The notes under the pieces are model-generated. The model ran no database searches. It was not told the origin of the DNA and was given only the letters and a program-made list of their open reading frames with translations. From NCBI RefSeq assembly GCF_000016645.1, contig NC_009441.1:3348001-3412000 (forward strand): 64,000 nucleotides of DNA. Direction: 5' to 3'. The first letter of the stretch is position 1; the number at the start of each line of letters is the position of its first letter. Of this stretch, positions 1-64,000 are shown one piece after another. This DNA is from Flavobacterium johnsoniae UW101 (GTDB lineage: Bacteria; Bacteroidota; Bacteroidia; Flavobacteriales; Flavobacteriaceae). A program made the translations under genes and the position numbers.

Positions 1-2079
1 ATTAGGATCTGTTTTTAAAGCTTTTTCATAGTATTCCAGTGCTTTATCTAATTTTGATTGAGATTCAAAACTTTGACCTTTTACAAGATAATCCGTTACA
101 AGTAAATCTTTTTTCTTTTTTAATAATGTACTGTCTGCAGGAGATTTGATTAAGCTTTTGTTTATAAAATTCAATTGTGATTTATAGTTATAACCTGCCG
201 TTTTTAGATTTGATAAGGTTAGATTCAATTCTTCCGGATGGTTTCTATATTTACTAAATAGTGCATGTTCTTTTAAAATTTCTGTAGTGTCTTTCATTTT
301 TGCCGCCATGGCTGCTGATATGGAGTAAATACCGTAATTTACAGGGTATCTGTAAAATGCTTTTTTCACATATATATAAGCGCTGTCAATATTTCCTTTT
401 TCATTAGAAATAACGTGTTTGTAAAAATCGATTCTGCCTAAATATGGGTTGATTTTTGAGGCTCTCGAAAAACATTTTAAGGCCATGCTGTAATTCTTTT
501 CACGGATATAGTAAATCCCCGCATATTCATAAAATGACTCTGAAGTATTAAAAACATTAGGATATGCCGGCATTCTTCTCATCACTTCGTCACCGTTAAG
601 AGCTCCTTTAGTATTTACGTTTATATTATCTGTTACAATTAAATATTCCAGATTTGATGCTCTATATATTAAAAACGCAGAATAACTGGTAATTAAAGAA
701 ACCACAATTAAAGTCACAGCTATAATCTTAATAGTTTTATTTGAAGTTTGCTGTAAATTTTTGTCTTTAAAATTATTTAGAACAGTAAAGGCCAGAATTA
801 AACTAAAGAAAATAGACATTGTTGGTCTGTACATAGGAAAGTTAAAAAGGGAATCAACTCCATAAACAATAACCAGCATTAAGGTCAAAAGCGCTGTTAA
901 TCTTGTATGTGAATCATTTGATTTTAGAACATTTTTTAAATTGATACTGAAAATCAGTATAAAAATGGATAAATAAATCAAGCCATTTATAATTCCTGTT
1001 TCTGCAGAAATTTCAATAAAATCATTATGTGCATGAAGGGAAACAATTAAATCGTAAGAAGTAGTTTTTTCATACGGAATAGATTCTATTTGATAATTAC
1101 CTAATCCAATGCCAAGTATTGGATTTTTTTTAATCATTTCAAAAGCATTTCCCCAAAATGTAAGCCTTGCTTTTGACGAATTATCCTCAGCGTTAATTCT
1201 TTCAATTCTGTTTTCTAATGCAACATATCGATTGTTGTCTTTAGATTTTTCAAAAATTGAGTTTGTATACAAAACTGCACATAAAACAGGAACAATCAAG
1301 TATATAATTTTTATAAAACCTGGTTTACTGAAAGTATTTTCTTTTAGCAGATAAACGATATAAATAAAAAAGATTAAAAACAGATTAATTAATGGAGTTC
1401 TTGCTCCTGTTAAAAAAATAACTGATACCACAGAAAACAGGGTGACTGTAAAGAATATTTTCTTGTAACTATTAAAATGTGTAATTCCCAATAATAGAAA
1501 TGGGATTTTAATAGTAAGACTGGCGGCAAGTATATTTATATTTCCCGTATTTCCTTTCATGCTCCAAAGAAGATCCATAATTGAAGTGTTTTTAGGAATG
1601 ATGAGAAAGTTTTGTAATTGCTGCAACGATTGAAAAAAGGCGCTGATTCCAATTATCAGTACTATTTTATACAGCAGGTCAAATTTGTCTTTGAGCAGAA
1701 TAGTGAGATTTATAAAAAGACAAAATACAATTGCTATTTCGGTAAATTTTGTAAAAACTAAAGAGGAATTTTTTGCTGAAAACAATGAAATCCCGCATAA
1801 TAAAATAAAAGCCAGATATAATCTAAAAATATAACTGCGTTTTAATAATGAAAAAACAGTATTAGAAAGTACATTGGTGTTAAAGTAAAAATAAATACCA
1901 AAGATTAGATTAATAACTGATAAGTAGAGAAATTGCGGATTGATAATTTCCAGACTTTTGAAATATGGAAGAAAATCGATTATAAGTAATGATACAATAA
2001 ATGAAAGAGTTACAAAATTTGAGATTTTTTTCTTCTCCTTCGTTTCATTAATTATGCGGTCAATTTTTGCAGTACTCAT
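1..2079 (-). CDS. O-antigen ligase family membrane protein with C-terminal TPR-like region (partial, 3' end outside window)
   Basis: I translated this frame directly: ATG at 2079-2077, open for 693 codons to the window edge with no stop, so the C-terminus is missing. Residues about 20-440 are a series of hydrophobic segments separated by short loops. The large loop contains the stretch ILGIGLGNYQ followed by SLHAHNDFIEIS, the pattern of Wzy/WaaL (PF04932) polymerases and ligases, where the His-rich loop faces the periplasm. From about residue 500 the protein is soluble and helical with repeated Y-x-x-A motifs such as ALKCFSRASKINP and ALEYYEKALKTDP, which look like TPR units. The likely role is ligation or polymerisation of a surface glycan or glycosylation of proteins; the acceptor cannot be told. 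A TATATTTG box (minus strand, 2106-2099) lies just upstream. Confidence 0.8.
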   Translation of the reverse strand, partial: MSTAKIDRIINETKEKKKISNFVTLSFIVSLLIIDFLPYFKSLEIINPQFLYLSVINLIFGIYFYFNTNVLSNTVFSLLKRSYIFRLYLAFILLCGISLFSAKNSSLVFTKFTEIAIVFCLFINLTILLKDKFDLLYKIVLIIGISAFFQSLQQLQNFLIIPKNTSIMDLLWSMKGNTGNINILAASLTIKIPFLLLGITHFNSYKKIFFTVTLFSVVSVIFLTGARTPLINLFLIFFIYIVYLLKENTFSKPGFIKIIYLIVPVLCAVLYTNSIFEKSKDNNRYVALENRIERINAEDNSSKARLTFWGNAFEMIKKNPILGIGLGNYQIESIPYEKTTSYDLIVSLHAHNDFIEISAETGIINGLIYLSIFILIFSINLKNVLKSNDSHTRLTALLTLMLVIVYGVDSLFNFPMYRPTMSIFFSLILAFTVLNNFKDKNLQQTSNKTIKIIAVTLIVVSLITSYSAFLIYRASNLEYLIVTDNINVNTKGALNGDEVMRRMPAYPNVFNTSESFYEYAGIYYIREKNYSMALKCFSRASKINPYLGRIDFYKHVISNEKGNIDSAYIYVKKAFYRYPVNYGIYSISAAMAAKMKDTTEILKEHALFSKYRNHPEELNLTLSNLKTAGYNYKSQLNFINKSLIKSPADSTLLKKKKDLLVTDYLVKGQSFESQSKLDKALEYYEKALKTDPN

Positions 2080-2275
2080 AGCAATATTATATTTTTTGCA
2101 AATATATAAAATAAAGTAAATTCCTACTTTATTATAAAGGCGTAATTATCTTCAATAAGCTTTATAAAAAGTATTAATACTAAATTTCTTTAACATTGAT
2201 AATTTGTAAAAATTTCACACGATTTCGTAAAGAATATTCAAAACACTCCATATCTTTGCACAAAAACTAAATTTA

Positions 2276-3445
2276 ATGGAAAAAATATTCGATAACACTC
2301 AAGTTGCTTTTTCACTTAAAAGTGACACAGAACTTGACAGGGCTTATTTTCTTTTTAAAATGATTGACAGTGAACCATTAGTAAGAATTGGAACAGCTGT
2401 TACCAATTTTGCTATTAAAGCACATCTTCCGGTTGAAGGGTTAATTCGTGCTACTGTTTTTGATCATTTTTGCGGCGGTGTAAACGAAAATGACTGTTTA
2501 ACTGTAGTTGATAAAATGTTTACAAAAGGCGTTTCATCTGTACTGGATTATTCAGTTGAAGGTAAAGAAGAAGAAGAGCAGTTTGATGCCGCTTTAGAAA
2601 TGACCTTAAAAACTATTGAATTTGCAAAAGAACGTTTAGCAATTCCTTTTGCAGTATTTAAACCAACAGGTTTAGGACGTTTTGAATTGTATGAGAAATT
2701 AGGTGAGAAACAAACTTTAAGTCCTGCTGAACAAGAAGAATGGAATAGAGTAGTGGCTCGTTTTGATCAGGTTTGCAGTGAAGCTCATAAAAAAGATGTG
2801 GCTTTATTAATTGATGGTGAAGAAAGCTGGATGCAGGATGCTGCTGATGAATTGGTTACCGAAATGATGCGCAAATACAATAAAGAAAAAGCGATTATTT
2901 TCAACACACTTCAAATGTACCGTTGGGATCGTTTGGATTATTTAAAAGGACTGCACGAAATCGCTAAAAAAGAAGGTTTCTTTATTGGAATGAAATTAGT
3001 TCGCGGTGCTTATATGGAAAAAGAAAACAAGCGTGCAGAAGAAAAAGGTTATGTTTCGCCAATTTGTGTATCAAAAGAAGCTACAGACATAAACTATGAT
3101 GCTGCCGTTAATTATATGTTAGATCATATCGAAACTATGTCAATTTTTGCAGGAACTCATAACGAATTAAGTTCTTACAAACTTATGGAAAGTATGGCTC
3201 AAAAAGGCATTGCTAAAAATGACAACAGAATCTGGTTTGGACAATTATACGGTATGAGCGATAATATAAGCTACAATCTAGCTGAAAACGGTTATAACGT
3301 AGCGAAATATCTTCCGTTTGGACCTGTTAAAGATGTTATGCCGTACTTGATTCGCCGTGCTGAAGAAAATACTTCGGTAGCTGGGCAGACAAGCCGTGAA
3401 TTATCAATGATTAAAGCAGAACGTAAACGCAGAAAAGGGAAATAA
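2276..3445 (+). CDS. Proline dehydrogenase (PRODH family)
   Basis: Oxidises L-proline to 1-pyrroline-5-carboxylate with FAD and passes electrons to quinone, the first step of proline catabolism. The 389-residue protein is a stand-alone PRODH barrel, not a PutA fusion. Visible family motifs are FKPTGLGRF near residue 128, GMKLVRGAYMEKE near 240 (barrel strand with FAD contacts), GTHNE near 300, GQLYGMSD near 322, and the C-terminal YLIRRAEENTSV segment whose Arg-Arg-x-x-Glu-Asn signature binds proline. A TATCTTTG box at 2251-2258 is a plausible -7 element giving a short leader, though I see no good -33 partner. No P5C dehydrogenase gene is adjacent. The gene ends before a strong bidirectional terminator. 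Confidence 0.95.
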   Translation: MEKIFDNTQVAFSLKSDTELDRAYFLFKMIDSEPLVRIGTAVTNFAIKAHLPVEGLIRATVFDHFCGGVNENDCLTVVDKMFTKGVSSVLDYSVEGKEEEEQFDAALEMTLKTIEFAKERLAIPFAVFKPTGLGRFELYEKLGEKQTLSPAEQEEWNRVVARFDQVCSEAHKKDVALLIDGEESWMQDAADELVTEMMRKYNKEKAIIFNTLQMYRWDRLDYLKGLHEIAKKEGFFIGMKLVRGAYMEKENKRAEEKGYVSPICVSKEATDINYDAAVNYMLDHIETMSIFAGTHNELSSYKLMESMAQKGIAKNDNRIWFGQLYGMSDNISYNLAENGYNVAKYLPFGPVKDVMPYLIRRAEENTSVAGQTSRELSMIKAERKRRKGK

Positions 3446-3483
3446 TTAGTTTTCAGTTTTCTGTCTCAGTTTACAGATTATAT

Positions 3484-3519
3484 AAAAAAAGCTCCAATAA
3501 ATATTGGAGCTTTTTTTAT
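3484..3519. terminator. Bidirectional intrinsic terminator between proline dehydrogenase and ABC exporter
   Basis: GCTCCAAT and ATTGGAGC (3491-3510) form an 8-bp stem with a 4-base loop, with an A run before it and a T run after it. It can therefore stop transcription from both converging genes. Confidence 0.85.
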
Positions 3520-3536
3520 TCATTTATTTGAGTATT

Positions 3537-3569
3537 AAACCCGACAGGTTTTAAAAAACTGTCGGGTTT
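3537..3569. repeat. Dispersed palindromic repeat, CCCGACAGG type, copy 1
   Basis: An imperfect inverted repeat with arms AACCCGACAGGTTTT and AAAACTGTCGGGTT. A nearly identical element lies at 55122-55154. Both sit just beyond the 3' ends of genes next to an ordinary terminator, so they look like members of one dispersed family that may add a second terminator. Confidence 0.7.
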
Positions 3570-3596
3570 GTTGTATTATTTGAATTTGGAATTTAT

Positions 3597-5381
3597 CTAA
3601 GAATTACTAAACTGTAAATTACTTAAGTTTTTATAAATTCCGTTTTCCAGATTTATTAATTCCTGATGTGTTCCTTCTTCTGAAATTTTTCCATTATCAA
3701 GAACTAAAATTTTATCAGCGTTTCTAATTGTCGAAAGACGGTGAGCAATGATAATACTTGTTCTTCCTTCCATCAAGACCTCTAAAGCTTCCTGAACCAG
3801 TTTTTCGCTTTCGCTGTCTAAAGATGAAGTCGCTTCGTCTAAAATCAAAATACTTGGGTTTTTAAGCAAAGCTCTTGCAATTGCAATACGCTGGCGCTGT
3901 CCGCCTGAAAGTTTAACACCGCGTTCTCCAACTAAAGTTTCGAATTTTTCAGGGAAACCGTCAACAAAATTAAAAGCATTGGCTTGTTTCGCTGCCTGGA
4001 TAATTTCTTCATCTGTAGCATCTGGTTTTCCGTAAGCGATATTTTCTCTGATTGTTCCTCCAAAAAGAATTACATCCTGAGGAACAATGCTCATATTACC
4101 GCGAAGATCTTCAAGATCGTAATCATAAATATTTTTACCATCAACTGTAATTTCTCCCGAAGTAATATCGTAGAATCTCAATAATAGAGAAGAAATAGTT
4201 GATTTCCCGGCGCCGCTTGGCCCTACAATGGCAATCTTCTGTCCAAATTCAGCTTTAAAATTAACGTCTTTTAAAACTTGAATTTCCTGACGTGTAGGGT
4301 AGCTGAAAGCAACGTTATTAAAGGTAACATTTCCTTTGATTTTCTCTTTATTCTGGTTTGAATTTGAGTTGATTTTCTCTGGGTTTTCGTCTAATAATTC
4401 AAAAACTCTTTCTGTTGCACCAATCGCTTTTTGGATTTGGGCATATAATTCTGCAATTCCGCCAAAAGAAGCTCCAACAAAAGTAGAATACAATACGAAT
4501 GAAATTAACTGGCCAACGCTCATTTCGCCGGCAATACTTAAACGAACGCCAAACCAAACTACTGCTACAATAGCTCCAAATAAACAAAAAATGATAAATG
4601 AAGCGAAATAACCACGATATTGACCTCCTTTAATAGCCAGTTTTACAACATCGCTGATTTTACCTTTATAACGTGCAATTTCGTACCATTCGTTTGCAAA
4701 AGCTTTTACAATGCTTATTCCCTGCATTGTTTCTTCTACAATTACCTGGCTTTCGGCAACCTGATCTTGTACTTTTTTAGAATATTTTCTAATAAACCTT
4801 CCAAAAACTACAGCAGCAATGGCTACTAACGGAACTACAGAAAGCATTAATAAAGTTAATTTTAAACTTTCTGTTGCTAATAAAATTACACCACCAATAA
4901 TCAATATAAACTGACGCAGAAATTCGGCAATTGTAGTGGTTAAAGTATCCTGAATCTGTGTAATATCGGCGCTGATACGGCTGTTTAATTCTCCAACTCT
5001 TTTTTGAGAAAAGAAAGTCATTGGCAGTTTAACCAAATTGGTATACAAAGCCAGACGCAGGTTTGCCAGTGTATTTTCGGTAAAGTTTACGAATAATGAT
5101 AATCTGAAAAATGAGAAAAAAGACTGTAAAAATAAAATAGCAATTAATCCCAAAGCTATTGTATTTGCTTCGCCGTTGTCTTTGTTTTTAACGCAGTCTA
5201 CCAGCATTCCCATTAACTTAGGAAAGGCAAGGGCAGTGGCGCCGGTTAAAAGCAGAAAAATTAACCCAATGAAAAATTTCCATTTATGGTTTCCTGCGTA
5301 TGTAAATATTGTTTTTGCTTTATTAAGTGAAGTAGCCGTTATTTTTGATTTTGGTAAATCATTTTCTTTAAATCGTGCCAT
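3597..5381 (-). CDS. ABC transporter, fused permease and ATPase (MsbA/lipid A exporter type)
   Basis: A 594-residue half-transporter that would work as a homodimer in the inner membrane, exporting a lipid or hydrophobic compound by ATP hydrolysis. Residues about 30-330 hold six hydrophobic segments of the type 1 exporter membrane domain, including the coupling-loop stretch RVGELNSRISADI. The C-terminal nucleotide-binding domain has Walker A GPSGAGKST near residue 387, the signature LSGGQRQRIAIARALL, Walker B ILILDEATSSLD and the switch histidine in IIIAHRLSTIR. All catalytic motifs are intact. It stands alone, with no periplasmic adaptor beside it. A perfect TTTG-N19-TAnnTTTG promoter (5436-5406, minus) leaves a leader of about 17 bases before the ATG. 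Confidence 0.93.
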   Translation of the reverse strand: MARFKENDLPKSKITATSLNKAKTIFTYAGNHKWKFFIGLIFLLLTGATALAFPKLMGMLVDCVKNKDNGEANTIALGLIAILFLQSFFSFFRLSLFVNFTENTLANLRLALYTNLVKLPMTFFSQKRVGELNSRISADITQIQDTLTTTIAEFLRQFILIIGGVILLATESLKLTLLMLSVVPLVAIAAVVFGRFIRKYSKKVQDQVAESQVIVEETMQGISIVKAFANEWYEIARYKGKISDVVKLAIKGGQYRGYFASFIIFCLFGAIVAVVWFGVRLSIAGEMSVGQLISFVLYSTFVGASFGGIAELYAQIQKAIGATERVFELLDENPEKINSNSNQNKEKIKGNVTFNNVAFSYPTRQEIQVLKDVNFKAEFGQKIAIVGPSGAGKSTISSLLLRFYDITSGEITVDGKNIYDYDLEDLRGNMSIVPQDVILFGGTIRENIAYGKPDATDEEIIQAAKQANAFNFVDGFPEKFETLVGERGVKLSGGQRQRIAIARALLKNPSILILDEATSSLDSESEKLVQEALEVLMEGRTSIIIAHRLSTIRNADKILVLDNGKISEEGTHQELINLENGIYKNLSNLQFSNS

Positions 5382-5405
5382 TAGAATTTACTATTTTTAG
5401 GTATG

Positions 5406-5436
5406 CAAATGTATAACTAAGTCGAATCACTACAAA
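5406..5436 (-). promoter_or_regulatory. Bacteroidota-type promoter of the ABC exporter gene
   Basis: On the minus strand TTTG (5436-5433) is followed after 19 bases by TACATTTG (5413-5406). This matches the sigma-ABfr consensus TTTG-N19-TAnnTTTG exactly. The start codon is 25 bases downstream of the -7 box. Confidence 0.75.
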
Positions 5437-5580
5437 GGAATATTAAGAATTAGGAGTCTCAATTTAACTTTTTAACTAAATTATAAGAAATCAGTAAATT
5501 TTATTTGTTTTTTAAGAGTCTGAAAAATAGATTTCTAAATAAAAACTTGAAAAAATATTTCATTTTTTTTCAAAATATGC

Positions 5581-5610
5581 TTGTAAATACAAAATCTAGA
5601 TGTAGATTTG
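5581..5610 (+). promoter_or_regulatory. Promoter of tRNA-Val copy 1
   Basis: TTG (5581-5583), 19-base spacer, then TAGATTTG (5603-5610). The same arrangement precedes tRNA-Val copy 2. The transcript would start about 30 bases before the mature tRNA. Confidence 0.75.
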
Positions 5611-5647
5611 CACTCGCAATCACAAACGATAGCAGCCTAATAAAATA

Positions 5648-5722
5648 GGGCGATTAGCTCAGCTGGTTCAGAGCACCTCGTTTACACCGAGGGGGTCGGG
5701 GGTTCGAACCCCTCATCGCCCA
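5648..5722 (+). tRNA. tRNA-Val (anticodon UAC), copy 1
   Basis: A 75-base cloverleaf can be folded by eye. The acceptor stem is GGGCGAT with ATCGCCC, the D stem GCTC with GAGC, the anticodon stem CCTCG with CGAGG around loop TTTACAC (anticodon TAC), and the T stem GGGGG with CCCTC around TTCGAAC. The discriminator base is A and no CCA end is encoded. It has its own promoter and terminator and is a single-gene unit. The unit is repeated almost base for base at 6040-6228. Confidence 0.95.
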
Positions 5723-5731
5723 CAAAATTCC

Positions 5732-5766
5732 AAAACTCCAAAGTCATATGATTTTGGAGTTTTTTG
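5732..5766 (+). terminator. Terminator of tRNA-Val copy 1
   Basis: AAAACTCCAAA pairs with TTTGGAGTTTT and is followed by a T run, 10 bases after the tRNA 3' end. Confidence 0.8.
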
Positions 5767-5833
5767 CTTTATATACATTTTATGAATTTTATTGTTTATA
5801 TATTATTTAGTGAAAGCAAAAATAAATTCTATA

Positions 5834-5921
5834 GCTGTTTCAGAGCATTCCGATTTTTCATCGGAAGTGGTCGGGGGTTCGAACCTTCCGATGAAAAATC
5901 GGAACAAGCTATCATCGCCCA
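5834..5921 (+). pseudogene. Degenerate tRNA-Val copy interrupted by an inverted repeat pair
   Basis: Pieces of the tRNA-Val sequence survive in order: GCTGTTTCAGAGCA (5834-5847, one mismatch), GTCGGGGGTTCGAACC (5870-5885, the T arm) and ATCGCCCACAAAA (5914 onward, 3' acceptor strand). The anticodon arm is replaced by TTCCGATTTTTCATCGGAA (5848-5866). Its exact reverse complement (5886-5904) is inserted between the T arm and the acceptor strand. The 5' acceptor strand is gone. It cannot make a tRNA. The two 19-mers flank the surviving T arm as perfect inverted repeats. Confidence 0.8.
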
Positions 5922-5924
5922 CAA

Positions 5925-5957
5925 AAAAACTCCTTAAGAAATTAAGGAGTTTTTTTA
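5925..5957 (+). terminator. Terminator after the degenerate tRNA copy
   Basis: AAACTCCTTAA pairs with TTAAGGAGTTT, followed by a T run. It occupies the same position relative to the 3' acceptor strand as the terminators of the intact copies. Confidence 0.75.
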
Positions 5958-6039
5958 TATATTTACTTGAGTATTAGAATTGGAAAAGTTTGACAAACAG
6001 TATGGAACAAAATATTTTATCTTTTTTTTCTAAAAACAC

Positions 6040-6069
6040 TTGCAAATACAAAATCTAGCTGTATATTTG
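6040..6069 (+). promoter_or_regulatory. Promoter of tRNA-Val copy 2
   Basis: TTG (6040-6042), 19-base spacer, then TATATTTG (6062-6069). The following 37-base leader is nearly identical to that of copy 1. Confidence 0.75.
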
Positions 6070-6106
6070 CACTCGCAATCACAAACGATAGCAGCCTAGT
6101 AAAATA

Positions 6107-6181
6107 GGGCGATTAGCTCAGCTGGTTCAGAGCACCTCGTTTACACCGAGGGGGTCGGGGGTTCGAACCCCTCATCGCCCA
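6107..6181 (+). tRNA. tRNA-Val (anticodon UAC), copy 2
   Basis: The mature 75-base sequence is identical to copy 1, with the same TTTACAC anticodon loop and A discriminator. The flanks are also shared: the leader, promoter and terminator match closely. The pair therefore arose by duplication of a whole transcription unit of about 200 bp rather than of the tRNA alone. Confidence 0.95.
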
Positions 6182-6190
6182 CAAAATTCC

Positions 6191-6228
6191 AAAACTCCAA
6201 AGTCTTATGATTTTGGAGTTTTTTTTTA
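6191..6228 (+). terminator. Terminator of tRNA-Val copy 2
   Basis: AAAACTCCAAA and TTTGGAGTTTTTTTT form the stem and T run, as in copy 1. Confidence 0.8.
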
Positions 6229-6386
6229 TAAAATAATTTTAAAGAGGAATTCAATATTTCAAAATAATAAACTATTTAGAATATGTTGCAAAAGGGATAT
6301 TTTACGGGGATGTTTTTTTATCTTTGAAATTGATATTTTAATCAGGATAATTTTATCTTTAAAACTTGAGAAACTAATACTCATTT

Positions 6387-6794
6387 ATGGAACAGAAAAT
6401 TCATCAGGGAAGAAACGTTAAACGTTTCAGAGAAATGTTAGGCATAAAACAAGAAGCATTGGCTTATGATCTGGGAGAAGACTGGAGCCAGAAGAAAATT
6501 TCTATGCTGGAGCAGAAAGATATAATAGAAGATAATGTACTTAAACTAATATCTAATTCTTTAAAAATTCCTGTTGAAGCTTTTCAAAATTTTAATGAAG
6601 AGCAAGCCGTGAATATTATTTCTAATACTTTTAATGATCAATCTAACGGCTATAATTATTATCCAACATTTAATGTAAATCCAATAGAAAAATGGATAGA
6701 AGCCTTAGAAGAAATTAAAAGATTAAATTCAGAACTTTTAAAATCTAAAGATGAACATATAAAGGTTTTAGAAAAACTAGCAAAAGATAAATAA
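6387..6794 (+). CDS. XRE-family helix-turn-helix regulator, paralogue 1
   Basis: A 135-residue protein with one N-terminal helix-turn-helix of the Cro/C1 type at residues 5-60 (GRNVKRFREMLGIKQEALAYDLG, then WSQKKISMLEQKD). The conserved segment NEEQAVNIISN follows. The C-terminal third is rich in Glu and Lys and probably helical (EALEEIKRLNSELLKSKDEHIKVLEKL), which could be a coiled coil for oligomerisation. A paralogue with the same HTH and the same NIISN segment lies at 37710-38105. No toxin or phage gene is adjacent, so it is best read as a stand-alone regulator of unknown target. A TATCTTTG box sits at 6319-6326. Confidence 0.85.
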   Translation: MEQKIHQGRNVKRFREMLGIKQEALAYDLGEDWSQKKISMLEQKDIIEDNVLKLISNSLKIPVEAFQNFNEEQAVNIISNTFNDQSNGYNYYPTFNVNPIEKWIEALEEIKRLNSELLKSKDEHIKVLEKLAKDK

Positions 6795-6816
6795 GTTTTT
6801 GTAAAAAAAATAAATT

Positions 6817-6849
6817 AAAAAAAAGAGACCTTAAAAGTCTCTTTTTTTT
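6817..6849. terminator. Bidirectional terminator
   Basis: AAAAGAGAC (6821-6829) pairs with GTCTCTTTT (6837-6845), with A and T runs on the two sides, between two converging genes. Confidence 0.8.
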
Positions 6850-6850
6850 A

Positions 6851-7423
6851 TTACTTCAAATCTACTTTTAAAAGTGCTGCGTAAAGCTCATTTAAATAAG
6901 TCTGCTGTTTTTCATCATCTTTAAAATAGCGCTGATAAAGAACACTGCAGTCATTTACATCAGCAATATTTTGTTTGTTAAAAGACCAGTCGTCGGTATT
7001 TTTTATTGTAATTCCCAAATCATTACTGCAATTCTGCCATAATTCAGAAAATTTCGTTTTTTTATCCTCACTCAATTCATCAAATTTAGCATAAACCGTA
7101 TAGCCGCGCATTTCAGAATTAAAAAACTTATTGATTGATGTTATAGGAACACCGCCCCAATTTATGGTTTGTCCGGCAGGAAACTCAATTTCTATAAGCC
7201 TTTGCTCACTCATCATTTTATCTTGTTTTCCTTCTAAAAACATACGTTCTTCATACACCAATTTTGTTCCCTTAGGCACTGTTATTTTTTTAACCACCAC
7301 AGGTTCTGTTGTAATAAAATAAGGGTAATTGGGCGCAGAATTTCCGCCTGTTGGATTCATGTTGCCTATACATCCGGTTAAAATTAATGTCAGCAGTGAA
7401 GAGAATTTTCTGAAAAGTTTCAT
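6851..7423 (-). CDS. Predicted lipoprotein of unknown function
   Basis: A 190-residue protein. The N-terminus MKLFRKFSSLLTLILTGC is a lipoprotein signal with the lipobox LTGC, so Cys18 would be lipidated. The mature part begins with a Pro/Asn/Gly-rich linker and has about 160 residues with no motif I recognise; two Cys (in WQNCSND and VNDCSVL) could form a disulfide. It stands alone between an XRE regulator and a VOC gene on the other strand. I cannot assign a function. Confidence 0.75.
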   Translation of the reverse strand: MKLFRKFSSLLTLILTGCIGNMNPTGGNSAPNYPYFITTEPVVVKKITVPKGTKLVYEERMFLEGKQDKMMSEQRLIEIEFPAGQTINWGGVPITSINKFFNSEMRGYTVYAKFDELSEDKKTKFSELWQNCSNDLGITIKNTDDWSFNKQNIADVNDCSVLYQRYFKDDEKQQTYLNELYAALLKVDLK

Positions 7424-7552
7424 AAACGATAATTGTGTATAAAGCGAATATAAGAAATATCTCTATTTCTAATCAATTAAAATTCAAAAGGATAATTACA
7501 TATAAAATGCTTAATTTTAATCTATTAACGATTTTACAAAAAACTAAATATT

Positions 7553-7948
7553 ATGAAAACCAGAATGATATGGGCAAATTTAGCCACTAACGATATACAA
7601 AAAACAATTCAGTTTTATACTGCTTTGGGCTTTAAACAGAACGGAAAAGAAACAAGCGAATTAGTAAGTTTTGCATTTGCCGACAGCAATTTTATAATTA
7701 ACTTTTTTACCGCTAAAAGGTTTGAATGGGCTTTAAAAGGCAAGCCTGTCAACACAGAAACTGAAAATGAAATTATCTTTTCGTTATCTGCAGACAGCAG
7801 GGAAGAAGTCGATTTATGGCTGGAAAAAGTAAAAAAAGCCGGAGGCGTAATTTTCTCTGAACCCGAAGATTTTGAAGTAGGCTACACTTTTGGTTTTACT
7901 GATCCTGACGGACATAAATTCAACTTTTTATATTGGCCTGGAATGTAG
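7553..7948 (+). CDS. VOC family protein (glyoxalase/bleomycin resistance fold)
   Basis: A 131-residue protein of the vicinal oxygen chelate fold. It shows the two beta-alpha-beta-beta-beta halves. The first has WANLATNDIQKTIQFYTALGF and the second ends with VGYTFGFTDPDGHKFNFLYWPGM, where DPDGH is the typical final turn of the family. VOC proteins of this size act as dimers and may be metal-dependent lyases, dioxygenases or drug-binding proteins; the substrate cannot be inferred. It converges with the SnoaL-like gene with an 11-base gap and no visible terminator. Confidence 0.85.
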   Translation: MKTRMIWANLATNDIQKTIQFYTALGFKQNGKETSELVSFAFADSNFIINFFTAKRFEWALKGKPVNTETENEIIFSLSADSREEVDLWLEKVKKAGGVIFSEPEDFEVGYTFGFTDPDGHKFNFLYWPGM

Positions 7949-7958
7949 TTTTTATAAC

Positions 7959-8321
7959 CTAATTATTCTCAACCAATTCAATATCCATCGTTTTTATCAA
8001 ACCATTTTGAAAAGTATAAACATGTTTTACGAATCCGTCAAATAGTATATTGTTTTGAAGATCCTTTACGTTTTGATGTACTTTTACTTCAAGACTGCCA
8101 TTTTCTCTTTGATTAAAACCAACTGGGTCAACCTTTGGATTAATTTCAGTCCATTGTCTGGTCCAGTATTTTTTAATTTCATCGTGTCCGCTTATGTAAC
8201 CGCCTTCCCAGGCTTTAGACCATTGCACATCTGGCTGCATCGTAGATAATGCATTGTCTATTTTTCTTTCATTAAAGGCTGTATAAGCTTTTGCAATTAC
8301 TTCTTCAAATTGATTTGCCAT
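7959..8321 (-). CDS. SnoaL-like / nuclear transport factor 2 fold protein
   Basis: A 120-residue single-domain protein. The order EVIAKAYTAFNERKIDNALSTMQPDVQWSKAWEGGYISGHDEIKKYWTRQW is typical of the cone-shaped NTF2/SnoaL fold: an N-terminal helix pair, a W-rich strand, and a glycine-histidine turn before the helix. Members may be small isomerases or hydrolases or simply bind ligands. There is no signal peptide, so it is cytoplasmic. The function here is unknown. Confidence 0.8.
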   Translation of the reverse strand: MANQFEEVIAKAYTAFNERKIDNALSTMQPDVQWSKAWEGGYISGHDEIKKYWTRQWTEINPKVDPVGFNQRENGSLEVKVHQNVKDLQNNILFDGFVKHVYTFQNGLIKTMDIELVENN

Positions 8322-8379
8322 GATTTGCGGTTTTAATTTGTTCCTGCAACGAATATAAACATTATTTAAGTGCTGTTAT

Positions 8380-9318
8380 TTACTCAACTGTAAACTTTTC
8401 ATTTTTGCAGTCAATAGTAAGTTTATGATTCAAAAAGATTTTATTTCCAATCATTCCCTGCATTCCTGAACGTTTCATCAAAAAAGTCTGTATTTTAGAA
8501 ACTCCTTCAATATAAGTTACTTCGGATATTTTCAATTTTGTTTTTCCAAATAGCATTTCTTTATTGGCTGGAGCCGAAATAACACGCAGTATATTTCCCC
8601 ATGAATTTCCTTTTTCAGTTTTAATGCTGCCGTTTTTCGTTTTATATTTCTGCCATTCTTCTTTATTTACAATCAATTCATAACCGCTTGTACCTGAATC
8701 GTAAAGTAATTTTAAATTTTGATTATCAATTTTGGCTGGAAAAAGAAGTTTACGTTTTTTAAATTCAAATTTAAAAGCTTTATTGCTAATGTTTTTTTCA
8801 TTAAAAGAACTCGTATTATTAACAAAATCAAGTATAACAGTTCGCTTTTCTGCTAAATCGGTTCCAATTGTGCCTATAATGTTTACAGCATTTGAGGTTT
8901 TAGTATCGACCTTTTTTCCATAATCTAATAATTGGAATTTTTCTGATGAAACAATCAGATTTCCTAATTTAAAATCCAGCAGAATCTCTTTTGATTCCTG
9001 ATTAAAACGAATTTGTTTGGGAAGTTTTTGCTTAATTGACTGCAATGATTTTTTGTAAAATACAGTAACCGGCGAGCCAAGATCGAGCTGCATATAAAAT
9101 GTTTCCTTAACGCCTTTTATTTGAACGGGGAGAAGCAAAGCAGAATAAGGATTTTCTGCTTCCGAAACCCATTTTAAAGGAATATTATCAGCGTTTCCGT
9201 AAACTTTGAGATAATTTTGAGGAGGACTGAATTTTTTGTCAAAATAAAAATAACCCGCAGTTAATGACAGAATAATAAGGACAGCAAAAGTCAAAACGAT
9301 TTTCTTAATTAGTTTCAT
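8380..9318 (-). CDS. Membrane-anchored protein with aspartyl-protease-like motifs
   Basis: I take the ATG at 9318; an in-frame TTG six codons upstream is less likely because a classic signal anchor (MKLIKKIVLTFAVLIILSLT) follows the ATG directly. The 312-residue protein has two spaced copies of a pepsin or retropepsin-like core: QLDLGSPVTVFY in the N-terminal half and LLYDSGTSGYELI in the C-terminal half, each followed by strand-rich sequence. The second keeps D-S-G-T-S; the first has D-L-G-S in place of D-T-G-S. This suggests a two-lobed aspartyl protease fold in the periplasm, possibly inactive or altered. It is not a family I can name with certainty. Confidence 0.6.
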   Translation of the reverse strand: MKLIKKIVLTFAVLIILSLTAGYFYFDKKFSPPQNYLKVYGNADNIPLKWVSEAENPYSALLLPVQIKGVKETFYMQLDLGSPVTVFYKKSLQSIKQKLPKQIRFNQESKEILLDFKLGNLIVSSEKFQLLDYGKKVDTKTSNAVNIIGTIGTDLAEKRTVILDFVNNTSSFNEKNISNKAFKFEFKKRKLLFPAKIDNQNLKLLYDSGTSGYELIVNKEEWQKYKTKNGSIKTEKGNSWGNILRVISAPANKEMLFGKTKLKISEVTYIEGVSKIQTFLMKRSGMQGMIGNKIFLNHKLTIDCKNEKFTVE

Positions 9319-9406
9319 TACAATTTTTTGATGCAATATTGCGAATTGTAACAGAAACAGACTGTAAAATAGATATGACTTTTATACGTCAATTTTACGA
9401 CAGCGT

Positions 9407-9952
9407 TTACAAAATACTGTATTTCAGCTTTATATATAAATCTGATTTTTGAGTTAAGCTTAATCCGTTTTTAAAAATTATAAAAACATTCAGAGCTTTT
9501 AAGAGTACTAAAAATACAAGAAACAAAGGAAATTTTATAGCAAATGCTTTTTGAATAAACGGACTTACCAGCATTAATGTGCCCAAAATAAAAGTATAAA
9601 TAATTTGAACCATCAAAATATTTTTTCCCAGTTCTTTGGCCTTTGCTTCTTTTGATTTATACGTTAAAATAGAAGGGAAAATAATGTTGCCAAACGGGAT
9701 AATAAGAGAAGACAAAGCCGAAAAATTAATAAGTTTAGCGCGTTTAATATCAGAATCTATTTTATCAGCATCCAGGATCAGATCTTCAGGTTTTACTTCA
9801 AATGATTCTGCTAATGCTTTAAGAGTAAACCCTTTTAGAATATTTCCGGCTTCGATTCGTTGAATTGTCCGCAATGAAAGTCCGGATTTTTCGGCGAGTT
9901 CAGTCTGAGTCAGATGATTTTCTTCTCTCAATATTTGAACCTTTGTTTTCAT
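9407..9952 (-). CDS. XRE-family regulator with C-terminal membrane segments
   Basis: A 181-residue protein. Residues 4-62 form a Cro/C1-type helix-turn-helix (REENHLTQTELAEKSGLSLRTIQRIEAGNILKGFTLKALAESF). After a short linker the rest holds about three hydrophobic stretches: FSALSSLIIPFGNIIFPSIL, ILMVQIIYTFILGTLMLVSPF and FPLFLVFLVLLKALNVFIIF. It is therefore a membrane-bound DNA-binding protein, an architecture common in Flavobacteriia. It lies 22 bases downstream of a VOC gene on the same strand and may be cotranscribed with it. Confidence 0.8.
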   Translation of the reverse strand: MKTKVQILREENHLTQTELAEKSGLSLRTIQRIEAGNILKGFTLKALAESFEVKPEDLILDADKIDSDIKRAKLINFSALSSLIIPFGNIIFPSILTYKSKEAKAKELGKNILMVQIIYTFILGTLMLVSPFIQKAFAIKFPLFLVFLVLLKALNVFIIFKNGLSLTQKSDLYIKLKYSIL

Positions 9953-9974
9953 ACTTAAAATTTAATCTGGTTAT

Positions 9975-10385
9975 TTAATATACAGGTTCCCAAAGTTCAA
10001 TTTTATTGCCTTCAGTATCCATAATATGAACAAATTTACCATATTCGTACGTTTCTATATCATCCAGAATCGTAACGCCGTTAGCTTTTAGTTTTTCTAA
10101 AAGTCCTTCAATATTCTGAACACGGTAATTAACCATAAACTCTTTTTTTGACGGTGAGAAATATTCATCACCTTTTTTAAAAGGACACCATTGCGTTGAT
10201 TCGATCTGCTCCGGATTATCAAGATTTCGGGATTCAAAACTTGCCGAACCCCATTCGTTAATTTCTAACCCTAAGTTTTTCGCATACCATTCTTTAGTTT
10301 CTTTTGGATTTTCAAGAAAAAAGAAAATTCCGCCAATTCCTGTCACTTTTGATGCTGCATCAGATTGATTTTGTGAGTTTTCCAT
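9975..10385 (-). CDS. VOC family protein
   Basis: A 136-residue vicinal oxygen chelate protein. The segments GIGGIFFFLENPKETKEWYAKNLGLEINEWG and YEYGKFVHIMDTEGNKIELWEP are the strand-helix start of repeat one and the DxEGNxIELW end of repeat two; the latter Glu is the usual metal ligand position. It has no close resemblance to the VOC proteins at 7553 or 20578 beyond the fold. It precedes the membrane-bound XRE regulator on the same strand. The substrate is unknown. Confidence 0.85.
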   Translation of the reverse strand: MENSQNQSDAASKVTGIGGIFFFLENPKETKEWYAKNLGLEINEWGSASFESRNLDNPEQIESTQWCPFKKGDEYFSPSKKEFMVNYRVQNIEGLLEKLKANGVTILDDIETYEYGKFVHIMDTEGNKIELWEPVY

Positions 10386-10457
10386 ATTTTAGATCAAATT
10401 ATCAGGTTCGTTTTCTGTTACTAAGATAGAATTATTTTCATCACAAATACCAAATAT

Positions 10458-11573
10458 TTAATTGGCAAATTTTAAAAATGTAAAATCCCTTTTCAGCATT
10501 TTAATTTCATTTATTCGGGTTTCTTCTTGTGCTTTGCGTGCATAAAGCTGCATTTGCTGTTCATAATCAAAAACTGCTTCTTCTATGGTTTTAAAATCTC
10601 TGTTTGTTAAGTTTTCTGATAGAATTAAAGCATCCAGAAGCCCGATATTAGCTCCTTGTCCCGCAAAAGGAGGCATTAAATGCGCTGCATCGCCAATAAG
10701 CGTAATAGGTAAGGGACGATTATTTTTCCATTCCTCGACTGATATTTTTTTTGTGGGCAAACCAGTAAAAAATGAAGCAGCTTGAAATAATTGTTTGTAA
10801 ACAGCGTCCCAATCCTTAAATCTTTCTGAAATAAACTCAATTACAGAGTCAGAATTTTTAAAGTCCAATTCAAGTATTTCTGGCATTTTAAAAATCACAT
10901 TATAACTCAAAACATTACTGTTCTTAGGGTTTGCAACTAATAAATTCCCATTATTAGAAGTCATTAAAATTTTATCAGCACATAGTTTGTAAAAATCAGG
11001 GCATTTTATCTCTGGTTCAGATACTTCGCCTTGTATCATATAAGTTCCTGTAAATTCTACTGCTGCATCAGTAAGATATTTTCTAATAGCAGTCATGCCG
11101 CCATTTGCTCCAATAACAAAATCTGCGGTTTCAATTTCGCCATTTTCAAAATGTAAAACCCATTTATTGTTTTGTTCTTCGGCCTTAATCAGTTTTCTAT
11201 CCCAAATCACAGTATCTTTTTCTAAGCTGTTGATTAGTAATGTTCTTAAGTCGTTTCGGTTGATTTCCGGGCCGTCATATTGTTCTTCGACCGATGTTTC
11301 TTTGCTAAACAATACATTTCCAAGATAATCGGTTATGATTCTCCCCATCGGAATTGCCTTTTTGTAGTATTCCTCAAGCAGTCCCGCCTTTTGCATCGCA
11401 TCTTGCCCAGAACCTTTGTGTAAATCCAGCGTACCGCCCCAGATTCTTGCTTTTGGGTCTTTGTCTCTTTCGTAAACGGTAACATTAATTCCGTTTTGCT
11501 GTAATAATCTGGCCATTGTTAAACCAACCGGCCCGGCGCCTATAATGGCTGTTTTTTTATTTGTAAGTAGCAT
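10458..11573 (-). CDS. FAD-dependent monooxygenase closely resembling Tet(X)
   Basis: A 371-residue group A flavin monooxygenase. GAGPVGLTMARLLQQNGI binds the ADP part of FAD; YERDKDPKARIWGGTLDLHKGSGQDAMQKAG, the PEINRNDLR segment and GDAAHLMPPFAGQGAN are in the order seen in Tet(X), and the stretches around them read almost residue for residue like that enzyme as I remember it. Tet(X) hydroxylates tetracyclines using NADPH and oxygen. By eye, Gln in the substrate strand (MIQGEVS) is kept, but the Arg and His that contact the drug in Tet(X) seem to align with other residues, so drug activity should not be assumed. An AraC regulator lies 73 bases upstream on the same strand. Confidence 0.85.
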   Translation of the reverse strand: MLLTNKKTAIIGAGPVGLTMARLLQQNGINVTVYERDKDPKARIWGGTLDLHKGSGQDAMQKAGLLEEYYKKAIPMGRIITDYLGNVLFSKETSVEEQYDGPEINRNDLRTLLINSLEKDTVIWDRKLIKAEEQNNKWVLHFENGEIETADFVIGANGGMTAIRKYLTDAAVEFTGTYMIQGEVSEPEIKCPDFYKLCADKILMTSNNGNLLVANPKNSNVLSYNVIFKMPEILELDFKNSDSVIEFISERFKDWDAVYKQLFQAASFFTGLPTKKISVEEWKNNRPLPITLIGDAAHLMPPFAGQGANIGLLDALILSENLTNRDFKTIEEAVFDYEQQMQLYARKAQEETRINEIKMLKRDFTFLKFAN

Positions 11574-11646
11574 AAGTTTTATTCTTTGAATTATGCTACA
11601 AAATTGAAAAATAAGGAGTGGATGAAATAGTAAAAATCAGACGTTT

Positions 11647-12402
11647 TTATTTGTTGAACTTTTTAATCGCTGTAATATCCATAAAGCGATCTTCTACATT
11701 TTTGCTGAGTTCTTTTGGAGTTACGCCTGAATATTTCTTGATTTCTTTTATAAAATGATTCTGATCTGTAAAGTTTTGATCAGGAAAAAGATTCCCTTCG
11801 CTGATGGGTTTAAATGACGATCCAAAACGAAGAATATTGCAATAAGCCTTAAGCGAAATTCCAAATTGCTGATTAAAGTAACGGTTAATTTGACGACTGC
11901 TCCAAAACACATTATCAGAAAGTTCCTGAACAGACAAAGAACCTTTTGAAGAATAAATTAAATCAAACAGTTTGGTTTTTCTATTGTCGATATTTTCAAT
12001 AAAAATTCCTTTAATTATTTGTGTGGCTTTGCTGCAAAAATTTTCAAAAGTATTCAAATCAGTCTCTTCAAACTGCCATATTTCATCTGAAAGGTTTTTT
12101 CCACCGTTTAAAACGTCTTTAATAGAATCTCCAAGCAAATATTCTACAGCCAGAAGCTTAAATCCAATAGAGAACATTTTTGTTGCAACAGGAATATTTA
12201 TTGCACTTGGTACAGTATCTAAACCGCGAATTGATATTTCCCAGTTCTGAGAACCCATATTCATTAAAGCAAGATCAACCATTCCGTTTGGCAGTATCGT
12301 CGACGGAATATCTTTTCCGGTATTGTTTTCAAGCATCCAAAAGCTGTGTACAAAATGCGAAATAGATGAATCTGGTAAAGCGGATTGAATTAATAAACTC
12401 AT
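11647..12402 (-). CDS. AraC-family transcriptional regulator (DUF6597-type sensor domain)
   Basis: A 251-residue regulator. The N-terminal 130 residues start with SLLIQSALPDSSISHFVHSFWMLEN and contain TILPNGMVDLALM, the pattern of the cupin-like sensor domain of this subgroup, where P-N-G/D is conserved. The C-terminal AraC domain has LSVQELSDNVFWSSRQINRYFNQQFGIS as its first helix-turn-helix, then a second HTH ending FTDQNHFIKEIKKYSGVTPKEL. It lies just upstream of the Tet(X)-like gene and on the same strand, and is the natural candidate for its regulator. No direct repeat operator is obvious in the 73-base gap. Confidence 0.85.
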   Translation of the reverse strand: MSLLIQSALPDSSISHFVHSFWMLENNTGKDIPSTILPNGMVDLALMNMGSQNWEISIRGLDTVPSAINIPVATKMFSIGFKLLAVEYLLGDSIKDVLNGGKNLSDEIWQFEETDLNTFENFCSKATQIIKGIFIENIDNRKTKLFDLIYSSKGSLSVQELSDNVFWSSRQINRYFNQQFGISLKAYCNILRFGSSFKPISEGNLFPDQNFTDQNHFIKEIKKYSGVTPKELSKNVEDRFMDITAIKKFNK

Positions 12403-12437
12403 TTTCTAAATATCTTATACAAAATTAATCACTTAGG

Positions 12438-13400
12438 TTATAAGCTGGAATATTTTTTCGGTTTTAAACCAATATGCTGTTCAAAAACCCTTGAAAAATG
12501 GCTTAAATTGGTAAATCCTAACTCATAGCCAACTTCTGAAACAGATAGATGATTTTCCTTTAAAAGCCTTGCCGCTTCCTGCATTCTCATAAACTGATAA
12601 TATTCAAAAACACCTTTTCCAAAAGTCTGTTTGAATAATTTTCGAAGTTTTGGCTCGCTCATTCCGGCTTCTTTGGCTAATGAAGCGATATCAGGTGCTT
12701 TATCAAGATTGGACTGCAAATGGTATTTTATGGCATAAAGCGATTTTATGTCTTTAATATGAATGCCGCTTGCAGGAGTTTCGTCCCGCTGCAATAACAA
12801 AGCGAAAATATGACATAAAAGTTCTTCGCATTTGAGCTTATTATAATGATTTTCTAAACTTTCCGGAACCAATTGATGAATCATTTCACTTGCTGTTGTG
12901 ACCATTGCAGGAGAAATTCCGGTTTCATAAACAAAAGTATCTTTAGAAGTAAGGATGCTTGAAATAACAGGATGATGCAGTGCTCCAAATTGCTGCTGTA
13001 AATATTCTCTGGATGCCGAAATTGTTATGCTTTTAAAAAAAGTATTTTGAGGCATTGCAACTACAGACGAAACAGACTGCATGCAGATAAAAACATTGGG
13101 CTGTTCCGGAGAGGTTTTTTCCTTTTGCTGCAAAGAAGTATCAAAAATACCGCTTAGAAAAAATATTACATTTTCTTGTCCCTCAGGAATTTCATTTTTG
13201 CGTTCGAGTACAATTTCTTCTTTTAAATAGTAATTCCGAATCATCATGCGCAGCTCATTGCCCCAGGTAAATCCTGTCATATAACCTTCGCCTAATTTTT
13301 CGGGAATATCAACGAAACGCCCGCGGATAGATGCTCCCATTGCATCAGCAAGCTTATGCAGAATTCCTGAACCGTTTTTATCTGTAACTTCAATTTTCAT
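12438..13400 (-). CDS. AraC-family transcriptional regulator
   Basis: A 320-residue regulator. The first 200 residues are a ligand-binding region resembling that of PchR-like proteins. The C-terminal 100 residues are a full AraC domain: IASLAKEAGMSEPKLRKLFKQTFGKGVFEYYQFMRMQEAARLL, then VSEVGYELGFTNLSHFSRVFEQHIGLKPKKY. It is transcribed away from the second flavin monooxygenase gene at 13493. The 92-base gap holds an ATAGG/CCTAT dyad, so the pair is probably a regulator with its target. Confidence 0.88.
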   Translation of the reverse strand: MKIEVTDKNGSGILHKLADAMGASIRGRFVDIPEKLGEGYMTGFTWGNELRMMIRNYYLKEEIVLERKNEIPEGQENVIFFLSGIFDTSLQQKEKTSPEQPNVFICMQSVSSVVAMPQNTFFKSITISASREYLQQQFGALHHPVISSILTSKDTFVYETGISPAMVTTASEMIHQLVPESLENHYNKLKCEELLCHIFALLLQRDETPASGIHIKDIKSLYAIKYHLQSNLDKAPDIASLAKEAGMSEPKLRKLFKQTFGKGVFEYYQFMRMQEAARLLKENHLSVSEVGYELGFTNLSHFSRVFEQHIGLKPKKYSSL

Positions 13401-13422
13401 TTACGACTATTTTAATATCAAA

Positions 13423-13440
13423 ATAGGATATTTTACCTAT
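13423..13440. promoter_or_regulatory. Candidate operator dyad between the AraC gene and the flavin monooxygenase gene
   Basis: ATAGG (13423-13427) and CCTAT (13436-13440) are inverted around an 8-base AT centre; a third ATAGG lies at 13487-13491 just before the monooxygenase ATG. A TAATTTTG box (13452-13459) for the monooxygenase lies between them. AraC proteins often prefer direct repeats, so this is only a candidate. Confidence 0.35.
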
Positions 13441-13492
13441 AAAGATACTAATAATTTTGTAATTGAAATTTTAAACAATAAAAAGAATAGGT

Positions 13493-14656
13493 ATGTTACT
13501 AGATAATAAAAAAATAGCAATCATTGGCGGAGGCCCAGGCGGATTAACTCTTGCCAGATTATTACAGGAAAAAGGCGCATTAGTAAAAGTATACGAGAGA
13601 GATCAGGATCGATACGTTCGCCAGCAAGGCTCTACATTAGACTTACACGAAGACACAGGGTTAAAAGCTTTGCTGACTGCAGGATTAATGGATGATTTTA
13701 AAAAGAATTACCGCCCCGGAGCTGATAAAATGAAAATTACTGATCGTAATATGACAGTGGTTTACAATGATGGTGATGAAAAACCGGAAGAAGATTTCGG
13801 TAATGTGCATTTCCGCCCGGAAATAGACCGAGGTCCGCTGCGTGATTTATTAATTTCATCTATAAAAGAAGAAAATATAGTATGGGATTCTAAGTTTACA
13901 GAAATGAAACCATCAGGATCCGGCTGGGAAATTTCTTTTGAAAACGGAACAACTGCTTATGCTGATTTGGTTATTGCTTCTGATGGCGCCAATTCGCGTG
14001 TTAGAAAATATATTACAGATATTCAGCCTGTATTTTCTGGGGTTACTGCAATTGAAATCAATGTTTATAATGCCGAAAAGAATGCACCTAAACTTTGGAA
14101 ACTGGTTAACGATGGAAAAATATTTGCATTAGAACAAAGAAAAACGCTTTTATTTAGTGCCAAAGGTGATGGAACTCTTACACTTTTAATTGGTTTAAAA
14201 ACAGCACATGACTGGCTTGCAAAATCTGGAATTGATTTTACAAATAAAACCGAAGTTTCAGAATGGTTTAAAGAAGAATTTAAAAACTGGAATCCGGATT
14301 GGCAAGAACTTTTTGAAAGTGATGACGTTTGGCTTACACCGCGCCCTATGTATCATTTTCCGTTAGATCAGTCTTGGAAACCTTTGCCAAACCTTACCAT
14401 GATTGGAGATGCCGCGCATCGCATGCCGCCGTACGCGGGAGAAGGAGCAAATCAGGCGCTGGCTGATGCATTAGAATTATACGAGGTTTTAACTTCTAAT
14501 TTATTTGTGAATATGGAAGATGCAATTGGCTTTTTTGAAAAAAGAATGTGCACCAGAACTTCTGAAATTACCGAAATTACCTTGCAGCAAACAGAGGCAA
14601 TGCACGATGAAAATAACCTGCAGCTTTTGATTGATTTTTTTAATGAAGTTGTTTAA
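13493..14656 (+). CDS. FAD-dependent monooxygenase, Tet(X)-related (second copy, diverged)
   Basis: A 387-residue group A flavin monooxygenase. The FAD motifs are GGGPGGLTLARLLQEKGA at the N-terminus, YERDQDRYVRQQGSTLDLHEDTG, the PEIDRGPLRDLL segment, ASDGANSRVRKYI and GDAAHRMPPYAGEGANQAL. It is clearly related to the 10458 gene but only moderately similar, and differs in substrate-facing strands, so the two are old paralogues with different substrates. It faces an AraC gene across a short gap that contains a dyad. The substrate is probably an aromatic or polyketide-like compound, but this is inference from the family. Confidence 0.87.
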   Translation: MLLDNKKIAIIGGGPGGLTLARLLQEKGALVKVYERDQDRYVRQQGSTLDLHEDTGLKALLTAGLMDDFKKNYRPGADKMKITDRNMTVVYNDGDEKPEEDFGNVHFRPEIDRGPLRDLLISSIKEENIVWDSKFTEMKPSGSGWEISFENGTTAYADLVIASDGANSRVRKYITDIQPVFSGVTAIEINVYNAEKNAPKLWKLVNDGKIFALEQRKTLLFSAKGDGTLTLLIGLKTAHDWLAKSGIDFTNKTEVSEWFKEEFKNWNPDWQELFESDDVWLTPRPMYHFPLDQSWKPLPNLTMIGDAAHRMPPYAGEGANQALADALELYEVLTSNLFVNMEDAIGFFEKRMCTRTSEITEITLQQTEAMHDENNLQLLIDFFNEVV

Positions 14657-14661
14657 TAGTC

Positions 14662-14802
14662 TTAGTATTCAGTCGCAGTATTCAGTCGCAGTATTCAGTC
14701 GCAGTATTCAGTCTCAGTATTCAGTCTCAGTATTCAGTCTCAGTTTTTAGTAATTTTAGGACTGAAAACTGTGACTGCGACTGAAAACTGTGACTGCAAC
14801 TG
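14662..14802. repeat. 13-bp tandem repeat with inverted arm, CAGTATTCAGTC type
   Basis: Units of 13 bp with consensus KCAGTATTCAGTC begin at 14662, 14675, 14688, 14701, 14714 and 14727, with a degraded unit at 14740. The following stretch 14761-14802 (ACTGAAAACTGTGACTGCGA and onward) is the inverted, diverged form, so the whole block folds as a long imperfect hairpin between two converging genes. The related word CAGTTTTCAGTC occurs at 28994-29066. Confidence 0.8.
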
Positions 14803-14808
14803 TAAAAC

Positions 14809-15183
14809 TTAATCTACAACTTTTCTCTCAGCAGGTCTAAAATACCAGGAAATAACAGTTAAAACCAATAATAGGGAAGGACCAAAATAGGCGATTCCTG
14901 AATCTCCAACGGCAAAATGAGAAAATACAGCACCACTCATGGCAAAAATAAAACCGGCATAAGCCCATTCTTTTAATAAAGGAAATTTCGGGATTAAAAC
15001 TGCTATTACGCCCAATATTTTCCAGATGCCCAAAATGGTCAAAAAGTATAGCGGATAACCTAAATGAGCCATCATGTCGGCTTCTTCTTTCATTTTTAAT
15101 AGCTGTACGATTCCGGTTGAAGTCATGCCTAAAGCCAGCCAAAGTGTGGCAATCCAGTAAATAATTTTATTTCTTTTGCTCAT
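14809..15183 (-). CDS. DoxX family membrane protein
   Basis: A 124-residue protein with four hydrophobic segments: IIYWIATLWLALGMTSTGIVQLL, YFLTILGIWKILGVIAVLI, WAYAGFIFAMSGAVFSHFAVG and YFGPSLLLVLTVISWYF. This is the DoxX/DoxD-like four-helix inner membrane fold. It is the last gene of a tight operon after arsR-like and SRPBCC genes, with 6 bases between it and the SRPBCC gene. This trio is a recurrent bacterial arrangement. The biochemical role is unproven. Confidence 0.88.
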   Translation of the reverse strand: MSKRNKIIYWIATLWLALGMTSTGIVQLLKMKEEADMMAHLGYPLYFLTILGIWKILGVIAVLIPKFPLLKEWAYAGFIFAMSGAVFSHFAVGDSGIAYFGPSLLLVLTVISWYFRPAERKVVD

Positions 15184-15189
15184 GATGAT

Positions 15190-15657
15190 TTATTTTAGTT
15201 GATTAACGATTTCTTGTAAACGATTGTGTGCCATATTCAGACCTTGTGCAAAAGGCAGTTTTAACTGGTAATCTCTATGCTCAACTGATTTGTAAATAGT
15301 CTGAATGGTTATTTTACTGGTTTCATCTGTCAGTTTTTCAAATTCCAGAAACTCTAACTGAGGTGCAAAATTTGCATTGTCCATTTCAAAAGTTCTGATA
15401 ATTCTTTCGTTTGGAACAAAATCGTGTATTACACCATTGGCACTAAACACCACATTTCCGTTTGGATCTTTGGTTTCAAACTGCCAGCTGCCGTGTTTTT
15501 TATTTTCTAATTTTAAAACCTTTGTTCCCATCCATTGTTCTACAATTTCAGGTTCTACATACGCTTTAAAAAGCAATTCAAGAGGGAGGTCAAATTCTCT
15601 TGTAATCAGGATTTCCTGCTGGCCGTTTTCGGCACTGATTTTTGTTTTGCGTTCCAT
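15190..15657 (-). CDS. SRPBCC domain protein (AHSA1/START-like)
   Basis: A 155-residue ligand-binding helix-grip protein of the AHSA1 type. The family signature is ITREFDLPLELLFKAYVEPEIVEQWMG at residues 18-44, followed by FETKDPNGNVVFSANGVIHDFVPNERIIRTFEM and a long C-terminal helix (GLNMAHNRLQEIVNQL). It is preceded by the ArsR-like gene with only 3 bases between them and followed by the DoxX gene. ArsR plus SRPBCC pairs are common, and the SRPBCC partner probably binds a small hydrophobic compound. The specific ligand is not evident. Confidence 0.9.
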   Translation of the reverse strand: MERKTKISAENGQQEILITREFDLPLELLFKAYVEPEIVEQWMGTKVLKLENKKHGSWQFETKDPNGNVVFSANGVIHDFVPNERIIRTFEMDNANFAPQLEFLEFEKLTDETSKITIQTIYKSVEHRDYQLKLPFAQGLNMAHNRLQEIVNQLK

Positions 15658-15660
15658 AAA

Positions 15661-15987
15661 CTAATCTTTTTTAGGTTTGTAGTTCTTCATTATACTTTCT
15701 AATTTATTAAAACGATCATCCCACATTTTGCGGAACGGCTCTATAAAATCAGCCACTTCCTTAATTTTTTGTGCATTGATATAGTAATAAATTTCCCTTC
15801 CGTTTTGCCGCTGGTCAAGCAATTCGCATTCTGTCAGGATTTTAATGTGTTTTGAAATCGTCTGTCTCGACGAATCAAAATTTTCCGCTATTGTACCGGG
15901 AGTCATAGCTTGTATGGCTACCAGGTTTAAAATTGCTCTTCGGGTTGGATCGGCAATTGCCTGAAAAACATCTCTACGTATTTCCAT
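15661..15987 (-). CDS. ArsR-family helix-turn-helix repressor
   Basis: A 108-residue winged helix protein starting [20 protein letters not shown], with HTH residues [43 protein letters not shown]. It has no Cys pair of the metal-sensing type, so it probably senses an organic ligand or acts constitutively. An upstream TTG could extend it by 16 codons, but those codons would overlap the promoter and operator, so I choose the ATG at 15987. Two identical 16-bp dyads lie directly upstream and bracket the -7 box, pointing to strong autorepression of the arsR-SRPBCC-doxX operon. Confidence 0.92.
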
Positions 15988-15990
15988 TGT

Positions 15991-16035
15991 GCAGTTATTT
16001 GACTGCAAAAATAATGCAGTTATTTGACTGCGCAA
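15991..16035 (-). promoter_or_regulatory. Promoter and double operator of the arsR-SRPBCC-doxX operon
   Basis: On the plus strand GCAGTTATTTGACTGC occurs twice without change, at 15991-16006 and 16016-16031. Each copy has dyad arms GCAGT and ACTGC. Read on the minus strand, TTG (16035-16033), 19 bases, and TATTTTTG (16013-16006) form a sigma-ABfr promoter. Operator 2 fills the spacer and operator 1 lies over the transcription start. Two bound dimers, 25 bp apart, would block polymerase completely. Confidence 0.8.
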
Positions 16036-16137
16036 TAGTTTTTTGAAAAAAATTTAGATATTAATTTGAAAAAGGGGATTACACTTTGATCTTTTTAGCT
16101 CAAAAAATCATAATTTTAGATATCTAAAAAAGAAATC

Positions 16138-16485
16138 ATGAACAACAAGGTTTTTCAATATTCGTTTGCCAGCATTTATCGATTATACAAAGAAAAAGTA
16201 GAAAAGAAAGGCCGTACAGCAGAAGAAGTAGATACTGTTATTCTTTGGCTTACAGGTTATAATGACAAACAATTTAGAGATCAGATTGAAAAAAAGGCGG
16301 ATTTAGAAACCTTTTTTGCTGAAGCACCAAATCTGAATCCGAATGCTTCGAAAATTACGGGAGTAATTTGTGGCTGCAGAATTGAAGAAATCGAAGATCC
16401 GCTGATGCAGAAAATTCGTTATATGGATAAATTAGTAGACGAATTGGCAAAAGGCAGAAAAATGGAAAAGATATTAAGAGAATAA
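16138..16485 (+). CDS. DUF2200 family protein
   Basis: A 115-residue cytoplasmic protein matching the DUF2200 pattern from memory: VFQYSFASIYRLYKEKVEKKGRTAEEVDTVILWLTGY near the start and GVICGCRIEEIEDPLMQKIRYMDKLVDELAKGR near the end. Two Cys sit in ICGCR. The family is widespread, small and uncharacterised; its helical content and the 'ILWLTGY' segment recall DNA-binding YdhG-like proteins, but that is speculative. It is a single-gene unit that ends at a terminator. Confidence 0.85.
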   Translation: MNNKVFQYSFASIYRLYKEKVEKKGRTAEEVDTVILWLTGYNDKQFRDQIEKKADLETFFAEAPNLNPNASKITGVICGCRIEEIEDPLMQKIRYMDKLVDELAKGRKMEKILRE

Positions 16486-16488
16486 ATA

Positions 16489-16523
16489 AAACCCCTCTAA
16501 AATAAGACTTTAGAGGGGTTTAT
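16489..16523. terminator. Bidirectional terminator
   Basis: AAACCCCTCTAAA (16489-16501) pairs with TTTAGAGGGGTTT (16509-16521), a 13-bp stem with a 7-base loop, between converging genes. Confidence 0.85.
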
Positions 16524-16540
16524 AATTTTATGGTTAACGT

Positions 16541-17593
16541 TTAATCTAGTCCGGCGAATTTGAATGTTGCTGTAGGTTTAAAATTCATAGACGATTCTCC
16601 AGAATAATTTTCGTTATTCGCCAAGCTGAGTTTTTTTACTTTTCCTTTTTCAGTAAAATCCAGTTTACTAAACTCAACCCAAACTACATTGGGGTTTAGT
16701 ACATTATCAAAATAATAAACCAGATTTTTATGATCTGCGACAGTTCTCCATCTTGTAGAAGAAATATTAGGTTCTGTTTCTGAGGAAATTCCAAGCGGAA
16801 CAGAGCAATTTCTAATTACACCAAAAACACTGGCAAGGGCAGTTCTTGTATTATCTGTTTTGGGGATTGCATCAATATAATAGGAAGCCCTTACAAAACG
16901 ATCTGCCGCACGATTTGTTCCCGGCAGCATAATTGTTCCCGGAATACTCTGCCAATAGGTATTAATTGCCAATTGGTGATCAAAAATAGGGGAGTTAGTC
17001 ATGGCAACATATTTTCGATCATGATGAATAACCAGATTTCCATTAATATATTCAAAAATAGCATTATCTCCAGTTGAATCTGATAAAGACAAATGCACGG
17101 TTGCAAAAATATCTGTTCCCGGAATATGTGACGATGCCACAACAAAATCTTTTTTCTCTAAAGCGCTTACGGCTTCGGCAACGGTTGAATAATTATCCAA
17201 AACGTACTGCAGCCATAAAGAAACAGCAAGTCCTTTTACAGGGCCGTTTTTTACAAATTTAGGATATGCAGATTCTACCAGCCATAAAAGATTACCGGCA
17301 AGACCTTTTTCATTCATTCCGTCAGAAGAAGCAATATCCCAAGAACTAGTTACAACACTTCCGTATTTTGATTTCCATGTAACCGAATTGTTTCCTGCTT
17401 CGCCAAATCGTTCTATTCCTCTTGGAAAAAGCCATAAATTAGCTGGAATTTCGCCTTTCCAGTCCATAGAACGGGCAGTTATAATAGTGCCGTTTAAACC
17501 TTCGTAAACTATTCTAGTACAAGGAAAAGCTTCCTGCATAAACAGAATACTCAATAAAGCTGCAATTGCTGATAATCTCTTTTTTAATTTCAT
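16541..17593 (-). CDS. Linear amide C-N hydrolase (choloylglycine hydrolase / penicillin V acylase family), secreted
   Basis: I take the ATG at 17593, because MKLKKRLSAIAALLSILFMQEAFP is a signal peptide and Cys25 follows it directly; an upstream in-frame start would only add unrelated residues. Cys25 (PCTRIVYEG) would become the N-terminal nucleophile after signal removal, as in this Ntn-hydrolase family. Other family signs are ARSMDWKGEIPANLWLFPRG, SSDGMNEKGLAGNLLWL, YVAMTNSPIFDHQL (Asn and the conserved T-N-S-P) and the Arg in SSTRWRTV. The product of 350 residues is a periplasmic amidase. Substrates in the family include bile salts, penicillin V and acyl-homoserine lactones; which one is used here is unknown. 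Confidence 0.9.
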   Translation of the reverse strand: MKLKKRLSAIAALLSILFMQEAFPCTRIVYEGLNGTIITARSMDWKGEIPANLWLFPRGIERFGEAGNNSVTWKSKYGSVVTSSWDIASSDGMNEKGLAGNLLWLVESAYPKFVKNGPVKGLAVSLWLQYVLDNYSTVAEAVSALEKKDFVVASSHIPGTDIFATVHLSLSDSTGDNAIFEYINGNLVIHHDRKYVAMTNSPIFDHQLAINTYWQSIPGTIMLPGTNRAADRFVRASYYIDAIPKTDNTRTALASVFGVIRNCSVPLGISSETEPNISSTRWRTVADHKNLVYYFDNVLNPNVVWVEFSKLDFTEKGKVKKLSLANNENYSGESSMNFKPTATFKFAGLD

Positions 17594-17711
17594 AATGGTG
17601 GTATTAAAATTTAAAATTTGATTGTTTGCCTTAAGCACAGCTAATTTAATAATTTTAGAAGTAATAACTTACAGTATATCAGTAATTTTAATTCTTGTAA
17701 AAGTTTAAGCA

Positions 17712-17745
17712 TAAAAAAAAACCGCTTTAAAAGCGGCTTTTATAT
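17712..17745. terminator. Terminator downstream of the lipocalin-like lipoprotein gene
   Basis: CCGCTT (17722-17727) pairs with AAGCGG (17731-17736) between an A run and a T-rich stretch. Confidence 0.7.
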
Positions 17746-17750
17746 TTTTA

Positions 17751-18122
17751 TTATTCTATTTTTTTGAGTGTCAATTTTACCTCTTTACTATCCAGAATTA
17801 ATTGATCGCTAGTAATAGTACTTTCGCAAGGATATGGGGTTCCAACTTCATCTTTAATCACTAAACTTTTCCCGCCTTTTGTTAAAGCGTAAGTGCCGTT
17901 TGTTATCTCTCTTGTCAAATATCCGGTAACATGTCCGTCTTTTGTAAACGTTAGAGTTCCATCGGTTAAAATAACAGTTTTTAAGGAGTCCGACATGGGG
18001 ATTTTCGGTTCTACGGCTGTTATTTTCCAAGAGTTAATCAGTTTATTTCTACCCTTAGAACATGAAATCATTAATACTGCTGCCAATGCAAGCCCGAAGA
18101 TAAATAGTTTAGAATTTTTCAT
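17751..18122 (-). CDS. Small lipocalin-like lipoprotein
   Basis: The start at 18122 places a lipoprotein signal at the N-terminus (MKNSKLFIFGLALAAVLMISC, Cys21). The mature part of about 100 residues reads LINSWKITAVEP, then GTLTFTKDGHVTGYLTREITNGTYALTKGGKSLVIKD. Such W-x-(hydrophobic) start plus repeated short strands is typical of lipocalin-like proteins of Bacteroidota. It would sit on the outer face of the inner membrane or on the outer membrane. Function unknown; it stands alone. Confidence 0.75.
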   Translation of the reverse strand: MKNSKLFIFGLALAAVLMISCSKGRNKLINSWKITAVEPKIPMSDSLKTVILTDGTLTFTKDGHVTGYLTREITNGTYALTKGGKSLVIKDEVGTPYPCESTITSDQLILDSKEVKLTLKKIE

Positions 18123-18249
18123 GATTTTGTGATTAATAATTAGATAGGAAAAAGATACAAAAAAAAGTTTTATCCCTAACATTTTATTAACACAAAATAT
18201 CTGGTTTCTAAGATCTTAGTAAAAATAAGGGTTGATAAAGTTCTAAAAA

Positions 18250-19182
18250 TTAATTCAGTGTTAAAGCTCCCAGAATTTCTTCATACATAAATGGGCCGCC
18301 TGGGTATTTTGCGGTATAATCCAGATTCATCCAGACTTGTCCGCGTTCATCGATATGGTAATGTATTTTTTTACCATAACTTTCTTTTTGAAAAAGGACA
18401 TTTTTAATTAAATAATTGACTTTTTCCAGATCGATCATAGATCCAATAAGTATTTCAGGATAAATATGACCTTTTGTATGAATAAGTCTCGGCGTTCCTC
18501 CAATAGAACGAATAGCCGCAGCCATTAAAATAGAATGATCGTCGCAGTCTCCTGAAAAATATTCTAATGATTCGCTGGCAGTGGCAATATAATCGCCGTC
18601 TTTAGGATCGTTTACATAATTCCAGCGTCCGTTGATTTCTTTAAAAACAGCAAAACACTGAATAATCGTTCTATAGTCAGAATAACCTTTTATGCCTTTA
18701 AAATGCTTTGAAGTGGCCATAATTGCAAAATTTCGGACTTTGGGGTTCTGGTATTCAATTGCATTTATAATTTTTGATTTATTAGGAAACGGAAGCAGCT
18801 TTGCCACCACAATATCCTGCGGATACGGATTGTCTGACATGGTATAGATCATCGAATTATAATCTTCTGAAATCTCACTAAAACCATAATTTCCAATAAC
18901 TGATCCGTAAAATAAAATCAATAAGTAAACCGCAACACATAAAATAATTATGGTTCGCAGATACATTAACAGAAAGAAAATAGCGGCAAAAACAAAAATG
19001 AATATAAAAACACGATCGAGATTGAATGCCCATTCTAAATCTATAAGGTTTTGATGCAGAATGATAAATATCGGAATTGTAATAAAAAGACTCAACACAG
19101 AAATAATAATCCTGTCCCAAGGCGATTTCACCTGTAATTTGGATTTTAACTGCGGAAGGTCAATTTTAGGAAAATTTATCAT
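18250..19182 (-). CDS. Transglutaminase-like membrane protein
   Basis: I start at the ATG at 19182; a TTG three codons upstream is also in frame. The N-terminal third has four hydrophobic segments (IIISVLSLFITIPIFIILHQ, FIFIFVFAAIFFLLMYL, IIILCVAVYLLILFYGSVIG). The C-terminal part is a papain-fold transglutaminase-like domain with the catalytic Cys in YFSGDCDDHSILMAAAIRSIG, His in TKGHIYPEIL and a likely Asp in WMNLDYT. In the family this domain acts as a protease or amidase, or as an inactive scaffold. It follows the solute-binding protein gene by 18 bases and is probably cotranscribed with it. Confidence 0.85.
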   Translation of the reverse strand: MINFPKIDLPQLKSKLQVKSPWDRIIISVLSLFITIPIFIILHQNLIDLEWAFNLDRVFIFIFVFAAIFFLLMYLRTIIILCVAVYLLILFYGSVIGNYGFSEISEDYNSMIYTMSDNPYPQDIVVAKLLPFPNKSKIINAIEYQNPKVRNFAIMATSKHFKGIKGYSDYRTIIQCFAVFKEINGRWNYVNDPKDGDYIATASESLEYFSGDCDDHSILMAAAIRSIGGTPRLIHTKGHIYPEILIGSMIDLEKVNYLIKNVLFQKESYGKKIHYHIDERGQVWMNLDYTAKYPGGPFMYEEILGALTLN

Positions 19183-19200
19183 AAGAATCAAAAGCAGTAT

Positions 19201-20052
19201 TTACAGCGCTTTTACCGTTTCAACAAAAGTACTTTTTTTATCAATAATTCCCAGATCAAATAATTGATTTTGAATTTTGACAAACGCTTTTTCACTTAAA
19301 TGTTTCTGTGACCATTGTGTTAGTTTCAGCCATTCCTGAATGTCTTCGACTTTTTGATTAAATAAATCTGCCAAAGTTTTATCAATATCAGGAATCTGCG
19401 CAAAATCGTGTGTTGTTTTGTTGATGATTTCTAATACTTTTTCGACTGCTTTAGCATTCTTTTTAAGGAATTCATCACGAACAACAATCACAAATGAAGG
19501 CCATGGAGTAGGGCAGTCGCCTACACGTCTGAAAATTCCCTGATCTACAAGCGGTTTTGTCATAAAACGTTCCCACATAAAATAATCAGCAGTGCCGTTT
19601 GTTAAAGCTTCAACAGCGCCGTCGATTGTATTTATAATTTCAAATTGCAGATTATCGCTGTTCCAGCCTTGTTCGTTTGCGTTTACATACGCCATTAGCT
19701 GTGATCCCGAACCAATTCTCGAAATAGCGGCTTTTTTGTTTTCTAAATCTTTTACAGTCTGGAAATCTGATTTTGCTGCTACGTGAATTCCCCAGATTAA
19801 AGGAGACTGAACGTAAATTTGAACAATTTTACTTGGATTTCCAGCGGTAATATCTTTTACAATTCCTTCGGTTAAAATTACGGCCATATCTGCTTCGCCG
19901 TCACGCAGCATCTGACACATTTTACCAGTGCCTTCAGGAACGTTTTTCCATTGCAAATCGATATTTTCTGCTTCAAATTCGCCATTTTCAATGCATAAAT
20001 GCCATGGCAGATTGAAGTGCTCAGGAACACCTACAATTTTTACAGTTTTCAT
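19201..20052 (-). CDS. SsuA/THI5-like substrate-binding domain protein without a signal peptide
   Basis: A 283-residue protein of the type 2 periplasmic binding fold. MKTVKIVGVPEHFNLPWHLCIENGEFEAENIDLQWKNVPEGTGKMCQMLRDGEADMAVILTEG is the first lobe, with the 'G-x-x-x-M...L..GE.D.A' pattern; AAISRIGSGSQLMAYVNANEQGW is the second lobe start. Homologues bind taurine, sulfonates, nitrate or thiamine precursors. Two oddities stand out: there is no signal peptide, the mature fold beginning at residue 3, and no ABC permease or ATPase gene is near. It may act in the cytoplasm as an enzyme or sensor, as THI5-type proteins do. It leads the operon with the transglutaminase-like gene. Confidence 0.8.
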   Translation of the reverse strand: MKTVKIVGVPEHFNLPWHLCIENGEFEAENIDLQWKNVPEGTGKMCQMLRDGEADMAVILTEGIVKDITAGNPSKIVQIYVQSPLIWGIHVAAKSDFQTVKDLENKKAAISRIGSGSQLMAYVNANEQGWNSDNLQFEIINTIDGAVEALTNGTADYFMWERFMTKPLVDQGIFRRVGDCPTPWPSFVIVVRDEFLKKNAKAVEKVLEIINKTTHDFAQIPDIDKTLADLFNQKVEDIQEWLKLTQWSQKHLSEKAFVKIQNQLFDLGIIDKKSTFVETVKAL

Positions 20053-20104
20053 TATAGTTTGAGTTTAAGTTAAGTTTGGTATGCGTATTCTTAAGTTTGT
20101 TTGT

Positions 20105-20578
20105 TTAGTTTTTTAATAAATCGGCCCTGTGTTTATCGGAAAGACAAGGCTCAGCATATTGAATTGTGTCATTGGCTTCGTATTCATTTAAAATGCTTCT
20201 TACAATCGAATAATCAACGTCGCGAACCACTTCAACAGAAATAAAACTATCATTTAATCCTTCAGACAAACAATTTATTACCTTTAATTTTTCTCTGATT
20301 ATTTCTTTATCGAAACCTTTTTCTAAAATGATAACCTGAACGATTGAATTTCCTGAATTTTCTATCGTTTCTTTGTAAACCAGACGTTTTTCATCTTCAT
20401 CAAATTCGGCGTAAAATAAATCATCGGTCGCTATTAACGGCCCGAAGAATGGAATATTATCTAACTTAAAAAGTCCTTTTTCTAAATCAACAATTTCGGC
20501 CCACATGGTTTCTGAAACCGTTTCTTCTAAATAATCACTATAATATTTAAATAATATTTTTTTATGTGTTTCCTGCAT
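20105..20578 (-). CDS. DUF4265 family protein
   Basis: The start at 20578 (MQETHKKILFKYYSDYLEET) overlaps the stop of the preceding VOC gene by one base (TAATG), so the two are translationally coupled. The 157-residue protein shows the DUF4265 pattern VSETMWAEIVDLEKGLFKLDNIPFFGPLIATDDLFYAEFDEDE followed by IENSGNSIVQVIIL. The family has no assigned function and is sometimes found as an immunity-like or stress protein. It is cytoplasmic. A longer frame exists upstream but it lies inside the VOC gene and I reject it. Confidence 0.85.
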   Translation of the reverse strand: MQETHKKILFKYYSDYLEETVSETMWAEIVDLEKGLFKLDNIPFFGPLIATDDLFYAEFDEDEKRLVYKETIENSGNSIVQVIILEKGFDKEIIREKLKVINCLSEGLNDSFISVEVVRDVDYSIVRSILNEYEANDTIQYAEPCLSDKHRADLLKN

Positions 20579-20970
20579 TATTCTATTTCGCTTATTACAG
20601 CTTTTAATGGTGATATAATGATGCGATAACCGTCCGGATCCTGAATCATGGTTCCATTTTCGTTCCAAAAAGGATTAACTGCCGCTATCGTTTCAATATT
20701 TTGGTGTGAAATTTTCTTAATTAACTCGTTATAATCTAAAATGCTCTTAGGGTAAAGCACCGTAATGTCATCTTCGTCAAACGAATGTTTTGCTTTTGTA
20801 TTAGATTGTGTAAATTCGAAATGCCAGTCAAGTCCTGATTTTCCAATAAAAATTCCGTCGTAATTATTGTGGTTATCAAAACCTCCTAAGAGTTCAAATC
20901 CAAGGATATTAACGTAAAAATCCTCGATTTTCTTTAAATCATTCGTATGTCTGGCAACTCGTAAAAACAT
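20578..20970 (-). CDS. VOC family protein
   Basis: A 130-residue vicinal oxygen chelate protein. It starts MFLRVARHTNDLKKIEDFYVNILGFELLGGF, a textbook first strand and helix of the fold, and ends NPFWNENGTMIQDPDGYRIIISP, the DPDGYR motif of repeat two. The pair of His/Glu ligands of glyoxalase I is not fully clear. It is coupled by stop-start overlap to the DUF4265 gene downstream, so the two products may be made in equal amounts and act together. Confidence 0.88.
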   Translation of the reverse strand: MFLRVARHTNDLKKIEDFYVNILGFELLGGFDNHNNYDGIFIGKSGLDWHFEFTQSNTKAKHSFDEDDITVLYPKSILDYNELIKKISHQNIETIAAVNPFWNENGTMIQDPDGYRIIISPLKAVISEIE

Positions 20971-21005
20971 AAATTTTAGATTTTAAAAATTATCAATTTT
21001 TCTAA

Positions 21006-21875
21006 TTAATTCCCTGCCAATTTATTTAATGTATATGTAATTAATTGGTCTACTGCTTTATAAGGATCTTCACTAAAAGTTCCCGAAGCTCGATTGGCAA
21101 TAATAGCATTTAAAGATAAGGCATTATGTCCTAAAAGAGAAGAAAGCCCATAAATTGCTGCTGTTTCCATCTCTAAATTGGTAATGCGTTTATCATTAAA
21201 ATTAAAATTATCCATTTTGCTGTTCAATTCCTCATCTTGGATATTTAAACGTAAAACGCGTCCCTGCGGACCATAAAATCCTCCGGCTGTAGCAGTTATT
21301 CCTTTAAAAATTTTATCAGATTCGATAATTTTTTCCAGTTTTTCAGAACATGGAATCACGTAAGGTCTTCCTTTTTTAATATCCCAATTGGTATGCTGAA
21401 TGAAAGCATCTTCGAGTCCAGCATTTGAAACTTCATCTATTAAATAGGATCGAAGCATATTATCAAGTCCTAGTCCGAATTTTGACATTACAAAACTGTC
21501 AACAGGAATATCGGCTTGTAATGAACCCGAAGTCCCGATTCTGATAATATTTAAAGATGTCAATTTTTCTTTTGGCTGACGTGTTTTTAAATCAATATTT
21601 ACAAGAGCATCCAGCTCATTAATTACAATATCAATATTATCAGGACCAATTCCGGTAGACATTACAGAAATTCTTTTTCCTTTGTAAATTCCGGTTTGGG
21701 TTTTAAATTCTCTTTTTTGAGTTGAATATTCGATTGAATCAAAAAACTGGGTGATTTTTTCGACTCTGTTTTGGTCTCCAACAAAAATTATATCGTTGGC
21801 AATATGTTCAGGACGAAGGTTTAAGTGGTAAACGCTTCCATCTGGATTAAGTATTAATTCTGATTCTTTTATCAT
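21006..21875 (-). CDS. Nucleoside phosphorylase (uridine/purine phosphorylase family)
   Basis: A 289-residue member of the PNP_UDP_1 family. It carries IIFVGDQNRVEKITQFF (phosphate loop start, G-D-x-x-R), VMSTGIGPDNIDIVINEL, IRIGTSGSLQADIPV and the base-binding segment ITNLEMETAAIYGLSSLLGHNALSLNAIIANR, where E-M-E-T holds the ribose. The enzyme cleaves a nucleoside with phosphate to base and ribose-1-phosphate, a salvage reaction in the cytoplasm. By sequence it looks closest to uridine phosphorylase; the substrate base is not certain. It is a single gene, preceded by a short palindromic repeat (21926-21970). Confidence 0.9.
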   Translation of the reverse strand: MIKESELILNPDGSVYHLNLRPEHIANDIIFVGDQNRVEKITQFFDSIEYSTQKREFKTQTGIYKGKRISVMSTGIGPDNIDIVINELDALVNIDLKTRQPKEKLTSLNIIRIGTSGSLQADIPVDSFVMSKFGLGLDNMLRSYLIDEVSNAGLEDAFIQHTNWDIKKGRPYVIPCSEKLEKIIESDKIFKGITATAGGFYGPQGRVLRLNIQDEELNSKMDNFNFNDKRITNLEMETAAIYGLSSLLGHNALSLNAIIANRASGTFSEDPYKAVDQLITYTLNKLAGN

Positions 21876-21925
21876 TTTTTTTTAAGTTGCTAAGATTCTG
21901 AGATATTAAGGTTCTAAGTCTTTTT

Positions 21926-21970
21926 GTTTCAGGTTTCAGGCTGCGTAACTTGAAACTTTAAACGTGAAAC
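21926..21970. repeat. GTTTCAGG-type palindromic repeat, copy 1
   Basis: GTTTCAGGTTTCAGG is followed after about 10 bases by AACTTGAAACTTTAAACGTGAAAC, its diverged inverse. The block lies between the SUI1 gene and the nucleoside phosphorylase gene. A longer copy sits at 47203-47267 between ilvN and ilvB. Confidence 0.7.
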
Positions 21971-21975
21971 TATTT

Positions 21976-22308
21976 TTACCCGCCGACTCTTTTAGTTTTA
22001 AATCCTTTTTCTTTTAAAATGGCCATAATTTTGTCGCGGTAATCACCTTGTATAATGATTGAGTCGTCTTTAAAAGTACCGCCAACGCTTAATTTTGTTT
22101 TTATTTCTTTGGCTAATACTTTAAAATCTTCATCACTTCCTTCGTAACCTTCAATTATGGTTGTGGGTTTTCCTTTTCGCTTTTCGAATTTACAGATCAT
22201 AGGTTCTTTCTGCACATATAAAACGTGATCTTGTTCCTGAATTTCCTCTGGTTCATTTGTTTCTACGTGATCGGGAAATAAGTTTTTTAATTGATCTTTT
22301 AAGTCCAT
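21976..22308 (-). CDS. SUI1/YciH-type translation initiation factor-like protein
   Basis: A 110-residue protein. Its C-terminal 75 residues match the eIF1/SUI1 fold: MICKFEKRKGKPTTIIEGYEGSDEDFKVLAKEIKTKLSVGGTFKDDSIIIQGDYRDKIMAILKEKGF. The G-K-P-x-T and the 'K.L...GGT.KD..I.IQGD.R' signatures are intact. Bacterial YciH helps discriminate correct initiation complexes, binding the 30S subunit; it is not essential. The N-terminal 35 residues are acidic (NEPEEIQEQD) and probably disordered. It is downstream of the 2-oxoglutarate oxygenase gene but separated by a hairpin. Confidence 0.92.
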   Translation of the reverse strand: MDLKDQLKNLFPDHVETNEPEEIQEQDHVLYVQKEPMICKFEKRKGKPTTIIEGYEGSDEDFKVLAKEIKTKLSVGGTFKDDSIIIQGDYRDKIMAILKEKGFKTKRVGG

Positions 22309-22358
22309 ATTTTTTTAATTCTGTAAAATAAATTTCCAACCATAAAGGTATTTAAAAA

Positions 22359-22396
22359 TTAAATTCCAAACCCCATAACAGAGTTTGGAATTTGGA
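22359..22396 (-). terminator. Hairpin downstream of the 2-oxoglutarate oxygenase gene
   Basis: AAATTCCAAAC (22361-22371) pairs with GTTTGGAATTT (22383-22393). On the minus strand it is followed by AATTTTT, so it probably ends the oxygenase transcript. Confidence 0.6.
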
Positions 22397-22439
22397 ATTT
22401 TTTATCCTGACAGATACAGGATTGAAATTTATTTAATTT

Positions 22440-23390
22440 TTATTTTTTTATTAAACCTAATTCCACTAAACGTTCGTGTAAAAACTCTCCCGCAGAAATA
22501 TCCTCATATTTTTTAGGATTTTCTTCATCGATACAATTTTCAAGACAATCTAAACGCATATCGCTTACAGGATGCATAAAGAAAGGAACAGAATAACGAG
22601 AAGTTCCCCATAATTCTCTTGGCGGATTTACAACCTGATGAATAGTCGATTTTAATTTGTTGTTTGTATGTCTTGATAACATATCTCCAACATTAATTAC
22701 TAATTCGTCATCTGCTGCAATAGCATCAATCCAATCTCCGTTGTGGTTTTGAACCTGAAGACCTTTACCCTGAGCTCCCATTAATAAGGTAATTAAATTA
22801 ATGTCGCCGTGAGCTGCTGCACGAATCGCATTTTCCGGCTCAGAAGTAATTGGCGGATAATGAATTGGTCTTAAAATAGAGTTTCCTTCTTTTGCATATT
22901 CATCAAAATAAAACTCATCTAAACCAAGATGTAAAGCCAAAGCTCTTAAAACATAAATTCCTGTTTTTTCAAGCATTTGATAAGCTTCTTTTCCTACTTC
23001 ATTAAAACGAGGAAGTTCTTTTACTTCAACGTTATCAGGGTATTCTGAAGCCCATTTTGAATCTTTGTCAACATACTGGCCAAAATGCCAGAATTCTTTC
23101 AAATCTCCTTCTTTGCGTCCTTTAGCATGTTCTTTTCCAAAAGAAACATAACCTCTCTGGCCGCCAATTCCGGGAATTTCATAATTATGCTTAGTTTCTA
23201 CTGGCAAGGCGAAAAATTTTCTAATTTCACCATAAAGTTCGTCTACCAATTTGTCATCTAAGAAATGACCTTTTAAGGCAACGAAGCCAATGTTTTCAAA
23301 TGCACTGCCGATTTCATTTACAAATTTTTGTTTACGTTTCGGGTCGTCCGAAAGGAAATCACGTAAGTCTACACTAGGAATGTTTTGCAT
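22440..23390 (-). CDS. Isopenicillin N synthase-like Fe(II)/2-oxoglutarate-dependent oxygenase
   Basis: A 316-residue non-haem iron oxygenase. The N-terminal domain is the DIOX_N part (SVDLRDFLSDDPKRKQKFVNEIGSAFENIGFVALKGH). The catalytic jelly-roll has the iron ligands His and Asp in AAAHGDINLITLLMG and His in STIHQVVNP, plus the Arg and Ser of the 2-oxoglutarate contact in TSRYSVPFF. All are present, so it should be active. Bacterial members oxidise small amines, amino acids or plant-hormone-like compounds; none can be chosen here. It is a monocistronic gene with a TACCTTTG box (23443-23436, minus) about 40 bases upstream. Confidence 0.9.
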   Translation of the reverse strand: MQNIPSVDLRDFLSDDPKRKQKFVNEIGSAFENIGFVALKGHFLDDKLVDELYGEIRKFFALPVETKHNYEIPGIGGQRGYVSFGKEHAKGRKEGDLKEFWHFGQYVDKDSKWASEYPDNVEVKELPRFNEVGKEAYQMLEKTGIYVLRALALHLGLDEFYFDEYAKEGNSILRPIHYPPITSEPENAIRAAAHGDINLITLLMGAQGKGLQVQNHNGDWIDAIAADDELVINVGDMLSRHTNNKLKSTIHQVVNPPRELWGTSRYSVPFFMHPVSDMRLDCLENCIDEENPKKYEDISAGEFLHERLVELGLIKK

Positions 23391-23755
23391 ACTTTACATT
23401 TTTATTTAAGAAAAAAGGTATAAACCTTTCAATAACAAAGGTAGATAATATTTTAGATTTGAATTTAATGTTTGTCAATAAAATTTAGTTTATATGTAAT
23501 TTTTAATATAAAATGAGAACATTAATTTATAAATATTCAAAAAATACAATATATATTTCTGTAGTTAAAATATTACAATTTATACAGATCAATTAAAATT
23601 TCCTTTTATATTTGCTCTCGATTTTTTTTATTAGAAACCTATAATTATTTTTCTATTTTTATAAAATCAAAACATAAATAACACATTTCAAATATTTAAC
23701 AAATAAAAGCTTAATTGTTATATTTTTATATATTTGAATAAAAAATAACCTAATA
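23391..23755. other. Intergenic region between divergent genes
   Basis: About 365 very AT-rich bases between the divergent oxygenase and E1 genes. Besides the TACCTTTG box of the oxygenase gene, two TATATTTG boxes face the E1 gene at 23607-23614 and 23729-23736. Neither has a good TTTG element 19 bases upstream. I see no open frame, repeat or RNA fold. Confidence 0.5.
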
Positions 23756-25732
23756 ATGATCTTTTACAGAGAAAACCTAACCGACGAAAAATTACTAGAT
23801 TTATATAAAAAACTTCTAAAACCGCGCTTAATCGAAGAAAAAATGCTGATTTTGATTCGACAGGGAAAAGTTTCTAAATGGTTTTCAGGAATAGGACAGG
23901 AAGCTATTGCGGTGGGAGTTACATCTGTTTTAGATGATTCTGAATATGTATTGCCAATGCACCGAAATCTGGGCGTTTTTACAACCAGAAACATTCCTCT
24001 GCACAGGCTTTTTTCGCAATGGCAGGGAAAAGCAAACGGTTTTACAAAAGGCCGTGACAGAAGTTTTCATTTTGGAACTCAGAAATACAATATAATAGGA
24101 ATGATTTCGCATTTGGGTCCGCAGCTTGGAATTGCTGACGGAATTGCCCTGGCGAATAAACTTCAGGATAATAAAAAAGTTACCGCTGTTTTTACCGGAG
24201 AAGGAGCAACGAGCGAAGGTGATTTTCACGAAGCATTAAACATTGCTGCAGTTTGGAAACTTCCGGTAATGTTTATTATCGAAAATAATGGCTACGGACT
24301 TTCTACACCAACAAATGAGCAGTATTTATGCGAAAATCTAGCCGATAAAGGAATTGGTTATGGTATTGAAAGCTGGATTATAGACGGAAATAACATTGTT
24401 GAAGTTTACAACAAGTTATCAAAACTTAAAGAAGAAATGATAGCAGATCCGCATCCGGTTTTTCTGGAATTTAAAACTTTTAGAATGCGCGGGCACGAAG
24501 AAGCGAGCGGCACTAAATATGTTCCGCAGGAATTAATGGATCAGTGGGAACTTAGAGATCCTGTTACCAATTATAAAAAATACCTAACCGAAATTGGAGT
24601 TCTTACAGAAGAACTTGATGAGAAGTATAAAGCTGAAATAAAACAGGAAATTGATGAAAATTGGGCAATGGCTAATGCCGAACCTGAAATCGAACCTACT
24701 TACAGCGGAGAATTAGATGATGTTTATAAACCATTTCAATATGAGGAATATACACATAGTTCTGAATCAAAAAATATTCGCTTTATTGATGCTATTCGCA
24801 ACAGTTTAGAACAATCTATGTGGCGCAATAAAAACCTGGTTATTATGGGGCAGGATATCGCTGAATATGGCGGAGCTTTTAAAATTACTGAAGGTTTTGT
24901 TGATGCTTTTGGAAAAGAAAGAGTACGAAATACGCCAATTTGCGAAAGTGCAGTTGTTTCGACCGGAATGGGATTATCTATAAACGGATATAAAGCAATT
25001 GTAGAAATGCAGTTTGCAGATTTTGTTTCAACTGGATTTAATCCGATTGTAAATTTATTGGCAAAATCTCATTACCGCTGGGGCGAAAAAGCCGATGTTG
25101 TGGTTCGTATGCCTTGCGGAGGCGGAACGCAGGCTGGGCCTTTTCACTCACAGACAAATGAAGCCTGGTTTACCAAAACTCCAGGTCTAAAAGTGGTATA
25201 TCCGGCTTTTCCATACGACGCAAAAGGTTTATTGAATACTGCCATAAACGATCCTAATCCGGTTTTATTTTTTGAACACAAACAGTTGTACAGAAGTATT
25301 TACCAAGATGTTCCAACAGATTATTACACACTTCCGTTTGGAAAAGCTTCTTTAATAAAAGAAGGAAATACGGTAACCATTATTGCTTTTGGAGCTCCGG
25401 TTCACTGGGCTTTAGAAACTTTAGCCAAACATCCTGAAATAGAAGCTGATTTAATTGACTTAAGAACGTTGCAGCCTCTTGATACCGAAACTATTTTTGC
25501 ATCGGTTAAGAAAACAGGAAAAGCCCTTATTTATCAGGAAGATACTTTGTTTGGCGGAATTGCCAGCGATATTTCGGCTTTAATTATGGAAGAATGTTTT
25601 CAATATTTAGATGCTCCAGTAAAAAGAGTGGCAAGTTTAGATTCGCCAATTCCATTTACAAAAGCGCTTGAGGACCAATTTTTACCAAAAGATCGTTTTG
25701 AGGAAACTCTATTGGAACTATTAAAGTATTAA
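23756..25732 (+). CDS. Branched-chain or other 2-oxoacid dehydrogenase E1, fused alpha and beta subunits
   Basis: A 658-residue fusion of the two E1 subunits. Residues about 1-325 are E1 alpha, with the thiamine diphosphate motif GEGATSEGDFHEALNIAAVWKLPVMFIIENN (GDG-N type). Residues about 335-658 are E1 beta, with RFIDAIRNSLEQSMWRNKNLVIMGQDIAEYGGAFKITEGF, and the transketolase C-terminal domain (GNTVTIIAFGAPVHWALE). E1 decarboxylates a 2-oxoacid and acylates lipoyl-E2. Length and fusion fit the form usual in Bacteroidota. No E2 or E3 is beside it, so E2 and E3 must be encoded elsewhere. The substrate is probably a branched-chain 2-oxoacid. Confidence 0.88.
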   Translation: MIFYRENLTDEKLLDLYKKLLKPRLIEEKMLILIRQGKVSKWFSGIGQEAIAVGVTSVLDDSEYVLPMHRNLGVFTTRNIPLHRLFSQWQGKANGFTKGRDRSFHFGTQKYNIIGMISHLGPQLGIADGIALANKLQDNKKVTAVFTGEGATSEGDFHEALNIAAVWKLPVMFIIENNGYGLSTPTNEQYLCENLADKGIGYGIESWIIDGNNIVEVYNKLSKLKEEMIADPHPVFLEFKTFRMRGHEEASGTKYVPQELMDQWELRDPVTNYKKYLTEIGVLTEELDEKYKAEIKQEIDENWAMANAEPEIEPTYSGELDDVYKPFQYEEYTHSSESKNIRFIDAIRNSLEQSMWRNKNLVIMGQDIAEYGGAFKITEGFVDAFGKERVRNTPICESAVVSTGMGLSINGYKAIVEMQFADFVSTGFNPIVNLLAKSHYRWGEKADVVVRMPCGGGTQAGPFHSQTNEAWFTKTPGLKVVYPAFPYDAKGLLNTAINDPNPVLFFEHKQLYRSIYQDVPTDYYTLPFGKASLIKEGNTVTIIAFGAPVHWALETLAKHPEIEADLIDLRTLQPLDTETIFASVKKTGKALIYQEDTLFGGIASDISALIMEECFQYLDAPVKRVASLDSPIPFTKALEDQFLPKDRFEETLLELLKY

Positions 25733-25745
25733 TTATACAAATAGG

Positions 25746-25890
25746 TTTTTAACACATAGAAACATAGTTTTTGAAAACCGATAAAAGGCGTTTCACTTAC
25801 TATAAATAAACATAGCTATGTGTGAGAAACTAGTTTCTTTTTATATTCTTCTTTAAGACATAAAAAACTATGTTTCTATGTGTTTAAAAA
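25746..25890. repeat. Long inverted repeat, ACACATAGAAACATAG type
   Basis: Arms TTTTTAACACATAGAAACAT (from 25746) and its inverse ending TTCTATGTGTTTAAAAA (to 25890) enclose about 90 bases. The centre holds further fragments of the same word (CATAGCTATGTGTGAGAAAC). It lies between two converging genes, E1 and quinone reductase, and may serve as their shared terminator. It looks like a MITE-sized dispersed element, but no transposase end or target duplication can be shown. Confidence 0.75.
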
Positions 25891-25895
25891 ACTTT

Positions 25896-26867
25896 TTAGA
25901 TCCAGACAACCAATCGTTTGCCATCTGGAACTTCTGCGTTCCACATTTTTTCGATATCGGCTAAATTCACTTTTTCGATATTTACTTTTATTTTGTTTTG
26001 AGAAGCTAAAAGAAACATTTCAGGAAGAATTTCTGAGAACAATAATTTCACTTCCTCTTTTGTCCAGCTGCCTAAACCTGAACCAGATAACTGAAGATCA
26101 ACGCTGCGCAAAATAGAAGCTGACAATTGAATTATATCTCCCGACATAGAGCCTACAGAAACATAACGTGTTTTGGGAGTGAAGTTCCCGTTTCCTTTTA
26201 AAATAGAAAGAATAAGCTCAGCTGAATGTCCCCACAAATAATCTAAAACAATATCAATGGGAGTATTTTTATGAATTTCTTTTAACTGAGAAATAAACGA
26301 TTCATCATCTTGTTTTAAAGAAATAATTTCATCAGCACCTAATTCTAAAAGATTTTGAAGTGTTTTTTCATTTCTTCCAGTTACGATTATTTTCTTTGCA
26401 CCGTAATGTTTTGCAATCTGAATTGCCATCTGTCCCGTAAATCCTGTTGCTCCGTTAATTAAAACCGTTTCTCCGGGCTGTATTCCGGCTTTAAAACGAA
26501 GTGCCATTGCTGAGCCTGCAACCGCATTTGGAATGGCTGCCGCCACTGCATCATCGATTCCTTCTGGTAACACAACCATTCTGTTTTTCTCAACTAAAGC
26601 TTTCTCTGCAATTGTTCCAGAAATACCACGGGCGTAAACTTTCGTTCCATTTTCTAGTAAACCAATTGCGTCACTGCCAATTACAGTTCCGTTTTGATTA
26701 TCATTTTCTGAAGAATAATGCTGTCCGCTCACAATTCCTTTATCCAGATTTGTAATTGCCACGGCTTTAACCGAGATTAAAATCTCACTTTCATTTGCTG
26801 TTATTGGTTCTGGAAATTCTGCATATTTAGGCAATTCACCTTTTTTATAAACTACTGCTGCTTTCAT
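25896..26867 (-). CDS. Zinc-independent alcohol dehydrogenase/quinone reductase family oxidoreductase (MDR superfamily)
   Basis: A 323-residue medium-chain dehydrogenase. The N-terminal GroES-like domain reads AAVVYKKGELPKYAEFPEPITANESEILISVKAVAITNLDKGIVSG; the Rossmann part has ETVLINGATGFTGQMAIQIAKHYGAKKIIVTGRN, binding NAD(P)H. The cysteine cluster of zinc-containing members is missing, so it belongs with NADPH quinone reductase-like enzymes. A 16-bp dyad and a TAATTTTG box (26903-26896, minus) lie upstream. The Crp/Fnr gene directly upstream on the same strand is the likely regulator, a recurring pairing for stress-inducible oxidoreductases. Confidence 0.88.
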   Translation of the reverse strand: MKAAVVYKKGELPKYAEFPEPITANESEILISVKAVAITNLDKGIVSGQHYSSENDNQNGTVIGSDAIGLLENGTKVYARGISGTIAEKALVEKNRMVVLPEGIDDAVAAAIPNAVAGSAMALRFKAGIQPGETVLINGATGFTGQMAIQIAKHYGAKKIIVTGRNEKTLQNLLELGADEIISLKQDDESFISQLKEIHKNTPIDIVLDYLWGHSAELILSILKGNGNFTPKTRYVSVGSMSGDIIQLSASILRSVDLQLSGSGLGSWTKEEVKLLFSEILPEMFLLASQNKIKVNIEKVNLADIEKMWNAEVPDGKRLVVWI

Positions 26868-26895
26868 AATTTTAAGATTATTAAATTTTATGAAG

Positions 26896-26940
26896 CAAAA
26901 TTACAGGGCTGTTTACGGGCAGGCGATAACATTTGTTATC
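26896..26940 (-). promoter_or_regulatory. Promoter and dyad operator of the quinone reductase-like gene
   Basis: On the minus strand, TAATTTTG (26903-26896) is a -7 box. The perfect 16-bp dyad GATAACATTTGTTATC lies at 26925-26940, covering the -33 position, between this gene and the Crp/Fnr gene. A Crp/Fnr dimer is a plausible binder. Confidence 0.5.
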
Positions 26941-26953
26941 AAATTCAAAAAGG

Positions 26954-27529
26954 TTATTTTTTGTGTGCCAATTTACTTTTAATTCGGCTTAAATGAACGG
27001 TGCTAACGCCAAGATAAGAAGCAATATAATGCTGCGGAACACGCTGGATTATTTGAGGTTTTTCTTCAATTAAACTAAGATAACGCTGAGCAGGGGAGTC
27101 TTTTATGAAAGAAAAAAAGTGTTTCATATAATCAAATGTTCTTTGAAAAAGCATATTGATTAAACGATCCCGAAGTTCGGGGATTTCTTTTATTTCTTCC
27201 AAAATTGTATCGACATCTTTTTTATGAATCCACCACAAAACAGAAGGCTCGATGGTTTCAACCACAACCGGACTTGGGAATTTTTTAATAAAACTTTCAA
27301 TAGAAGCAACGCTCTGATTTTCGAAAAAGAACTGTGAAGTTAAATCTTTTCCATTATTATTAAACCAAACCCTGATACAGCCTTTTTCGATTATAAAAAG
27401 CTTTTTAGAAACTTCTCCTTCTTCAATCAAAACGGTTTTGGCCGGAACTTCAATACGATTGAAATAACCGGTGTATTCGTTCCATTTCTCATCGGTTAAA
27501 GGGAATTTATTTCGGAATTGGCTGAACAT
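26954..27529 (-). CDS. Crp/Fnr-family transcriptional regulator
   Basis: A 191-residue regulator. The N-terminal cyclic-nucleotide-like domain has PAKTVLIEEGEVSKKLFIIEKGCIRVWFNNNGKDLTSQFFFENQSVASIESF; the C-terminal helix-turn-helix is PQHYIASYLGVSTVHLSRIKSKLA. The iron-sulfur Cys residues of Fnr are missing, and cAMP-contact residues are not conserved. This places it with the short Bacteroidota Crp-like proteins of unknown ligand. It is 86 bases from the reductase gene and has the dyad described above in that gap. Confidence 0.9.
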   Translation of the reverse strand: MFSQFRNKFPLTDEKWNEYTGYFNRIEVPAKTVLIEEGEVSKKLFIIEKGCIRVWFNNNGKDLTSQFFFENQSVASIESFIKKFPSPVVVETIEPSVLWWIHKKDVDTILEEIKEIPELRDRLINMLFQRTFDYMKHFFSFIKDSPAQRYLSLIEEKPQIIQRVPQHYIASYLGVSTVHLSRIKSKLAHKK

Positions 27530-27561
27530 AATTTTTACTAAGGGACTATTAAAACTATTTT

Positions 27562-28023
27562 TTAGTTTTCAAATCTTTTTAAAACGTGTCTATCTGAAAA
27601 AACATCCTTCCACATTTCTATTTTGTAATAATCTTTTGGATTTTCAAAATATGCAGATTTTAGATTATTGAAATAAACTCGAACCCTATAGTTTCCAATT
27701 TCAATTTTTTCTTCTAAAACTATAATAGAAAATGGACAATCATTAACTTGTAAAATGCCTGTTTTTATTTCTAAACTTGCTTCTACTACATGGTCAAAAC
27801 TACTAAAATCAGAAATAAGACTTTTAGAATTTAAAATCTCAAGTTCACATTTAACCATTCCTTCAGTATTCTCAATAGAAACTCCTAAAATTCCTTTTTC
27901 CACAGCCAGTTTATCATTAAGAGCTTGATCTGACCAAAAATTTTCACTACCAGTATCTCCTTCGTCTTTATCATTTAGATAAAATTGCCCATAATCTGTT
28001 GTAAAATTAAGATTGAATATCAT
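27562..28023 (-). CDS. Conserved small protein, possibly ComJ/nuclease-inhibitor-like
   Basis: A 153-residue acidic protein without a signal peptide or membrane segment. Its layout, TDYGQFYLND at the start, KGILGVSIENTEG, then FDHVVEASLEIKTGILQVNDC and GNYRVRVYFNNL, recalls a widespread family of bacterial proteins that I remember as uncharacterised and distantly like ComJ, the inhibitor of the nuclease NucA. A role as an immunity or inhibitor protein is thus conceivable, but I see no nuclease nearby. It follows the 28035 gene with an 11-base gap, likely cotranscribed. Confidence 0.6.
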   Translation of the reverse strand: MIFNLNFTTDYGQFYLNDKDEGDTGSENFWSDQALNDKLAVEKGILGVSIENTEGMVKCELEILNSKSLISDFSSFDHVVEASLEIKTGILQVNDCPFSIIVLEEKIEIGNYRVRVYFNNLKSAYFENPKDYYKIEMWKDVFSDRHVLKRFEN

Positions 28024-28034
28024 TTTAGTATATT

Positions 28035-28442
28035 TTATTTAGAATCAGATTCCACCTCAAACAACTGCACCTGACTTTTCAGTCTGTCAATCAACAAATT
28101 CATCATTCGTTTGTTTAAACTTGATGAATTTTGAATATAAGTATCATATTCTTCAATTGTAAAGAGCGCCATTACAATTCCTTTTAAAGAATTTCTAAAC
28201 TTAATATCTTTTTGAATGGAATTTTCTATCGTCTGAAGTTTCTTTTCGACTGTATAGGAATAAAAATCGGGTTTATTTTTGTTTACGTAGTTAATAAAAA
28301 CTGCAATAAACAAATCGTTTTGAAGTTTAAGTATAGGTCTAATCGTCTGATTTTGAAAGATCTCATCTGAAGAAGATTGAGCACTTACAGTTCCTAAAGT
28401 TTCGCCTCTGAATTCTCTTAAAAAAGTGTCTCTATCTGCCAT
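28035..28442 (-). CDS. Small conserved protein of unknown function
   Basis: A 135-residue protein starting MADRDTFLREFRGETLGTVSAQSSSDEIFQNQTIRPILKLQNDLFIAVFINYVNKN. It is mostly helical by composition and lacks a signal peptide. Homologues seem to be limited to Bacteroidota and have sometimes been labelled glyoxalase without visible reason; I see no VOC motif here. It precedes the 27562 gene by 11 bases. Function unknown. Confidence 0.7.
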   Translation of the reverse strand: MADRDTFLREFRGETLGTVSAQSSSDEIFQNQTIRPILKLQNDLFIAVFINYVNKNKPDFYSYTVEKKLQTIENSIQKDIKFRNSLKGIVMALFTIEEYDTYIQNSSSLNKRMMNLLIDRLKSQVQLFEVESDSK

Positions 28443-28567
28443 GTTTTTTATTTAAATTTAGAAAAAAATCTAATACAAAAATCAAATTACTATATAAGTT
28501 ATATTAGAAATTTAAGATTGAGTTCCTTATAATCTTATAATTCTTATATTGCTCTAAAAAAATCAAG

Positions 28568-28996
28568 ATGAATATAAAATCATTTTCTTTCCTTCTTTTA
28601 ATTTTAATTGTAATCGTGTCTTGTAACTCAAAGGAGAATAAAGATAATTATAAAGAAGTTTTTTATCAGGCTGTAAATGATAAAGACACAGCAGTTTTAG
28701 CCATAAAAGTAAGCGATAAACGTTTTTATGGACGCTACGAGATTTCATATTATCAGTTTGGAAAAGATTCTGGAGATGTAAGAGGGGATATCAAAGGAAA
28801 TACATTAACGGGAGATTTTCATTATATTTCAAATGGCGGCAGCTGGAAAAGAATCCCTTTGGCTTTACTAAAAAAAGACAACAAATTAATTCTGGGAAAT
28901 GGTGTAATAGGAACTTATATGAATCTTCCGTGTTTTATTCAGGGAACTTTAAATTATAATGATCCTAAGTTTGTTTTTGAAGAAGTTAGGAAGTAG
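28568..28996 (+). CDS. Predicted lipoprotein of unknown function
   Basis: A 142-residue protein. MNIKSFSFLLLILIVIVSC gives a lipobox with Cys19 lipidated. The mature part begins NSKENKDNY, then has strand-rich sequence GRYEISYYQFGKDSGDVRGDIKGNTLTGDFHYISNGG. That pattern, a barrel-like 'G-x-I-x-G-N-x-L-x-G' run, occurs in many flavobacterial lipoproteins. It has no assigned function. It converges with the mechanosensitive channel gene across a CAGTTTTCAGTC-type repeat. Confidence 0.75.
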   Translation: MNIKSFSFLLLILIVIVSCNSKENKDNYKEVFYQAVNDKDTAVLAIKVSDKRFYGRYEISYYQFGKDSGDVRGDIKGNTLTGDFHYISNGGSWKRIPLALLKKDNKLILGNGVIGTYMNLPCFIQGTLNYNDPKFVFEEVRK

Positions 28997-29066
28997 TTTT
29001 CAGTTTTCAGTCGCAGTTTTCAGTACAAGTAAAATCTGTGACTGAAAACTGAGACTGAAAACTAAA
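28994..29066. repeat. CAGTTTTCAGTC-type palindromic repeat between converging genes
   Basis: AGTTTTCAGTTTTCAGTCGC is followed by the inverse GTGACTGAAAACTGAGACTG and AAAACT, folding into an imperfect hairpin. The word is shared with the 14662-14802 block. It occupies the whole gap between two converging genes and probably ends both transcripts. Confidence 0.75.
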
Positions 29067-29070
29067 AAAA

Positions 29071-30330
29071 TCACCTATCCAATCTTCCAATCTGTGATGG
29101 CAGTTCGAATATTTCAAGATCGAAATAAATAACAGAAGCCATAACATGATCGAAAATATCCGACATTATATATTCGTAGTTTGCCCAGCGTTTATCGCTC
29201 GAAAAAACATAAATTTCTAACGGAACACCATGTGCGGTAGATTGCAGCTGACGGCACATAATATGCATATTTTTGTTTAATCCCGGATGATCTAACAAAT
29301 ACTGCATAATATATTTTCTAAACATACCTAAATTGGTCATATTACGACCATTAAGCAAAAGAGATTTATCAATTCCTCTAAGCTCATTATATTTTTCAAT
29401 TTCGGCTTGTCTGGTTTCGATATACGAAGTTATAAGCTGTATTCCTTTCATGTGATTCAAGTCATCATTGTTTAGAAAACGAATACTGCTGCTTTTTATT
29501 AAAACATGTCTTTTAATACGTCTTCCGTCAGACTTCTGCATACCGCGCCAGTTCTGAAAAGAATCTGAACTCAGGGCATACGTTGGAATCGTAGTAATGG
29601 TATTATCGAAGTTGCGGACTTTTACGGTTGTCAGATTGATTTCGATTACATCACCATCGGCACCAAATTTATCCATTGTAATCCAGTCGCCAATACGAAC
29701 CATATCGTTTATAGCAACCTGAACACTCGAAACAAATCCAAGAATAGTATCTCTAAAAATAAGGATAATAATAGCCGAAAGTGTTCCTAAAATGGTTAGT
29801 AATTCGCCTTTTTTGATTCCGAATAAAGTTGAAATAATCATCGCTACTCCAAAAATCCAAAGTACGATCATAATAACCTGAACAAAACTGTCGATAGGTT
29901 TATCGCTGTATTCCGGTTTTTGTTTTAAATAGTCGCGTAAAGCATTAAAAATGGTCCTTATGATCCATAAACTAATTAAAACGATATAAATGCCCACAAT
30001 TTTTCCAAAAAGCAGTTCCCAGTATTCATACTTATCTAAAATAACCGGAACAGCTTTATAAATAAAGAAAAATGGAATTAAGTAGGCTGTATATTTTGTG
30101 GTTTTGTTGTGTATTAAATAATCGTCAAATTTAGTTTTGGTACGCTGGGCAAAAACGGCTGTAAGCGTAACCAAAACAAATTTGGCGATATAATAAATTG
30201 CATATGCCAAAACCAGCATAATAGCAATATTAATAACAAGACTAATGTATGACGCAAAATTGCGGTTCATTCCCCAGTCTCTAAAAAGCGGATATAAAAA
30301 ATTGAATATTTTATCCAAAAGCTTATGCAT
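29071..30330 (-). CDS. Mechanosensitive ion channel (MscS family, YbdG-like)
   Basis: A 419-residue membrane protein. The N-terminal half holds about five membrane segments, from YISLVINIAIMLVLAYAIYYIAKFVLVTL to IMIVLWIFGVAMIISTLFG. The MscS pore helix and beta domain follow: GELLTILGTLSAIIILIFRDTILGFVSSVQVAINDMVRIGDWITMDKFGADGDVIEINLTTVKVRNFDNTITTIPTYALSSDSFQNW. The insert GDVIEINLTTVKVRNFDNT is the typical beta domain. It releases solutes at osmotic downshock. Its start overlaps the stop of the DUF3817 gene by 8 bases, so the two are translationally linked. Confidence 0.92.
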   Translation of the reverse strand: MHKLLDKIFNFLYPLFRDWGMNRNFASYISLVINIAIMLVLAYAIYYIAKFVLVTLTAVFAQRTKTKFDDYLIHNKTTKYTAYLIPFFFIYKAVPVILDKYEYWELLFGKIVGIYIVLISLWIIRTIFNALRDYLKQKPEYSDKPIDSFVQVIMIVLWIFGVAMIISTLFGIKKGELLTILGTLSAIIILIFRDTILGFVSSVQVAINDMVRIGDWITMDKFGADGDVIEINLTTVKVRNFDNTITTIPTYALSSDSFQNWRGMQKSDGRRIKRHVLIKSSSIRFLNNDDLNHMKGIQLITSYIETRQAEIEKYNELRGIDKSLLLNGRNMTNLGMFRKYIMQYLLDHPGLNKNMHIMCRQLQSTAHGVPLEIYVFSSDKRWANYEYIMSDIFDHVMASVIYFDLEIFELPSQIGRLDR

Positions 30331-30616
30331 TTGCTTTAGTTTCTAAATACTTTTTCTCGATATAAAATGTTCCAAACGGAATTAGAGAGGCGATTAGTAT
30401 AATTGCAAAAGTTTTAAAATCCCAGTTTTGAGATTTTTTTAGTAAAAAAGCCAAAATAATATAACCAATAAAAAGGATCCCGTGTGTCATTCCTAATGGT
30501 CTTAATAAAGTATGGTAAAGTTCAGGATTGTTAGTTTTAATGATAAGCATATTGGCGAATAAAACTAAATATGAAATTCCTTCTAAAATAGCGGTAACTT
30601 TAAAAATCTTAAGCAT
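30323..30616 (-). CDS. DUF3817 family integral membrane protein
   Basis: A 97-residue protein with three hydrophobic segments: AILEGISYLVLFANMLII, MTHGILFIGYIILAFLL and TFAIILIASLIPFGTFYIEKKYL. The pattern EGxSYLxLF...LG..HG.LF..Y is that of DUF3817, a small inner membrane family of unknown role, often encoded near transporters. It is the first gene of a two-gene unit with the MscS channel. Any functional link is only suggested by the overlap. Confidence 0.88.
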   Translation of the reverse strand: MLKIFKVTAILEGISYLVLFANMLIIKTNNPELYHTLLRPLGMTHGILFIGYIILAFLLKKSQNWDFKTFAIILIASLIPFGTFYIEKKYLETKANA

Positions 30617-30720
30617 GTAGATATATTTTTGAGATTATGCAGGCAAAATTAAGTATTAGGATTGGTTTTTGGGTTATGTGTCAGGAAAGTAATTTACTTT
30701 TGTATTCTTAAACTTTGATA

Positions 30721-31254
30721 ATGAGCAAACGCGATTTAAAAAAATATTTAGCCGAATTAACCAAAGAACAACTAGAGGAACAACTCATTGAATTGTATGA
30801 AAAGTTCAGTCCTGTAAAAGTCTATTATGACTTTGTTTTTAATCCAAAAGAAGACAAACTGCTGCAGGAATCAAAAGTTAAAATTTCGCATGAATATTTT
30901 CCGGTAAAAAAGCCCAATGCAAAATGGCGTCCGAAAGCAAAAATGCGGCGCTCTGTTGCTCAAAAAATCATAAAACATTTCATTTCTTTAGGTGTTGATT
31001 CATTTATAATTGCCGATTTGATGTTTTATAACATAGAAATTGCGCAAACGTATTCGTCAAATAATTTTATTAAGCAGGAATTGTTTTACAAAAGCATGTT
31101 TAATTCATTTGAGCAGGCAGTAAATTTTGTTATTTCAAATGGAATTTTGAATGAATTTAAAGCAAGAATTGAAGCAGTTTATCAGGAGACTTTGCAGCAA
31201 AAATGGAAAAACAGGTATGATTTTGAAGCAATTCTGGAGAAAATTGACTTTTAA
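30721..31254 (+). CDS. DUF6155 family protein
   Basis: Start at the ATG 30721; a TTG two codons upstream is less likely. The 177-residue protein begins MSKRDLKKYLAELTKEQLEEQLIELYEKFSPVKVYYDFVFNPKEDKLLQESKVKISHEYFP and has the KMRRSVAQKIIKHFISLGV segment that I recall as DUF6155. It is helical and cytoplasmic with many Lys and Glu residues. No function is assigned to the family. A TACTTTTG box lies at 30695-30702. Confidence 0.8.
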   Translation: MSKRDLKKYLAELTKEQLEEQLIELYEKFSPVKVYYDFVFNPKEDKLLQESKVKISHEYFPVKKPNAKWRPKAKMRRSVAQKIIKHFISLGVDSFIIADLMFYNIEIAQTYSSNNFIKQELFYKSMFNSFEQAVNFVISNGILNEFKARIEAVYQETLQQKWKNRYDFEAILEKIDF

Positions 31255-31363
31255 AAACATTTCCTATAAAAAATCTTAGTTTAAAAAAAACATTTATTTT
31301 AGGTTAAAATAAGATGAATAACTGTTTTTTAGATGTATTTTTGCAAAAATCCAAAAATAAACA

Positions 31364-32902
31364 ATGTCTCAAAACACTTTAGAAATAGAAAGAGAAGAGA
31401 AAAAAGAACTTTATGCATACCAAAAAGGCGATATTGATGCCATTTTTGACCGCTTAGATAATGCTCCTCCAAAACATCATTTATTGTATCAATTGCCAAC
31501 AGGAGGCGGGAAAACAGTAATATTCTCAGAAATTGTACGTCGTTATTTATCTAATAATGACAAAAAAGTGGTTGTTTTAACACACCGAATCGAGCTTTGC
31601 AAACAAACTTCAAAAATGCTGAAAGGCTTTGGCGTAAGCAACAAAATAATCAACAGTAAGGTAAAAGAACTGCCGGACCAAAACGATTATTCTTGTTTCG
31701 TTGCGATGGTCGAAACTTTAAAAAACCGTATTAATGATGAAAAACTGCATCTTGATAACATTGGTTTGGTGATTATTGATGAGGCACATTACAATTCATT
31801 CAGAAAATTATTAAACTCATTTAAAAATGCTTTTATTTTAGGAGTTACGGCAACTCCGTTGAGTTCTAACATAAAACTGCCAATGCACCAGAGCTATGAC
31901 GAACTTATAGTAGGTGATACAATTGGCTCTTTAATAGACAAAGGATTTTTGGCCAGAGCTACAACATACAGTTATGATGTGGGTCTGACTTCATTAAAAG
32001 TAGGTATTAATGGAGATTACACCGTAAAATCTTCAGATGATTTATACACCAACTCAATGATGCAGGAAAAACTGCTTCATGCCTATACAGAACGTTCTTT
32101 AGGAAAAAAGACTCTGATTTTTAACAATGGTATCCATACCTCTTTATATGTATATGATACTTTTAGAGAAGCAGGATACGATATCAGACACCTTGACAAT
32201 ACAAGCAGTTCTGAAGAACGTAAAGATATTTTACAGTGGTTTAAGAAAACTCCAGACGCTATTTTAACTTCTGTAGGGATCTTAACAACCGGATTTGATG
32301 AACCTACTGTTGAAACCATTATCTTAAACAGAGCAACAAAATCATTAACTTTATATTTCCAGATGATTGGTCGAGGTTCTCGTAAATTACCTGGTAAAGA
32401 TGAGTTTACAGTTATCGATTTAGGAAACAACGCTGCACGTTTTGGATTGTGGAGCGAACCTGTAAACTGGCAGCATATCTTTAAATCTCCTGAATTTTAT
32501 CTGGAGAATTTAAGAGATGATACTGAAATCGAAATGTTCTTTAAATACAGTATGCCGCCAGAATTAAGAGCAAAATTCAGCAAAACGGCCGATGTAACTT
32601 TTGATATAGATGAAGAACATAAACTGGCTATTAAGCAAAATTTACGTTCTAAAATAGTACTAGACAAATCATTAGAACAACACGCTGCAATGTGTGTTGA
32701 TAATACCGAGACACTTCAGGAAGCTAAAGCGCTTTCTAAAGAATTAGATGATGATATCGAATGCCGAATTAAACGTTTTGCAAAATGTTTAAGCCAGTGC
32801 AGTAAAAACTACCGCGAATGGCTTCTGGATGATTACAAGCAAAGATTAACTTTGCTGGTAGGTAAAAAATACCGCGAGAAAATCATGAACGAACCAGATT
32901 GA
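31364..32902 (+). CDS. DEAD/DEAH-box superfamily 2 helicase (restriction-enzyme-like)
   Basis: A 512-residue ATP-dependent helicase or translocase. Motif I is LPTGGGKTVIFSE, Ia VVVLTHRIELCKQT, II IDEAHYN, III GVTATPL, IV TLIFNNG, V ILTTGFDEPTVETIIL and VI QMIGRGSRKLPG. This set is that of the Res/SSL2 group rather than RNA DEAD-box proteins. The C-terminal 150 residues form a helical tail without a known domain. No methylase or nuclease gene is present, so it is not a restriction system as seen here. A TATTTTTG box lies at 31336-31343. The gene is followed by the DEAD-box RNA helicase gene but with a 190-base gap. Confidence 0.9.
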   Translation: MSQNTLEIEREEKKELYAYQKGDIDAIFDRLDNAPPKHHLLYQLPTGGGKTVIFSEIVRRYLSNNDKKVVVLTHRIELCKQTSKMLKGFGVSNKIINSKVKELPDQNDYSCFVAMVETLKNRINDEKLHLDNIGLVIIDEAHYNSFRKLLNSFKNAFILGVTATPLSSNIKLPMHQSYDELIVGDTIGSLIDKGFLARATTYSYDVGLTSLKVGINGDYTVKSSDDLYTNSMMQEKLLHAYTERSLGKKTLIFNNGIHTSLYVYDTFREAGYDIRHLDNTSSSEERKDILQWFKKTPDAILTSVGILTTGFDEPTVETIILNRATKSLTLYFQMIGRGSRKLPGKDEFTVIDLGNNAARFGLWSEPVNWQHIFKSPEFYLENLRDDTEIEMFFKYSMPPELRAKFSKTADVTFDIDEEHKLAIKQNLRSKIVLDKSLEQHAAMCVDNTETLQEAKALSKELDDDIECRIKRFAKCLSQCSKNYREWLLDDYKQRLTLLVGKKYREKIMNEPD

Positions 32903-33092
32903 TAAATTTAGAGGAAAGTCTAAAGTTTAAAAGTCATAAAGTTCCTTATAAGGAATCTTAAATAAAGTAAACCATTAAGATGTTTTGATTTATTTCAAAT
33001 GTCTTAATGGTTAAATAATTTTAAAGGGAAATAAATCACTTAAAGATTTTAGGAAAATCTAAATTCTAAAGTCAAAAATCTAAAATTAAATC

Positions 33093-34427
33093 ATGTCTAA
33101 ACAATTCTCAACATTAGGAATTTCAGAACCTATTTTAAAAGCTTTAAGCGAATTAAATATTGTTGAACCAACAGAAATTCAACAAAAAACAATTCCGCTT
33201 TTATTAGCTGAAAACCATGATGTTGTAGGTTTGGCTAAAACCGGAACCGGAAAAACAGCCGCTTTTGGACTTCCATTATTACAATTAATTGATACAAAAT
33301 CAAGTGCTGTTCAGGCTGTAATTTTAGTGCCGACAAGAGAGTTAGGGCATCAGATTTTTAGAAATTTAGAAGATTTTTCAAAATATATCCCTAACATTTC
33401 AATTGCAGCAACTTGCGGCGGAATTCCAATAAAACCTCAAATTGAGCGTCTTAAAACTCCAACTCATATTATTGTTGCCACTCCGGGACGTTTAATTGAT
33501 TTGATTCAGAGAAAAGCAGTAGACTTAAAACAAACACAATATTTAGTTTTAGACGAAGCCGATGAAATGGTTTCGATCCTAAAAGAAAGTCTGGATGAAA
33601 TTTTAACCGAAATTCCTAAAAAACACCGTACTTTATTATTCTCAGCAACTTTGCCGGGAACTATAAAACAATTGGTTCAGAATTATTTGAACAAAAATGT
33701 AGTTCAGGTAAGCGCAAGTATGGAAGTTGTAGGCAATCAAGGAATTGACCACCAATATATTGTGGTAGATCCTATTGAAAAACTAGACGTTTTAATGCAC
33801 TTTTTAAATTCAAGAGAAGGAGAAAGAGGTATTATTTTCTGTAAAACAAAAGCTGCTGTCAACAAATTGGCAAAAAATCTGGCAATAAACCGTTTTTCTT
33901 CTGGAGCTATTCATGGAAGCTTAACACAAGGTATTCGTGACAGAATCATGGAGCAGTTTCGTGAAGGTCATATTAATATTCTGGTTGCTACCGATTTAGC
34001 TGCAAGAGGAATTGACGTAAAAGAAATCTCCTATGTTGTAAATTACCATTTACCAGATGCTTACGAAACCTATGTTCACCGAAGCGGAAGAACCGCCAGA
34101 GCAGGAGCAAATGGGCTTTCGCTGACTGTTTTACAAGAAGAAGAAGTTTTTGAAATTGCTGATTTTGAAAGAGAACTAGGGCTTACATTTTCTAAGTTCC
34201 AAAAACCGTCTGCATTAAGTATTGAAGAAAATAATACACTTTTATGGGCGAAACAAATCTTTAAAACTAAACCCAATCATGATATCTCAACTGATTTAAA
34301 AACGAAAGTAAAAACCGTTTTTCATCATTTGACTAAAGACGAACTTATCGAGAAATTAATGGCAAATTATATTTTGCAAAACAAAATCGATATAGTTGAT
34401 AAAACAGTTAAAAAAAGCAAAAAGTAA
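33093..34427 (+). CDS. DEAD-box RNA helicase
   Basis: A 444-residue RNA helicase with all canonical motifs. Q motif IVEPTEIQQKTIP, I AKTGTGKTAAF, Ia PTRELGHQ, Ib TPGRLIDL, II LDEADEMV, III SATLP, IV IIFCKTKAA, V ATDLAARGIDV, VI YVHRSGRTARAG. The C-terminal 60 residues are basic and helical (TKDELIEKLMANYILQNKIDIVDKTVKKSKK) and lack the RNA-binding domain of DbpA/CsdA. Such proteins assist ribosome assembly or mRNA decay, mainly at low temperature. The gap to the upstream helicase contains AAAGTC/TAAAAT 'word' repeats. Confidence 0.93.
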   Translation: MSKQFSTLGISEPILKALSELNIVEPTEIQQKTIPLLLAENHDVVGLAKTGTGKTAAFGLPLLQLIDTKSSAVQAVILVPTRELGHQIFRNLEDFSKYIPNISIAATCGGIPIKPQIERLKTPTHIIVATPGRLIDLIQRKAVDLKQTQYLVLDEADEMVSILKESLDEILTEIPKKHRTLLFSATLPGTIKQLVQNYLNKNVVQVSASMEVVGNQGIDHQYIVVDPIEKLDVLMHFLNSREGERGIIFCKTKAAVNKLAKNLAINRFSSGAIHGSLTQGIRDRIMEQFREGHINILVATDLAARGIDVKEISYVVNYHLPDAYETYVHRSGRTARAGANGLSLTVLQEEEVFEIADFERELGLTFSKFQKPSALSIEENNTLLWAKQIFKTKPNHDISTDLKTKVKTVFHHLTKDELIEKLMANYILQNKIDIVDKTVKKSKK

Positions 34428-34509
34428 CAAAGATGACTTTTGTCATTGTTTATTAAAGTTGTACATTTATAAGGAATTATTTTATAATCCTACTTAATAA
34501 ACAACATAT

Positions 34510-35778
34510 ATGAACATAGTCATAATAGGAGGTGGTTTTGCGGGAATAAATCTCGCAAAAGAGCTCGTTAACCATCCAGACATACAAGTAACCCTTGTAG
34601 ACAAAAACAATTATAACTTTTTTCCGCCGTTAATATATCAAGTTGCGACAGCTTTTTTAGAGCCGTCAAGCATTAGTTATCCATATAGAAAATTTTTTGC
34701 TGGTAAAAAAAATCTTCAGTTTCGTTTAGGCGAACTTCTTTCTGTAGTTCCAGCTGAAAATAAGATCATTTTAAATAATGGTGAATTATCATACGATCAC
34801 CTTGTTTTTGCAACAGGAGCAGAAACGAGTTATTTTGGTATGGAGAATGTAATGAAAAACGCCATTCCGATGAAAACTCTTAATGATGCCATCGAAATGC
34901 GAAATACACTGCTTAAAAATCTTGAAAAAGCGGCCATTTGCAAAGACATGCGCAAACGCCGTAAATTATTAACGATTGTTGTTGCCGGAGGAGGACCAAC
35001 AGGAGTTGAAGTTTCTGGAATGTTTGCCGAAATGCGAAAAAGCATTCTTTTAAAAGAATATCCAGAACTGGATACATCTGCAAGTAATGTGTATTTAGTA
35101 GATGGAGGCGATGCACTTCTGGCTCCAATGAGCAAAGAATCTCAAAAAGATACATTAGACGCCCTGACAAAATTAGGAGTTGTTGTAAAACTAAACACTA
35201 AAGTTGTTGATTACGTTGACGATACCGTATTTTTTGAAAGCGGAGAAACCATCAAAACTAAAAACTTAATCTGGGCTGCAGGAGTTTCTGCCAAAATTTT
35301 TGAAGGAATTCCGCAGGAAAGTTACGGTCGCGGCCGACGCATGGCTACAGACCAATACAATAAGGTAAACGGACTTGAAAATGTTTATGCAATTGGTGAT
35401 ACTGCAATTTTAGCCGGCGATAAAAATTTCCCTAACGGACATCCGCAAGTTGCGCAGGTTGCTATTCAGCAAGGATTAAATCTAGCGAAAAACTTTAAGG
35501 CAATGACAAAAAACAAACCGTTGAATCCTTTTACTTATAAAGACAAAGGTTCAATGGCAATTATTGGAAAAGCAAAAGCTGTAGTAGATTTACCAAGTCC
35601 AAAATGGCATTTTAAAGGATTTTTTGCCTGGATTATCTGGTTGTTCATCCACTTGATTTCTTTAATTACCTATAGAAACAGATTAAACACATTTTGGAAC
35701 TGGATGGTTGCTTACTTTGCAAGAGACCAATCTCTTAGAATGATTATCAGACCAGATAAAAGATCTCAGGAGAAATAA
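34510..35778 (+). CDS. NAD(P)/FAD-dependent oxidoreductase (type II NADH dehydrogenase, NDH-2)
   Basis: A 422-residue flavoenzyme. IIGGGFAGINLAKEL binds FAD at the N-terminus; IVVAGGGPTGVEVSG binds NADH in the middle; NVYAIGDTAI is the second FAD motif. The C-terminus has a hydrophobic, membrane-docking segment (FFAWIIWLFIHLISLITYRNRLNTFWNW), as in NDH-2. It passes electrons from NADH to menaquinone without proton pumping, on the inner face of the inner membrane. It is the last gene before a strong terminator. Confidence 0.9.
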   Translation: MNIVIIGGGFAGINLAKELVNHPDIQVTLVDKNNYNFFPPLIYQVATAFLEPSSISYPYRKFFAGKKNLQFRLGELLSVVPAENKIILNNGELSYDHLVFATGAETSYFGMENVMKNAIPMKTLNDAIEMRNTLLKNLEKAAICKDMRKRRKLLTIVVAGGGPTGVEVSGMFAEMRKSILLKEYPELDTSASNVYLVDGGDALLAPMSKESQKDTLDALTKLGVVVKLNTKVVDYVDDTVFFESGETIKTKNLIWAAGVSAKIFEGIPQESYGRGRRMATDQYNKVNGLENVYAIGDTAILAGDKNFPNGHPQVAQVAIQQGLNLAKNFKAMTKNKPLNPFTYKDKGSMAIIGKAKAVVDLPSPKWHFKGFFAWIIWLFIHLISLITYRNRLNTFWNWMVAYFARDQSLRMIIRPDKRSQEK

Positions 35779-35802
35779 GAAATTCCAATAGATTGAGATA
35801 CT

Positions 35803-35839
35803 ATAAAAAAAGCCAGAATTTTTGATTCTGGCTTTTTTA
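35803..35839. terminator. Bidirectional terminator
   Basis: AAAAGCCAGAAT and ATTCTGGCTTTT form a stem of 12 bp around TTTTG, flanked by A and T runs, between converging NDH-2 and MFS genes. Confidence 0.85.
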
Positions 35840-35855
35840 TTGAAATTTTTACTCA

Positions 35856-37085
35856 TTAATGAGCAAGTATAGTGTCATCATCAGCAGCTATTTCTACTTT
35901 ATTTTTGATAAATCTTTTTCCGATATTTAAAACTATAAAGGCAATAATTGTAGTTACAGTCATAATAAGAACCATAGGCGCTACAGAATCCTTTACAAAA
36001 ATTCCAACAGCAAATGAGGCCAAAGATCCTAATCCTAACTGAATTGCGCCCATTAAAGCCGAAGCACTTCCTGCATTTTTTGCAAAAGGAGCCATTGTAA
36101 GCCCAGCAGTATTAGGGTTTGAAATTCCTAAACAACCCAGAAAAATAAACAGGATTGCTATAGTTTCATATAAGCCCAATAAATTGTTTAAAGAAAGTAT
36201 TAGGAAAATAATACTAACGACAGACTGCAGGATTAATGCTCCAAAAATCATCTGTTCACTTGAAAATCTCTTTAATAAAACAGAATTTAACTGACTTGAA
36301 CCAATAAAACTTACAGACATAAAGGCAAAAATCCATCCATAAGTTTTAGCATCAACATGATAAATATCCATAAAAATGATAGGAGAGGCCGCTACATACG
36401 TAAATAATCCCGAAAATGCGATTGCTCCGGTAAATGCATATGTATAAAATTGTGGTTCTTTAAGAACTTTTAAAAAGTTCGAAATAATTGGTTTTGGTTT
36501 TAATGATATTGAAGTGTCTGGTTTGTAACTATTTGGCAAACCAATTTGAGCAGCAATCAAAATAGCAATTCCCATAAACATAAGTATAGAAAATACAGTA
36601 TGCCAGCCATAATCTTCGGTAACATAACCGCCAATTGTAGGCGCCAGCATCGGCGAAAGCCCTAAAACAAGCATTAACAATGAAAATACTTTTGGAATAT
36701 CTTTTACAGGAAATAAATCACGAACCATTGCTACAGAAGCAACTGTTGCGGCACAGCTTCCGATAGCCTGAATAAAACGCAAGAAAATAAATGTATCGAT
36801 ATCAGTTACATACGAACAGCCCAAAGAAGCTAAAATATAAACCATTAAACCAAGAAACAATGGTTTTTTGCGTCCAAAACGGTCTAATAATGGGCCGTAA
36901 AGCAGCTGTCCAGCTGAAATTCCAATGAAATAACTAGATAAACTCATCGAAACTTTGGCTACCGAAGTATTCAAATCTTTTGCAATACCAGAGAATCCAG
37001 GTAAGTACATATCGATTGAAAAAGGACCAAGAGCGGTTAAAGAACCTAAAATGAGAATGAGTTTGAGGTATTTTTTTGTTGTCAT
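35856..37085 (-). CDS. Multidrug efflux MFS transporter (Bcr/CflA type)
   Basis: A 409-residue 12-helix transporter. LGSLTALGPFSIDMYLPGFSGIAKDL is the typical first helix and D-M-Y-L-P motif of Bcr/CflA drug:proton antiporters. The loop RFGRKKPLFLGL is the MFS A motif, and MLAPTIGGYV the C motif of exporters. The protein exports unrelated drugs or metabolites. A TATCTTTG box (37122-37115, minus) lies about 30 bases upstream of the ATG. Monocistronic. Confidence 0.92.
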   Translation of the reverse strand: MTTKKYLKLILILGSLTALGPFSIDMYLPGFSGIAKDLNTSVAKVSMSLSSYFIGISAGQLLYGPLLDRFGRKKPLFLGLMVYILASLGCSYVTDIDTFIFLRFIQAIGSCAATVASVAMVRDLFPVKDIPKVFSLLMLVLGLSPMLAPTIGGYVTEDYGWHTVFSILMFMGIAILIAAQIGLPNSYKPDTSISLKPKPIISNFLKVLKEPQFYTYAFTGAIAFSGLFTYVAASPIIFMDIYHVDAKTYGWIFAFMSVSFIGSSQLNSVLLKRFSSEQMIFGALILQSVVSIIFLILSLNNLLGLYETIAILFIFLGCLGISNPNTAGLTMAPFAKNAGSASALMGAIQLGLGSLASFAVGIFVKDSVAPMVLIMTVTTIIAFIVLNIGKRFIKNKVEIAADDDTILAH

Positions 37086-37225
37086 TTTATTAAAAAGAGG
37101 CTTATAATTTCCTGCAAAGATAAATATTTAGTATCTTGTTAGGTATATTAATTATCCTTTATCAAAACTGGGTATTATACAAGCTTTCAAAAATGTTTTG
37201 AAACAATAACTTAAAATTTAAATTT

Positions 37226-37645
37226 ATGAAAAAATTCACTTTACTATTAGCACTTATTTTTACGACAATTTCATTTGCTCAGACCATTACATCAAAAAAA
37301 GAAGATGTGAGCCCGGCGCAGTATGATTTAATACAAAAAGTTAATCAATTTTATCCGGATATCACGGTAAACAAAACGATTACCAATTTTTATGCAGATG
37401 GAACTATTATTGACTCTCAGCAGGAATTTGATTTATCCGGATCGAAATTTACAAGTTACAAACTAGGAATTGAACCTGATAATAAAAAGCTGTTATTTCA
37501 GTATGAATCTCCTGAAACCGGAAAAGTTTACGGAGACGTTTCAGTTTTTAAAGGAAATGTTTTGAGAACAACATTCTCTGATAAAACAAATCAGATTGAA
37601 GTTTCGCTTAACGGAAAATCCGTTTATTTGAAAAAAATAAAATAA
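37226..37645 (+). CDS. Secreted protein of unknown function
   Basis: A 139-residue protein with a clear signal peptide (MKKFTLLLALIFTTISFAQ, cleavage after the Ala of FAQ). The mature part has alternating hydrophobic strands and no Cys: NKTITNFYADGTIIDSQQEFDLSGSKF and VYGDVSVFKGNVLRTTF. No motif is recognised. It converges with an XRE regulator gene across a terminator, with the CAAATACGAGAAATTTA site in the gap. Confidence 0.75.
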   Translation: MKKFTLLLALIFTTISFAQTITSKKEDVSPAQYDLIQKVNQFYPDITVNKTITNFYADGTIIDSQQEFDLSGSKFTSYKLGIEPDNKKLLFQYESPETGKVYGDVSVFKGNVLRTTFSDKTNQIEVSLNGKSVYLKKIK

Positions 37646-37650
37646 TTTTT

Positions 37651-37667
37651 CAAATACGAGAAATTTA
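37651..37667. promoter_or_regulatory. Isolated CAAAT-N7-ATTTG-like site downstream of the secreted protein gene
   Basis: CAAATACGAGAAATTTA matches the dyads of the 38.2-38.7 kb array at 15 of 17 positions of the best copy and also shares the TTTTT before it. It lies on the 3' side of the XRE gene, so the XRE gene is flanked by this motif on both sides. Confidence 0.45.
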
Positions 37668-37696
37668 AAGCATCACATAATGTGATGCTTTTTTTA
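37667..37696. terminator. Bidirectional terminator
   Basis: AAAGCATCACAT and ATGTGATGCTTTTTTT form the stem and T run between converging genes. Confidence 0.8.
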
Positions 37697-37709
37697 TGAA
37701 GTATATTGT

Positions 37710-38105
37710 TTACTTGTTCTGAATCAGCTTTTCCAATTTATCAATCATTTCCTTTTGCTGCAATAACATACGCTCATAAAGCTCTACCATTTTATCAATA
37801 GGGTTGAATGTAGGTTGATTGTTAAAAAAAGCAGGTTGTTGACAATTATCAAAAGAAGCATTATTTGATATAATATTTATTGCTTGTTCTTCATCAAAAT
37901 TTTCGATAGCTTGAACAGGAACTTTAAGAATTTTAGCAACCTGAGCTAAAATATCAGTTTCAATCAATTCTTTTTGCTCCAAAATAGAGATTTTCTTTTG
38001 ACTCCAGTCTTCACCCAATTCAAAGGCAAGGGCTTCTTGTTTAATGCCCAGCATTTCACGGAAACGTTTTATATTTCTGCCTTGATGTATTTTCTTCTCT
38101 GTCAT
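37710..38105 (-). CDS. XRE-family helix-turn-helix regulator, paralogue 2
   Basis: The start at 38105 (MTEKKIHQGRNIKRFREMLGIKQEALAFELGEDWSQKKISILEQKE) matches the start of paralogue 1 at 6387; eight further codons upstream are less likely. The 131-residue protein has the same N-terminal Cro/C1 HTH, then DEEQAINIISNNASF and a C-terminal helical tail (KMVELYERMLLQQKEMIDKLEKLI) that probably dimerises. It is transcribed away from a 180-bp tandem repeat array that holds five or six operator-like dyads. It is the obvious candidate to bind them, though this is untested. Confidence 0.87.
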   Translation of the reverse strand: MTEKKIHQGRNIKRFREMLGIKQEALAFELGEDWSQKKISILEQKELIETDILAQVAKILKVPVQAIENFDEEQAINIISNNASFDNCQQPAFFNNQPTFNPIDKMVELYERMLLQQKEMIDKLEKLIQNK

Positions 38106-38219
38106 ATTGATATGTATCGTAAATGTCAAATATAGGATTTTTACTTAAAATAATTAAAACATATTTTTTCATTTATTTATATATCAATTTGTTCTTAACT
38201 GGGTTTATTAATGATCGTG

Positions 38220-38664
38220 TATAAATGCGGTATTTGAAAAAAAATATTTTTATTTTCGAAATACGCGAAATTTGATTCAGTATATATTTGAAGCATTTTT
38301 TAAGCTGTAAATATCATCAGCACAAAAATCCAATATTTGAGAAATAAAAAAAATATTTTTCAAATATGAGAAATTTGACGCAGTACCATAATGCATCAAA
38401 TTTTATTTTAAACCAGATTATGAGGCATGGATAAATTCGTTATTTCAAAAAAATAAATTGTTTTCCAAATACATGAAATTTGATTAAGTATATATGATAA
38501 GCCAAAAATTCAATATTTGAGAAATAGAAAAAATATTTTCCAAATATGAGAAATTTGACGCAGTAACATAATGCATCAAATTTATTTTTAAATCAGATTA
38601 TGGAGCATAGATAAATGCGTTATTTCAAAAAAATAAATTTATTTTTTAGAATACGGGAAATATG
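38220..38664. repeat. 180-bp tandem repeat array with CAAAT-N7-ATTTG dyads
   Basis: Two units begin with CAATATTTGAGAAATA at 38331 and 38511, 180 bp apart and strongly similar; a partial unit (38220-38330) precedes them and the second unit degenerates near 38664. Each unit is itself made of two related halves, each ending with a dyad. Dyads are at 38258-38274, 38361-38377, 38466-38482, 38541-38557 and a weak one at 38648-38664. The best form is CAAATATGAGAAATTTG. The rest of the 38106-38818 gap holds no gene; a TATTTTTG box at 38780-38787 faces the 38819 gene. Confidence 0.75.
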
Positions 38665-38818
38665 AAGAACAATATCTGCACAGAAAGAAATACAATTAAA
38701 CGTTTACAAACGGATAAAATGCATTTTGAAGCTATATACAAATGATGCATAATTCAACTATATTGTAACATATTTTTACTATTTTTGCTAAAAGAAATGT
38801 AATAAAAAAGTTTCAAAT

Positions 38819-39133
38819 ATGTTACAAGAAATTATCGCATACAGAAAAGTTGCTGCACAATTAGACGAATTAATAGACAAATCGCCATATAAAAAAAAAT
38901 ATATAATAGAGCAGTTAGGTTTGTCGAGTCCAACATATTACAGAAAACTTCAAACTCAAACATTTACAATTAGTGAAATGCTTTCGATTGCAAAAATTCT
39001 TGATCCATTAGAATACAATAAATGGGAATTATTAGAAGAAATCGAACAAAGTAAAGAAGATATTAGAAACGGAAAAACTATTCCGCACAGCGAAATGATT
39101 AAAAGAATAAAAGCAAAAAAGAAAGATATTTAA
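38819..39133 (+). CDS. Antitoxin-like small DNA-binding protein
   Basis: A 104-residue protein. YIIEQLGLSSPTYYRKLQTQTFTISEMLSIAKIL looks like a helix-turn-helix, and the C-terminal tail EDIRNGKTIPHSEMIKRIKAKK is the short toxin-wrapping segment seen in RelB-like antitoxins (x-N-G-x-x-x-x-H-x-x-x-x-x-R-I). The gene directly downstream on the opposite strand encodes a RelE/ParE-like toxin and the two stop codons overlap. This is the reverse of the usual same-strand order of toxin-antitoxin modules. The antitoxin role is an inference. Confidence 0.7.
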   Translation: MLQEIIAYRKVAAQLDELIDKSPYKKKYIIEQLGLSSPTYYRKLQTQTFTISEMLSIAKILDPLEYNKWELLEEIEQSKEDIRNGKTIPHSEMIKRIKAKKKDI

Positions 39134-39417
39134 AATAAATCTTTAACCTGTTTTTGTCGGTTATCATGAAAAAGCAAAAGAAATACTTTACCGTCAACAA
39201 TAGTATAAAATAAAGTTATTTGCTTTACAACTAAAATACTACTAAAATCAAAATCCCTATTATAGCTACCTAAATGGGGATTTTTTGATATTATATCTAT
39301 TGTTTTCAATACTTCTTCATCGAACTTTTCAGCAATTGCTAAAGACCAATTTTCTACTAAATATTCGTAATTTTTAGTATAAGTCTTTTCTGCTTTTTCT
39401 GTCCAAATAACTTCCAT
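39130..39417 (-). CDS. RelE/ParE-family toxin
   Basis: A 95-residue protein with the ParE/RelE fold pattern: WTEKAEKTYTKNYEYLVENWSLAIAEKFDEEVLKTIDIISKNPHLGSYNRDF, followed by VVKQITLFYTIVDGKVFLLLFHDNRQKQVKDL. The basic C-terminal residues and D-N-R-Q end fit the mRNA-interferase or gyrase-inhibitor types, but which target applies is unknown. Its stop codon overlaps that of the antitoxin-like gene by 4 bases, tail to tail (39130-39133). Confidence 0.85.
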   Translation of the reverse strand: MEVIWTEKAEKTYTKNYEYLVENWSLAIAEKFDEEVLKTIDIISKNPHLGSYNRDFDFSSILVVKQITLFYTIVDGKVFLLLFHDNRQKQVKDLF

Positions 39418-39549
39418 AAAACTTTTTGATGTAAATATAAATCAATTCTAAAAAGAAAAAGTAAAATCAAAAACAAAAAAGTAAGTTTTTATTTACTTTA
39501 TTATGCGTCGATTATATTTCGAATTTTGTACTAAAAATATCTTTTTTAG

Positions 39550-39675
39550 TTTTTTAAAATTTCTGAAATACAAAGATTTGCCAAAAAAATACAATCTGTT
39601 CTAGAGAAGTATAGTAAATTAAGTTTGATTGAAGATAAAATCAAAGCTAAAAAAGGAACCTTTATAATATATTAA
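39550..39675 (+). pseudogene. Possible gene remnant in the 39.4-40.1 kb gap
   Basis: The 660-base gap before the DUF294 gene holds an open frame of 41 codons without a start codon (IQRFAKKIQSVLEKYSKL, then EDKIKAKKGTFII). Its amino acid use is protein-like, suggesting a fragment of a lost gene, but the frame is short and the match to any family is not visible. The rest of the gap is AT-rich and shows no repeats or other genes. Confidence 0.2.
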
Positions 39676-40080
39676 AAGCATGAATTTTATGCAGCCTACG
39701 CTACAAGCATCACTATTCTATTTGACCTATAATTTATATTATGTAAAATAGAAATTATTAGAAAACCAATGCTCTTTTTCAGTTATACATATTCTTAGTT
39801 ATCATATTTAATAATCTTTACCACTGTTTGAGAAACCAATAAATTAGATTTTTTAATTAAATACGTGCTCTATTCCTGATATTTATTAAATATTATTTTA
39901 TACAACTATAAATCAAATATTTATGTAACTTTAATATTTAAAAAAGCTTTTCAAAGCCTTGAATCCAGTAATTCTTAACATTTCTTTAAAATAATCAGAT
40001 TCTGATCAAGTTGCTTTCATTGTAAGACTTAATTTTATTATTTTTACATTCAATATTTTAAAAAATATTATCCACATTAT

Positions 40081-41995
40081 ATGAATACAATTGCTGAGCA
40101 TATTGCAGATTTTTTAAAAGAATACCCGCCATTTGATAATTTAACCTTTCAGGAATTGTCAGATATTGCTACAAATATTCGTGTTATCAATTTAGAAAAA
40201 CATGCAGTATTGTTTCAAAATAACGACCCTTTGCACGACAGTTTTTATGTTGTAGCATCTGGCGTTATTAATTTAACTACAATTGCTGATGCTGAGGAAA
40301 CTATTATAAATAAATGTCATGAAGGAGATATTTTTGGACTAAGACCTTTCTTTGCCAAAAACAACTATATGATGACTGCAAAAGCACGTGAAGAAAGCAT
40401 TATTTATGCTATTCCTATTGCAGTATTTAGACCTTTTGTAGCTAACAATTCTGATGTTTTGAACTTTTTGCTTGAAAGTTTTGCCATAAATTCAAGACAT
40501 ACCAAAGATAACGCACGTTCTAATGGTAAATTAGATGCTGATAATGTGTTTATTGACCAGCAGTCAGAAATACAATTTATCCAGTCTCTTACCTATAATA
40601 ACTCACCGTTAACTACTGATTCACATCATATTGTAAAAGACGTTGCGCTTTTAATGACAGAATCAATGGTTGATAATATTGTAGTTTGCGAAAAAAATCA
40701 TCCAATTGGTATTGTAACCCATGCCGATTTAGCTTCTAAAATTGCAACCGGACGTTACCCAATTACTGAAACGATTGACAAAATTATGTCTTCGCCTGTA
40801 GTTACTGTAATTGAAAATGTTTCTCTTGCCGAAGCCCAGTTATTAATGCTGAAACACAATGTTTCTCACCTTTGCGTAACTAAAGACGGTACAAGTAAAT
40901 CTGCCGTAAAAGGAATTATTTCTGAACACGATTTAGTTGTGGCTCAAGCCAGTAACCCTGGTGTTTTAATTAAAGAAATTAAGCGTTCACAGTTACCAAA
41001 AGATTTAAAACAAATTCGCGATCGTCTGTCTGATTTGATTCAGAATTCGATTCAAAAAAATATACCAATTTCACATGTCAGTAATATTGCCAGCGAAATT
41101 AATCTGGCCATAATTAAACGCGCTGTAGAATTGTCAATTTTAGATTTAGGCTCCCCTCCTGCCAGATTTGCCTGGTTGAGCATAGGAAGCCAGGGGCGTA
41201 AAGAACAGCTTTTATTGACAGATCAGGATAGTATTTTGATTTTTGAAGATGTTGCACCAGAGAAATACAGAGAAGTAAAAGATTACTTTTTAAGACTAGC
41301 AAAACGCACCACAGCGATTCTTGAAAAAGTTGGTTACGAATATTGTCCAAACGGACACATGGGAAGCAATATGCTTTGGTGTAAGTCATTGAGCGACTGG
41401 ACAAAACAATACAACAGCTGGATGAATACTCCAGGTGAAAACAGCAATGATTTGAGCAGTATTTTCTTTGATTATGAGATCGTAATTGGTGAACCAAAAA
41501 TCGAAGAAGTTATTGAAAATGTAGTATTTAAAAATGCTGTAAACAATACTTTATTCTTTGATTTCTTAGGAAACGATGCTTTAAAAAGAAACTCACCTTT
41601 GGAGCTTCTTTAAAAAATTCATTGTTGAAGAAGAAGGACCGCATAAAGGAAAATTTGATATTAAAACCCGTGCTTTGATGCCTTTAATAGACAGTGCACG
41701 TTTATTGATTTTAAGTGCCAACATAAAAGGAATTAAAAATACATATTTAAGGTTCAAACAATTAGCTATAACCGATTCTAAAAACGCCGAAATATATTTA
41801 AGTTGTGCAGAAGCATTTTTAACGCTTTCAAAGTTTAGAACTATGGAAGGTTTTAAAAATGACGATTCTGGGCAATATATCAATTTAAGAGAAATGTCTA
41901 AAACAGACAAAGAGAAGTTAAAAAATGCTTTGACCCCGATGAAAGACCTTGAGGAACTAATTAAGAGTAAATTTCAACTTACACAATTCTCATAA
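40081..41995 (+). pseudogene. CNB-CBS-DUF294 nucleotidyltransferase-like protein, split by a frameshift
   Basis: The 5' frame (40081-41613) encodes 510 residues. It has a cyclic nucleotide-binding domain (residues 10-130), a CBS domain pair (170-300) and the DUF294 nucleotidyltransferase domain (SIGSQGRKEQLLLTDQDSILIF near 365; G-S-x-x-R and D-x-D). It ends abruptly in PLELL. One extra G at 41601-41602 (CCTTTGGAGC) shifts the frame. Removing it reads SPLSFFKKFIVEEEGPHKGK and continues to the stop at 41993-41995, restoring a 637-residue protein with the DUF294 C-terminal domain. This is either a real recent pseudogene or a sequencing error. Confidence 0.85.
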
Positions 41996-41997
41996 AT

Positions 41998-42594
41998 ATG
42001 CTAGACTGGATTAAAAACATTAACAAGGATTATCCGGAATTCTGGAAAGAATACTTGACAAAATTAGAAGCAAAACCCAGCAAATTTGTGGTTTTGTCTA
42101 CTGAAACTTCTGGCTTAAATCCTAACAAAGATGTTATTTTGTCTCTTGGCGCTTTTTCAGTCATAGATGACAGCATTATAATTAAGGAGAATTTTGAAGC
42201 CGTTTTACTGCAGTACAAATTCTTAGAAGACAATGGTCTTTCTAACGAATTTATTATTGAGAGTAAAATGACAAAAATGCCCGAAGCTGAGGCCTTAGAA
42301 GCTTTTATTAACTTCTTGGGAAATGCTGTTTTGGTTGGTCATCATATTAATTTTGATATTGAAATGCTTAATGCTGCTTTAGAAAGATTGGATTGCGGCA
42401 GGTTAAAAAATGAAGCGCTTGATATTGACGTTATGTACAGAAAATTAACTGACATTAACGACAAACAGTTTTCTTTAAACGATTTATGCGAAATTTACAA
42501 AATTCCAAAAAGTGACAGAAATTCTTCTGCCGAAGATGCTTATAAAATTGGTCTTCTGTTCTTAAAACTAAAATCGCGTTTGGGAATTAAATAA
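41998..42594 (+). CDS. DnaQ-like 3'-5' exonuclease fold protein with altered catalytic motifs
   Basis: A 198-residue protein of the DEDD exonuclease fold, starting 2 bases after the DUF294 gene. Motif I reads VVLSTETSGLNP where active enzymes have D-x-E-T; motif II is GHHINFDIEML and is kept; motif III reads RNSSAEDAYKIG where active enzymes have H-x-A-x-x-D. The first metal-binding Asp and the general-base His are both missing, so catalysis by the usual route is unlikely. The pair of DUF294 and this protein next to acs is likely functional as a unit in relatives of this strain. Confidence 0.8.
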   Translation: MLDWIKNINKDYPEFWKEYLTKLEAKPSKFVVLSTETSGLNPNKDVILSLGAFSVIDDSIIIKENFEAVLLQYKFLEDNGLSNEFIIESKMTKMPEAEALEAFINFLGNAVLVGHHINFDIEMLNAALERLDCGRLKNEALDIDVMYRKLTDINDKQFSLNDLCEIYKIPKSDRNSSAEDAYKIGLLFLKLKSRLGIK

Positions 42595-42608
42595 AAAATA
42601 TCAATTTG

Positions 42609-42632
42609 CAGGACTTCGACTTCGCTCAGTCT
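42609..42632 (+). repeat. ACTTCGACTTCGCTCAGTCT dispersed word
   Basis: The stretch around GACTTCGCTCAGTCTG occurs again, slightly altered and inverted, near 60188-60203 (AGACTGAGCGAAGTTGAAAT). Both copies sit just beyond a gene. It looks like a small dispersed repeat. Confidence 0.5.
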
Positions 42633-42649
42633 GGCATAAATTGTAAACA

Positions 42650-42686
42650 TAAAAAAAGCCTCTTAATTTTTAAGAGGCTTTTTTAT
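42650..42686. terminator. Bidirectional terminator between the exonuclease-like gene and acs
   Basis: AAAAAAAGCCTCTTAA pairs with TTAAGAGGCTTTTTT around TTTT. It serves both converging genes. Confidence 0.85.
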
Positions 42687-42700
42687 TTATTTATCGAGAA

Positions 42701-44611
42701 TTATGCAATTCTTTCTTTCATAATCTGTTCTACAACTTCAGGATTTAATAATGTAGTTGTATCTCCAAAGTTAGAGAAATCACCTTCAGCAATTTTACGT
42801 AAAATTCTACGCATAATTTTTCCTGAACGAGTTTTTGGCAAGCCAGAAACAAATTGGATTTTATCTAATTTCGCAATTGGTCCAATGTGATCAGAAATAT
42901 ACTGGTTGATCTCTTTTGTTAAGTTTTCTTTATTTCTAACTTCTCCGGTTTCTTTCAGGATAACAAAACCATATAATGCATTTCCTTTAATATCATGTGG
43001 GAATCCAACAATTGCAGATTCGGCAACCGCTTGATGTTCGTTGATAGCATCTTCAATTGGAGCAGTTCCTAAATTATGTCCAGAAACAATTACAACATCA
43101 TCTACTCTACCTGTGATTCTGTAATATCCTACTTCATCGCGTAATGCACCGTCTCCTGTAAAATATTTTCCAGGGAAAGCAGAGAAATACGTTTCTTTAT
43201 AACGATCGTGATTATTCCAGATTGTTCTGGCGATTCCAGGCCATGGAAATTTAATACATAAACTTCCAACTACTTGATTTCCTTCAATTTCGTTGCGTTT
43301 TTCATCCATTAAAACCGGCTGAATTCCCGGTAATGGTAAAGTTGCATAAGTTGGTTTTGTAGGCGTAACAAAAGCAATTGGCGAAATCATAATTCCACCG
43401 GTTTCTGTCTGCCACCAAGTATCTACAACAGGACATCTCTTGTCTCCAACGTGGTCGTTGAACCAGTGCCAAGCTTCTTCGTTGATTGGTTCTCCAACAG
43501 ATCCAATTACTTTAAGAGATTTTAGAGGATATTTTTGAATATAATCTAAACTTTCTTTTGCTAATGAACGAATCGCTGTTGGTGCTGTATAAAATTGTGT
43601 GATTTTATGTTTTTCGATAATATCCCAAAAACGGCTGAAATCAGGATAAGAAGGAACGCCTTCAAAAATTACAGTTGTTCCTCCATTTAACAATGGTCCA
43701 TATAATATATAAGAGTGTCCTGTAATCCATCCAATATCTGCCGTACACCAAAAGATATCATTTTCTTCGTGGCTGAATACGTTTTTGAATGTATAAGCTG
43801 TATAAACCATGTATCCAGCTGTTGTATGCACCATTCCTTTTGGTTTTCCTGTAGATCCAGATGTATATAAAATAAACAAAGGATCTTCGGCATCCATAAT
43901 TTCTGCAACACTATTATCAAGAGCTGCATCTAATAATGGCTGTAACCAAATGTCACGGCCTTCTTTCATAGCAATTTCTGTTTTAGTTCTTTTTACAACC
44001 AAAACTTTAGAAACTGATGGACAGGTATCTAAGGCTTCATCAACAATTCCTTTTAAATCAATTGTTTTATTTCCTCTGTAACCACCGTCTGATGTAATAA
44101 CCATTTTACATTCGCAGTCGTTAATTCTGGCAGAAACTGCAGAAGCAGAAAATCCTGCAAAAACCACTGAGTGAATTGCTCCAATTCTGGCACATGCCAA
44201 AACAGCTACTGCCAGTTCTGGAATCATTGGAAGGTAAATGCACACGCGGTCTCCTTTACGAATTCCCTGTTCACGCAAAACATTTGCCATTTTTGAAACT
44301 CTTTCGTAAAGCTCGTTGTATGTTATATGTAAAGCTTCTTCAGAAGGTTCATTCGGCTCAAAAATAATAGCCGTTTTATCTCCTCTTTTGCTTAAGTGTC
44401 TGTCGATACAATTTTTGGTAATGTTAACCTTTGCTTCTGTAAACCATTTTACTTCGGCATCGGCCATATTAAAATCAACAACTTTTTCCCACTGTTGATA
44501 CCAAGTAAAATTTTCTTCAGCAATTTTTCCCCAAAATTTTCTCGGCTCTCGTATTGACTTATTGTAATGTTTAAAATATTGTTCTAAATTTTCAATTTTA
44601 TAATAACTCAT
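42701..44611 (-). CDS. acs: Acetyl-coenzyme A synthetase (acetate--CoA ligase, AMP-forming)
   Basis: A 636-residue enzyme of normal family length. It activates acetate to acetyl-CoA through acetyl-AMP. YTSGSTGKPKGMVHTTAGY is the AMP-binding P-loop, VVDTWWQTETGGIM the adenine/acetate pocket, YFTGDGALRDEVGYYRITGRVDDVVIVSGHNLG the hinge, and TRSGKIMRRILRKIA the C-terminal lysine (in S-G-K) that is a known site of regulatory acetylation. No defect is seen. The nearby CNB-CBS-DUF294 and DnaQ-fold genes are a recurrent neighbourhood of acs in Flavobacteriia. No clear promoter box was found upstream. Confidence 0.97.
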   Translation of the reverse strand: MSYYKIENLEQYFKHYNKSIREPRKFWGKIAEENFTWYQQWEKVVDFNMADAEVKWFTEAKVNITKNCIDRHLSKRGDKTAIIFEPNEPSEEALHITYNELYERVSKMANVLREQGIRKGDRVCIYLPMIPELAVAVLACARIGAIHSVVFAGFSASAVSARINDCECKMVITSDGGYRGNKTIDLKGIVDEALDTCPSVSKVLVVKRTKTEIAMKEGRDIWLQPLLDAALDNSVAEIMDAEDPLFILYTSGSTGKPKGMVHTTAGYMVYTAYTFKNVFSHEENDIFWCTADIGWITGHSYILYGPLLNGGTTVIFEGVPSYPDFSRFWDIIEKHKITQFYTAPTAIRSLAKESLDYIQKYPLKSLKVIGSVGEPINEEAWHWFNDHVGDKRCPVVDTWWQTETGGIMISPIAFVTPTKPTYATLPLPGIQPVLMDEKRNEIEGNQVVGSLCIKFPWPGIARTIWNNHDRYKETYFSAFPGKYFTGDGALRDEVGYYRITGRVDDVVIVSGHNLGTAPIEDAINEHQAVAESAIVGFPHDIKGNALYGFVILKETGEVRNKENLTKEINQYISDHIGPIAKLDKIQFVSGLPKTRSGKIMRRILRKIAEGDFSNFGDTTTLLNPEVVEQIMKERIA

Positions 44612-45111
44612 AGTTTTGTGGAATTTTTTTTATAAATGTATTAAATATGCTTCTATTCTTAAAATTATTTAATTCATAAATTTTGACAAAAAAAAAACAT
44701 ATAATAAATAAAATATAAGCTTTTTTTAAAGTTATCCTAAAAAAACATATTTTAAAGGAAAATGTAAATCACAAAAAAGGCATGACAAACAAATTATCAC
44801 ACCTTTTTATTTAACAAATTTCAATAACAATTAATTCTGTAATTTCTGCATTACAATACTTTATCTATTTTGAAAATAGCAGCATCTTTATTAATTATAA
44901 ATAGAAATTTCAACAAGTATATTTTTGTTTAAAATATACCCCGTTTTCGGGATCAGCTTCACTTAACTTACTTGTCTCACAGAAGTTAAGTGAATGCAAT
45001 ATGCATCTATATCTATTTACTTAATAAGTGCTTACTAATTCAAAATATTAATTCAAAACATTGATACAGAGCAAATTCCACCTTAACATGGGCGGAAATT
45101 CCCAAATTTAT
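44612..45111. other. 500-base intergenic region with two plus-strand hairpins
   Basis: Between acs and ilvC. A TATTTTTG box at 44920-44927 is followed by a small hairpin (CCCG TTTT CGGG, near 44941) and a 12-bp perfect stem, TTCACTTAACTT (44958-44969) with AAGTTAAGTGAA (44983-44994), around a 13-base loop, then ATGCA/TGCAT. No T run follows. It could be a small RNA or leader, or a processing signal after ilvC. No protein-coding frame is seen. Confidence 0.35.
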
Positions 45112-46581
45112 TTATCCAATTTTTTTCATTGCTGTCATAGACTCACGTAACCAGGCTCCTACTTCTTCGATAGGGTGCTGACGAATTTCTTTGTTAACAG
45201 CAATTAATACCGTATTATCTACTCCATTTGAAGTTGAGAATGGTTTACCAATAATGTTAGTTTCTACTTTTTTCATGAATTCAGTCAATAATGGCTTACA
45301 AGCATGATCAAATAAATAACATCCGTACTCAGCAGTATCAGAAATTACACGGTTCATTTCGAATAATTTCTTTCTAGCGATAGTATTAGCAATTAATGGT
45401 AATTCGTGTAATGACTCGTAGTAAGCAGATTCTTCGATGATACCAGCTTCTGTCATAGTTTCAAAAGCTAATTCAACACCCGCTTTTACCATAGCAATCA
45501 TTAATACTCCGTTATCAAAATATTCCTGCTCAGAGATTGGAGCTTCTTGCGGCGCTGTTTTTTCGAAGTTAGTTTCTCCTGTTGCAGCTCTCCATTTTAA
45601 TAAGTTAACATCGTCGTTAGCCCAGTCGATCATCATAGTTCTTGAGAATTCTCCAGAAATAATATCGTCTTGGTGTTTTTGGAATAACGGACGCATGATG
45701 TCTTTTAATTCTTCTGCTAATTCGTAAGCTTCAATTTTAGAAGGATTATTTAAACGATCCATCATGTTTGTAATACCACCATGTTTCAAAGCTTCAGTGA
45801 TAGTTTCCCATCCATATTGAATTAATTTTGAAGCATAAGCAGCATCGATTCCTTTTTCAACCATTTTATCAAAGCATAAAATAGATCCAGTTTGAAGCAA
45901 TCCGCAAAGAATTGTCTGCTCACCCATTAAATCTGATTTTACTTCAGCTACGAAAGATGATCTTAAAACTCCTGCTTTGTGTCCTCCAGTTGCTACAGCG
46001 TAAGCTTTTGCCTGATCTAAACCAAATCCGTTTGGATCGTTTTCTGGGTGAACTGCAATAAGTGTTGGCACACCAAATCCTCTTTTGTACTCTTCACGAA
46101 CCTCAGAACCAGGACATTTAGGAGCACACATAATTACTGTAATATCTTTACGAATCTGCATTCCTTCTTCAACAATGTTGAAACCGTGAGAATAAGCTAA
46201 AGTTGATCCTTGTTTCATTAATGGCATAATAGCATTAACTACAGAAGTATGCTGTTTATCCGGAGTAAGGTTACAAACTAAATCAGCTGTTGGAATCAAC
46301 TCTTCATAAGTACCTACTTTAAACCCGTTTTCAGTTGCATTTTTATATGAAGCTCTCTTTTCTGCAATTGCATCTGCACGCAAAGCATAAGAAATATCTA
46401 AACCTGAATCTCTCATGTTTAAACCTTGATTCAAACCTTGTGCACCACAACCTACAATGACAACTTTTTTACCAGCTAATGCTGAAATTCCGTCTGCAAA
46501 TTCTGATTGCTCCATAAATTCGCAAACTCCTAGTTGCTCTAATTGTAATCTAAGTGGTAGTGTGTTGAAATAATTTGCCAT
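45112..46581 (-). CDS. ilvC: Ketol-acid reductoisomerase (class II)
   Basis: A 489-residue class II enzyme; the extended C-terminal knotted domain is what makes it longer than the 330-residue class I. It converts acetolactate or acetohydroxybutyrate, with NADPH and magnesium, to dihydroxyacids for valine, leucine and isoleucine. The Rossmann motif [21 protein letters not shown] is near the N-terminus, with [19 protein letters not shown] following, and the metal-binding [15 protein letters not shown] in the core. It is the last gene of the ilv operon, following ilvN by 78 bases. Confidence 0.97.
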
Positions 46582-46659
46582 TTTGTTTTAAAATATTAAT
46601 GAAATGAAATTTAATAATTGATTATTTTTATGATTACGGCCTAAACCGTCTTTAAATTG

Positions 46660-47181
46660 TTATTTGAATGTTTCCAGTAATGCTGAAATTTCCATTTTTT
46701 GCTTAGAAACTGAAATTCTGCCCGAACGTACAAACTGCATAATACCATAAGGCTTGAACTTTTTGTATAATTCTTCAATTTCAGAACGTCTTCCAGATTT
46801 TGAAATCACGAAAAAATCTCTTGAAACCGTTACAATTGTAGACTGGCTTTCTTTGATGATATTTTGAATTTGTTTTTCATCAAACAATAAGCTCGAAGCG
46901 ATTTTAAAAAGTGCATTTTCAAGAAAAATTGTTTCTTCATCTGTATGGTAAAATGCTTTTATAACTTCAATTTGCTTTTCGATCTGGCCTACAATATTCT
47001 GAACCCATTTTTCAGTTGTATTTACTACAATAATAAATCTAGAAACATTTTCTATTTCTGATTCTGAAACATTTAGACTTAATATATTAATGTGACGCTT
47101 TAAGAATATTCCAGATATTCTATTTAACAAGCCTACGTTATTTTCTGAGTATACCGATATGGTAAATGTTTTCTCTTCCAT
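46660..47181 (-). CDS. ilvN: Acetolactate synthase small (regulatory) subunit
   Basis: A 173-residue regulatory subunit. An ACT domain (ISVYSENNVGLLNRISGIFLKRHINILSLNVSES) at the N-terminus binds valine, and a C-terminal domain ends KFKPYGIMQFVRSGRISVSK. It binds the IlvB catalytic subunit, raises its activity and confers feedback inhibition. It lies between ilvB (gap of 90 bases, mostly a GTTTCAGG palindrome) and ilvC. Confidence 0.95.
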   Translation of the reverse strand: MEEKTFTISVYSENNVGLLNRISGIFLKRHINILSLNVSESEIENVSRFIIVVNTTEKWVQNIVGQIEKQIEVIKAFYHTDEETIFLENALFKIASSLLFDEKQIQNIIKESQSTIVTVSRDFFVISKSGRRSEIEELYKKFKPYGIMQFVRSGRISVSKQKMEISALLETFK

Positions 47182-47202
47182 TTTGTTTTTTTAGTTTTAT
47201 TT

Positions 47203-47267
47203 GTTTCAGGTTTCAGGTTTCAAGTTCTGTTGAGAACGTGAAACCTGAAACTTGAAACCTGAAACTT
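47203..47267. repeat. GTTTCAGG-type palindromic repeat, copy 2 (between ilvB and ilvN)
   Basis: GTTTCAGGTTTCAGGTTTCA is followed by its inverse GTGAAACCTGAAACTTGAAA and further ACCTGAAAC. The repeat folds as a near-perfect hairpin inside the operon and may slow or process the transcript between ilvB and ilvN. Confidence 0.8.
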
Positions 47268-47271
47268 TTTC

Positions 47272-48966
47272 TTAACTTAATCTAATTTCTGAAACACACG
47301 CTCCGGTTGGAATCATTGGGAAAACGTTGTTTTCTTTTTCCACCATAACTTCTAAGAAATAAGAATCTTTTGAAGCCAGCATTTCTGCAACAGCAGCATC
47401 TAAATCTTCTCGCTGTGTTACTTTTTTAGATTTAATATGATATCCTTCGGCAATGGCAACAAAATTTGGATTAATCATTTTTGTTGAAGCGTATCTGTTA
47501 TCAAAGAACAATTCCTGCCATTGACGTACCATTCCTAAAAACTCATTATTTAGAATTACAATTTTTACAGGAACCTGAGTCTGAAAAATCGTTCCTAATT
47601 CCTGAATTGTCATCTGAAAACCTCCATCGCCAATAATAGCAACAACTTCACGGTCTGGTCTTCCCATTTTAGCTCCAATTGCAGCCGGAAGCGCAAATCC
47701 CATTGTTCCTAATCCGCCAGAAGTAATATTACTTTTTGTTGAATTGAATTTTGCATAACGGCAGGCAAACATTTGATGCTGTCCTACGTCTGAAACTATA
47801 ATTGCATCACCTTTTGAGTGTTTGTTAATCATTTCAATAGTTTCTCCCATCGAAAGACCAGCTGATGATGGATTTAATTCGTCTTTAATTACCGAATCAA
47901 ATTCAATTTTCGCCAATTCTTTAAATTCATTGTGCCATAAATCGTGTGATTTTGCATCAAGCAGCGGCAATAAAGCAGCTAAAGATTCTTTTACATCACC
48001 TAAAACAGCAATTTCTGTTTTAACGTTTTTATCAACCTCTGCAGGATCAATTTCGAAGTGAATTACTTTTGCCTGTTTTGCATAAGTTTTTAAATTACCC
48101 GTTACACGATCGTCAAAACGCATACCGAAAGCAATTAATACATCACATTCGTTAGTTAATAAGTTTGGTGCATAATTACCGTGCATTCCTAACATACCAA
48201 CATTTAAAGGATGATCTGTTGGCAGAGCCGAAAGTCCTAAAATAGTCCATGCAGCCGGAATTCCTGATTTTTCAAGAACTGCCTTAAATTCAGCTTCAGC
48301 CTGACCTAATATAATTCCCTGACCGAAAACGATAAAAGGTTTTTTAGCACTATTAATTAAGGCTGCAGCTTCGGCAACTTTATCTAAATTTAATTTCGGA
48401 ACCGGATTATAACTTCTAATTCCAGTACATTTTTCATAACTAAAATCAAACTCATCAAACTGAGCATTTTTAGTAATGTCGATTAAAACAGGCCCTGGAC
48501 GTCCAGAACGAGCGATATAAAATGCTTTTGCAATAATTTCAGGAATTTGAGAAGCTTCGGTTACCTGAAAGTTCCATTTTGTAACCGGAGTTGAAATTCC
48601 GATGATATCCGTTTCCTGAAAAGCATCAGATCCTAATAAATGTCTTCCAACTTGTCCTGTAATACAAACCATTGGAGTTGAGTCGATCTGAGCATCTGCA
48701 ATTCCAGTTACAAGATTTGTAGCTCCCGGTCCAGAAGTTGCAATTGCAACACCCACTTTTCCTGTTGCTCTCGCATATCCCTGAGCAGCATGCGTTGCAC
48801 CTTGTTCGTGACGTACTAAAACGTGGTGCAGCTGATCCTGAAATTTATATAATTCGTCGTAAACCGGCATTATAGCTCCTCCCGGATACCCATAAATTAA
48901 GTCTACTCCTTCTTCTAATAAGCATCTAATAACGGCTTCGGCGCCTGATATTCTAATTGTTCCCAT
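47272..48966 (-). CDS. ilvB: Acetolactate synthase large (catalytic) subunit
   Basis: A 564-residue thiamine diphosphate enzyme, normal length. It condenses pyruvate with pyruvate or 2-oxobutyrate. GVDLIYGYPGGAIMPVYDEL and HEQGATHAAQGYARATGKVGVA hold the catalytic Glu; the thiamine motif GDGGFQMTIQELGTIFQTQVPVKIVILNNEFLGMVRQWQ is near the C-terminus. FAD-binding residues are in the middle. It is the second gene of the operon, 63 bases after ilvD. Confidence 0.97.
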   Translation of the reverse strand: MGTIRISGAEAVIRCLLEEGVDLIYGYPGGAIMPVYDELYKFQDQLHHVLVRHEQGATHAAQGYARATGKVGVAIATSGPGATNLVTGIADAQIDSTPMVCITGQVGRHLLGSDAFQETDIIGISTPVTKWNFQVTEASQIPEIIAKAFYIARSGRPGPVLIDITKNAQFDEFDFSYEKCTGIRSYNPVPKLNLDKVAEAAALINSAKKPFIVFGQGIILGQAEAEFKAVLEKSGIPAAWTILGLSALPTDHPLNVGMLGMHGNYAPNLLTNECDVLIAFGMRFDDRVTGNLKTYAKQAKVIHFEIDPAEVDKNVKTEIAVLGDVKESLAALLPLLDAKSHDLWHNEFKELAKIEFDSVIKDELNPSSAGLSMGETIEMINKHSKGDAIIVSDVGQHQMFACRYAKFNSTKSNITSGGLGTMGFALPAAIGAKMGRPDREVVAIIGDGGFQMTIQELGTIFQTQVPVKIVILNNEFLGMVRQWQELFFDNRYASTKMINPNFVAIAEGYHIKSKKVTQREDLDAAVAEMLASKDSYFLEVMVEKENNVFPMIPTGACVSEIRLS

Positions 48967-49029
48967 TTGGTAATTTTATTGTTTAGAATTTGAAATAATT
49001 ACAGTTTTCAAACTCATATTTTTTGTCGG

Positions 49030-50703
49030 TTAATTATCGGTAACACAGCCTGTTGAAGCACTAGAAACCGATCTTGCGTATTTAAGTAAAACCCCTCTGT
49101 CAACTTTTAGCGCTGGTTGAACCCAAGCCGCTTTACGAGCTGCAAATTCTTCGTCAGATATTTTCAGGTCGATTGTATTTTTTACAGCATCGATAGCAAT
49201 TAAATCTCCATCTTTTACTAGTGCAATACCACCTCCATCATAAGCCTCTGGTGTTACGTGTCCTACCACGAATCCGTGTGAACCTCCGGAGAATCTGCCG
49301 TCTGTAATAAGTGCACAGCTGCTTCCTAATCCTGCACCAATAATGGCAGATGTCGGTTTTAGCATTTCAGGCATTCCCGGACCACCTTTTGGTCCACAAC
49401 CTCTAATGACGACGACATTACCTGGTTTAATCTTTCCGGCCTGCAAGCCTGGAATTACTTCAAATTCCCCTTCAAATACAACAGCTGGTCCTTCGAAATA
49501 TTCCCCTTCTTTTCCGCTGATTTTTGCCACAGCTCCTTCAGAAGCAAGGTTTCCGTATAAAACCTGAATATTTCCTGTTGGTTTTAACGCTTTTTGAATT
49601 TCATGAATTACTTCTTGTCCGTCTTGTAAATCCGGTGTAGAAGCTAAGTTTTCAGCAACTGTTTTTCCAGTTACTGTTAAACAATCTCCGTGGATAAGTC
49701 CCACTTTCAATAAATATTTCATTACACCCGGAATACCTCCCACTTCGTGAATGTCTTCCATCATATATTTACCACTTGGTTTCATATCGGCAAGAACAGG
49801 TGTTCTGTCGTTAATTGCCTGAAAATCATCAAGAGTAATTGTAATACCAACAGAGTGTGCCATTGCAATTAAGTGCATAACTGCGTTTGTAGAACCTCCT
49901 AAAACTGCTACAATTGTAATAGCATTTTCGAAAGCTTTACGAGTCATAATATCTCTTGGCTTAATATCTTTTTCTAATAAAACTTTAATAGCTTCTCCGG
50001 CAGCAATACATTCGTCTCTTTTTTCCTGACTCAAAGCAGGGTTAGAAGAACTGTAAGGCATACTCATACCTAATGCTTCAATTGCAGAAGACATAGTGTT
50101 TGCAGTATACATACCACCGCAGGCACCAGCTCCAGGACAAGCATTTTGAATAACACCTTTAAAATCTTCCGGAGTAATTTCGCCTTTTACTTTTTTTCCT
50201 AAAGCTTCAAAAGCAGAAACGATGTTTAGAGATTCACCTTTCCATTTTCCTGAGTGGATAGATCCTCCATAAACCATCATTGACGGACGGTTTAATCTTC
50301 CCATTGCGATTAATGCTCCAGGCATATTTTTATCGCAGCCAGGAATTGCAATAATACTATCGTACCATTGTGCACCGGCTACAGTTTCAATAGAATCTGC
50401 GATTACATCACGAGAAACTAATGAATAACGCATTCCTTCTGTACCGTTAGAAATTCCGTCACTTACACCAATGGTATTAAAAATAAGTCCGACCAGACCA
50501 GCATCCCAAACACCTTTTTTAACATCTTTTGCTAAATCATTTAAGTGCATATTGCAAGTATTACCATCATAACCCATGCTGACAATACCAACTTGTGCTT
50601 TTTTTAAATCTTCTTCAGTTAAACCAATTCCATACAACATTGCTTGCGCCGCAGGCTGTGTTTGATCTTGAGTGATGGTTTTGCTGTACTTATTTAATTC
50701 CAT
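49030..50703 (-). CDS. ilvD: Dihydroxy-acid dehydratase
   Basis: A 557-residue iron-sulfur dehydratase of normal length. It dehydrates dihydroxyacids to the 2-oxoacids of valine and isoleucine. The cluster-binding and catalytic segments [46 protein letters not shown] and [20 protein letters not shown] are all intact. It is the first structural gene of the ilv operon and lies 29 bases after an intrinsic terminator that ends an Ile/Val-rich leader, so its expression is probably set by attenuation. Confidence 0.97.
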
Positions 50704-50731
50704 TATTGCGTTATTTTTATTTTAATTTTAT

Positions 50732-50766
50732 TCAAAAAAAAACCTTCCAGTATTTGGAAGGTTTAT
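50732..50766 (-). terminator. Attenuator terminator upstream of ilvD
   Basis: On the minus strand AACCTTCCA, a 5-base loop and TGGAAGGTT form a 9-bp stem, followed by nine Ts. It starts about 25 bases after the stop of the leader peptide and ends 29 bases before ilvD. The leader tail GGAACGGT can pair with the ACCTTCC arm as a competing antiterminator with one bulged C. Confidence 0.85.
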
Positions 50767-50787
50767 AATATAGTCTTTCAATTATAT

Positions 50788-50862
50788 TTATACCGTTCCC
50801 GATGCAGATGCGCTAAACACATTGACAACAACGACAGAAGTAATAATAATTGAGATTTGCAT
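50788..50862 (-). CDS. Ile/Val leader peptide of the ilv operon
   Basis: A 24-residue open frame starting MQISIIITSVVVVNVF and ending in a TAA stop at 50788. It contains the codons ATT ATT ATT and GTC GTT GTT GTC: three Ile and four Val in runs, with more Ile and Val on either side. This composition directly before a terminator and ilvD is the mark of an amino acid attenuation leader. CGATGCA at the start codon can pair with TGCATCG near the end of the frame, giving an early stem; a ribosome stalled on Ile or Val codons would break it and free the tail to form the antiterminator. Confidence 0.85.
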   Translation of the reverse strand: MQISIIITSVVVVNVFSASASGTV

Positions 50863-50882
50863 CGCTTATTTTTTTAGTGTTA

Positions 50883-50890
50883 CAAAAGTA
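50883..50890 (-). promoter_or_regulatory. Promoter -7 box of the ilv leader
   Basis: TACTTTTG on the minus strand (50890-50883) matches TAnnTTTG and lies 20 bases before the leader ATG. The -33 position 19 bases upstream reads TTTT rather than TTTG, a weak match. It implies that ilvDBNC has its own start, apart from leuAB. Confidence 0.6.
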
Positions 50891-50972
50891 CAAAAACTTT
50901 AAGAACTAAAAAAATAAAATCTCAACATTTCTAATACTTCTTGTTATTTAATTCATTATTTTAATAAAAAAT

Positions 50973-52091
50973 CTAAACTATTGTCGATTGACCAATCGAA
51001 ACATTATCATTATTAAAATATAATAAGTCATCTTTGCTGAAAATGAAATTGGAAACAAACTCCCCTACTTCATTTGTACCAAATTTTGAATCTGGTTTTA
51101 AATCAACAGTAACAACTTCATATTCAATTGCTTTTTTAACTGCCTGAAAAACTACATTCGCTTCTTTAGTTAATCCAAAATGTTCTAACAAAAGTCCTGC
51201 AGCTAAAATCGAAGCAATTGGATTGGCAATATTTTTTCCTTTTGCTTGTGGATATGAACCATGAATTGGCTCAAACAAAGCATTTTTTTCTCCTAAAGAT
51301 ATTGATGGCAGTAAACCAATAGATCCTGTAATTACGCTGGCTTCATCAGATAAAATATCTCCAAATAAATTCTCAGTTAAAATCACATCAAATTGTTTTG
51401 GATTCAAAATCAGCTGCATTGCTGCGTTATCTACAAATAAAAAGTCCAAAATTACATCTGGATAGCTTTCGCCTACTTTTTGAACCACTTTTCTCCATAA
51501 TCTGGAAGTTTCCAAAACATTTGCTTTGTCTACCATAGTTAACTTCTTGCGTCGGTTTTGTGCCGATTTAAAAGCTAAATGTGCAATTCTCGTTATTTCT
51601 TCTTCAGAATACTCACATAAATCCGAAGCATGTGTGCCTTCATCATTTAATGTTTTTGTACCAAAATAAGCACCGCCGGTTAATTCTCTGAAAATTGTAA
51701 AATCTGCTCCTTCAATAATCTCTCTTTTTAAAGGAGAAGCATCAATTAAAGCCTTAAATGGTTTAATAGGACGAATATTGGCAAACAAACCAAGTTCTTT
51801 TCGAAGTTTTAACAAACCTTGCTCCGGACGAACTTTTGCATTTGGGTTGTTATCGTATTTTGGATCTCCAATAGCACCAAGCAAAACAGCATCAGTATTT
51901 AAACAAAGATTTAAAGTCTGCTCCGGGAGCGGGTTTCCAGTTTTGTCAATAGCGATCGCACCCATGAGTGCTTCTTCAAAAACAAATTCATGATTGTACA
52001 CTTCGCCAATAGCATATAATGCTTTTTTGGCCTGTGCAATAACTTCTGGTCCAATTCCGTCTCCTGGTAAAACTGCTATTTTCAAATTCAT
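50973..52091 (-). CDS. leuB: 3-isopropylmalate dehydrogenase
   Basis: A 372-residue NAD-dependent enzyme. It oxidatively decarboxylates 3-isopropylmalate in leucine synthesis. Family motifs are IAVLPGDGIGPEVIAQA at the N-terminus, RPEQGLLKLRKELGLFANIRPIKPF, FRELTGGAYFG, and LTENLFGDILSDEASVITGSIGLLPS, with the Asp ligands of Mg(II). It is 68 bases after leuA on the same strand, without leuC or leuD between them. Confidence 0.97.
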   Translation of the reverse strand: MNLKIAVLPGDGIGPEVIAQAKKALYAIGEVYNHEFVFEEALMGAIAIDKTGNPLPEQTLNLCLNTDAVLLGAIGDPKYDNNPNAKVRPEQGLLKLRKELGLFANIRPIKPFKALIDASPLKREIIEGADFTIFRELTGGAYFGTKTLNDEGTHASDLCEYSEEEITRIAHLAFKSAQNRRKKLTMVDKANVLETSRLWRKVVQKVGESYPDVILDFLFVDNAAMQLILNPKQFDVILTENLFGDILSDEASVITGSIGLLPSISLGEKNALFEPIHGSYPQAKGKNIANPIASILAAGLLLEHFGLTKEANVVFQAVKKAIEYEVVTVDLKPDSKFGTNEVGEFVSNFIFSKDDLLYFNNDNVSIGQSTIV

Positions 52092-52159
52092 AACGTCTCG
52101 TTCTTTATGTATTTAAATCTTTATTTTTTTCTCTTTCTTCTTGGCTCTATTGTGTTTTA

Positions 52160-53341
52160 TTAGCTTCTGATTAATTCACCTTCAATTTTAGAAGCTTCTA
52201 TAATTTGGTGAATATCTGCGTCTACTACTTCTTTTTTAATGTCAGCAAACTTCAAGAACTCAATGTAAACAGTGTCTAATTGTGTTTTTGTAAGCTCGTA
52301 ACCTACTTTTTTAGCACGGTACGCTAATGCTGCTCTTCCGCTTCTTGCAGTCAAAATGATAGAAGATTCGTTTACACCCACATCAAGCGGATCCATAATT
52401 TCGTAAGTTGCTCTGTTTTTGATAACACCATCCTGATGAATTCCAGAACTATGTGCAAAAGCATTTGCTCCAACGATAGCTTTATTTGGCTGTACAATCA
52501 TTCCCATACTTTCAGAAACTAAACGGCTCATTTCGTTTAATTCTCTTGTATTGATGTTTGTATCTAAGTTTAAGTAAGGATGTTGTTTAAAAATCATTAC
52601 CACTTCTTCAAGTGCAGTATTTCCTGCTCTTTCTCCAATACCGTTAATAGTACACTCGATTTGTCTTGCACCATTAATTGCACCTGCAATTGAGTTTGCA
52701 GTTGCCATTCCTAAATCGTTATGACAGTGGCATGAAAGGATTACGTTTTCGATTCCTTTTACGTTTTCTTTTAAATATTTAATCTTTGCTCCATATTCTT
52801 CCGGAAGACAATATCCTGTTGTGTCAGGAATATTTAATACAGTTGCACCAGATTTAATAACTTCTTCACAAACTTTTGCAAGGAAAGCATTATCAGTTCT
52901 ACCAGCATCTTCTGCGTAGAATTCTACATCTTCTACATACGATTTTGCGTGTGCTACTGCAAATTTGGCTCTTGCAATAATATCTTCAGGCGTAGTTTGT
53001 AATTTGTGGAGTATATGAGATTCAGAAGTTCCGATTCCAGTATGGATTCTAGGTTTCTTCGCGTGCTTTAAAGCAGCTGCAGCAACATCAATGTCGTTTT
53101 TCACGGCTCTTGTTAGTCCGCAGACCGTTGCATTTTCTACAATTTTACAAATCTCAGAGACCGATAAAAAATCGCCCGGACTTGACACAGGAAAACCAGC
53201 TTCGATAATATCAACTCCCATTTTGTCTAGTCGTTCTGCGATAACTAATTTTTGCTTAGTATCTAACTTGCATCCTGGAACTTGCTCACCGTCGCGTAAA
53301 GTGGTGTCAAAAATTTGAACTTTCTCTCTATTCATATTCAT
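52160..53341 (-). CDS. leuA: 2-isopropylmalate synthase, short form without regulatory domain
   Basis: A 393-residue barrel enzyme. It condenses acetyl-CoA with 2-oxoisovalerate as the first step of leucine synthesis. Motifs are [20 protein letters not shown] (metal Asp and Arg), [46 protein letters not shown] and [15 protein letters not shown]. The usual C-terminal LeuA dimer domain (residues about 400-510), which binds leucine, is missing, so feedback control by that route is not possible. This form is normal in Flavobacteriia. A TATATTTG box lies about 30 bases upstream of the ATG. Confidence 0.93.
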
Positions 53342-53370
53342 TTATTTAATGTAATTTCACATCTTGATAA

Positions 53371-53400
53371 CAAATATATATTGTACAATCGCAGTACGAA
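53371..53400 (-). promoter_or_regulatory. Promoter of leuA
   Basis: On the minus strand, TTCG (53400-53397), 18-19 bases, then TATATTTG (53378-53371). One mismatch in the -33 element. Leader of about 23 bases. No leader peptide is visible here, unlike at ilvD. Confidence 0.55.
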
Positions 53401-53490
53401 ATTCATTTTAATGAAATTATACTGTTCATAACACAATTTATAACGAGTTAAATATTTAATAATCAATAAGTTATATTATTATTTTTTACA

Positions 53491-55035
53491 ATGGCTAACC
53501 ATCAAAAAGATTTCTTATTTGTTCTGATAAAATCACTTTCCAAATCTGAAAAAAGGCAGTTTAAAATTTTTGCAAGCCGATTAGAGACCAGCTCGAATAC
53601 GAAATTCATTGAACTATTCAACATTTTAGATAAGTCTGAAACGTATGATGAAAAGCTTATTTTAAAGAGCGGAAGCATCAAAAAAGTTCAGCTATCTAAT
53701 TTAAAATCATACCTATACAAACAAATCTTAGTTAGTATTCGTTTAAATATTCCGAGCCAGAATATTCGTTATCAATTACGCGAACAAATTGATTTTGCTG
53801 TTATACTATATAATAAAGGACTTTATAAACAGAGTTTAAAAATTCTTGACAAAACAAAACAGCAGGCTTTAGAAAATGACGAAAAATATATGGCATATGA
53901 AATTGTCGAGTTCGAAAAGCTGATAGAATCACAATATATTACGAGAAGTATCCAAGGCCGTGCCGACGAATTGGTTGTTCAGGCCAAAGAATTAAATTAC
54001 CGAAATACTATTTCGAGCAAATTATCGAATCTTTCGCTTCAATTATACGGAATCATGCTGAAAACAGGTTACGTAAAAAGCGATGAGGAGTATAAATATA
54101 TTGATGATTATTTCAATAAGCACATTGCCAAACTAGACGAAACTAAATTTGGTTTCCGTGAAAAGTATTGGTTTTACAATGCTAATTTATGGCGAAGCTT
54201 CTTAGTTCAGGACTTTTTAGCGAGTTATAAATTTGCTTACAAATGGGTACAGCTTTTTTATGACAACCCAAATATGATTTACCTGAATCCGGTATTTTTC
54301 TTAAAAGGAAACCATTATTTTCTGGAATCGCTTTATATGTTGAAATATACATCCAATTTCAAAAAATATCTTTCGCTGTTAGAAGAAACAATTCAGGATC
54401 CGAGATTTCCTGTAAATGATAATCTTGCTTCGCTGTCATTTTTATACTTATACAATAACAAACTGAATCTGCATATTCTGGAAGGGACTTTTGCCGAAAG
54501 TGAATATCTGATTCCAGAGATTTTAGAAAAACTGAAAGTACACAGCGACCACCTTGATGAACATCACGAAATGTTATTTTTCTACAAAATTGCTTCTATT
54601 TATTTTGGAAATGAAAAGTATAACGAATGTATTTTCTATCTTGACAAAATCATCAATAATAAAAACTTAACTATGCGCGAAGATTTAATGTGCTTTGCAA
54701 GGCTATTGTCGCTGATTGCGCATTATGAACTAGGAAAAGATTATTATTTAGAAAATCACCTGAAAAGCACGTATAAGTTTTTATTAAAAATGAATGACTT
54801 ACACGAAGTTCAAAAAGAGATTATCAAGTTTTTAAGAAACCTGAATAACTTCTACCCTGCTGATATTAAAAAGGAATTCAAAAAAATGCATGCCCGTTTC
54901 GTAGAACTTGAAAAGAATACTTACGAAAAAAGAGCTTTCTTATACCTGGATATTATTTCGTGGCTGGAAAGCAAAATTGAAAATAGAAAAATTGCTGATA
55001 TTATTAAGGAAAAGGCGAAATTGAATAGCCGATAA
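53491..55035 (+). CDS. Conserved helical protein of unknown function
   Basis: A 514-residue cytoplasmic protein. MANHQKDFLFVLIKSLSKSEKRQFKIFASRLETSSNTKFIELFNILDKSETYDEKLI is the characteristic start. The whole protein is helical with repeated Tyr-rich segments (YNKGLYKQSLKILDKTKQQAL; KYNECIFYLDKIINNKNL), which look like degenerate TPR units. No enzyme motif is seen. It is transcribed away from leuA. Similar proteins seem common in Bacteroidota; I cannot name the family or a function. Confidence 0.8.
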   Translation: MANHQKDFLFVLIKSLSKSEKRQFKIFASRLETSSNTKFIELFNILDKSETYDEKLILKSGSIKKVQLSNLKSYLYKQILVSIRLNIPSQNIRYQLREQIDFAVILYNKGLYKQSLKILDKTKQQALENDEKYMAYEIVEFEKLIESQYITRSIQGRADELVVQAKELNYRNTISSKLSNLSLQLYGIMLKTGYVKSDEEYKYIDDYFNKHIAKLDETKFGFREKYWFYNANLWRSFLVQDFLASYKFAYKWVQLFYDNPNMIYLNPVFFLKGNHYFLESLYMLKYTSNFKKYLSLLEETIQDPRFPVNDNLASLSFLYLYNNKLNLHILEGTFAESEYLIPEILEKLKVHSDHLDEHHEMLFFYKIASIYFGNEKYNECIFYLDKIINNKNLTMREDLMCFARLLSLIAHYELGKDYYLENHLKSTYKFLLKMNDLHEVQKEIIKFLRNLNNFYPADIKKEFKKMHARFVELEKNTYEKRAFLYLDIISWLESKIENRKIADIIKEKAKLNSR

Positions 55036-55061
55036 ATCTTCCGATAAAAAAAACAAACTTC

Positions 55062-55093
55062 AATAAAAAAGCCTTGAATTTCAAGGCTTTTAG
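55062..55093. terminator. Terminator after the 53491 gene
   Basis: AAAAAAGCCTTGAA and TTCAAGGCTTTT form a 10-bp stem with flanking A and T runs. Confidence 0.8.
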
Positions 55094-55121
55094 TCATTTC
55101 GACAAAACTGTACCAAAAACC

Positions 55122-55154
55122 AAACCCGACAGGTTTTAAAAACCTGTCGGGTTT
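55122..55154. repeat. Dispersed palindromic repeat, CCCGACAGG type, copy 2
   Basis: AAACCCGACAGGTTTT and AAAACCTGTCGGGTTT form a perfect 16-bp inverted repeat. Nearly the same as 3537-3569. It follows an ordinary terminator after the 53491 gene. Confidence 0.8.
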
Positions 55155-55161
55155 ACTAACG

Positions 55162-55214
55162 TAAAAATCCCAAATTCCTCCTGATAACTATCGGGATGGA
55201 ATTTGGGATTTTGT
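55162..55214. terminator. Long hairpin downstream of the first M1 peptidase gene
   Basis: AAAATCCCAAATTCC pairs with GGAATTTGGGATTTT across about 20 bases that contain a second small stem (CCTGATAACTATCGGG). It closes the minus-strand M1 peptidase unit. Confidence 0.7.
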
Positions 55215-55234
55215 ATATTGAAAATTAAAAGAAT

Positions 55235-56890
55235 TTATTCTACAATATTAGAAGTCGTAACATAAAAATCTTTATCAACTTCTATTTTTCTGTCTTCATT
55301 ATCTGTTTTTACTGACTGCCATTCTGTTGTTGGTTTCAGCCAGGTTTCAACACCGTTTAATTTTACTCTTACCGGCATATCAAATTTAGAAACACAGTTT
55401 GTCCAGTGGTACCCGAAAGTTCCGTTTTTAAACATATATTCAAAAACCGGAATTTGAGTTGTAGTTAAATATTGAGCAAAAACTCTGTTGAAGTTAATTC
55501 CGGATTGTTCGTTAATATAATCCTGAATTTGTTTACCAGTAACCGTTTGATGGTAAAACGTTTTGTTCATGCCTCTTAAAATCGATTTCCATTTAGCATC
55601 ATCATTTATTACCTGACGAATCATATGAAGCATTGTAGCTCCTTTTGGATACATATCGCCAGAACCTTCATTGTTTACATCATAATGTCCGATGATTGGA
55701 GTATCATTTTTAATATTTTTTCTACATCCAATTACATATTCTGCTCCGGCATCTTTTCCATAATAATACTCCACAAAAAGACTTTCAGAATAGTTTGTAA
55801 AACTCTCGTGAACCCACATATCAGCAATATCTTTGTAAGTAATATTGTTAGCGTACCATTCGTGACCCGATTCGTGAATGATGATAAAATCAAACTTTAA
55901 TCCCCAGCCCGTTCCGCTTAAATCACGCCCTAAATAACCGTTTTTATATTGATTTCCGTATGTAACAGAACTTTGGTGCTCCATTCCTAAATACGGAACT
56001 TCAACCAATTTATAACTGTCTTCGTAGAACGGATAAGGCCCGAACCAGTTTTCAAAAGCTTTCAGCATTTTTGGCGCATCTTTAAACTGCTCTTTCGCCA
56101 AAGCCAGATTGTCTCTTAAAACATAATAATTACAGTCTAAATTTCCTTTTTCGCCTTTAAAAACTTCTGAAAAATTAACGTAATCACCAATATTGATGTT
56201 TACACCGTAATTATTGATAGGATTGGCAACATACCAATTGAAAGTTTTCGTTCCGTCTTTTTCTTTTTTAACGCTTTGTAATCTTCCGTTAGAAACCTCT
56301 GTTAAATCTCCCGGAACATTAACGCTGATAAGCATATTTTCTACTTCATCATACATATGGTCTTTACACGGCCACCAAACGCTCGCTCCTAAACCCTGGC
56401 AAGATGTAGCAATAAAATCTTTTCCGTTTTTATCTTTTTTCCAAGAAAAACCGCCGTCCCATGGTGCTCTTACCGCTTCTTTAGGTTTTCCGTTAAATGA
56501 TACTACAATTTCTTTTGTATCGCCAACTTTTTGTTTTTCGTTTAAAGTGATGAAAAATGCGTTTCCGTCTCTTTCAAATTTTAATTCTTTTCCGTTCTGC
56601 GTTACTTTAGTAATGTTCATTGGTTCCTGCAAATCAATCTGCATACGGTTATTTTCTGTTAAAACAGTATAACGAACTGTATTAGAACCTGAGATTGATT
56701 TTTCTTTTGGATTCACTTTTACATCAAGGTGATAATATTTCAAATCCCACCAAGCTCTTTCTTTTGTGATGCTTCCGCGTAAAGTATCCTGATGTGTAAA
56801 AACGGTTTCTGACTTATTTAAAAGTCCCTGAGCATTGGCAGTAAAACCAATTAGAAAAGCAGTTAAAATGCTTCCAAAGTAATTTTTCAT
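55235..56890 (-). CDS. M1 family zinc metallopeptidase, tandem copy A
   Basis: A 551-residue secreted peptidase with a signal peptide (MKNYFGSILTAFLIGFTANAQ). The N-terminal beta domain reads ERAWWDLKYYHLDVKVNPKEKSISGSNTVRYTV; the exopeptidase motif GMEHQSSVTYGNQY is the M1 G-x-M-E-N region; zinc is held by HESGHEW near residue 337 with Glu 18 residues later in HESFTNYSESL. All are intact. M1 enzymes cut N-terminal residues from peptides; the family includes leukotriene A4 hydrolase-like and bacterial aminopeptidases. Copy B at 57047 is the same length and highly similar. Confidence 0.92.
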   Translation of the reverse strand: MKNYFGSILTAFLIGFTANAQGLLNKSETVFTHQDTLRGSITKERAWWDLKYYHLDVKVNPKEKSISGSNTVRYTVLTENNRMQIDLQEPMNITKVTQNGKELKFERDGNAFFITLNEKQKVGDTKEIVVSFNGKPKEAVRAPWDGGFSWKKDKNGKDFIATSCQGLGASVWWPCKDHMYDEVENMLISVNVPGDLTEVSNGRLQSVKKEKDGTKTFNWYVANPINNYGVNINIGDYVNFSEVFKGEKGNLDCNYYVLRDNLALAKEQFKDAPKMLKAFENWFGPYPFYEDSYKLVEVPYLGMEHQSSVTYGNQYKNGYLGRDLSGTGWGLKFDFIIIHESGHEWYANNITYKDIADMWVHESFTNYSESLFVEYYYGKDAGAEYVIGCRKNIKNDTPIIGHYDVNNEGSGDMYPKGATMLHMIRQVINDDAKWKSILRGMNKTFYHQTVTGKQIQDYINEQSGINFNRVFAQYLTTTQIPVFEYMFKNGTFGYHWTNCVSKFDMPVRVKLNGVETWLKPTTEWQSVKTDNEDRKIEVDKDFYVTTSNIVE

Positions 56891-56991
56891 TGGTTAGAAT
56901 TATAAAATAAATAAAGTATTCGAACTTAATCTGTCACAAATGTAAACATTCGGATTAAGAATTCTAAAATTTTATGATTTCTTCATAAAAA

Positions 56992-57028
56992 ACAAACCCA
57001 ATAAATAAGAAATTTATTGGGTTTCATT
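56992..57028. terminator. Terminator between the M1 peptidase genes
   Basis: AAACCCAATAAAT (56994-57006) pairs with ATTTATTGGGTTT (57012-57024), downstream of copy B on the minus strand. It separates the two copies, and a TACATTTG box for copy A (56944-56937, minus) follows. So each copy is its own unit. Confidence 0.7.
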
Positions 57029-57046
57029 TTTAGTTATTTTAAAAAC

Positions 57047-58702
57047 TTAATTAGTGATATTAGATTCAATCACATAAAAGTTTTTATCTACAGTTAAAAC
57101 TGTTTTTTCGCTGTTTAAATCTTTCGCCTGCCAATCTGATGTTGGTTTTAGCCAGGTTTCTACACCGTTTAAAATGACCTTTAAAGGAAGATCAAAATTT
57201 TCCTGACAATTAATCCAGTGATACGCTAATTTTTGATTTTTAAAATAATATTCAAAAACAGGCACCTGAGGCGTTCTTAAATACTGATTAAAAACCGCAC
57301 TGAAATCAATTCCAGATTCTTTACTAATATAGTCTTCAATCTGTTTTGTGGTAACGGTTTGATGATAAAACGTTTTGTTCATACCGCGAAGAATCGCTTT
57401 AAATTTTGCATCATCATTAATCACCTGACGAATCGTGTGAATCATATTAGCGCCTTTCGGGTACATATCGCCAGAACCTTCTCTGTTTACATCATAATGC
57501 CCAATAATAGGTTCTTTATTCGCAATCATTTTTCTAATTCCTCTAGCGTATTCATTTGCAGCATCTTTTCCATAATAATATTCTATAAAAAGAACTTCTG
57601 AATATGTCGTAAAACTTTCATGAATCCACATATCGGCAATGTCTTTATAGGTAATATTATTAGCAAACCATTCATGACCCGATTCATGAATAATGATATA
57701 ATCAAATTTCAATCCCCAGCCTGTTCCGCTTATATCATGTCCGTTATGACCGTTTTGGTAATTGTTCCCGTAAGTTACCGAGCTTTGATGTTCCATGCCT
57801 AAATACGGAACTTCGACCAATTTGTAACTGTCTTCGTAAAACGGATAAGGTCCAAACCAGCTTTCAAAAGCTTTAAGCATTTTAGGAGCATCTTTAAACT
57901 GTTCTTTTGCTTTAGCCAGATTATCTCTCAAAACATAATAATTACAATCTAAATCGCCTTTTTCTCCTTTAAATTTTTCTGAGAAATTAACGTAATCCCC
58001 AATATTGATATTTACGCCGTAATTGTTAATTGGATTAGCGACATACCAATTGAAAGTTTTAGTTCCATCTTTTTGTTTTTTAACGCTTTGCAGCCTTCCA
58101 TTTGAAACATCAGTTAAATTCCCAGGAACATTTACGCTGATCAGCATATTCTCTACTTCATCGTACATATGGTCTTTACAAGGCCACCAAACACTCGCAC
58201 CTAATCCCTGACAAGATGAAGCGATAAAATCTTTTCCGTTTTTATCTTTCTGCCAGGTTATTCCGCCATCCCAAGGGGGACGTACGGCTTCTTTTGGAAC
58301 TCCTCCAAATGAAACGATAATTTCTTTCGTTTCTCCAGCTTTTTGATTTTCTGATAAAGTAATAAAGAAAGCATTTCCGTCTCTTTCAAACTTTAAATCT
58401 TTTCCATTCTGCGTTACTTTCGTAATGTTCATCGGTTCCTGCAAATCAATCTGCATACGGTTGTATTCATTTAAAACCGTATAACGGACAGTATTAGTTC
58501 CGGAAATGGTTCTATCTGTCGGATTCACCTTAATGTCAAGATGATAATATTTCAAATCCCACCAGGCTCTTTCTTTTGTAATACTTCCGCGTAAGCTATC
58601 CTGATGTGTAAAAACAGTTTCTGACTTATTTAAAAGTCCTTGGGCATTGGCTGCAAAACCAATTAGAAAAGCTGTTATAACACTTCCAAAGTATTTTTTC
58701 AT
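57047..58702 (-). CDS. M1 family zinc metallopeptidase, tandem copy B
   Basis: A 551-residue paralogue of copy A, with the same signal peptide type (MKKYFGSVITAFLIGFAANAQ) and the same motifs (GMEHQSSVTYGNNY, HESGHEW near 337, HESFTTYSEVL). The two copies align without gaps over nearly the full length; the differences cluster in residues 350-551, the helical C-terminal part that shapes the substrate pocket. Specificity may thus differ. A separate terminator lies after it, so the two are independent units. Confidence 0.92.
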   Translation of the reverse strand: MKKYFGSVITAFLIGFAANAQGLLNKSETVFTHQDSLRGSITKERAWWDLKYYHLDIKVNPTDRTISGTNTVRYTVLNEYNRMQIDLQEPMNITKVTQNGKDLKFERDGNAFFITLSENQKAGETKEIIVSFGGVPKEAVRPPWDGGITWQKDKNGKDFIASSCQGLGASVWWPCKDHMYDEVENMLISVNVPGNLTDVSNGRLQSVKKQKDGTKTFNWYVANPINNYGVNINIGDYVNFSEKFKGEKGDLDCNYYVLRDNLAKAKEQFKDAPKMLKAFESWFGPYPFYEDSYKLVEVPYLGMEHQSSVTYGNNYQNGHNGHDISGTGWGLKFDYIIIHESGHEWFANNITYKDIADMWIHESFTTYSEVLFIEYYYGKDAANEYARGIRKMIANKEPIIGHYDVNREGSGDMYPKGANMIHTIRQVINDDAKFKAILRGMNKTFYHQTVTTKQIEDYISKESGIDFSAVFNQYLRTPQVPVFEYYFKNQKLAYHWINCQENFDLPLKVILNGVETWLKPTSDWQAKDLNSEKTVLTVDKNFYVIESNITN

Positions 58703-58818
58703 TATATAAATTAAGTTTTGAATTAGTTATAATATTAGTATACATTTCCAATTTATGTTACAAAATTAGTATTCATATATAGTTTTGTTTTCTATTTTAG
58801 CTAAAATTTTCCTGTTTT

Positions 58819-59517
58819 ATGAAATTTAGTTCGTTTTTATATCTTTTCACATTTCTGTATTCAATAAATAATCATTCACAGACATTTTCAATTCCGAAAA
58901 CTAGTGAAAAAATAAAAATCGACGGAGATTTAACCGATTGGAAAACACCTTTTTTAGGTCCTTTTGTAATTCATAATTCAGGAGAAAAAGCAAAACAAAA
59001 TACAATGGTTTCACTTTCGTGGAATGATGAATACCTTTTTATTGCTTATCGCTCAGCAGATTCTCAAATAGTAGGAAAACCTCAAAAGAAAGATTCTAAA
59101 ATCTATGAAACTGATGATTTGGTAGAAATATTCATTGATCCTGACGGAGATGGGAAAAATTATTTGGAAATTGGTGTAAATGCATTTTCTGCTAATTACG
59201 ATATGCTTATTAAATGTATTTCACCAGAATGCGGAGGCTGGAAAACAGATATGAATTTTGATATTGAAGGATTTGAAGCTGTCAGTAAAATCACTTCTGA
59301 AGGTTTTGATACCGAAATAAAAATCCCTTTTTCAAGCTTAGAAAAAATTGAAAACAGCCATTTTTTAAAACCAAAGATCGGTACAAAATGGAAGGCGAAT
59401 ATTTTTAGGATTGATTACGGTAATACAACCGAATACCTTGCTTTACAGCCTTATAAAAGTTTAAAATTTGGATTTCATCAACCGCAGGAATTTGCAGTTT
59501 TTGAGTTTGTGGAGTGA
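58819..59517 (+). CDS. Secreted carbohydrate-binding family 9-like protein
   Basis: A 232-residue protein with an N-terminal signal (MKFSSFLYLFTFLYSINNHSQ). The rest is one CBM9-like domain: TSEKIKIDGDLTDWKTPFLGPFVIH, then TMVSLSWNDEYLFIAYRSADSQIVG, DDLVEIFIDPDGDGKNYLEIGVNAFSANYD (the E-x-x-I-D-P-D-G-D signature) and a final strand LKFGFHQPQEFAVFEFVE. It probably binds glycans on the cell surface or in the periplasm. A TAGTTTTG box (58780-58787) lies upstream. Divergent to the M1 peptidase copy B. Confidence 0.88.
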   Translation: MKFSSFLYLFTFLYSINNHSQTFSIPKTSEKIKIDGDLTDWKTPFLGPFVIHNSGEKAKQNTMVSLSWNDEYLFIAYRSADSQIVGKPQKKDSKIYETDDLVEIFIDPDGDGKNYLEIGVNAFSANYDMLIKCISPECGGWKTDMNFDIEGFEAVSKITSEGFDTEIKIPFSSLEKIENSHFLKPKIGTKWKANIFRIDYGNTTEYLALQPYKSLKFGFHQPQEFAVFEFVE

Positions 59518-59542
59518 TAAATTTGTTTAATCGTTTATCTGG

Positions 59543-60151
59543 TTAATTGTTTAATCGAAAACATATTGGTGTAGAATTTATTTTATACTCTCCAACTTCT
59601 CTATCTACTAGAAATTTAAAAGTCTGATTATTTTCTTTCATCTTATAAACTTCAAAAATAGATTTATTAGACACAAAATAAACATTTTGCAAAAACCTGT
59701 CATTTAGATTTCCATAACTATTAAAAGTTTCAGCAAACATGGATATCCCTTTTTTTAAAACTACTGGACTAGAAAATTCTTTTGGAAGAAAAATATTTAT
59801 AAATACTCCATTATCAACGTATATTTCTCCCGTACTTTCATTAATTGGAGCAAAATTACCATAAGGCGTTTTTTGTAAAAACAAAATAAGTCTCTGACCA
59901 GATTTTAGTTCTTTAATTCTTGGGTCACATAACCATTCTTTCCAGATGGAAACTTTAATATTTGAAACTGATTTTCCTTTTACAAATTGACTTATTTTAA
60001 ACTCATATTCATTTTTCGAAACCTTAGAGATGGTGCCATCAACAATTAAGTCTGCTTTTGCAATAACAATTGAATAGGGCATTTCATATTTTTTGAATCC
60101 ATAGTTTAATGTTGGAAATAAAAATAAAAACAGGCACACAAATAGTTTCAT
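59543..60151 (-). CDS. Secreted protein of unknown function
   Basis: The start at 60151 gives a signal peptide (MKLFVCLFLFLFPTLNYGF); the longer frame upstream would put it behind 20 odd residues and is rejected. The 202-residue protein has IVIAKADLIVDGTISKVSKNEYEFKISQFVKGKSVSNIKVSIWKEWLCDPR, the opening seen in many small secreted Bacteroidota proteins that follow a strand pattern like an OB fold, and two Cys. No motif for catalysis is evident. Confidence 0.65.
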   Translation of the reverse strand: MKLFVCLFLFLFPTLNYGFKKYEMPYSIVIAKADLIVDGTISKVSKNEYEFKISQFVKGKSVSNIKVSIWKEWLCDPRIKELKSGQRLILFLQKTPYGNFAPINESTGEIYVDNGVFINIFLPKEFSSPVVLKKGISMFAETFNSYGNLNDRFLQNVYFVSNKSIFEVYKMKENNQTFKFLVDREVGEYKINSTPICFRLNN

Positions 60152-60270
60152 AAAATGATTGTTTTTAGCTAAAGTAAATATTTTTATCAGACTGAGCGAA
60201 GTTGAAATCAAGTTTATTAAATCACTTTACAGTATTTCAAATTCACTCAGATTGAAAATATTGAGTATAA

Positions 60271-60867
60271 CTACTTCTGACGTTTCTTTAAAACTTCTAC
60301 AACATCATTTAACTGATAACCTTTTGCCTGCAGTAAAATCAGATAATGAAAAAGTAAATCGGCGCTTTCGCTGAGGAATAAATCATCGTTGTTATCTTTT
60401 GCTTCAATAACTACTTCTACTGCCTCTTCACCAACTTTTTGGGCAATTTTATTGATTCCTTTTGCAAATAAAGAAGCTACATAACTCTGTTCAGAATCAG
60501 CATTTTCTCTACGGGTTTTGATTGTATTTTCTAATTGTGAAATAAAACCGTAATTCGCATCATTGGGTTCTTGCCAACATGTATCTGCGCCTGTGTGGCA
60601 CGTTGGTCCAACTGGTTTTGCCTGAATTAATAGCGTATCGCCGTCACAATCATTTTTAATGCTTACCAGATTTAAAAAGTTACCGCTCTCCTCGCCTTTT
60701 GTCCAAAGTCTTTGCTTAGAGCGACTAAAGAAAGTTACTTTTTGAGTTTCTATTGTTTTTTGAAGCGATTCTTCGTTCATATAACCCAGCATCAAAACAT
60801 TTTTTGTTTCAGAATCCTGAATTATAGCCGGAATTAATCCGTGTGCGCTTTTGATATCGATATCCAT
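60271..60867 (-). CDS. hisI: Bifunctional phosphoribosyl-AMP cyclohydrolase / phosphoribosyl-ATP diphosphatase
   Basis: A 198-residue HisIE fusion. The N-terminal HisI part has TFFSRSKQRLWTKGEESGNFLNL and the zinc Cys residues of GPTCHTGADTCW; the C-terminal HisE part has the metal-binding helix KVGEEAVEVVIEAKDNND. It catalyses steps 2 and 3 of histidine synthesis. It is the last gene of the his cluster here, after hisF. Confidence 0.95.
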   Translation of the reverse strand: MDIDIKSAHGLIPAIIQDSETKNVLMLGYMNEESLQKTIETQKVTFFSRSKQRLWTKGEESGNFLNLVSIKNDCDGDTLLIQAKPVGPTCHTGADTCWQEPNDANYGFISQLENTIKTRRENADSEQSYVASLFAKGINKIAQKVGEEAVEVVIEAKDNNDDLFLSESADLLFHYLILLQAKGYQLNDVVEVLKKRQK

Positions 60868-60958
60868 AATTATTTTAGATTTTAGAATTCAGATTTTAGA
60901 TTGCTGAACTCTTTTATTTTAGATTAAATCTTCTCTTTCTTCTTGTTTCCTGCTTCTC

Positions 60959-61714
60959 TTAAAGTCTAACTTCAACACCATTCTTTCTTAATTCTTGCTT
61001 TAATGCTTTGATTTCGATTTCTTTAAAATGAAAAACACTTGCAGCCAAAGCGGCGTCTGCTTTTCCTTCTTTAAACGAATCTACGAAATGCTGTATGTTT
61101 CCAGCGCCTCCCGAAGCAATAATTGGAATATTTACTAATTCTGATAGTTTTGCCAGAGCTTCGTTTGCAAAGCCATTTTTAGTTCCGTCATTATCCATCG
61201 AAGTAAAAAGGATTTCTCCTGCTCCTCGTTCTGCCACTTCAACAGCCCAATCGAATAAATTCAATTCAGTCGGAACTTTTCCGCCGACTAAATGTACAAT
61301 CCATTGTCCGTCAATTTGTTTAGCATCGATTGCTACAACAACACACTGACTTCCAAATTTCTGAGCCAAATCATTAATCAACTGCGGATTTTTAACTGCC
61401 GATGAATTAATTGAAACTTTATCAGCTCCATTATTCAGCAGAATATCAACATCTTCAACAGATGAAATCCCACCGCCAACAGTAAACGGAATGTTGATTT
61501 TTTCTGCCACGCTTCGCACCATATTTACCAGCGTTTTACGTCTTTCCTCAGTTGCCGAAATATCCAGGAAAACCAATTCGTCTGCACCTTCTCTCGAATA
61601 AATTTCAGCCAGTTCTACAGGATCGCCTGCATCACGCAAATCAACGAAATTAACGCCTTTTACAGTTCTTCCGTTCTTTATATCTAAGCAGGGTATTATT
61701 CTTTTTGCTAGCAT
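60959..61714 (-). CDS. hisF: Imidazole glycerol phosphate synthase cyclase subunit
   Basis: A 251-residue (beta/alpha)8 barrel. [47 protein letters not shown] and [19 protein letters not shown] are the conserved strand ends, with catalytic Asp residues in IPCLDIKNG and [10 protein letters not shown]. It takes ammonia made by HisH. A GGTTGTT-type repeat lies in the gap to hisA. Confidence 0.97.
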
Positions 61715-61720
61715 TTTTTA

Positions 61721-61796
61721 TTTGGTTGTTGGTTGTTGGTTGTTGGTTGTTGGGCAATATGATAAACTATCGAGCGACAACCAATAACTATCAACC
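61721..61796. repeat. GGTTGTT 7-bp tandem repeat between hisA and hisF
   Basis: Four and a half units of GGTTGTT (61723-61754) are followed by GACAACCAATAACTATCAAC, a rough inverse. The number of units could change by slippage, altering the gap length inside the operon. Confidence 0.75.
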
Positions 61797-62513
61797 TATT
61801 ATGTAATTCTCTAACTGCTTTAAGGTAATTCTTCCTTCGTAAATTGCTTTTCCTATAATCGTTCCTTCACAACCTAATTCGGCTAATTTTGGCAATTCGT
61901 CAAAAGTTGAGATTCCTCCAGAAGCGATTAGTTTTACGCCTTTAGCTTCTGCTAAAATTTTACTGTACAAATCAAAACTTGGACCTTGCAGCATTCCGTC
62001 TTTGGCGATATCGGTGCAAATAACGTATTGAATTCCTTTATTTTGATAATCCTGAATAAACGGAACTAAATCTTCATTTGATTCTTCTAACCAGCCAGAA
62101 ACCGCAATTTTTTCATCTTTTGCATCAGCTCCCAAAATAATTTTTTCTGAACCGTATTCTGAAATCCATTTTTCGAAAATCGTTCTGTTTTTTACAGCAA
62201 TACTTCCGCCGGTAATTTGGTTTGCACCGCTTTCAAAAGCAATTCTCAAATCATCATCCGACTTTAATCCGCCTCCAAAATCAATTTTTAAGCTCGTTTG
62301 CGTTGCAATTTGTTCTAATATTTTATAATTGACAATTTTACTTGATTTTGCACCATCAAGATCTACTAAATGTAAATATTCAATTCCGTATGCTTCAAAT
62401 GATTTCGCTACTTCAAGCGGATTTTCATTGTAAATTATTTTGGTATCATAATCACCTTTGGACAAACGAACGCATTTTCCTTCAATGATATCTATGGCTG
62501 GTATTATTCTCAT
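61791..62513 (-). CDS. hisA: Phosphoribosylformimino-5-aminoimidazole carboxamide ribotide isomerase
   Basis: A 240-residue barrel isomerase. [47 protein letters not shown] and [36 protein letters not shown] are the conserved regions, with the catalytic Asp in AIDI and in [10 protein letters not shown]. Step 4 of histidine synthesis. Confidence 0.97.
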
Positions 62514-62520
62514 TTTATTT

Positions 62521-62559
62521 TAGTCTTAAAGTTTGAAAGTCTAAAGTCTTAAAGTCTTT
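62521..62559. repeat. AAAGTCTTAAAGTC short repeats between hisH and hisA
   Basis: TAGTCTTAAAGTTTGAAAGT followed by CTAAAGTCTTAAAGTC: the word (T/C)(T/A)AAAGTC recurs four times. The same word fills the gap hisB-hisH and part of 32.9-33.1 kb. Confidence 0.65.
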
Positions 62560-62606
62560 TTGATTCTCAAAAATTGATATTTTGATTGATTTTTGATATT
62601 GAAATT

Positions 62607-63188
62607 TTACATTTTTAAAAAATTACCTAGAATCTTTTCTCCAACATCACCGCTTTTTTCTGGGTGAAATTGGGTTCCATAAAAATTATCTTTTTGTAAT
62701 GCCGATGCGTATTCTACATCGTAATTTGTTGTTGCGATAGATTCAGCACAATTTGGAGCGTAAAAACTATGAACCAGATACATGAACTCGTTTTCAGAAA
62801 TTCCTTTAAACAAATCGGTTTTTAAATCATAAATCTGATTCCATCCCATTTGCGGCACTTTTACATTGTTTGAAAATTTCAAAACATCAACATCAAAAAT
62901 TCCTAAACCTTCTGTGTTTCCTTCTTCCGATTTATTGCACATTAACTGCATTCCGAGACAAATTCCTAAAACGGGCTGTTTCAATTGCGGAATCAGACTA
63001 TCTAAACCACTTTCACGAAGTTTTGCCATAGCCGAACTCGCCTCTCCCACGCCAGGAAAAATTACTTTATCTGCCAATTTAATTTCGTCCGGGTTATTAC
63101 TCAAAACCGCCTTAAAACCCAGTCTTTCAATAGCAAACATAATGCTCTGAATATTTCCTGCTCCGTAATTTATAATTACTATTTTCAT
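62607..63188 (-). CDS. hisH: Imidazole glycerol phosphate synthase glutaminase subunit
   Basis: A 193-residue class I glutamine amidotransferase. The nucleophile Cys is in VLGICLGMQLMCNKSEEG, and the His and Glu of the triad in GTQFHPEKSG. INYGAGNIQSIMFAIERLG is the N-terminal signature. It gives ammonia to HisF. The start lies 103 bases after hisB, across a repeat-filled gap. Confidence 0.97.
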   Translation of the reverse strand: MKIVIINYGAGNIQSIMFAIERLGFKAVLSNNPDEIKLADKVIFPGVGEASSAMAKLRESGLDSLIPQLKQPVLGICLGMQLMCNKSEEGNTEGLGIFDVDVLKFSNNVKVPQMGWNQIYDLKTDLFKGISENEFMYLVHSFYAPNCAESIATTNYDVEYASALQKDNFYGTQFHPEKSGDVGEKILGNFLKM

Positions 63189-63195
63189 TTAATTT

Positions 63196-63290
63196 TAGTC
63201 TTAAAGTCTAAAGTCCAAAGTCTTAAAGTCGCTTTCTGAAATCCATAATTTAGGAATCTTTTGACTTTATGACTTTCAACTTTCGACTTA
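63196..63290. repeat. AAAGTC/GACTTT repeat hairpin between hisB and hisH
   Basis: TAGTCTTAAAGTCTAAAGTC and more copies of the word are followed by GACTTTATGACTTTCAACTT and CGACTTA, their inverse, so the gap folds into a long imperfect hairpin. Confidence 0.75.
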
Positions 63291-63291
63291 T

Positions 63292-64000
63292 TTAAAGCAT
63301 TCCTTTCGTAGAAGGCAAAATCATTTTTTCGGTATCTCTTTTTACGGCTACTTTTATCGCTTTTGCGAAAGCTTTAAAGATCGCTTCAATTTTGTGATGT
63401 TCGTTTATTCCTTCTGCTTTGATATTTAAATTCGCTTTTGCGCCGTCTGTAAATGATTTAAAGAAGTGATAGAACATTTCTGTCGGCATTTTACCAACCA
63501 TTTCGCGTTTAAATTCAGTTTCCCAAATCAGCCAGTTTCTTCCGCCGAAGTCAATTGCTGCCTGTGCTAAACAATCGTCCATTGGAAGACAGAAACCGTA
63601 ACGTTCGATTCCTAGTTTATTTCCTAACGCTTTCGCGAAAACTTCTCCTAAAGCAATTGCCGTGTCTTCAATTGTATGGTGTTCATCGACTTCTAAATCG
63701 CCTTTTACAGTAATTTCTAAGTCCATTTGTCCGTGACGTGAGATTTGATCCAACATGTGGTCAAAAAACGCAATTCCGGTGTCGATTTTGCTTTTTCCAG
63801 TTCCGTCAAGGTTTAAGTTGATATAAATATCGGTTTCATTGGTTTTACGAGTAATCGAAGCTGAACGTGCCTCTAATTTCAGGAACTCGTAAATTCTTTT
63901 CCAATCTATCGTCTGCAAAGCAATCGTATCGTTTAATTCTTCTCGTTTTGATGAAATTTCATTGCTTCCAATTCCATCAGTCATATTCATGAAAATGGCT
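63292..64000 (-). CDS. hisB: Bifunctional HisB, C-terminal part (imidazoleglycerol-phosphate dehydratase), 5' end outside window
   Basis: The frame runs into the window edge without a stop. The visible 236 residues contain the dehydratase: [72 protein letters not shown], with the metal-binding H-H-T-x-E-D and later [14 protein letters not shown]. The stretch before it, [38 protein letters not shown], resembles the linker of bifunctional HisB after a histidinol-phosphatase domain, and there is no compelling start codon at it; so the gene most likely continues into an N-terminal HAD phosphatase beyond 64000. Confidence 0.9.

Follow-up and report, generated by a model that had tools for sequence, protein, structure and literature searches.

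A probable isoleucine/valine leader-peptide attenuator upstream of ilvDBNC in Flavobacterium johnsoniae and its relatives

The ilvDBNC genes of Flavobacterium johnsoniae are very likely controlled by a ribosome-mediated transcription attenuator located between leuB and ilvD, in the 64,000-nucleotide stretch of DNA analysed here (the window). Comparison with related genomes indicates that this leader is very probably a genuine, functional Ile/Val attenuator of the classical kind, and that such leader-peptide attenuators prove to be widespread in a phylum in which they have hardly been described. The parts worth following are the depth of the comparison, the codon bias of the leaders and the serial arrays of leaders in relatives.

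All features described below lie on the minus strand, where the gene order is leuA-leuB-ilvD-ilvB-ilvN-ilvC. The identities of leuB (50973..52091), ilvD (49030..50703), ilvB (47272-48966), ilvN (46660-47181) and ilvC (45112-46581) were confirmed by NCBIfam, which bears out the ilvDBNC order assumed in the original prediction. The leader sits in the 269-base gap between leuB, the upstream gene, and ilvD, the first gene under the proposed control. It starts with a promoter-like -7 box, TACTTTTG (50883..50890), which we take to be the Bacteroidota-type -7 promoter box of consensus TAnnTTTG; 31 of 32 aligned leaders carry TAnnTTTG. This box is followed by a leader ORF of 24 codons, MQISIIITSVVVVNVFSASASGTV and a stop (50788..50862), whose start region is A-rich and without visible Shine-Dalgarno sequence, and an ORF of 20–29 codons is found in 32 distinct Flavobacterium sequences including the window. 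The putative regulatory codons, as read from the sequence, are ATT ATT ATT for Ile (50842..50850) and GTC GTT GTT GTC for Val (50824..50835), GTC being the rarest Val codon in nearby genes. The Ile codons overlap segment 1 (50837..50853), a stretch that can pair with segment 2; 3′ of the Val codons and still within the ORF lies a small hairpin, ATGTG/CGCAT (hairpin A, 50808..50822). Segment 2, the 5′ arm of the antiterminator (GGGAACGGTATAAATATAATTGA, 50778..50800), includes the stop codon, and segment 3 (TATATTATAAACCTTCC, 50756..50772) is the arm shared with the intrinsic terminator. The terminator (segments 3 and 4, 50734..50764) has a nine-T tail and was listed first among 11 terminator-like sites of the 44–54 kb region. 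Box, 24-codon frame, ATT triplet and the four GTC/GTT codons had all been called beforehand and are present at these coordinates, as is the stem terminator with its T tail, although we count 10 pairs in a stem described as 9 bp; the ATG of ilvD, at 50703, follows about 30 bases on.

In the mechanism that we propose, RNA polymerase would start at TACTTTTG and make the leader RNA, with a ribosome trailing on the 24-codon ORF. When Ile and Val are ample, the ribosome would reach the stop codon and cover GGGAACGGTATAA; segments 3 and 4 could then fold into the terminator, and transcription would stop short of ilvD. A shortage of charged Ile- or Val-tRNA would instead hold the ribosome at the ATT or GTC/GTT codons, so that segment 2 would stay open and pair with segment 3, and ilvDBNC would be transcribed past a terminator that could not form. 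For many relatives it is probable that pairing of the Ile-codon stretch with segment 2 keeps the leader terminating when no ribosome reads it, a step that is uncertain in this genome. Enterobacterial ilvGMEDA and ilvBN leaders have the same anatomy, with the operon's amino acids in the leader peptide, alternative antiterminator and terminator structures and a stop codon near the antiterminator arm. The original appeal to this enterobacterial logic is supported by the conservation, compensatory changes and position described below.

Ile or Val occupies 10 of the 23 non-initiator codons of the window's leader, and the binomial probability of at least 10 such codons in 23 is about 0.001 at the local composition. 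This value makes a single sequence only suggestive; the comparison across genomes was decisive. We located ilvD in the best 80 named loci among the matches listed and in 50 of 120 relatives, G014 and G115 being left out of these 50 places; the window's ilvD is 97–98% identical to that of named Flavobacterium loci. In 34 Flavobacterium loci, window included, the leader lies about 160 bases and the T-run about 40 bases before ilvD, and after two identical leaders (L089 and L099) had been dropped, 32 distinct leaders were aligned. The runs of Ile/Val codons and the terminator, which the original prediction had proposed to look for across Flavobacterium, are kept in these 32 leaders, as is the reading frame of the putatively translated ORF. 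Ile and Val make up 328 of their 718 non-initiator codons and Leu 24; in nine nearby genes Ile plus Val amount to 15.1% and Leu to 7.2% of codons. The dominance of Ile/Val and the rarity of Leu match the products of ilvDBNC. The presence of the leader goes together with a leuB-ilvD gap of about 254–277 bases, and it is absent from 10 Flavobacterium loci (L007, L094, L101–L105, L107, L114 and L116) whose ilvD lies at most about 70 bases from leuB or leuA. Nor was a leader found above leuA in the eight of these ten loci followed further upstream (L130–L137, which cover all but L007 and L107); L132 and L137 have weak candidate ORFs there, which lie 650 bases or more from leuA and were left uncounted. 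In the window, the 359 bases upstream of leuA contain no Ile/Val leader, in agreement with the earlier remark that leuA has none.

Compensatory changes support the terminator and hairpin A. Hairpin A is paired in 96.7% of alignment cells, nine of them doubly changed (2.3 in shuffled alignments, 0/500 as high), and slid versions of it reach 10–85% of cells paired with zero to two doubly changed; it may be a polymerase pause signal. The terminator is paired in 97.9% of cells (35–72% when slid), again with nine doubly changed cells versus 2.3 in shuffles. Its arms exchange between CCTTCC/GGAAGG, CCTCCC/GGGAGG and ACTCCC/GGGAGT, all double changes falling at two pairs only, and the number of further pair types was not above that of shuffles for either helix (177/500 for hairpin A, 474/500 for the terminator). 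Because L009, L011, L108 and L110 were out of register in the terminator of the first alignment, we counted terminator pairs on trimmed blocks; every block of the two sets of 18 is found in the leaders, and all 32 leaders are represented. For the other helices, a local MAFFT alignment served.

Judged from the sequence, the antiterminator shares an arm with the terminator. The pairing originally suggested, of GGAACGGT with ACCTTCC around one bulged base, can form, but the helix is longer than had been stated, since an inner helix, TATAAT/ATTATA, continues it beyond the bulged outer part. Its three parts are all paired more often than slid versions: GGAA/TTCC in 88.3% of cells (five doubly changed), GGT/ACC in 83.3% (none) and TATAAT/ATTATA in 82.4% (two), so that the compensatory changes proposed as a check on the antiterminator are there in the terminator and hairpin A and few in the antiterminator itself. 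Swapping segments 2 and 3 among Flavobacterium leaders revealed no coadaptation (7248 of 10,000 permutations as good), and GGGAATGG can pair, with mismatches, to CCTTCC as well as to CCTCCC. Applied to the whole alignment, RNAalifold recovered hairpin A and the terminator and no other helix. It misses the alternative helices because these are mutually exclusive and shift register between clades, and we therefore relied on duplex swaps, forced-unpaired footprints and counts of named pairs.

We modelled the effect of ribosome position on RNA in which segment 3 had been made and segment 4 had not, with an assumed footprint of 14 bases upstream and 15 downstream from the P-site codon. Averaged over the 32 leaders, the modelled probability of the antiterminator outer helix was 0.79 for Ile stalls, 0.78 for Val stalls, 0.34 without a ribosome and 0.00 with a ribosome at the stop codon. 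The zero follows from the position of the stop and from the assumed footprint: in 25 leaders the first base of the antiterminator arm is 11 bases ahead of the stop, in six it coincides with the stop and in one it is 23 bases ahead. Ile stalls exceeded the bare RNA in 31 of 32 leaders and Val stalls in all 32, several of them only slightly. For the window, the modelled value was 0.61–0.97 with the A site at codons 3–18, 0.39 at codon 19 and no more than 0.03 for codon 20 and all later ones up to the stop, which places all Ile/Val codons except the last Val on the antitermination side. In the model, then, a ribosome at the stop covers the antiterminator arm and one stalled at the control codons does not.

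What the leader does when no ribosome reads it is a matter on which two versions of the attenuator differ. An early stem, CGATGCA (50864-50858) with TGCATCG (50806-50800), had been noted in the original prediction; both strands are present and paired in 72.6% of cells over the 32 leaders (11–57% when slid), but a better conserved protector is formed by the Ile-codon stretch TCAATTAT and ATAATTGA, the latter lying 3′ of the stop; it is paired in 88.3% of cells versus 28–55% when slid. This helix has three doubly changed cells, no more than its slid versions. Within 13 representatives, own-species pairing of segments 1 and 2 beat swapped pairing (0 of 20,000 permutations, with relatedness uncontrolled), and in a synonymous-codon control the helix reached values below 0.05 in eight of 32 leaders; for the window the value was 0.18 (not significant), so that the protector has support in part of the relatives and none from the window's own sequence. 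Likewise, the mean antitermination modelled without ribosome was lower than with a resampled upstream part (0.34 versus 0.66; lower in 22 of 32 leaders), while the window's RNA gave 0.71, no lower than its resampled versions (0.67). A terminating default is therefore supported for the group and not for this genome. The latter values would fit a leader without working protector, whose ribosome-free RNA reads through and in which only a ribosome at the stop terminates, and we give this variant a substantial chance, somewhat short of even. Against it stand the high conservation of the core of the protector, the fragility of the window's value (near-identical peptides give 0.03 to 0.89) and the uncertain folding energies of AU-rich RNA.

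The remaining alternatives replace the attenuator itself. On the basis of spacing statistics covering Bacteroidetes among others, ribosomes have been proposed to reinitiate after leader ORFs (PMC4833913), and the leader peptide could accordingly act mainly at translation, by coupling, reinitiation or nascent-chain arrest, rather than on transcription termination. We regard this as very improbable: an intrinsic terminator lies in the 84 bases that separate the end of the leader ORF from ilvD, and the C-terminus of the peptide varies (ASGTV, STNA, EKGLV) while the RNA pairing is preserved.

To gauge the distribution of such leaders, we scanned the regions upstream of ilvD for an ATG-initiated ORF in which 6 of 8 codons are Ile, Leu or Val, with a terminator downstream. 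In a first scan 46 of 128 regions scored, compared with 0 of 384 resampled ones; 32 of the 46 are from Flavobacterium, and the other 14 include loci named Sediminibacterium, Segetibacter, Runella, Lutibacter, Meridianimaribacter, Dokdonia and Saprospiraceae. Among the 128 regions are the copy from the window and L002, a distant paralogue, and L098 was omitted as it has no usable ilvD start; the leaders of L003 and L009 miss the rule and are thus outside the 46, and L083 scored by an overlapping frame and not by its true leader. In a phylum-wide draw, 80 of 198 genomes have this ilvD, and 78 of 81 places were scanned over about 1.5–1.6 kb (L001, L086 and L108 score in the first scan). Here 37 places scored and 41 did not, with no match in 234 resampled or 78 opposite-strand controls. 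The scoring places carry eight family labels and reach beyond the window's class; as the rule counts Leu, a few matches (e.g. L222–L224) are Leu-rich as well as Ile-rich, and some genomes are in both collections (L008 and L099, which are identical, and G089).

The pairing logic extends over the same range. In 46 units chosen by hand to span lineages, the ORF end paired with its own terminator arm at a mean of −15.6 kcal/mol versus −10.3 kcal/mol with swapped arms (0 of 20,000 permutations as good), 39 of the 46 ranking in the top quarter and four in the lower half. The result held without the ten Flavobacterium units (36 units, −16.3 versus −10.3) and was the same when overlapping stretches (17 units) were removed; for the window's own unit, which ranks 22 of 46, antiterminator and terminator show no special match. 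These counts bear on the reading that a plain terminator closing leuAB transcripts happens to lie beside an unrelated, Ile/Val-rich chance ORF. An operon is indeed present upstream, and one such ORF on its own would not be wildly improbable, but ORF, box and terminator co-occur in the 32 distinct leaders and such units recur across the phylum with no matches in controls, and the leader fills the wider gap where it occurs and is missing from the tight-gap loci, leaving this reading a minimal probability. A metabolite-binding riboswitch, T-box or protein-binding leader with an incidental ORF is just as improbable, for although the leader RNA is structured, conserved and endowed with a terminator, its conservation tracks the Ile/Val codons and no Rfam family reached its gathering score in 50690-50960, the only matches at gathering in the window being two tRNAs. 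The best of the weaker Rfam matches was Phe_leader at 50734-50786, where the terminator lies; with 32 bits, and 55 required, it was rejected.

In several relatives the leaders are multiplied. Locus L138 (genome G009) has a TACTTTTG box followed by three leader-terminator units before ilvE, MKNLSIIPSIIIVNVIITSARGML, MKTNMNIIISIIIRSSE and MKTNMNIIIISIIIRSSG (L138 4840-5300), that is, one Ile/Val unit and then two Ile-only units that are near copies of each other; TATTTTTG also occurs inside the first unit, so that later promoters are possible. Two units were seen in L140, L144 and L145, at least two in four of nine loci examined, and two in L168, L169 and L208 of the phylum draw (3/78). Another gene separates leaders from ilvD in L138 and, by gene length, in L140, L141 and L145; it is ilvE in L138 and also in L143, from another family. 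L139 has an ilvE ORF and no scoring leader, and L141 has two ORFs and one terminator.

Codon choice in the leaders is biased as well. GTC accounts for 12 of 300 Val codons in the nine nearby genes and for 54 of 159 in the 32 leaders. Measured against long frames of the same locus (34 units with enough flank, counting open frames of 250 codons or more in either orientation, irrespective of gene annotation), GTC is 41 of 101 Val codons in leaders (41%) versus 300 of 3380 (9%), and higher in 28 of 33 units, and Ile codons shift to ATT (165 of 211 versus 2016 of 3622). Bias of this sort is known from attenuation leaders and is explained by selective charging of isoacceptors in the portion consulted of PMC1183508, which also names the enterobacterial ilvGMEDA and ilvBN operons. 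Other possible causes of the GTC bias are RNA pairing and a common ancestry of the GTC-ATT stretch. Two tRNA-Val genes with anticodon TAC lie near each other in the window (5648-5723 and 6107-6182). We tentatively suggest, as a possibility to which we lend rather less than half our belief, that Ile/Val leader attenuators are ancestral for Bacteroidota ilv operons, that GTC was chosen to make a starvation sensor of one tRNA isoacceptor, and that units multiplied to two or three in series in several lineages. If so, serial units would multiply read-through and could require every unit to sense shortage, giving a sharper or logical response. Among the literature matches listed, nothing relevant appeared for duplicated or tandem leader-peptide attenuators with isoleucine, which is no proof of their absence. 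A known tandem case is Salmonella mgtCBR, described in the accessible part of PMC3641672 as having two leader ORFs in one mRNA leader; that system responds to different signals (ATP and proline), for which its authors call it singular, whereas the serial units of the relatives are two or three units of Ile/Val type, each with its own terminator.

Compared with enterobacterial ilv leaders, which the present one resembles in the amino acids of its peptide, in its alternative structures and in the stop near the antiterminator arm, the leader here has Ile and Val as its prevailing residues and little Leu, ilvD is the first controlled gene, the ORF start lacks a visible Shine-Dalgarno sequence and no Rfam family matches at gathering. 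The attenuator of Corynebacterium ilvBNC is alike in that a branched-chain leader ORF controls ilv genes by attenuation, as far as the consulted portions of PMC10272879 and PMC11857589 describe it; phylum and first gene differ, and the comparison covers the leader ORF. To the authors of a 2010 survey, in the part available, ermC was the one leader-peptide system known from beyond Proteobacteria and Actinobacteria until they added their own Firmicutes cases (PMC2965389). In Flavobacterium psychrophilum, the upstream regions of amino-acid operons are already reported to give ‘strong clues’ of leader-peptide attenuation (PMC9723704), and the portion of that paper seen also names 5′ elements of pheA and hisG as conserved in other genera and flavobacterial mRNAs as devoid of Shine-Dalgarno sequences. 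In Bacteroides thetaiotaomicron, leader-like sORFs in long 5′ UTRs have been reported (PMC7366714, in part). Genus or phylum and the proposed mechanism are the same as here, neither main text contains the string ‘ilv’, and the parts consulted have no analysis of anatomy, codons or covariation (PMC9723704, PMC7366714). The original prediction knew of no described example for ilvD in Flavobacterium; for the genus, leader-peptide attenuation had been suggested before. Within the open-access literature, no title or abstract among the matches listed deals with an ilvD attenuator in Flavobacterium. Vitreschak (2004) reportedly mentions Bacteroidetes, and Lopatovskaya (2010) perhaps does too.

Leader attenuation is not unique to ilvD in this genome: hisG, some 3.4 kb outside the window, is preceded by a histidine leader ORF, MISNQLHHHHLHYCSQAMC, and then a terminator (L227, G000:C1:3415900-3416700). 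Taken together, the ilvD leader offers a detailed and comparatively supported amino-acid attenuator in Bacteroidota. As the switch would need a ribosome close behind the polymerase, the leader is a ready test of transcription-translation coupling in flavobacteria, and the GTC bias and serial units lend themselves to tests of the selective-charging theory of control codons, as set out in the part seen of PMC1183508.
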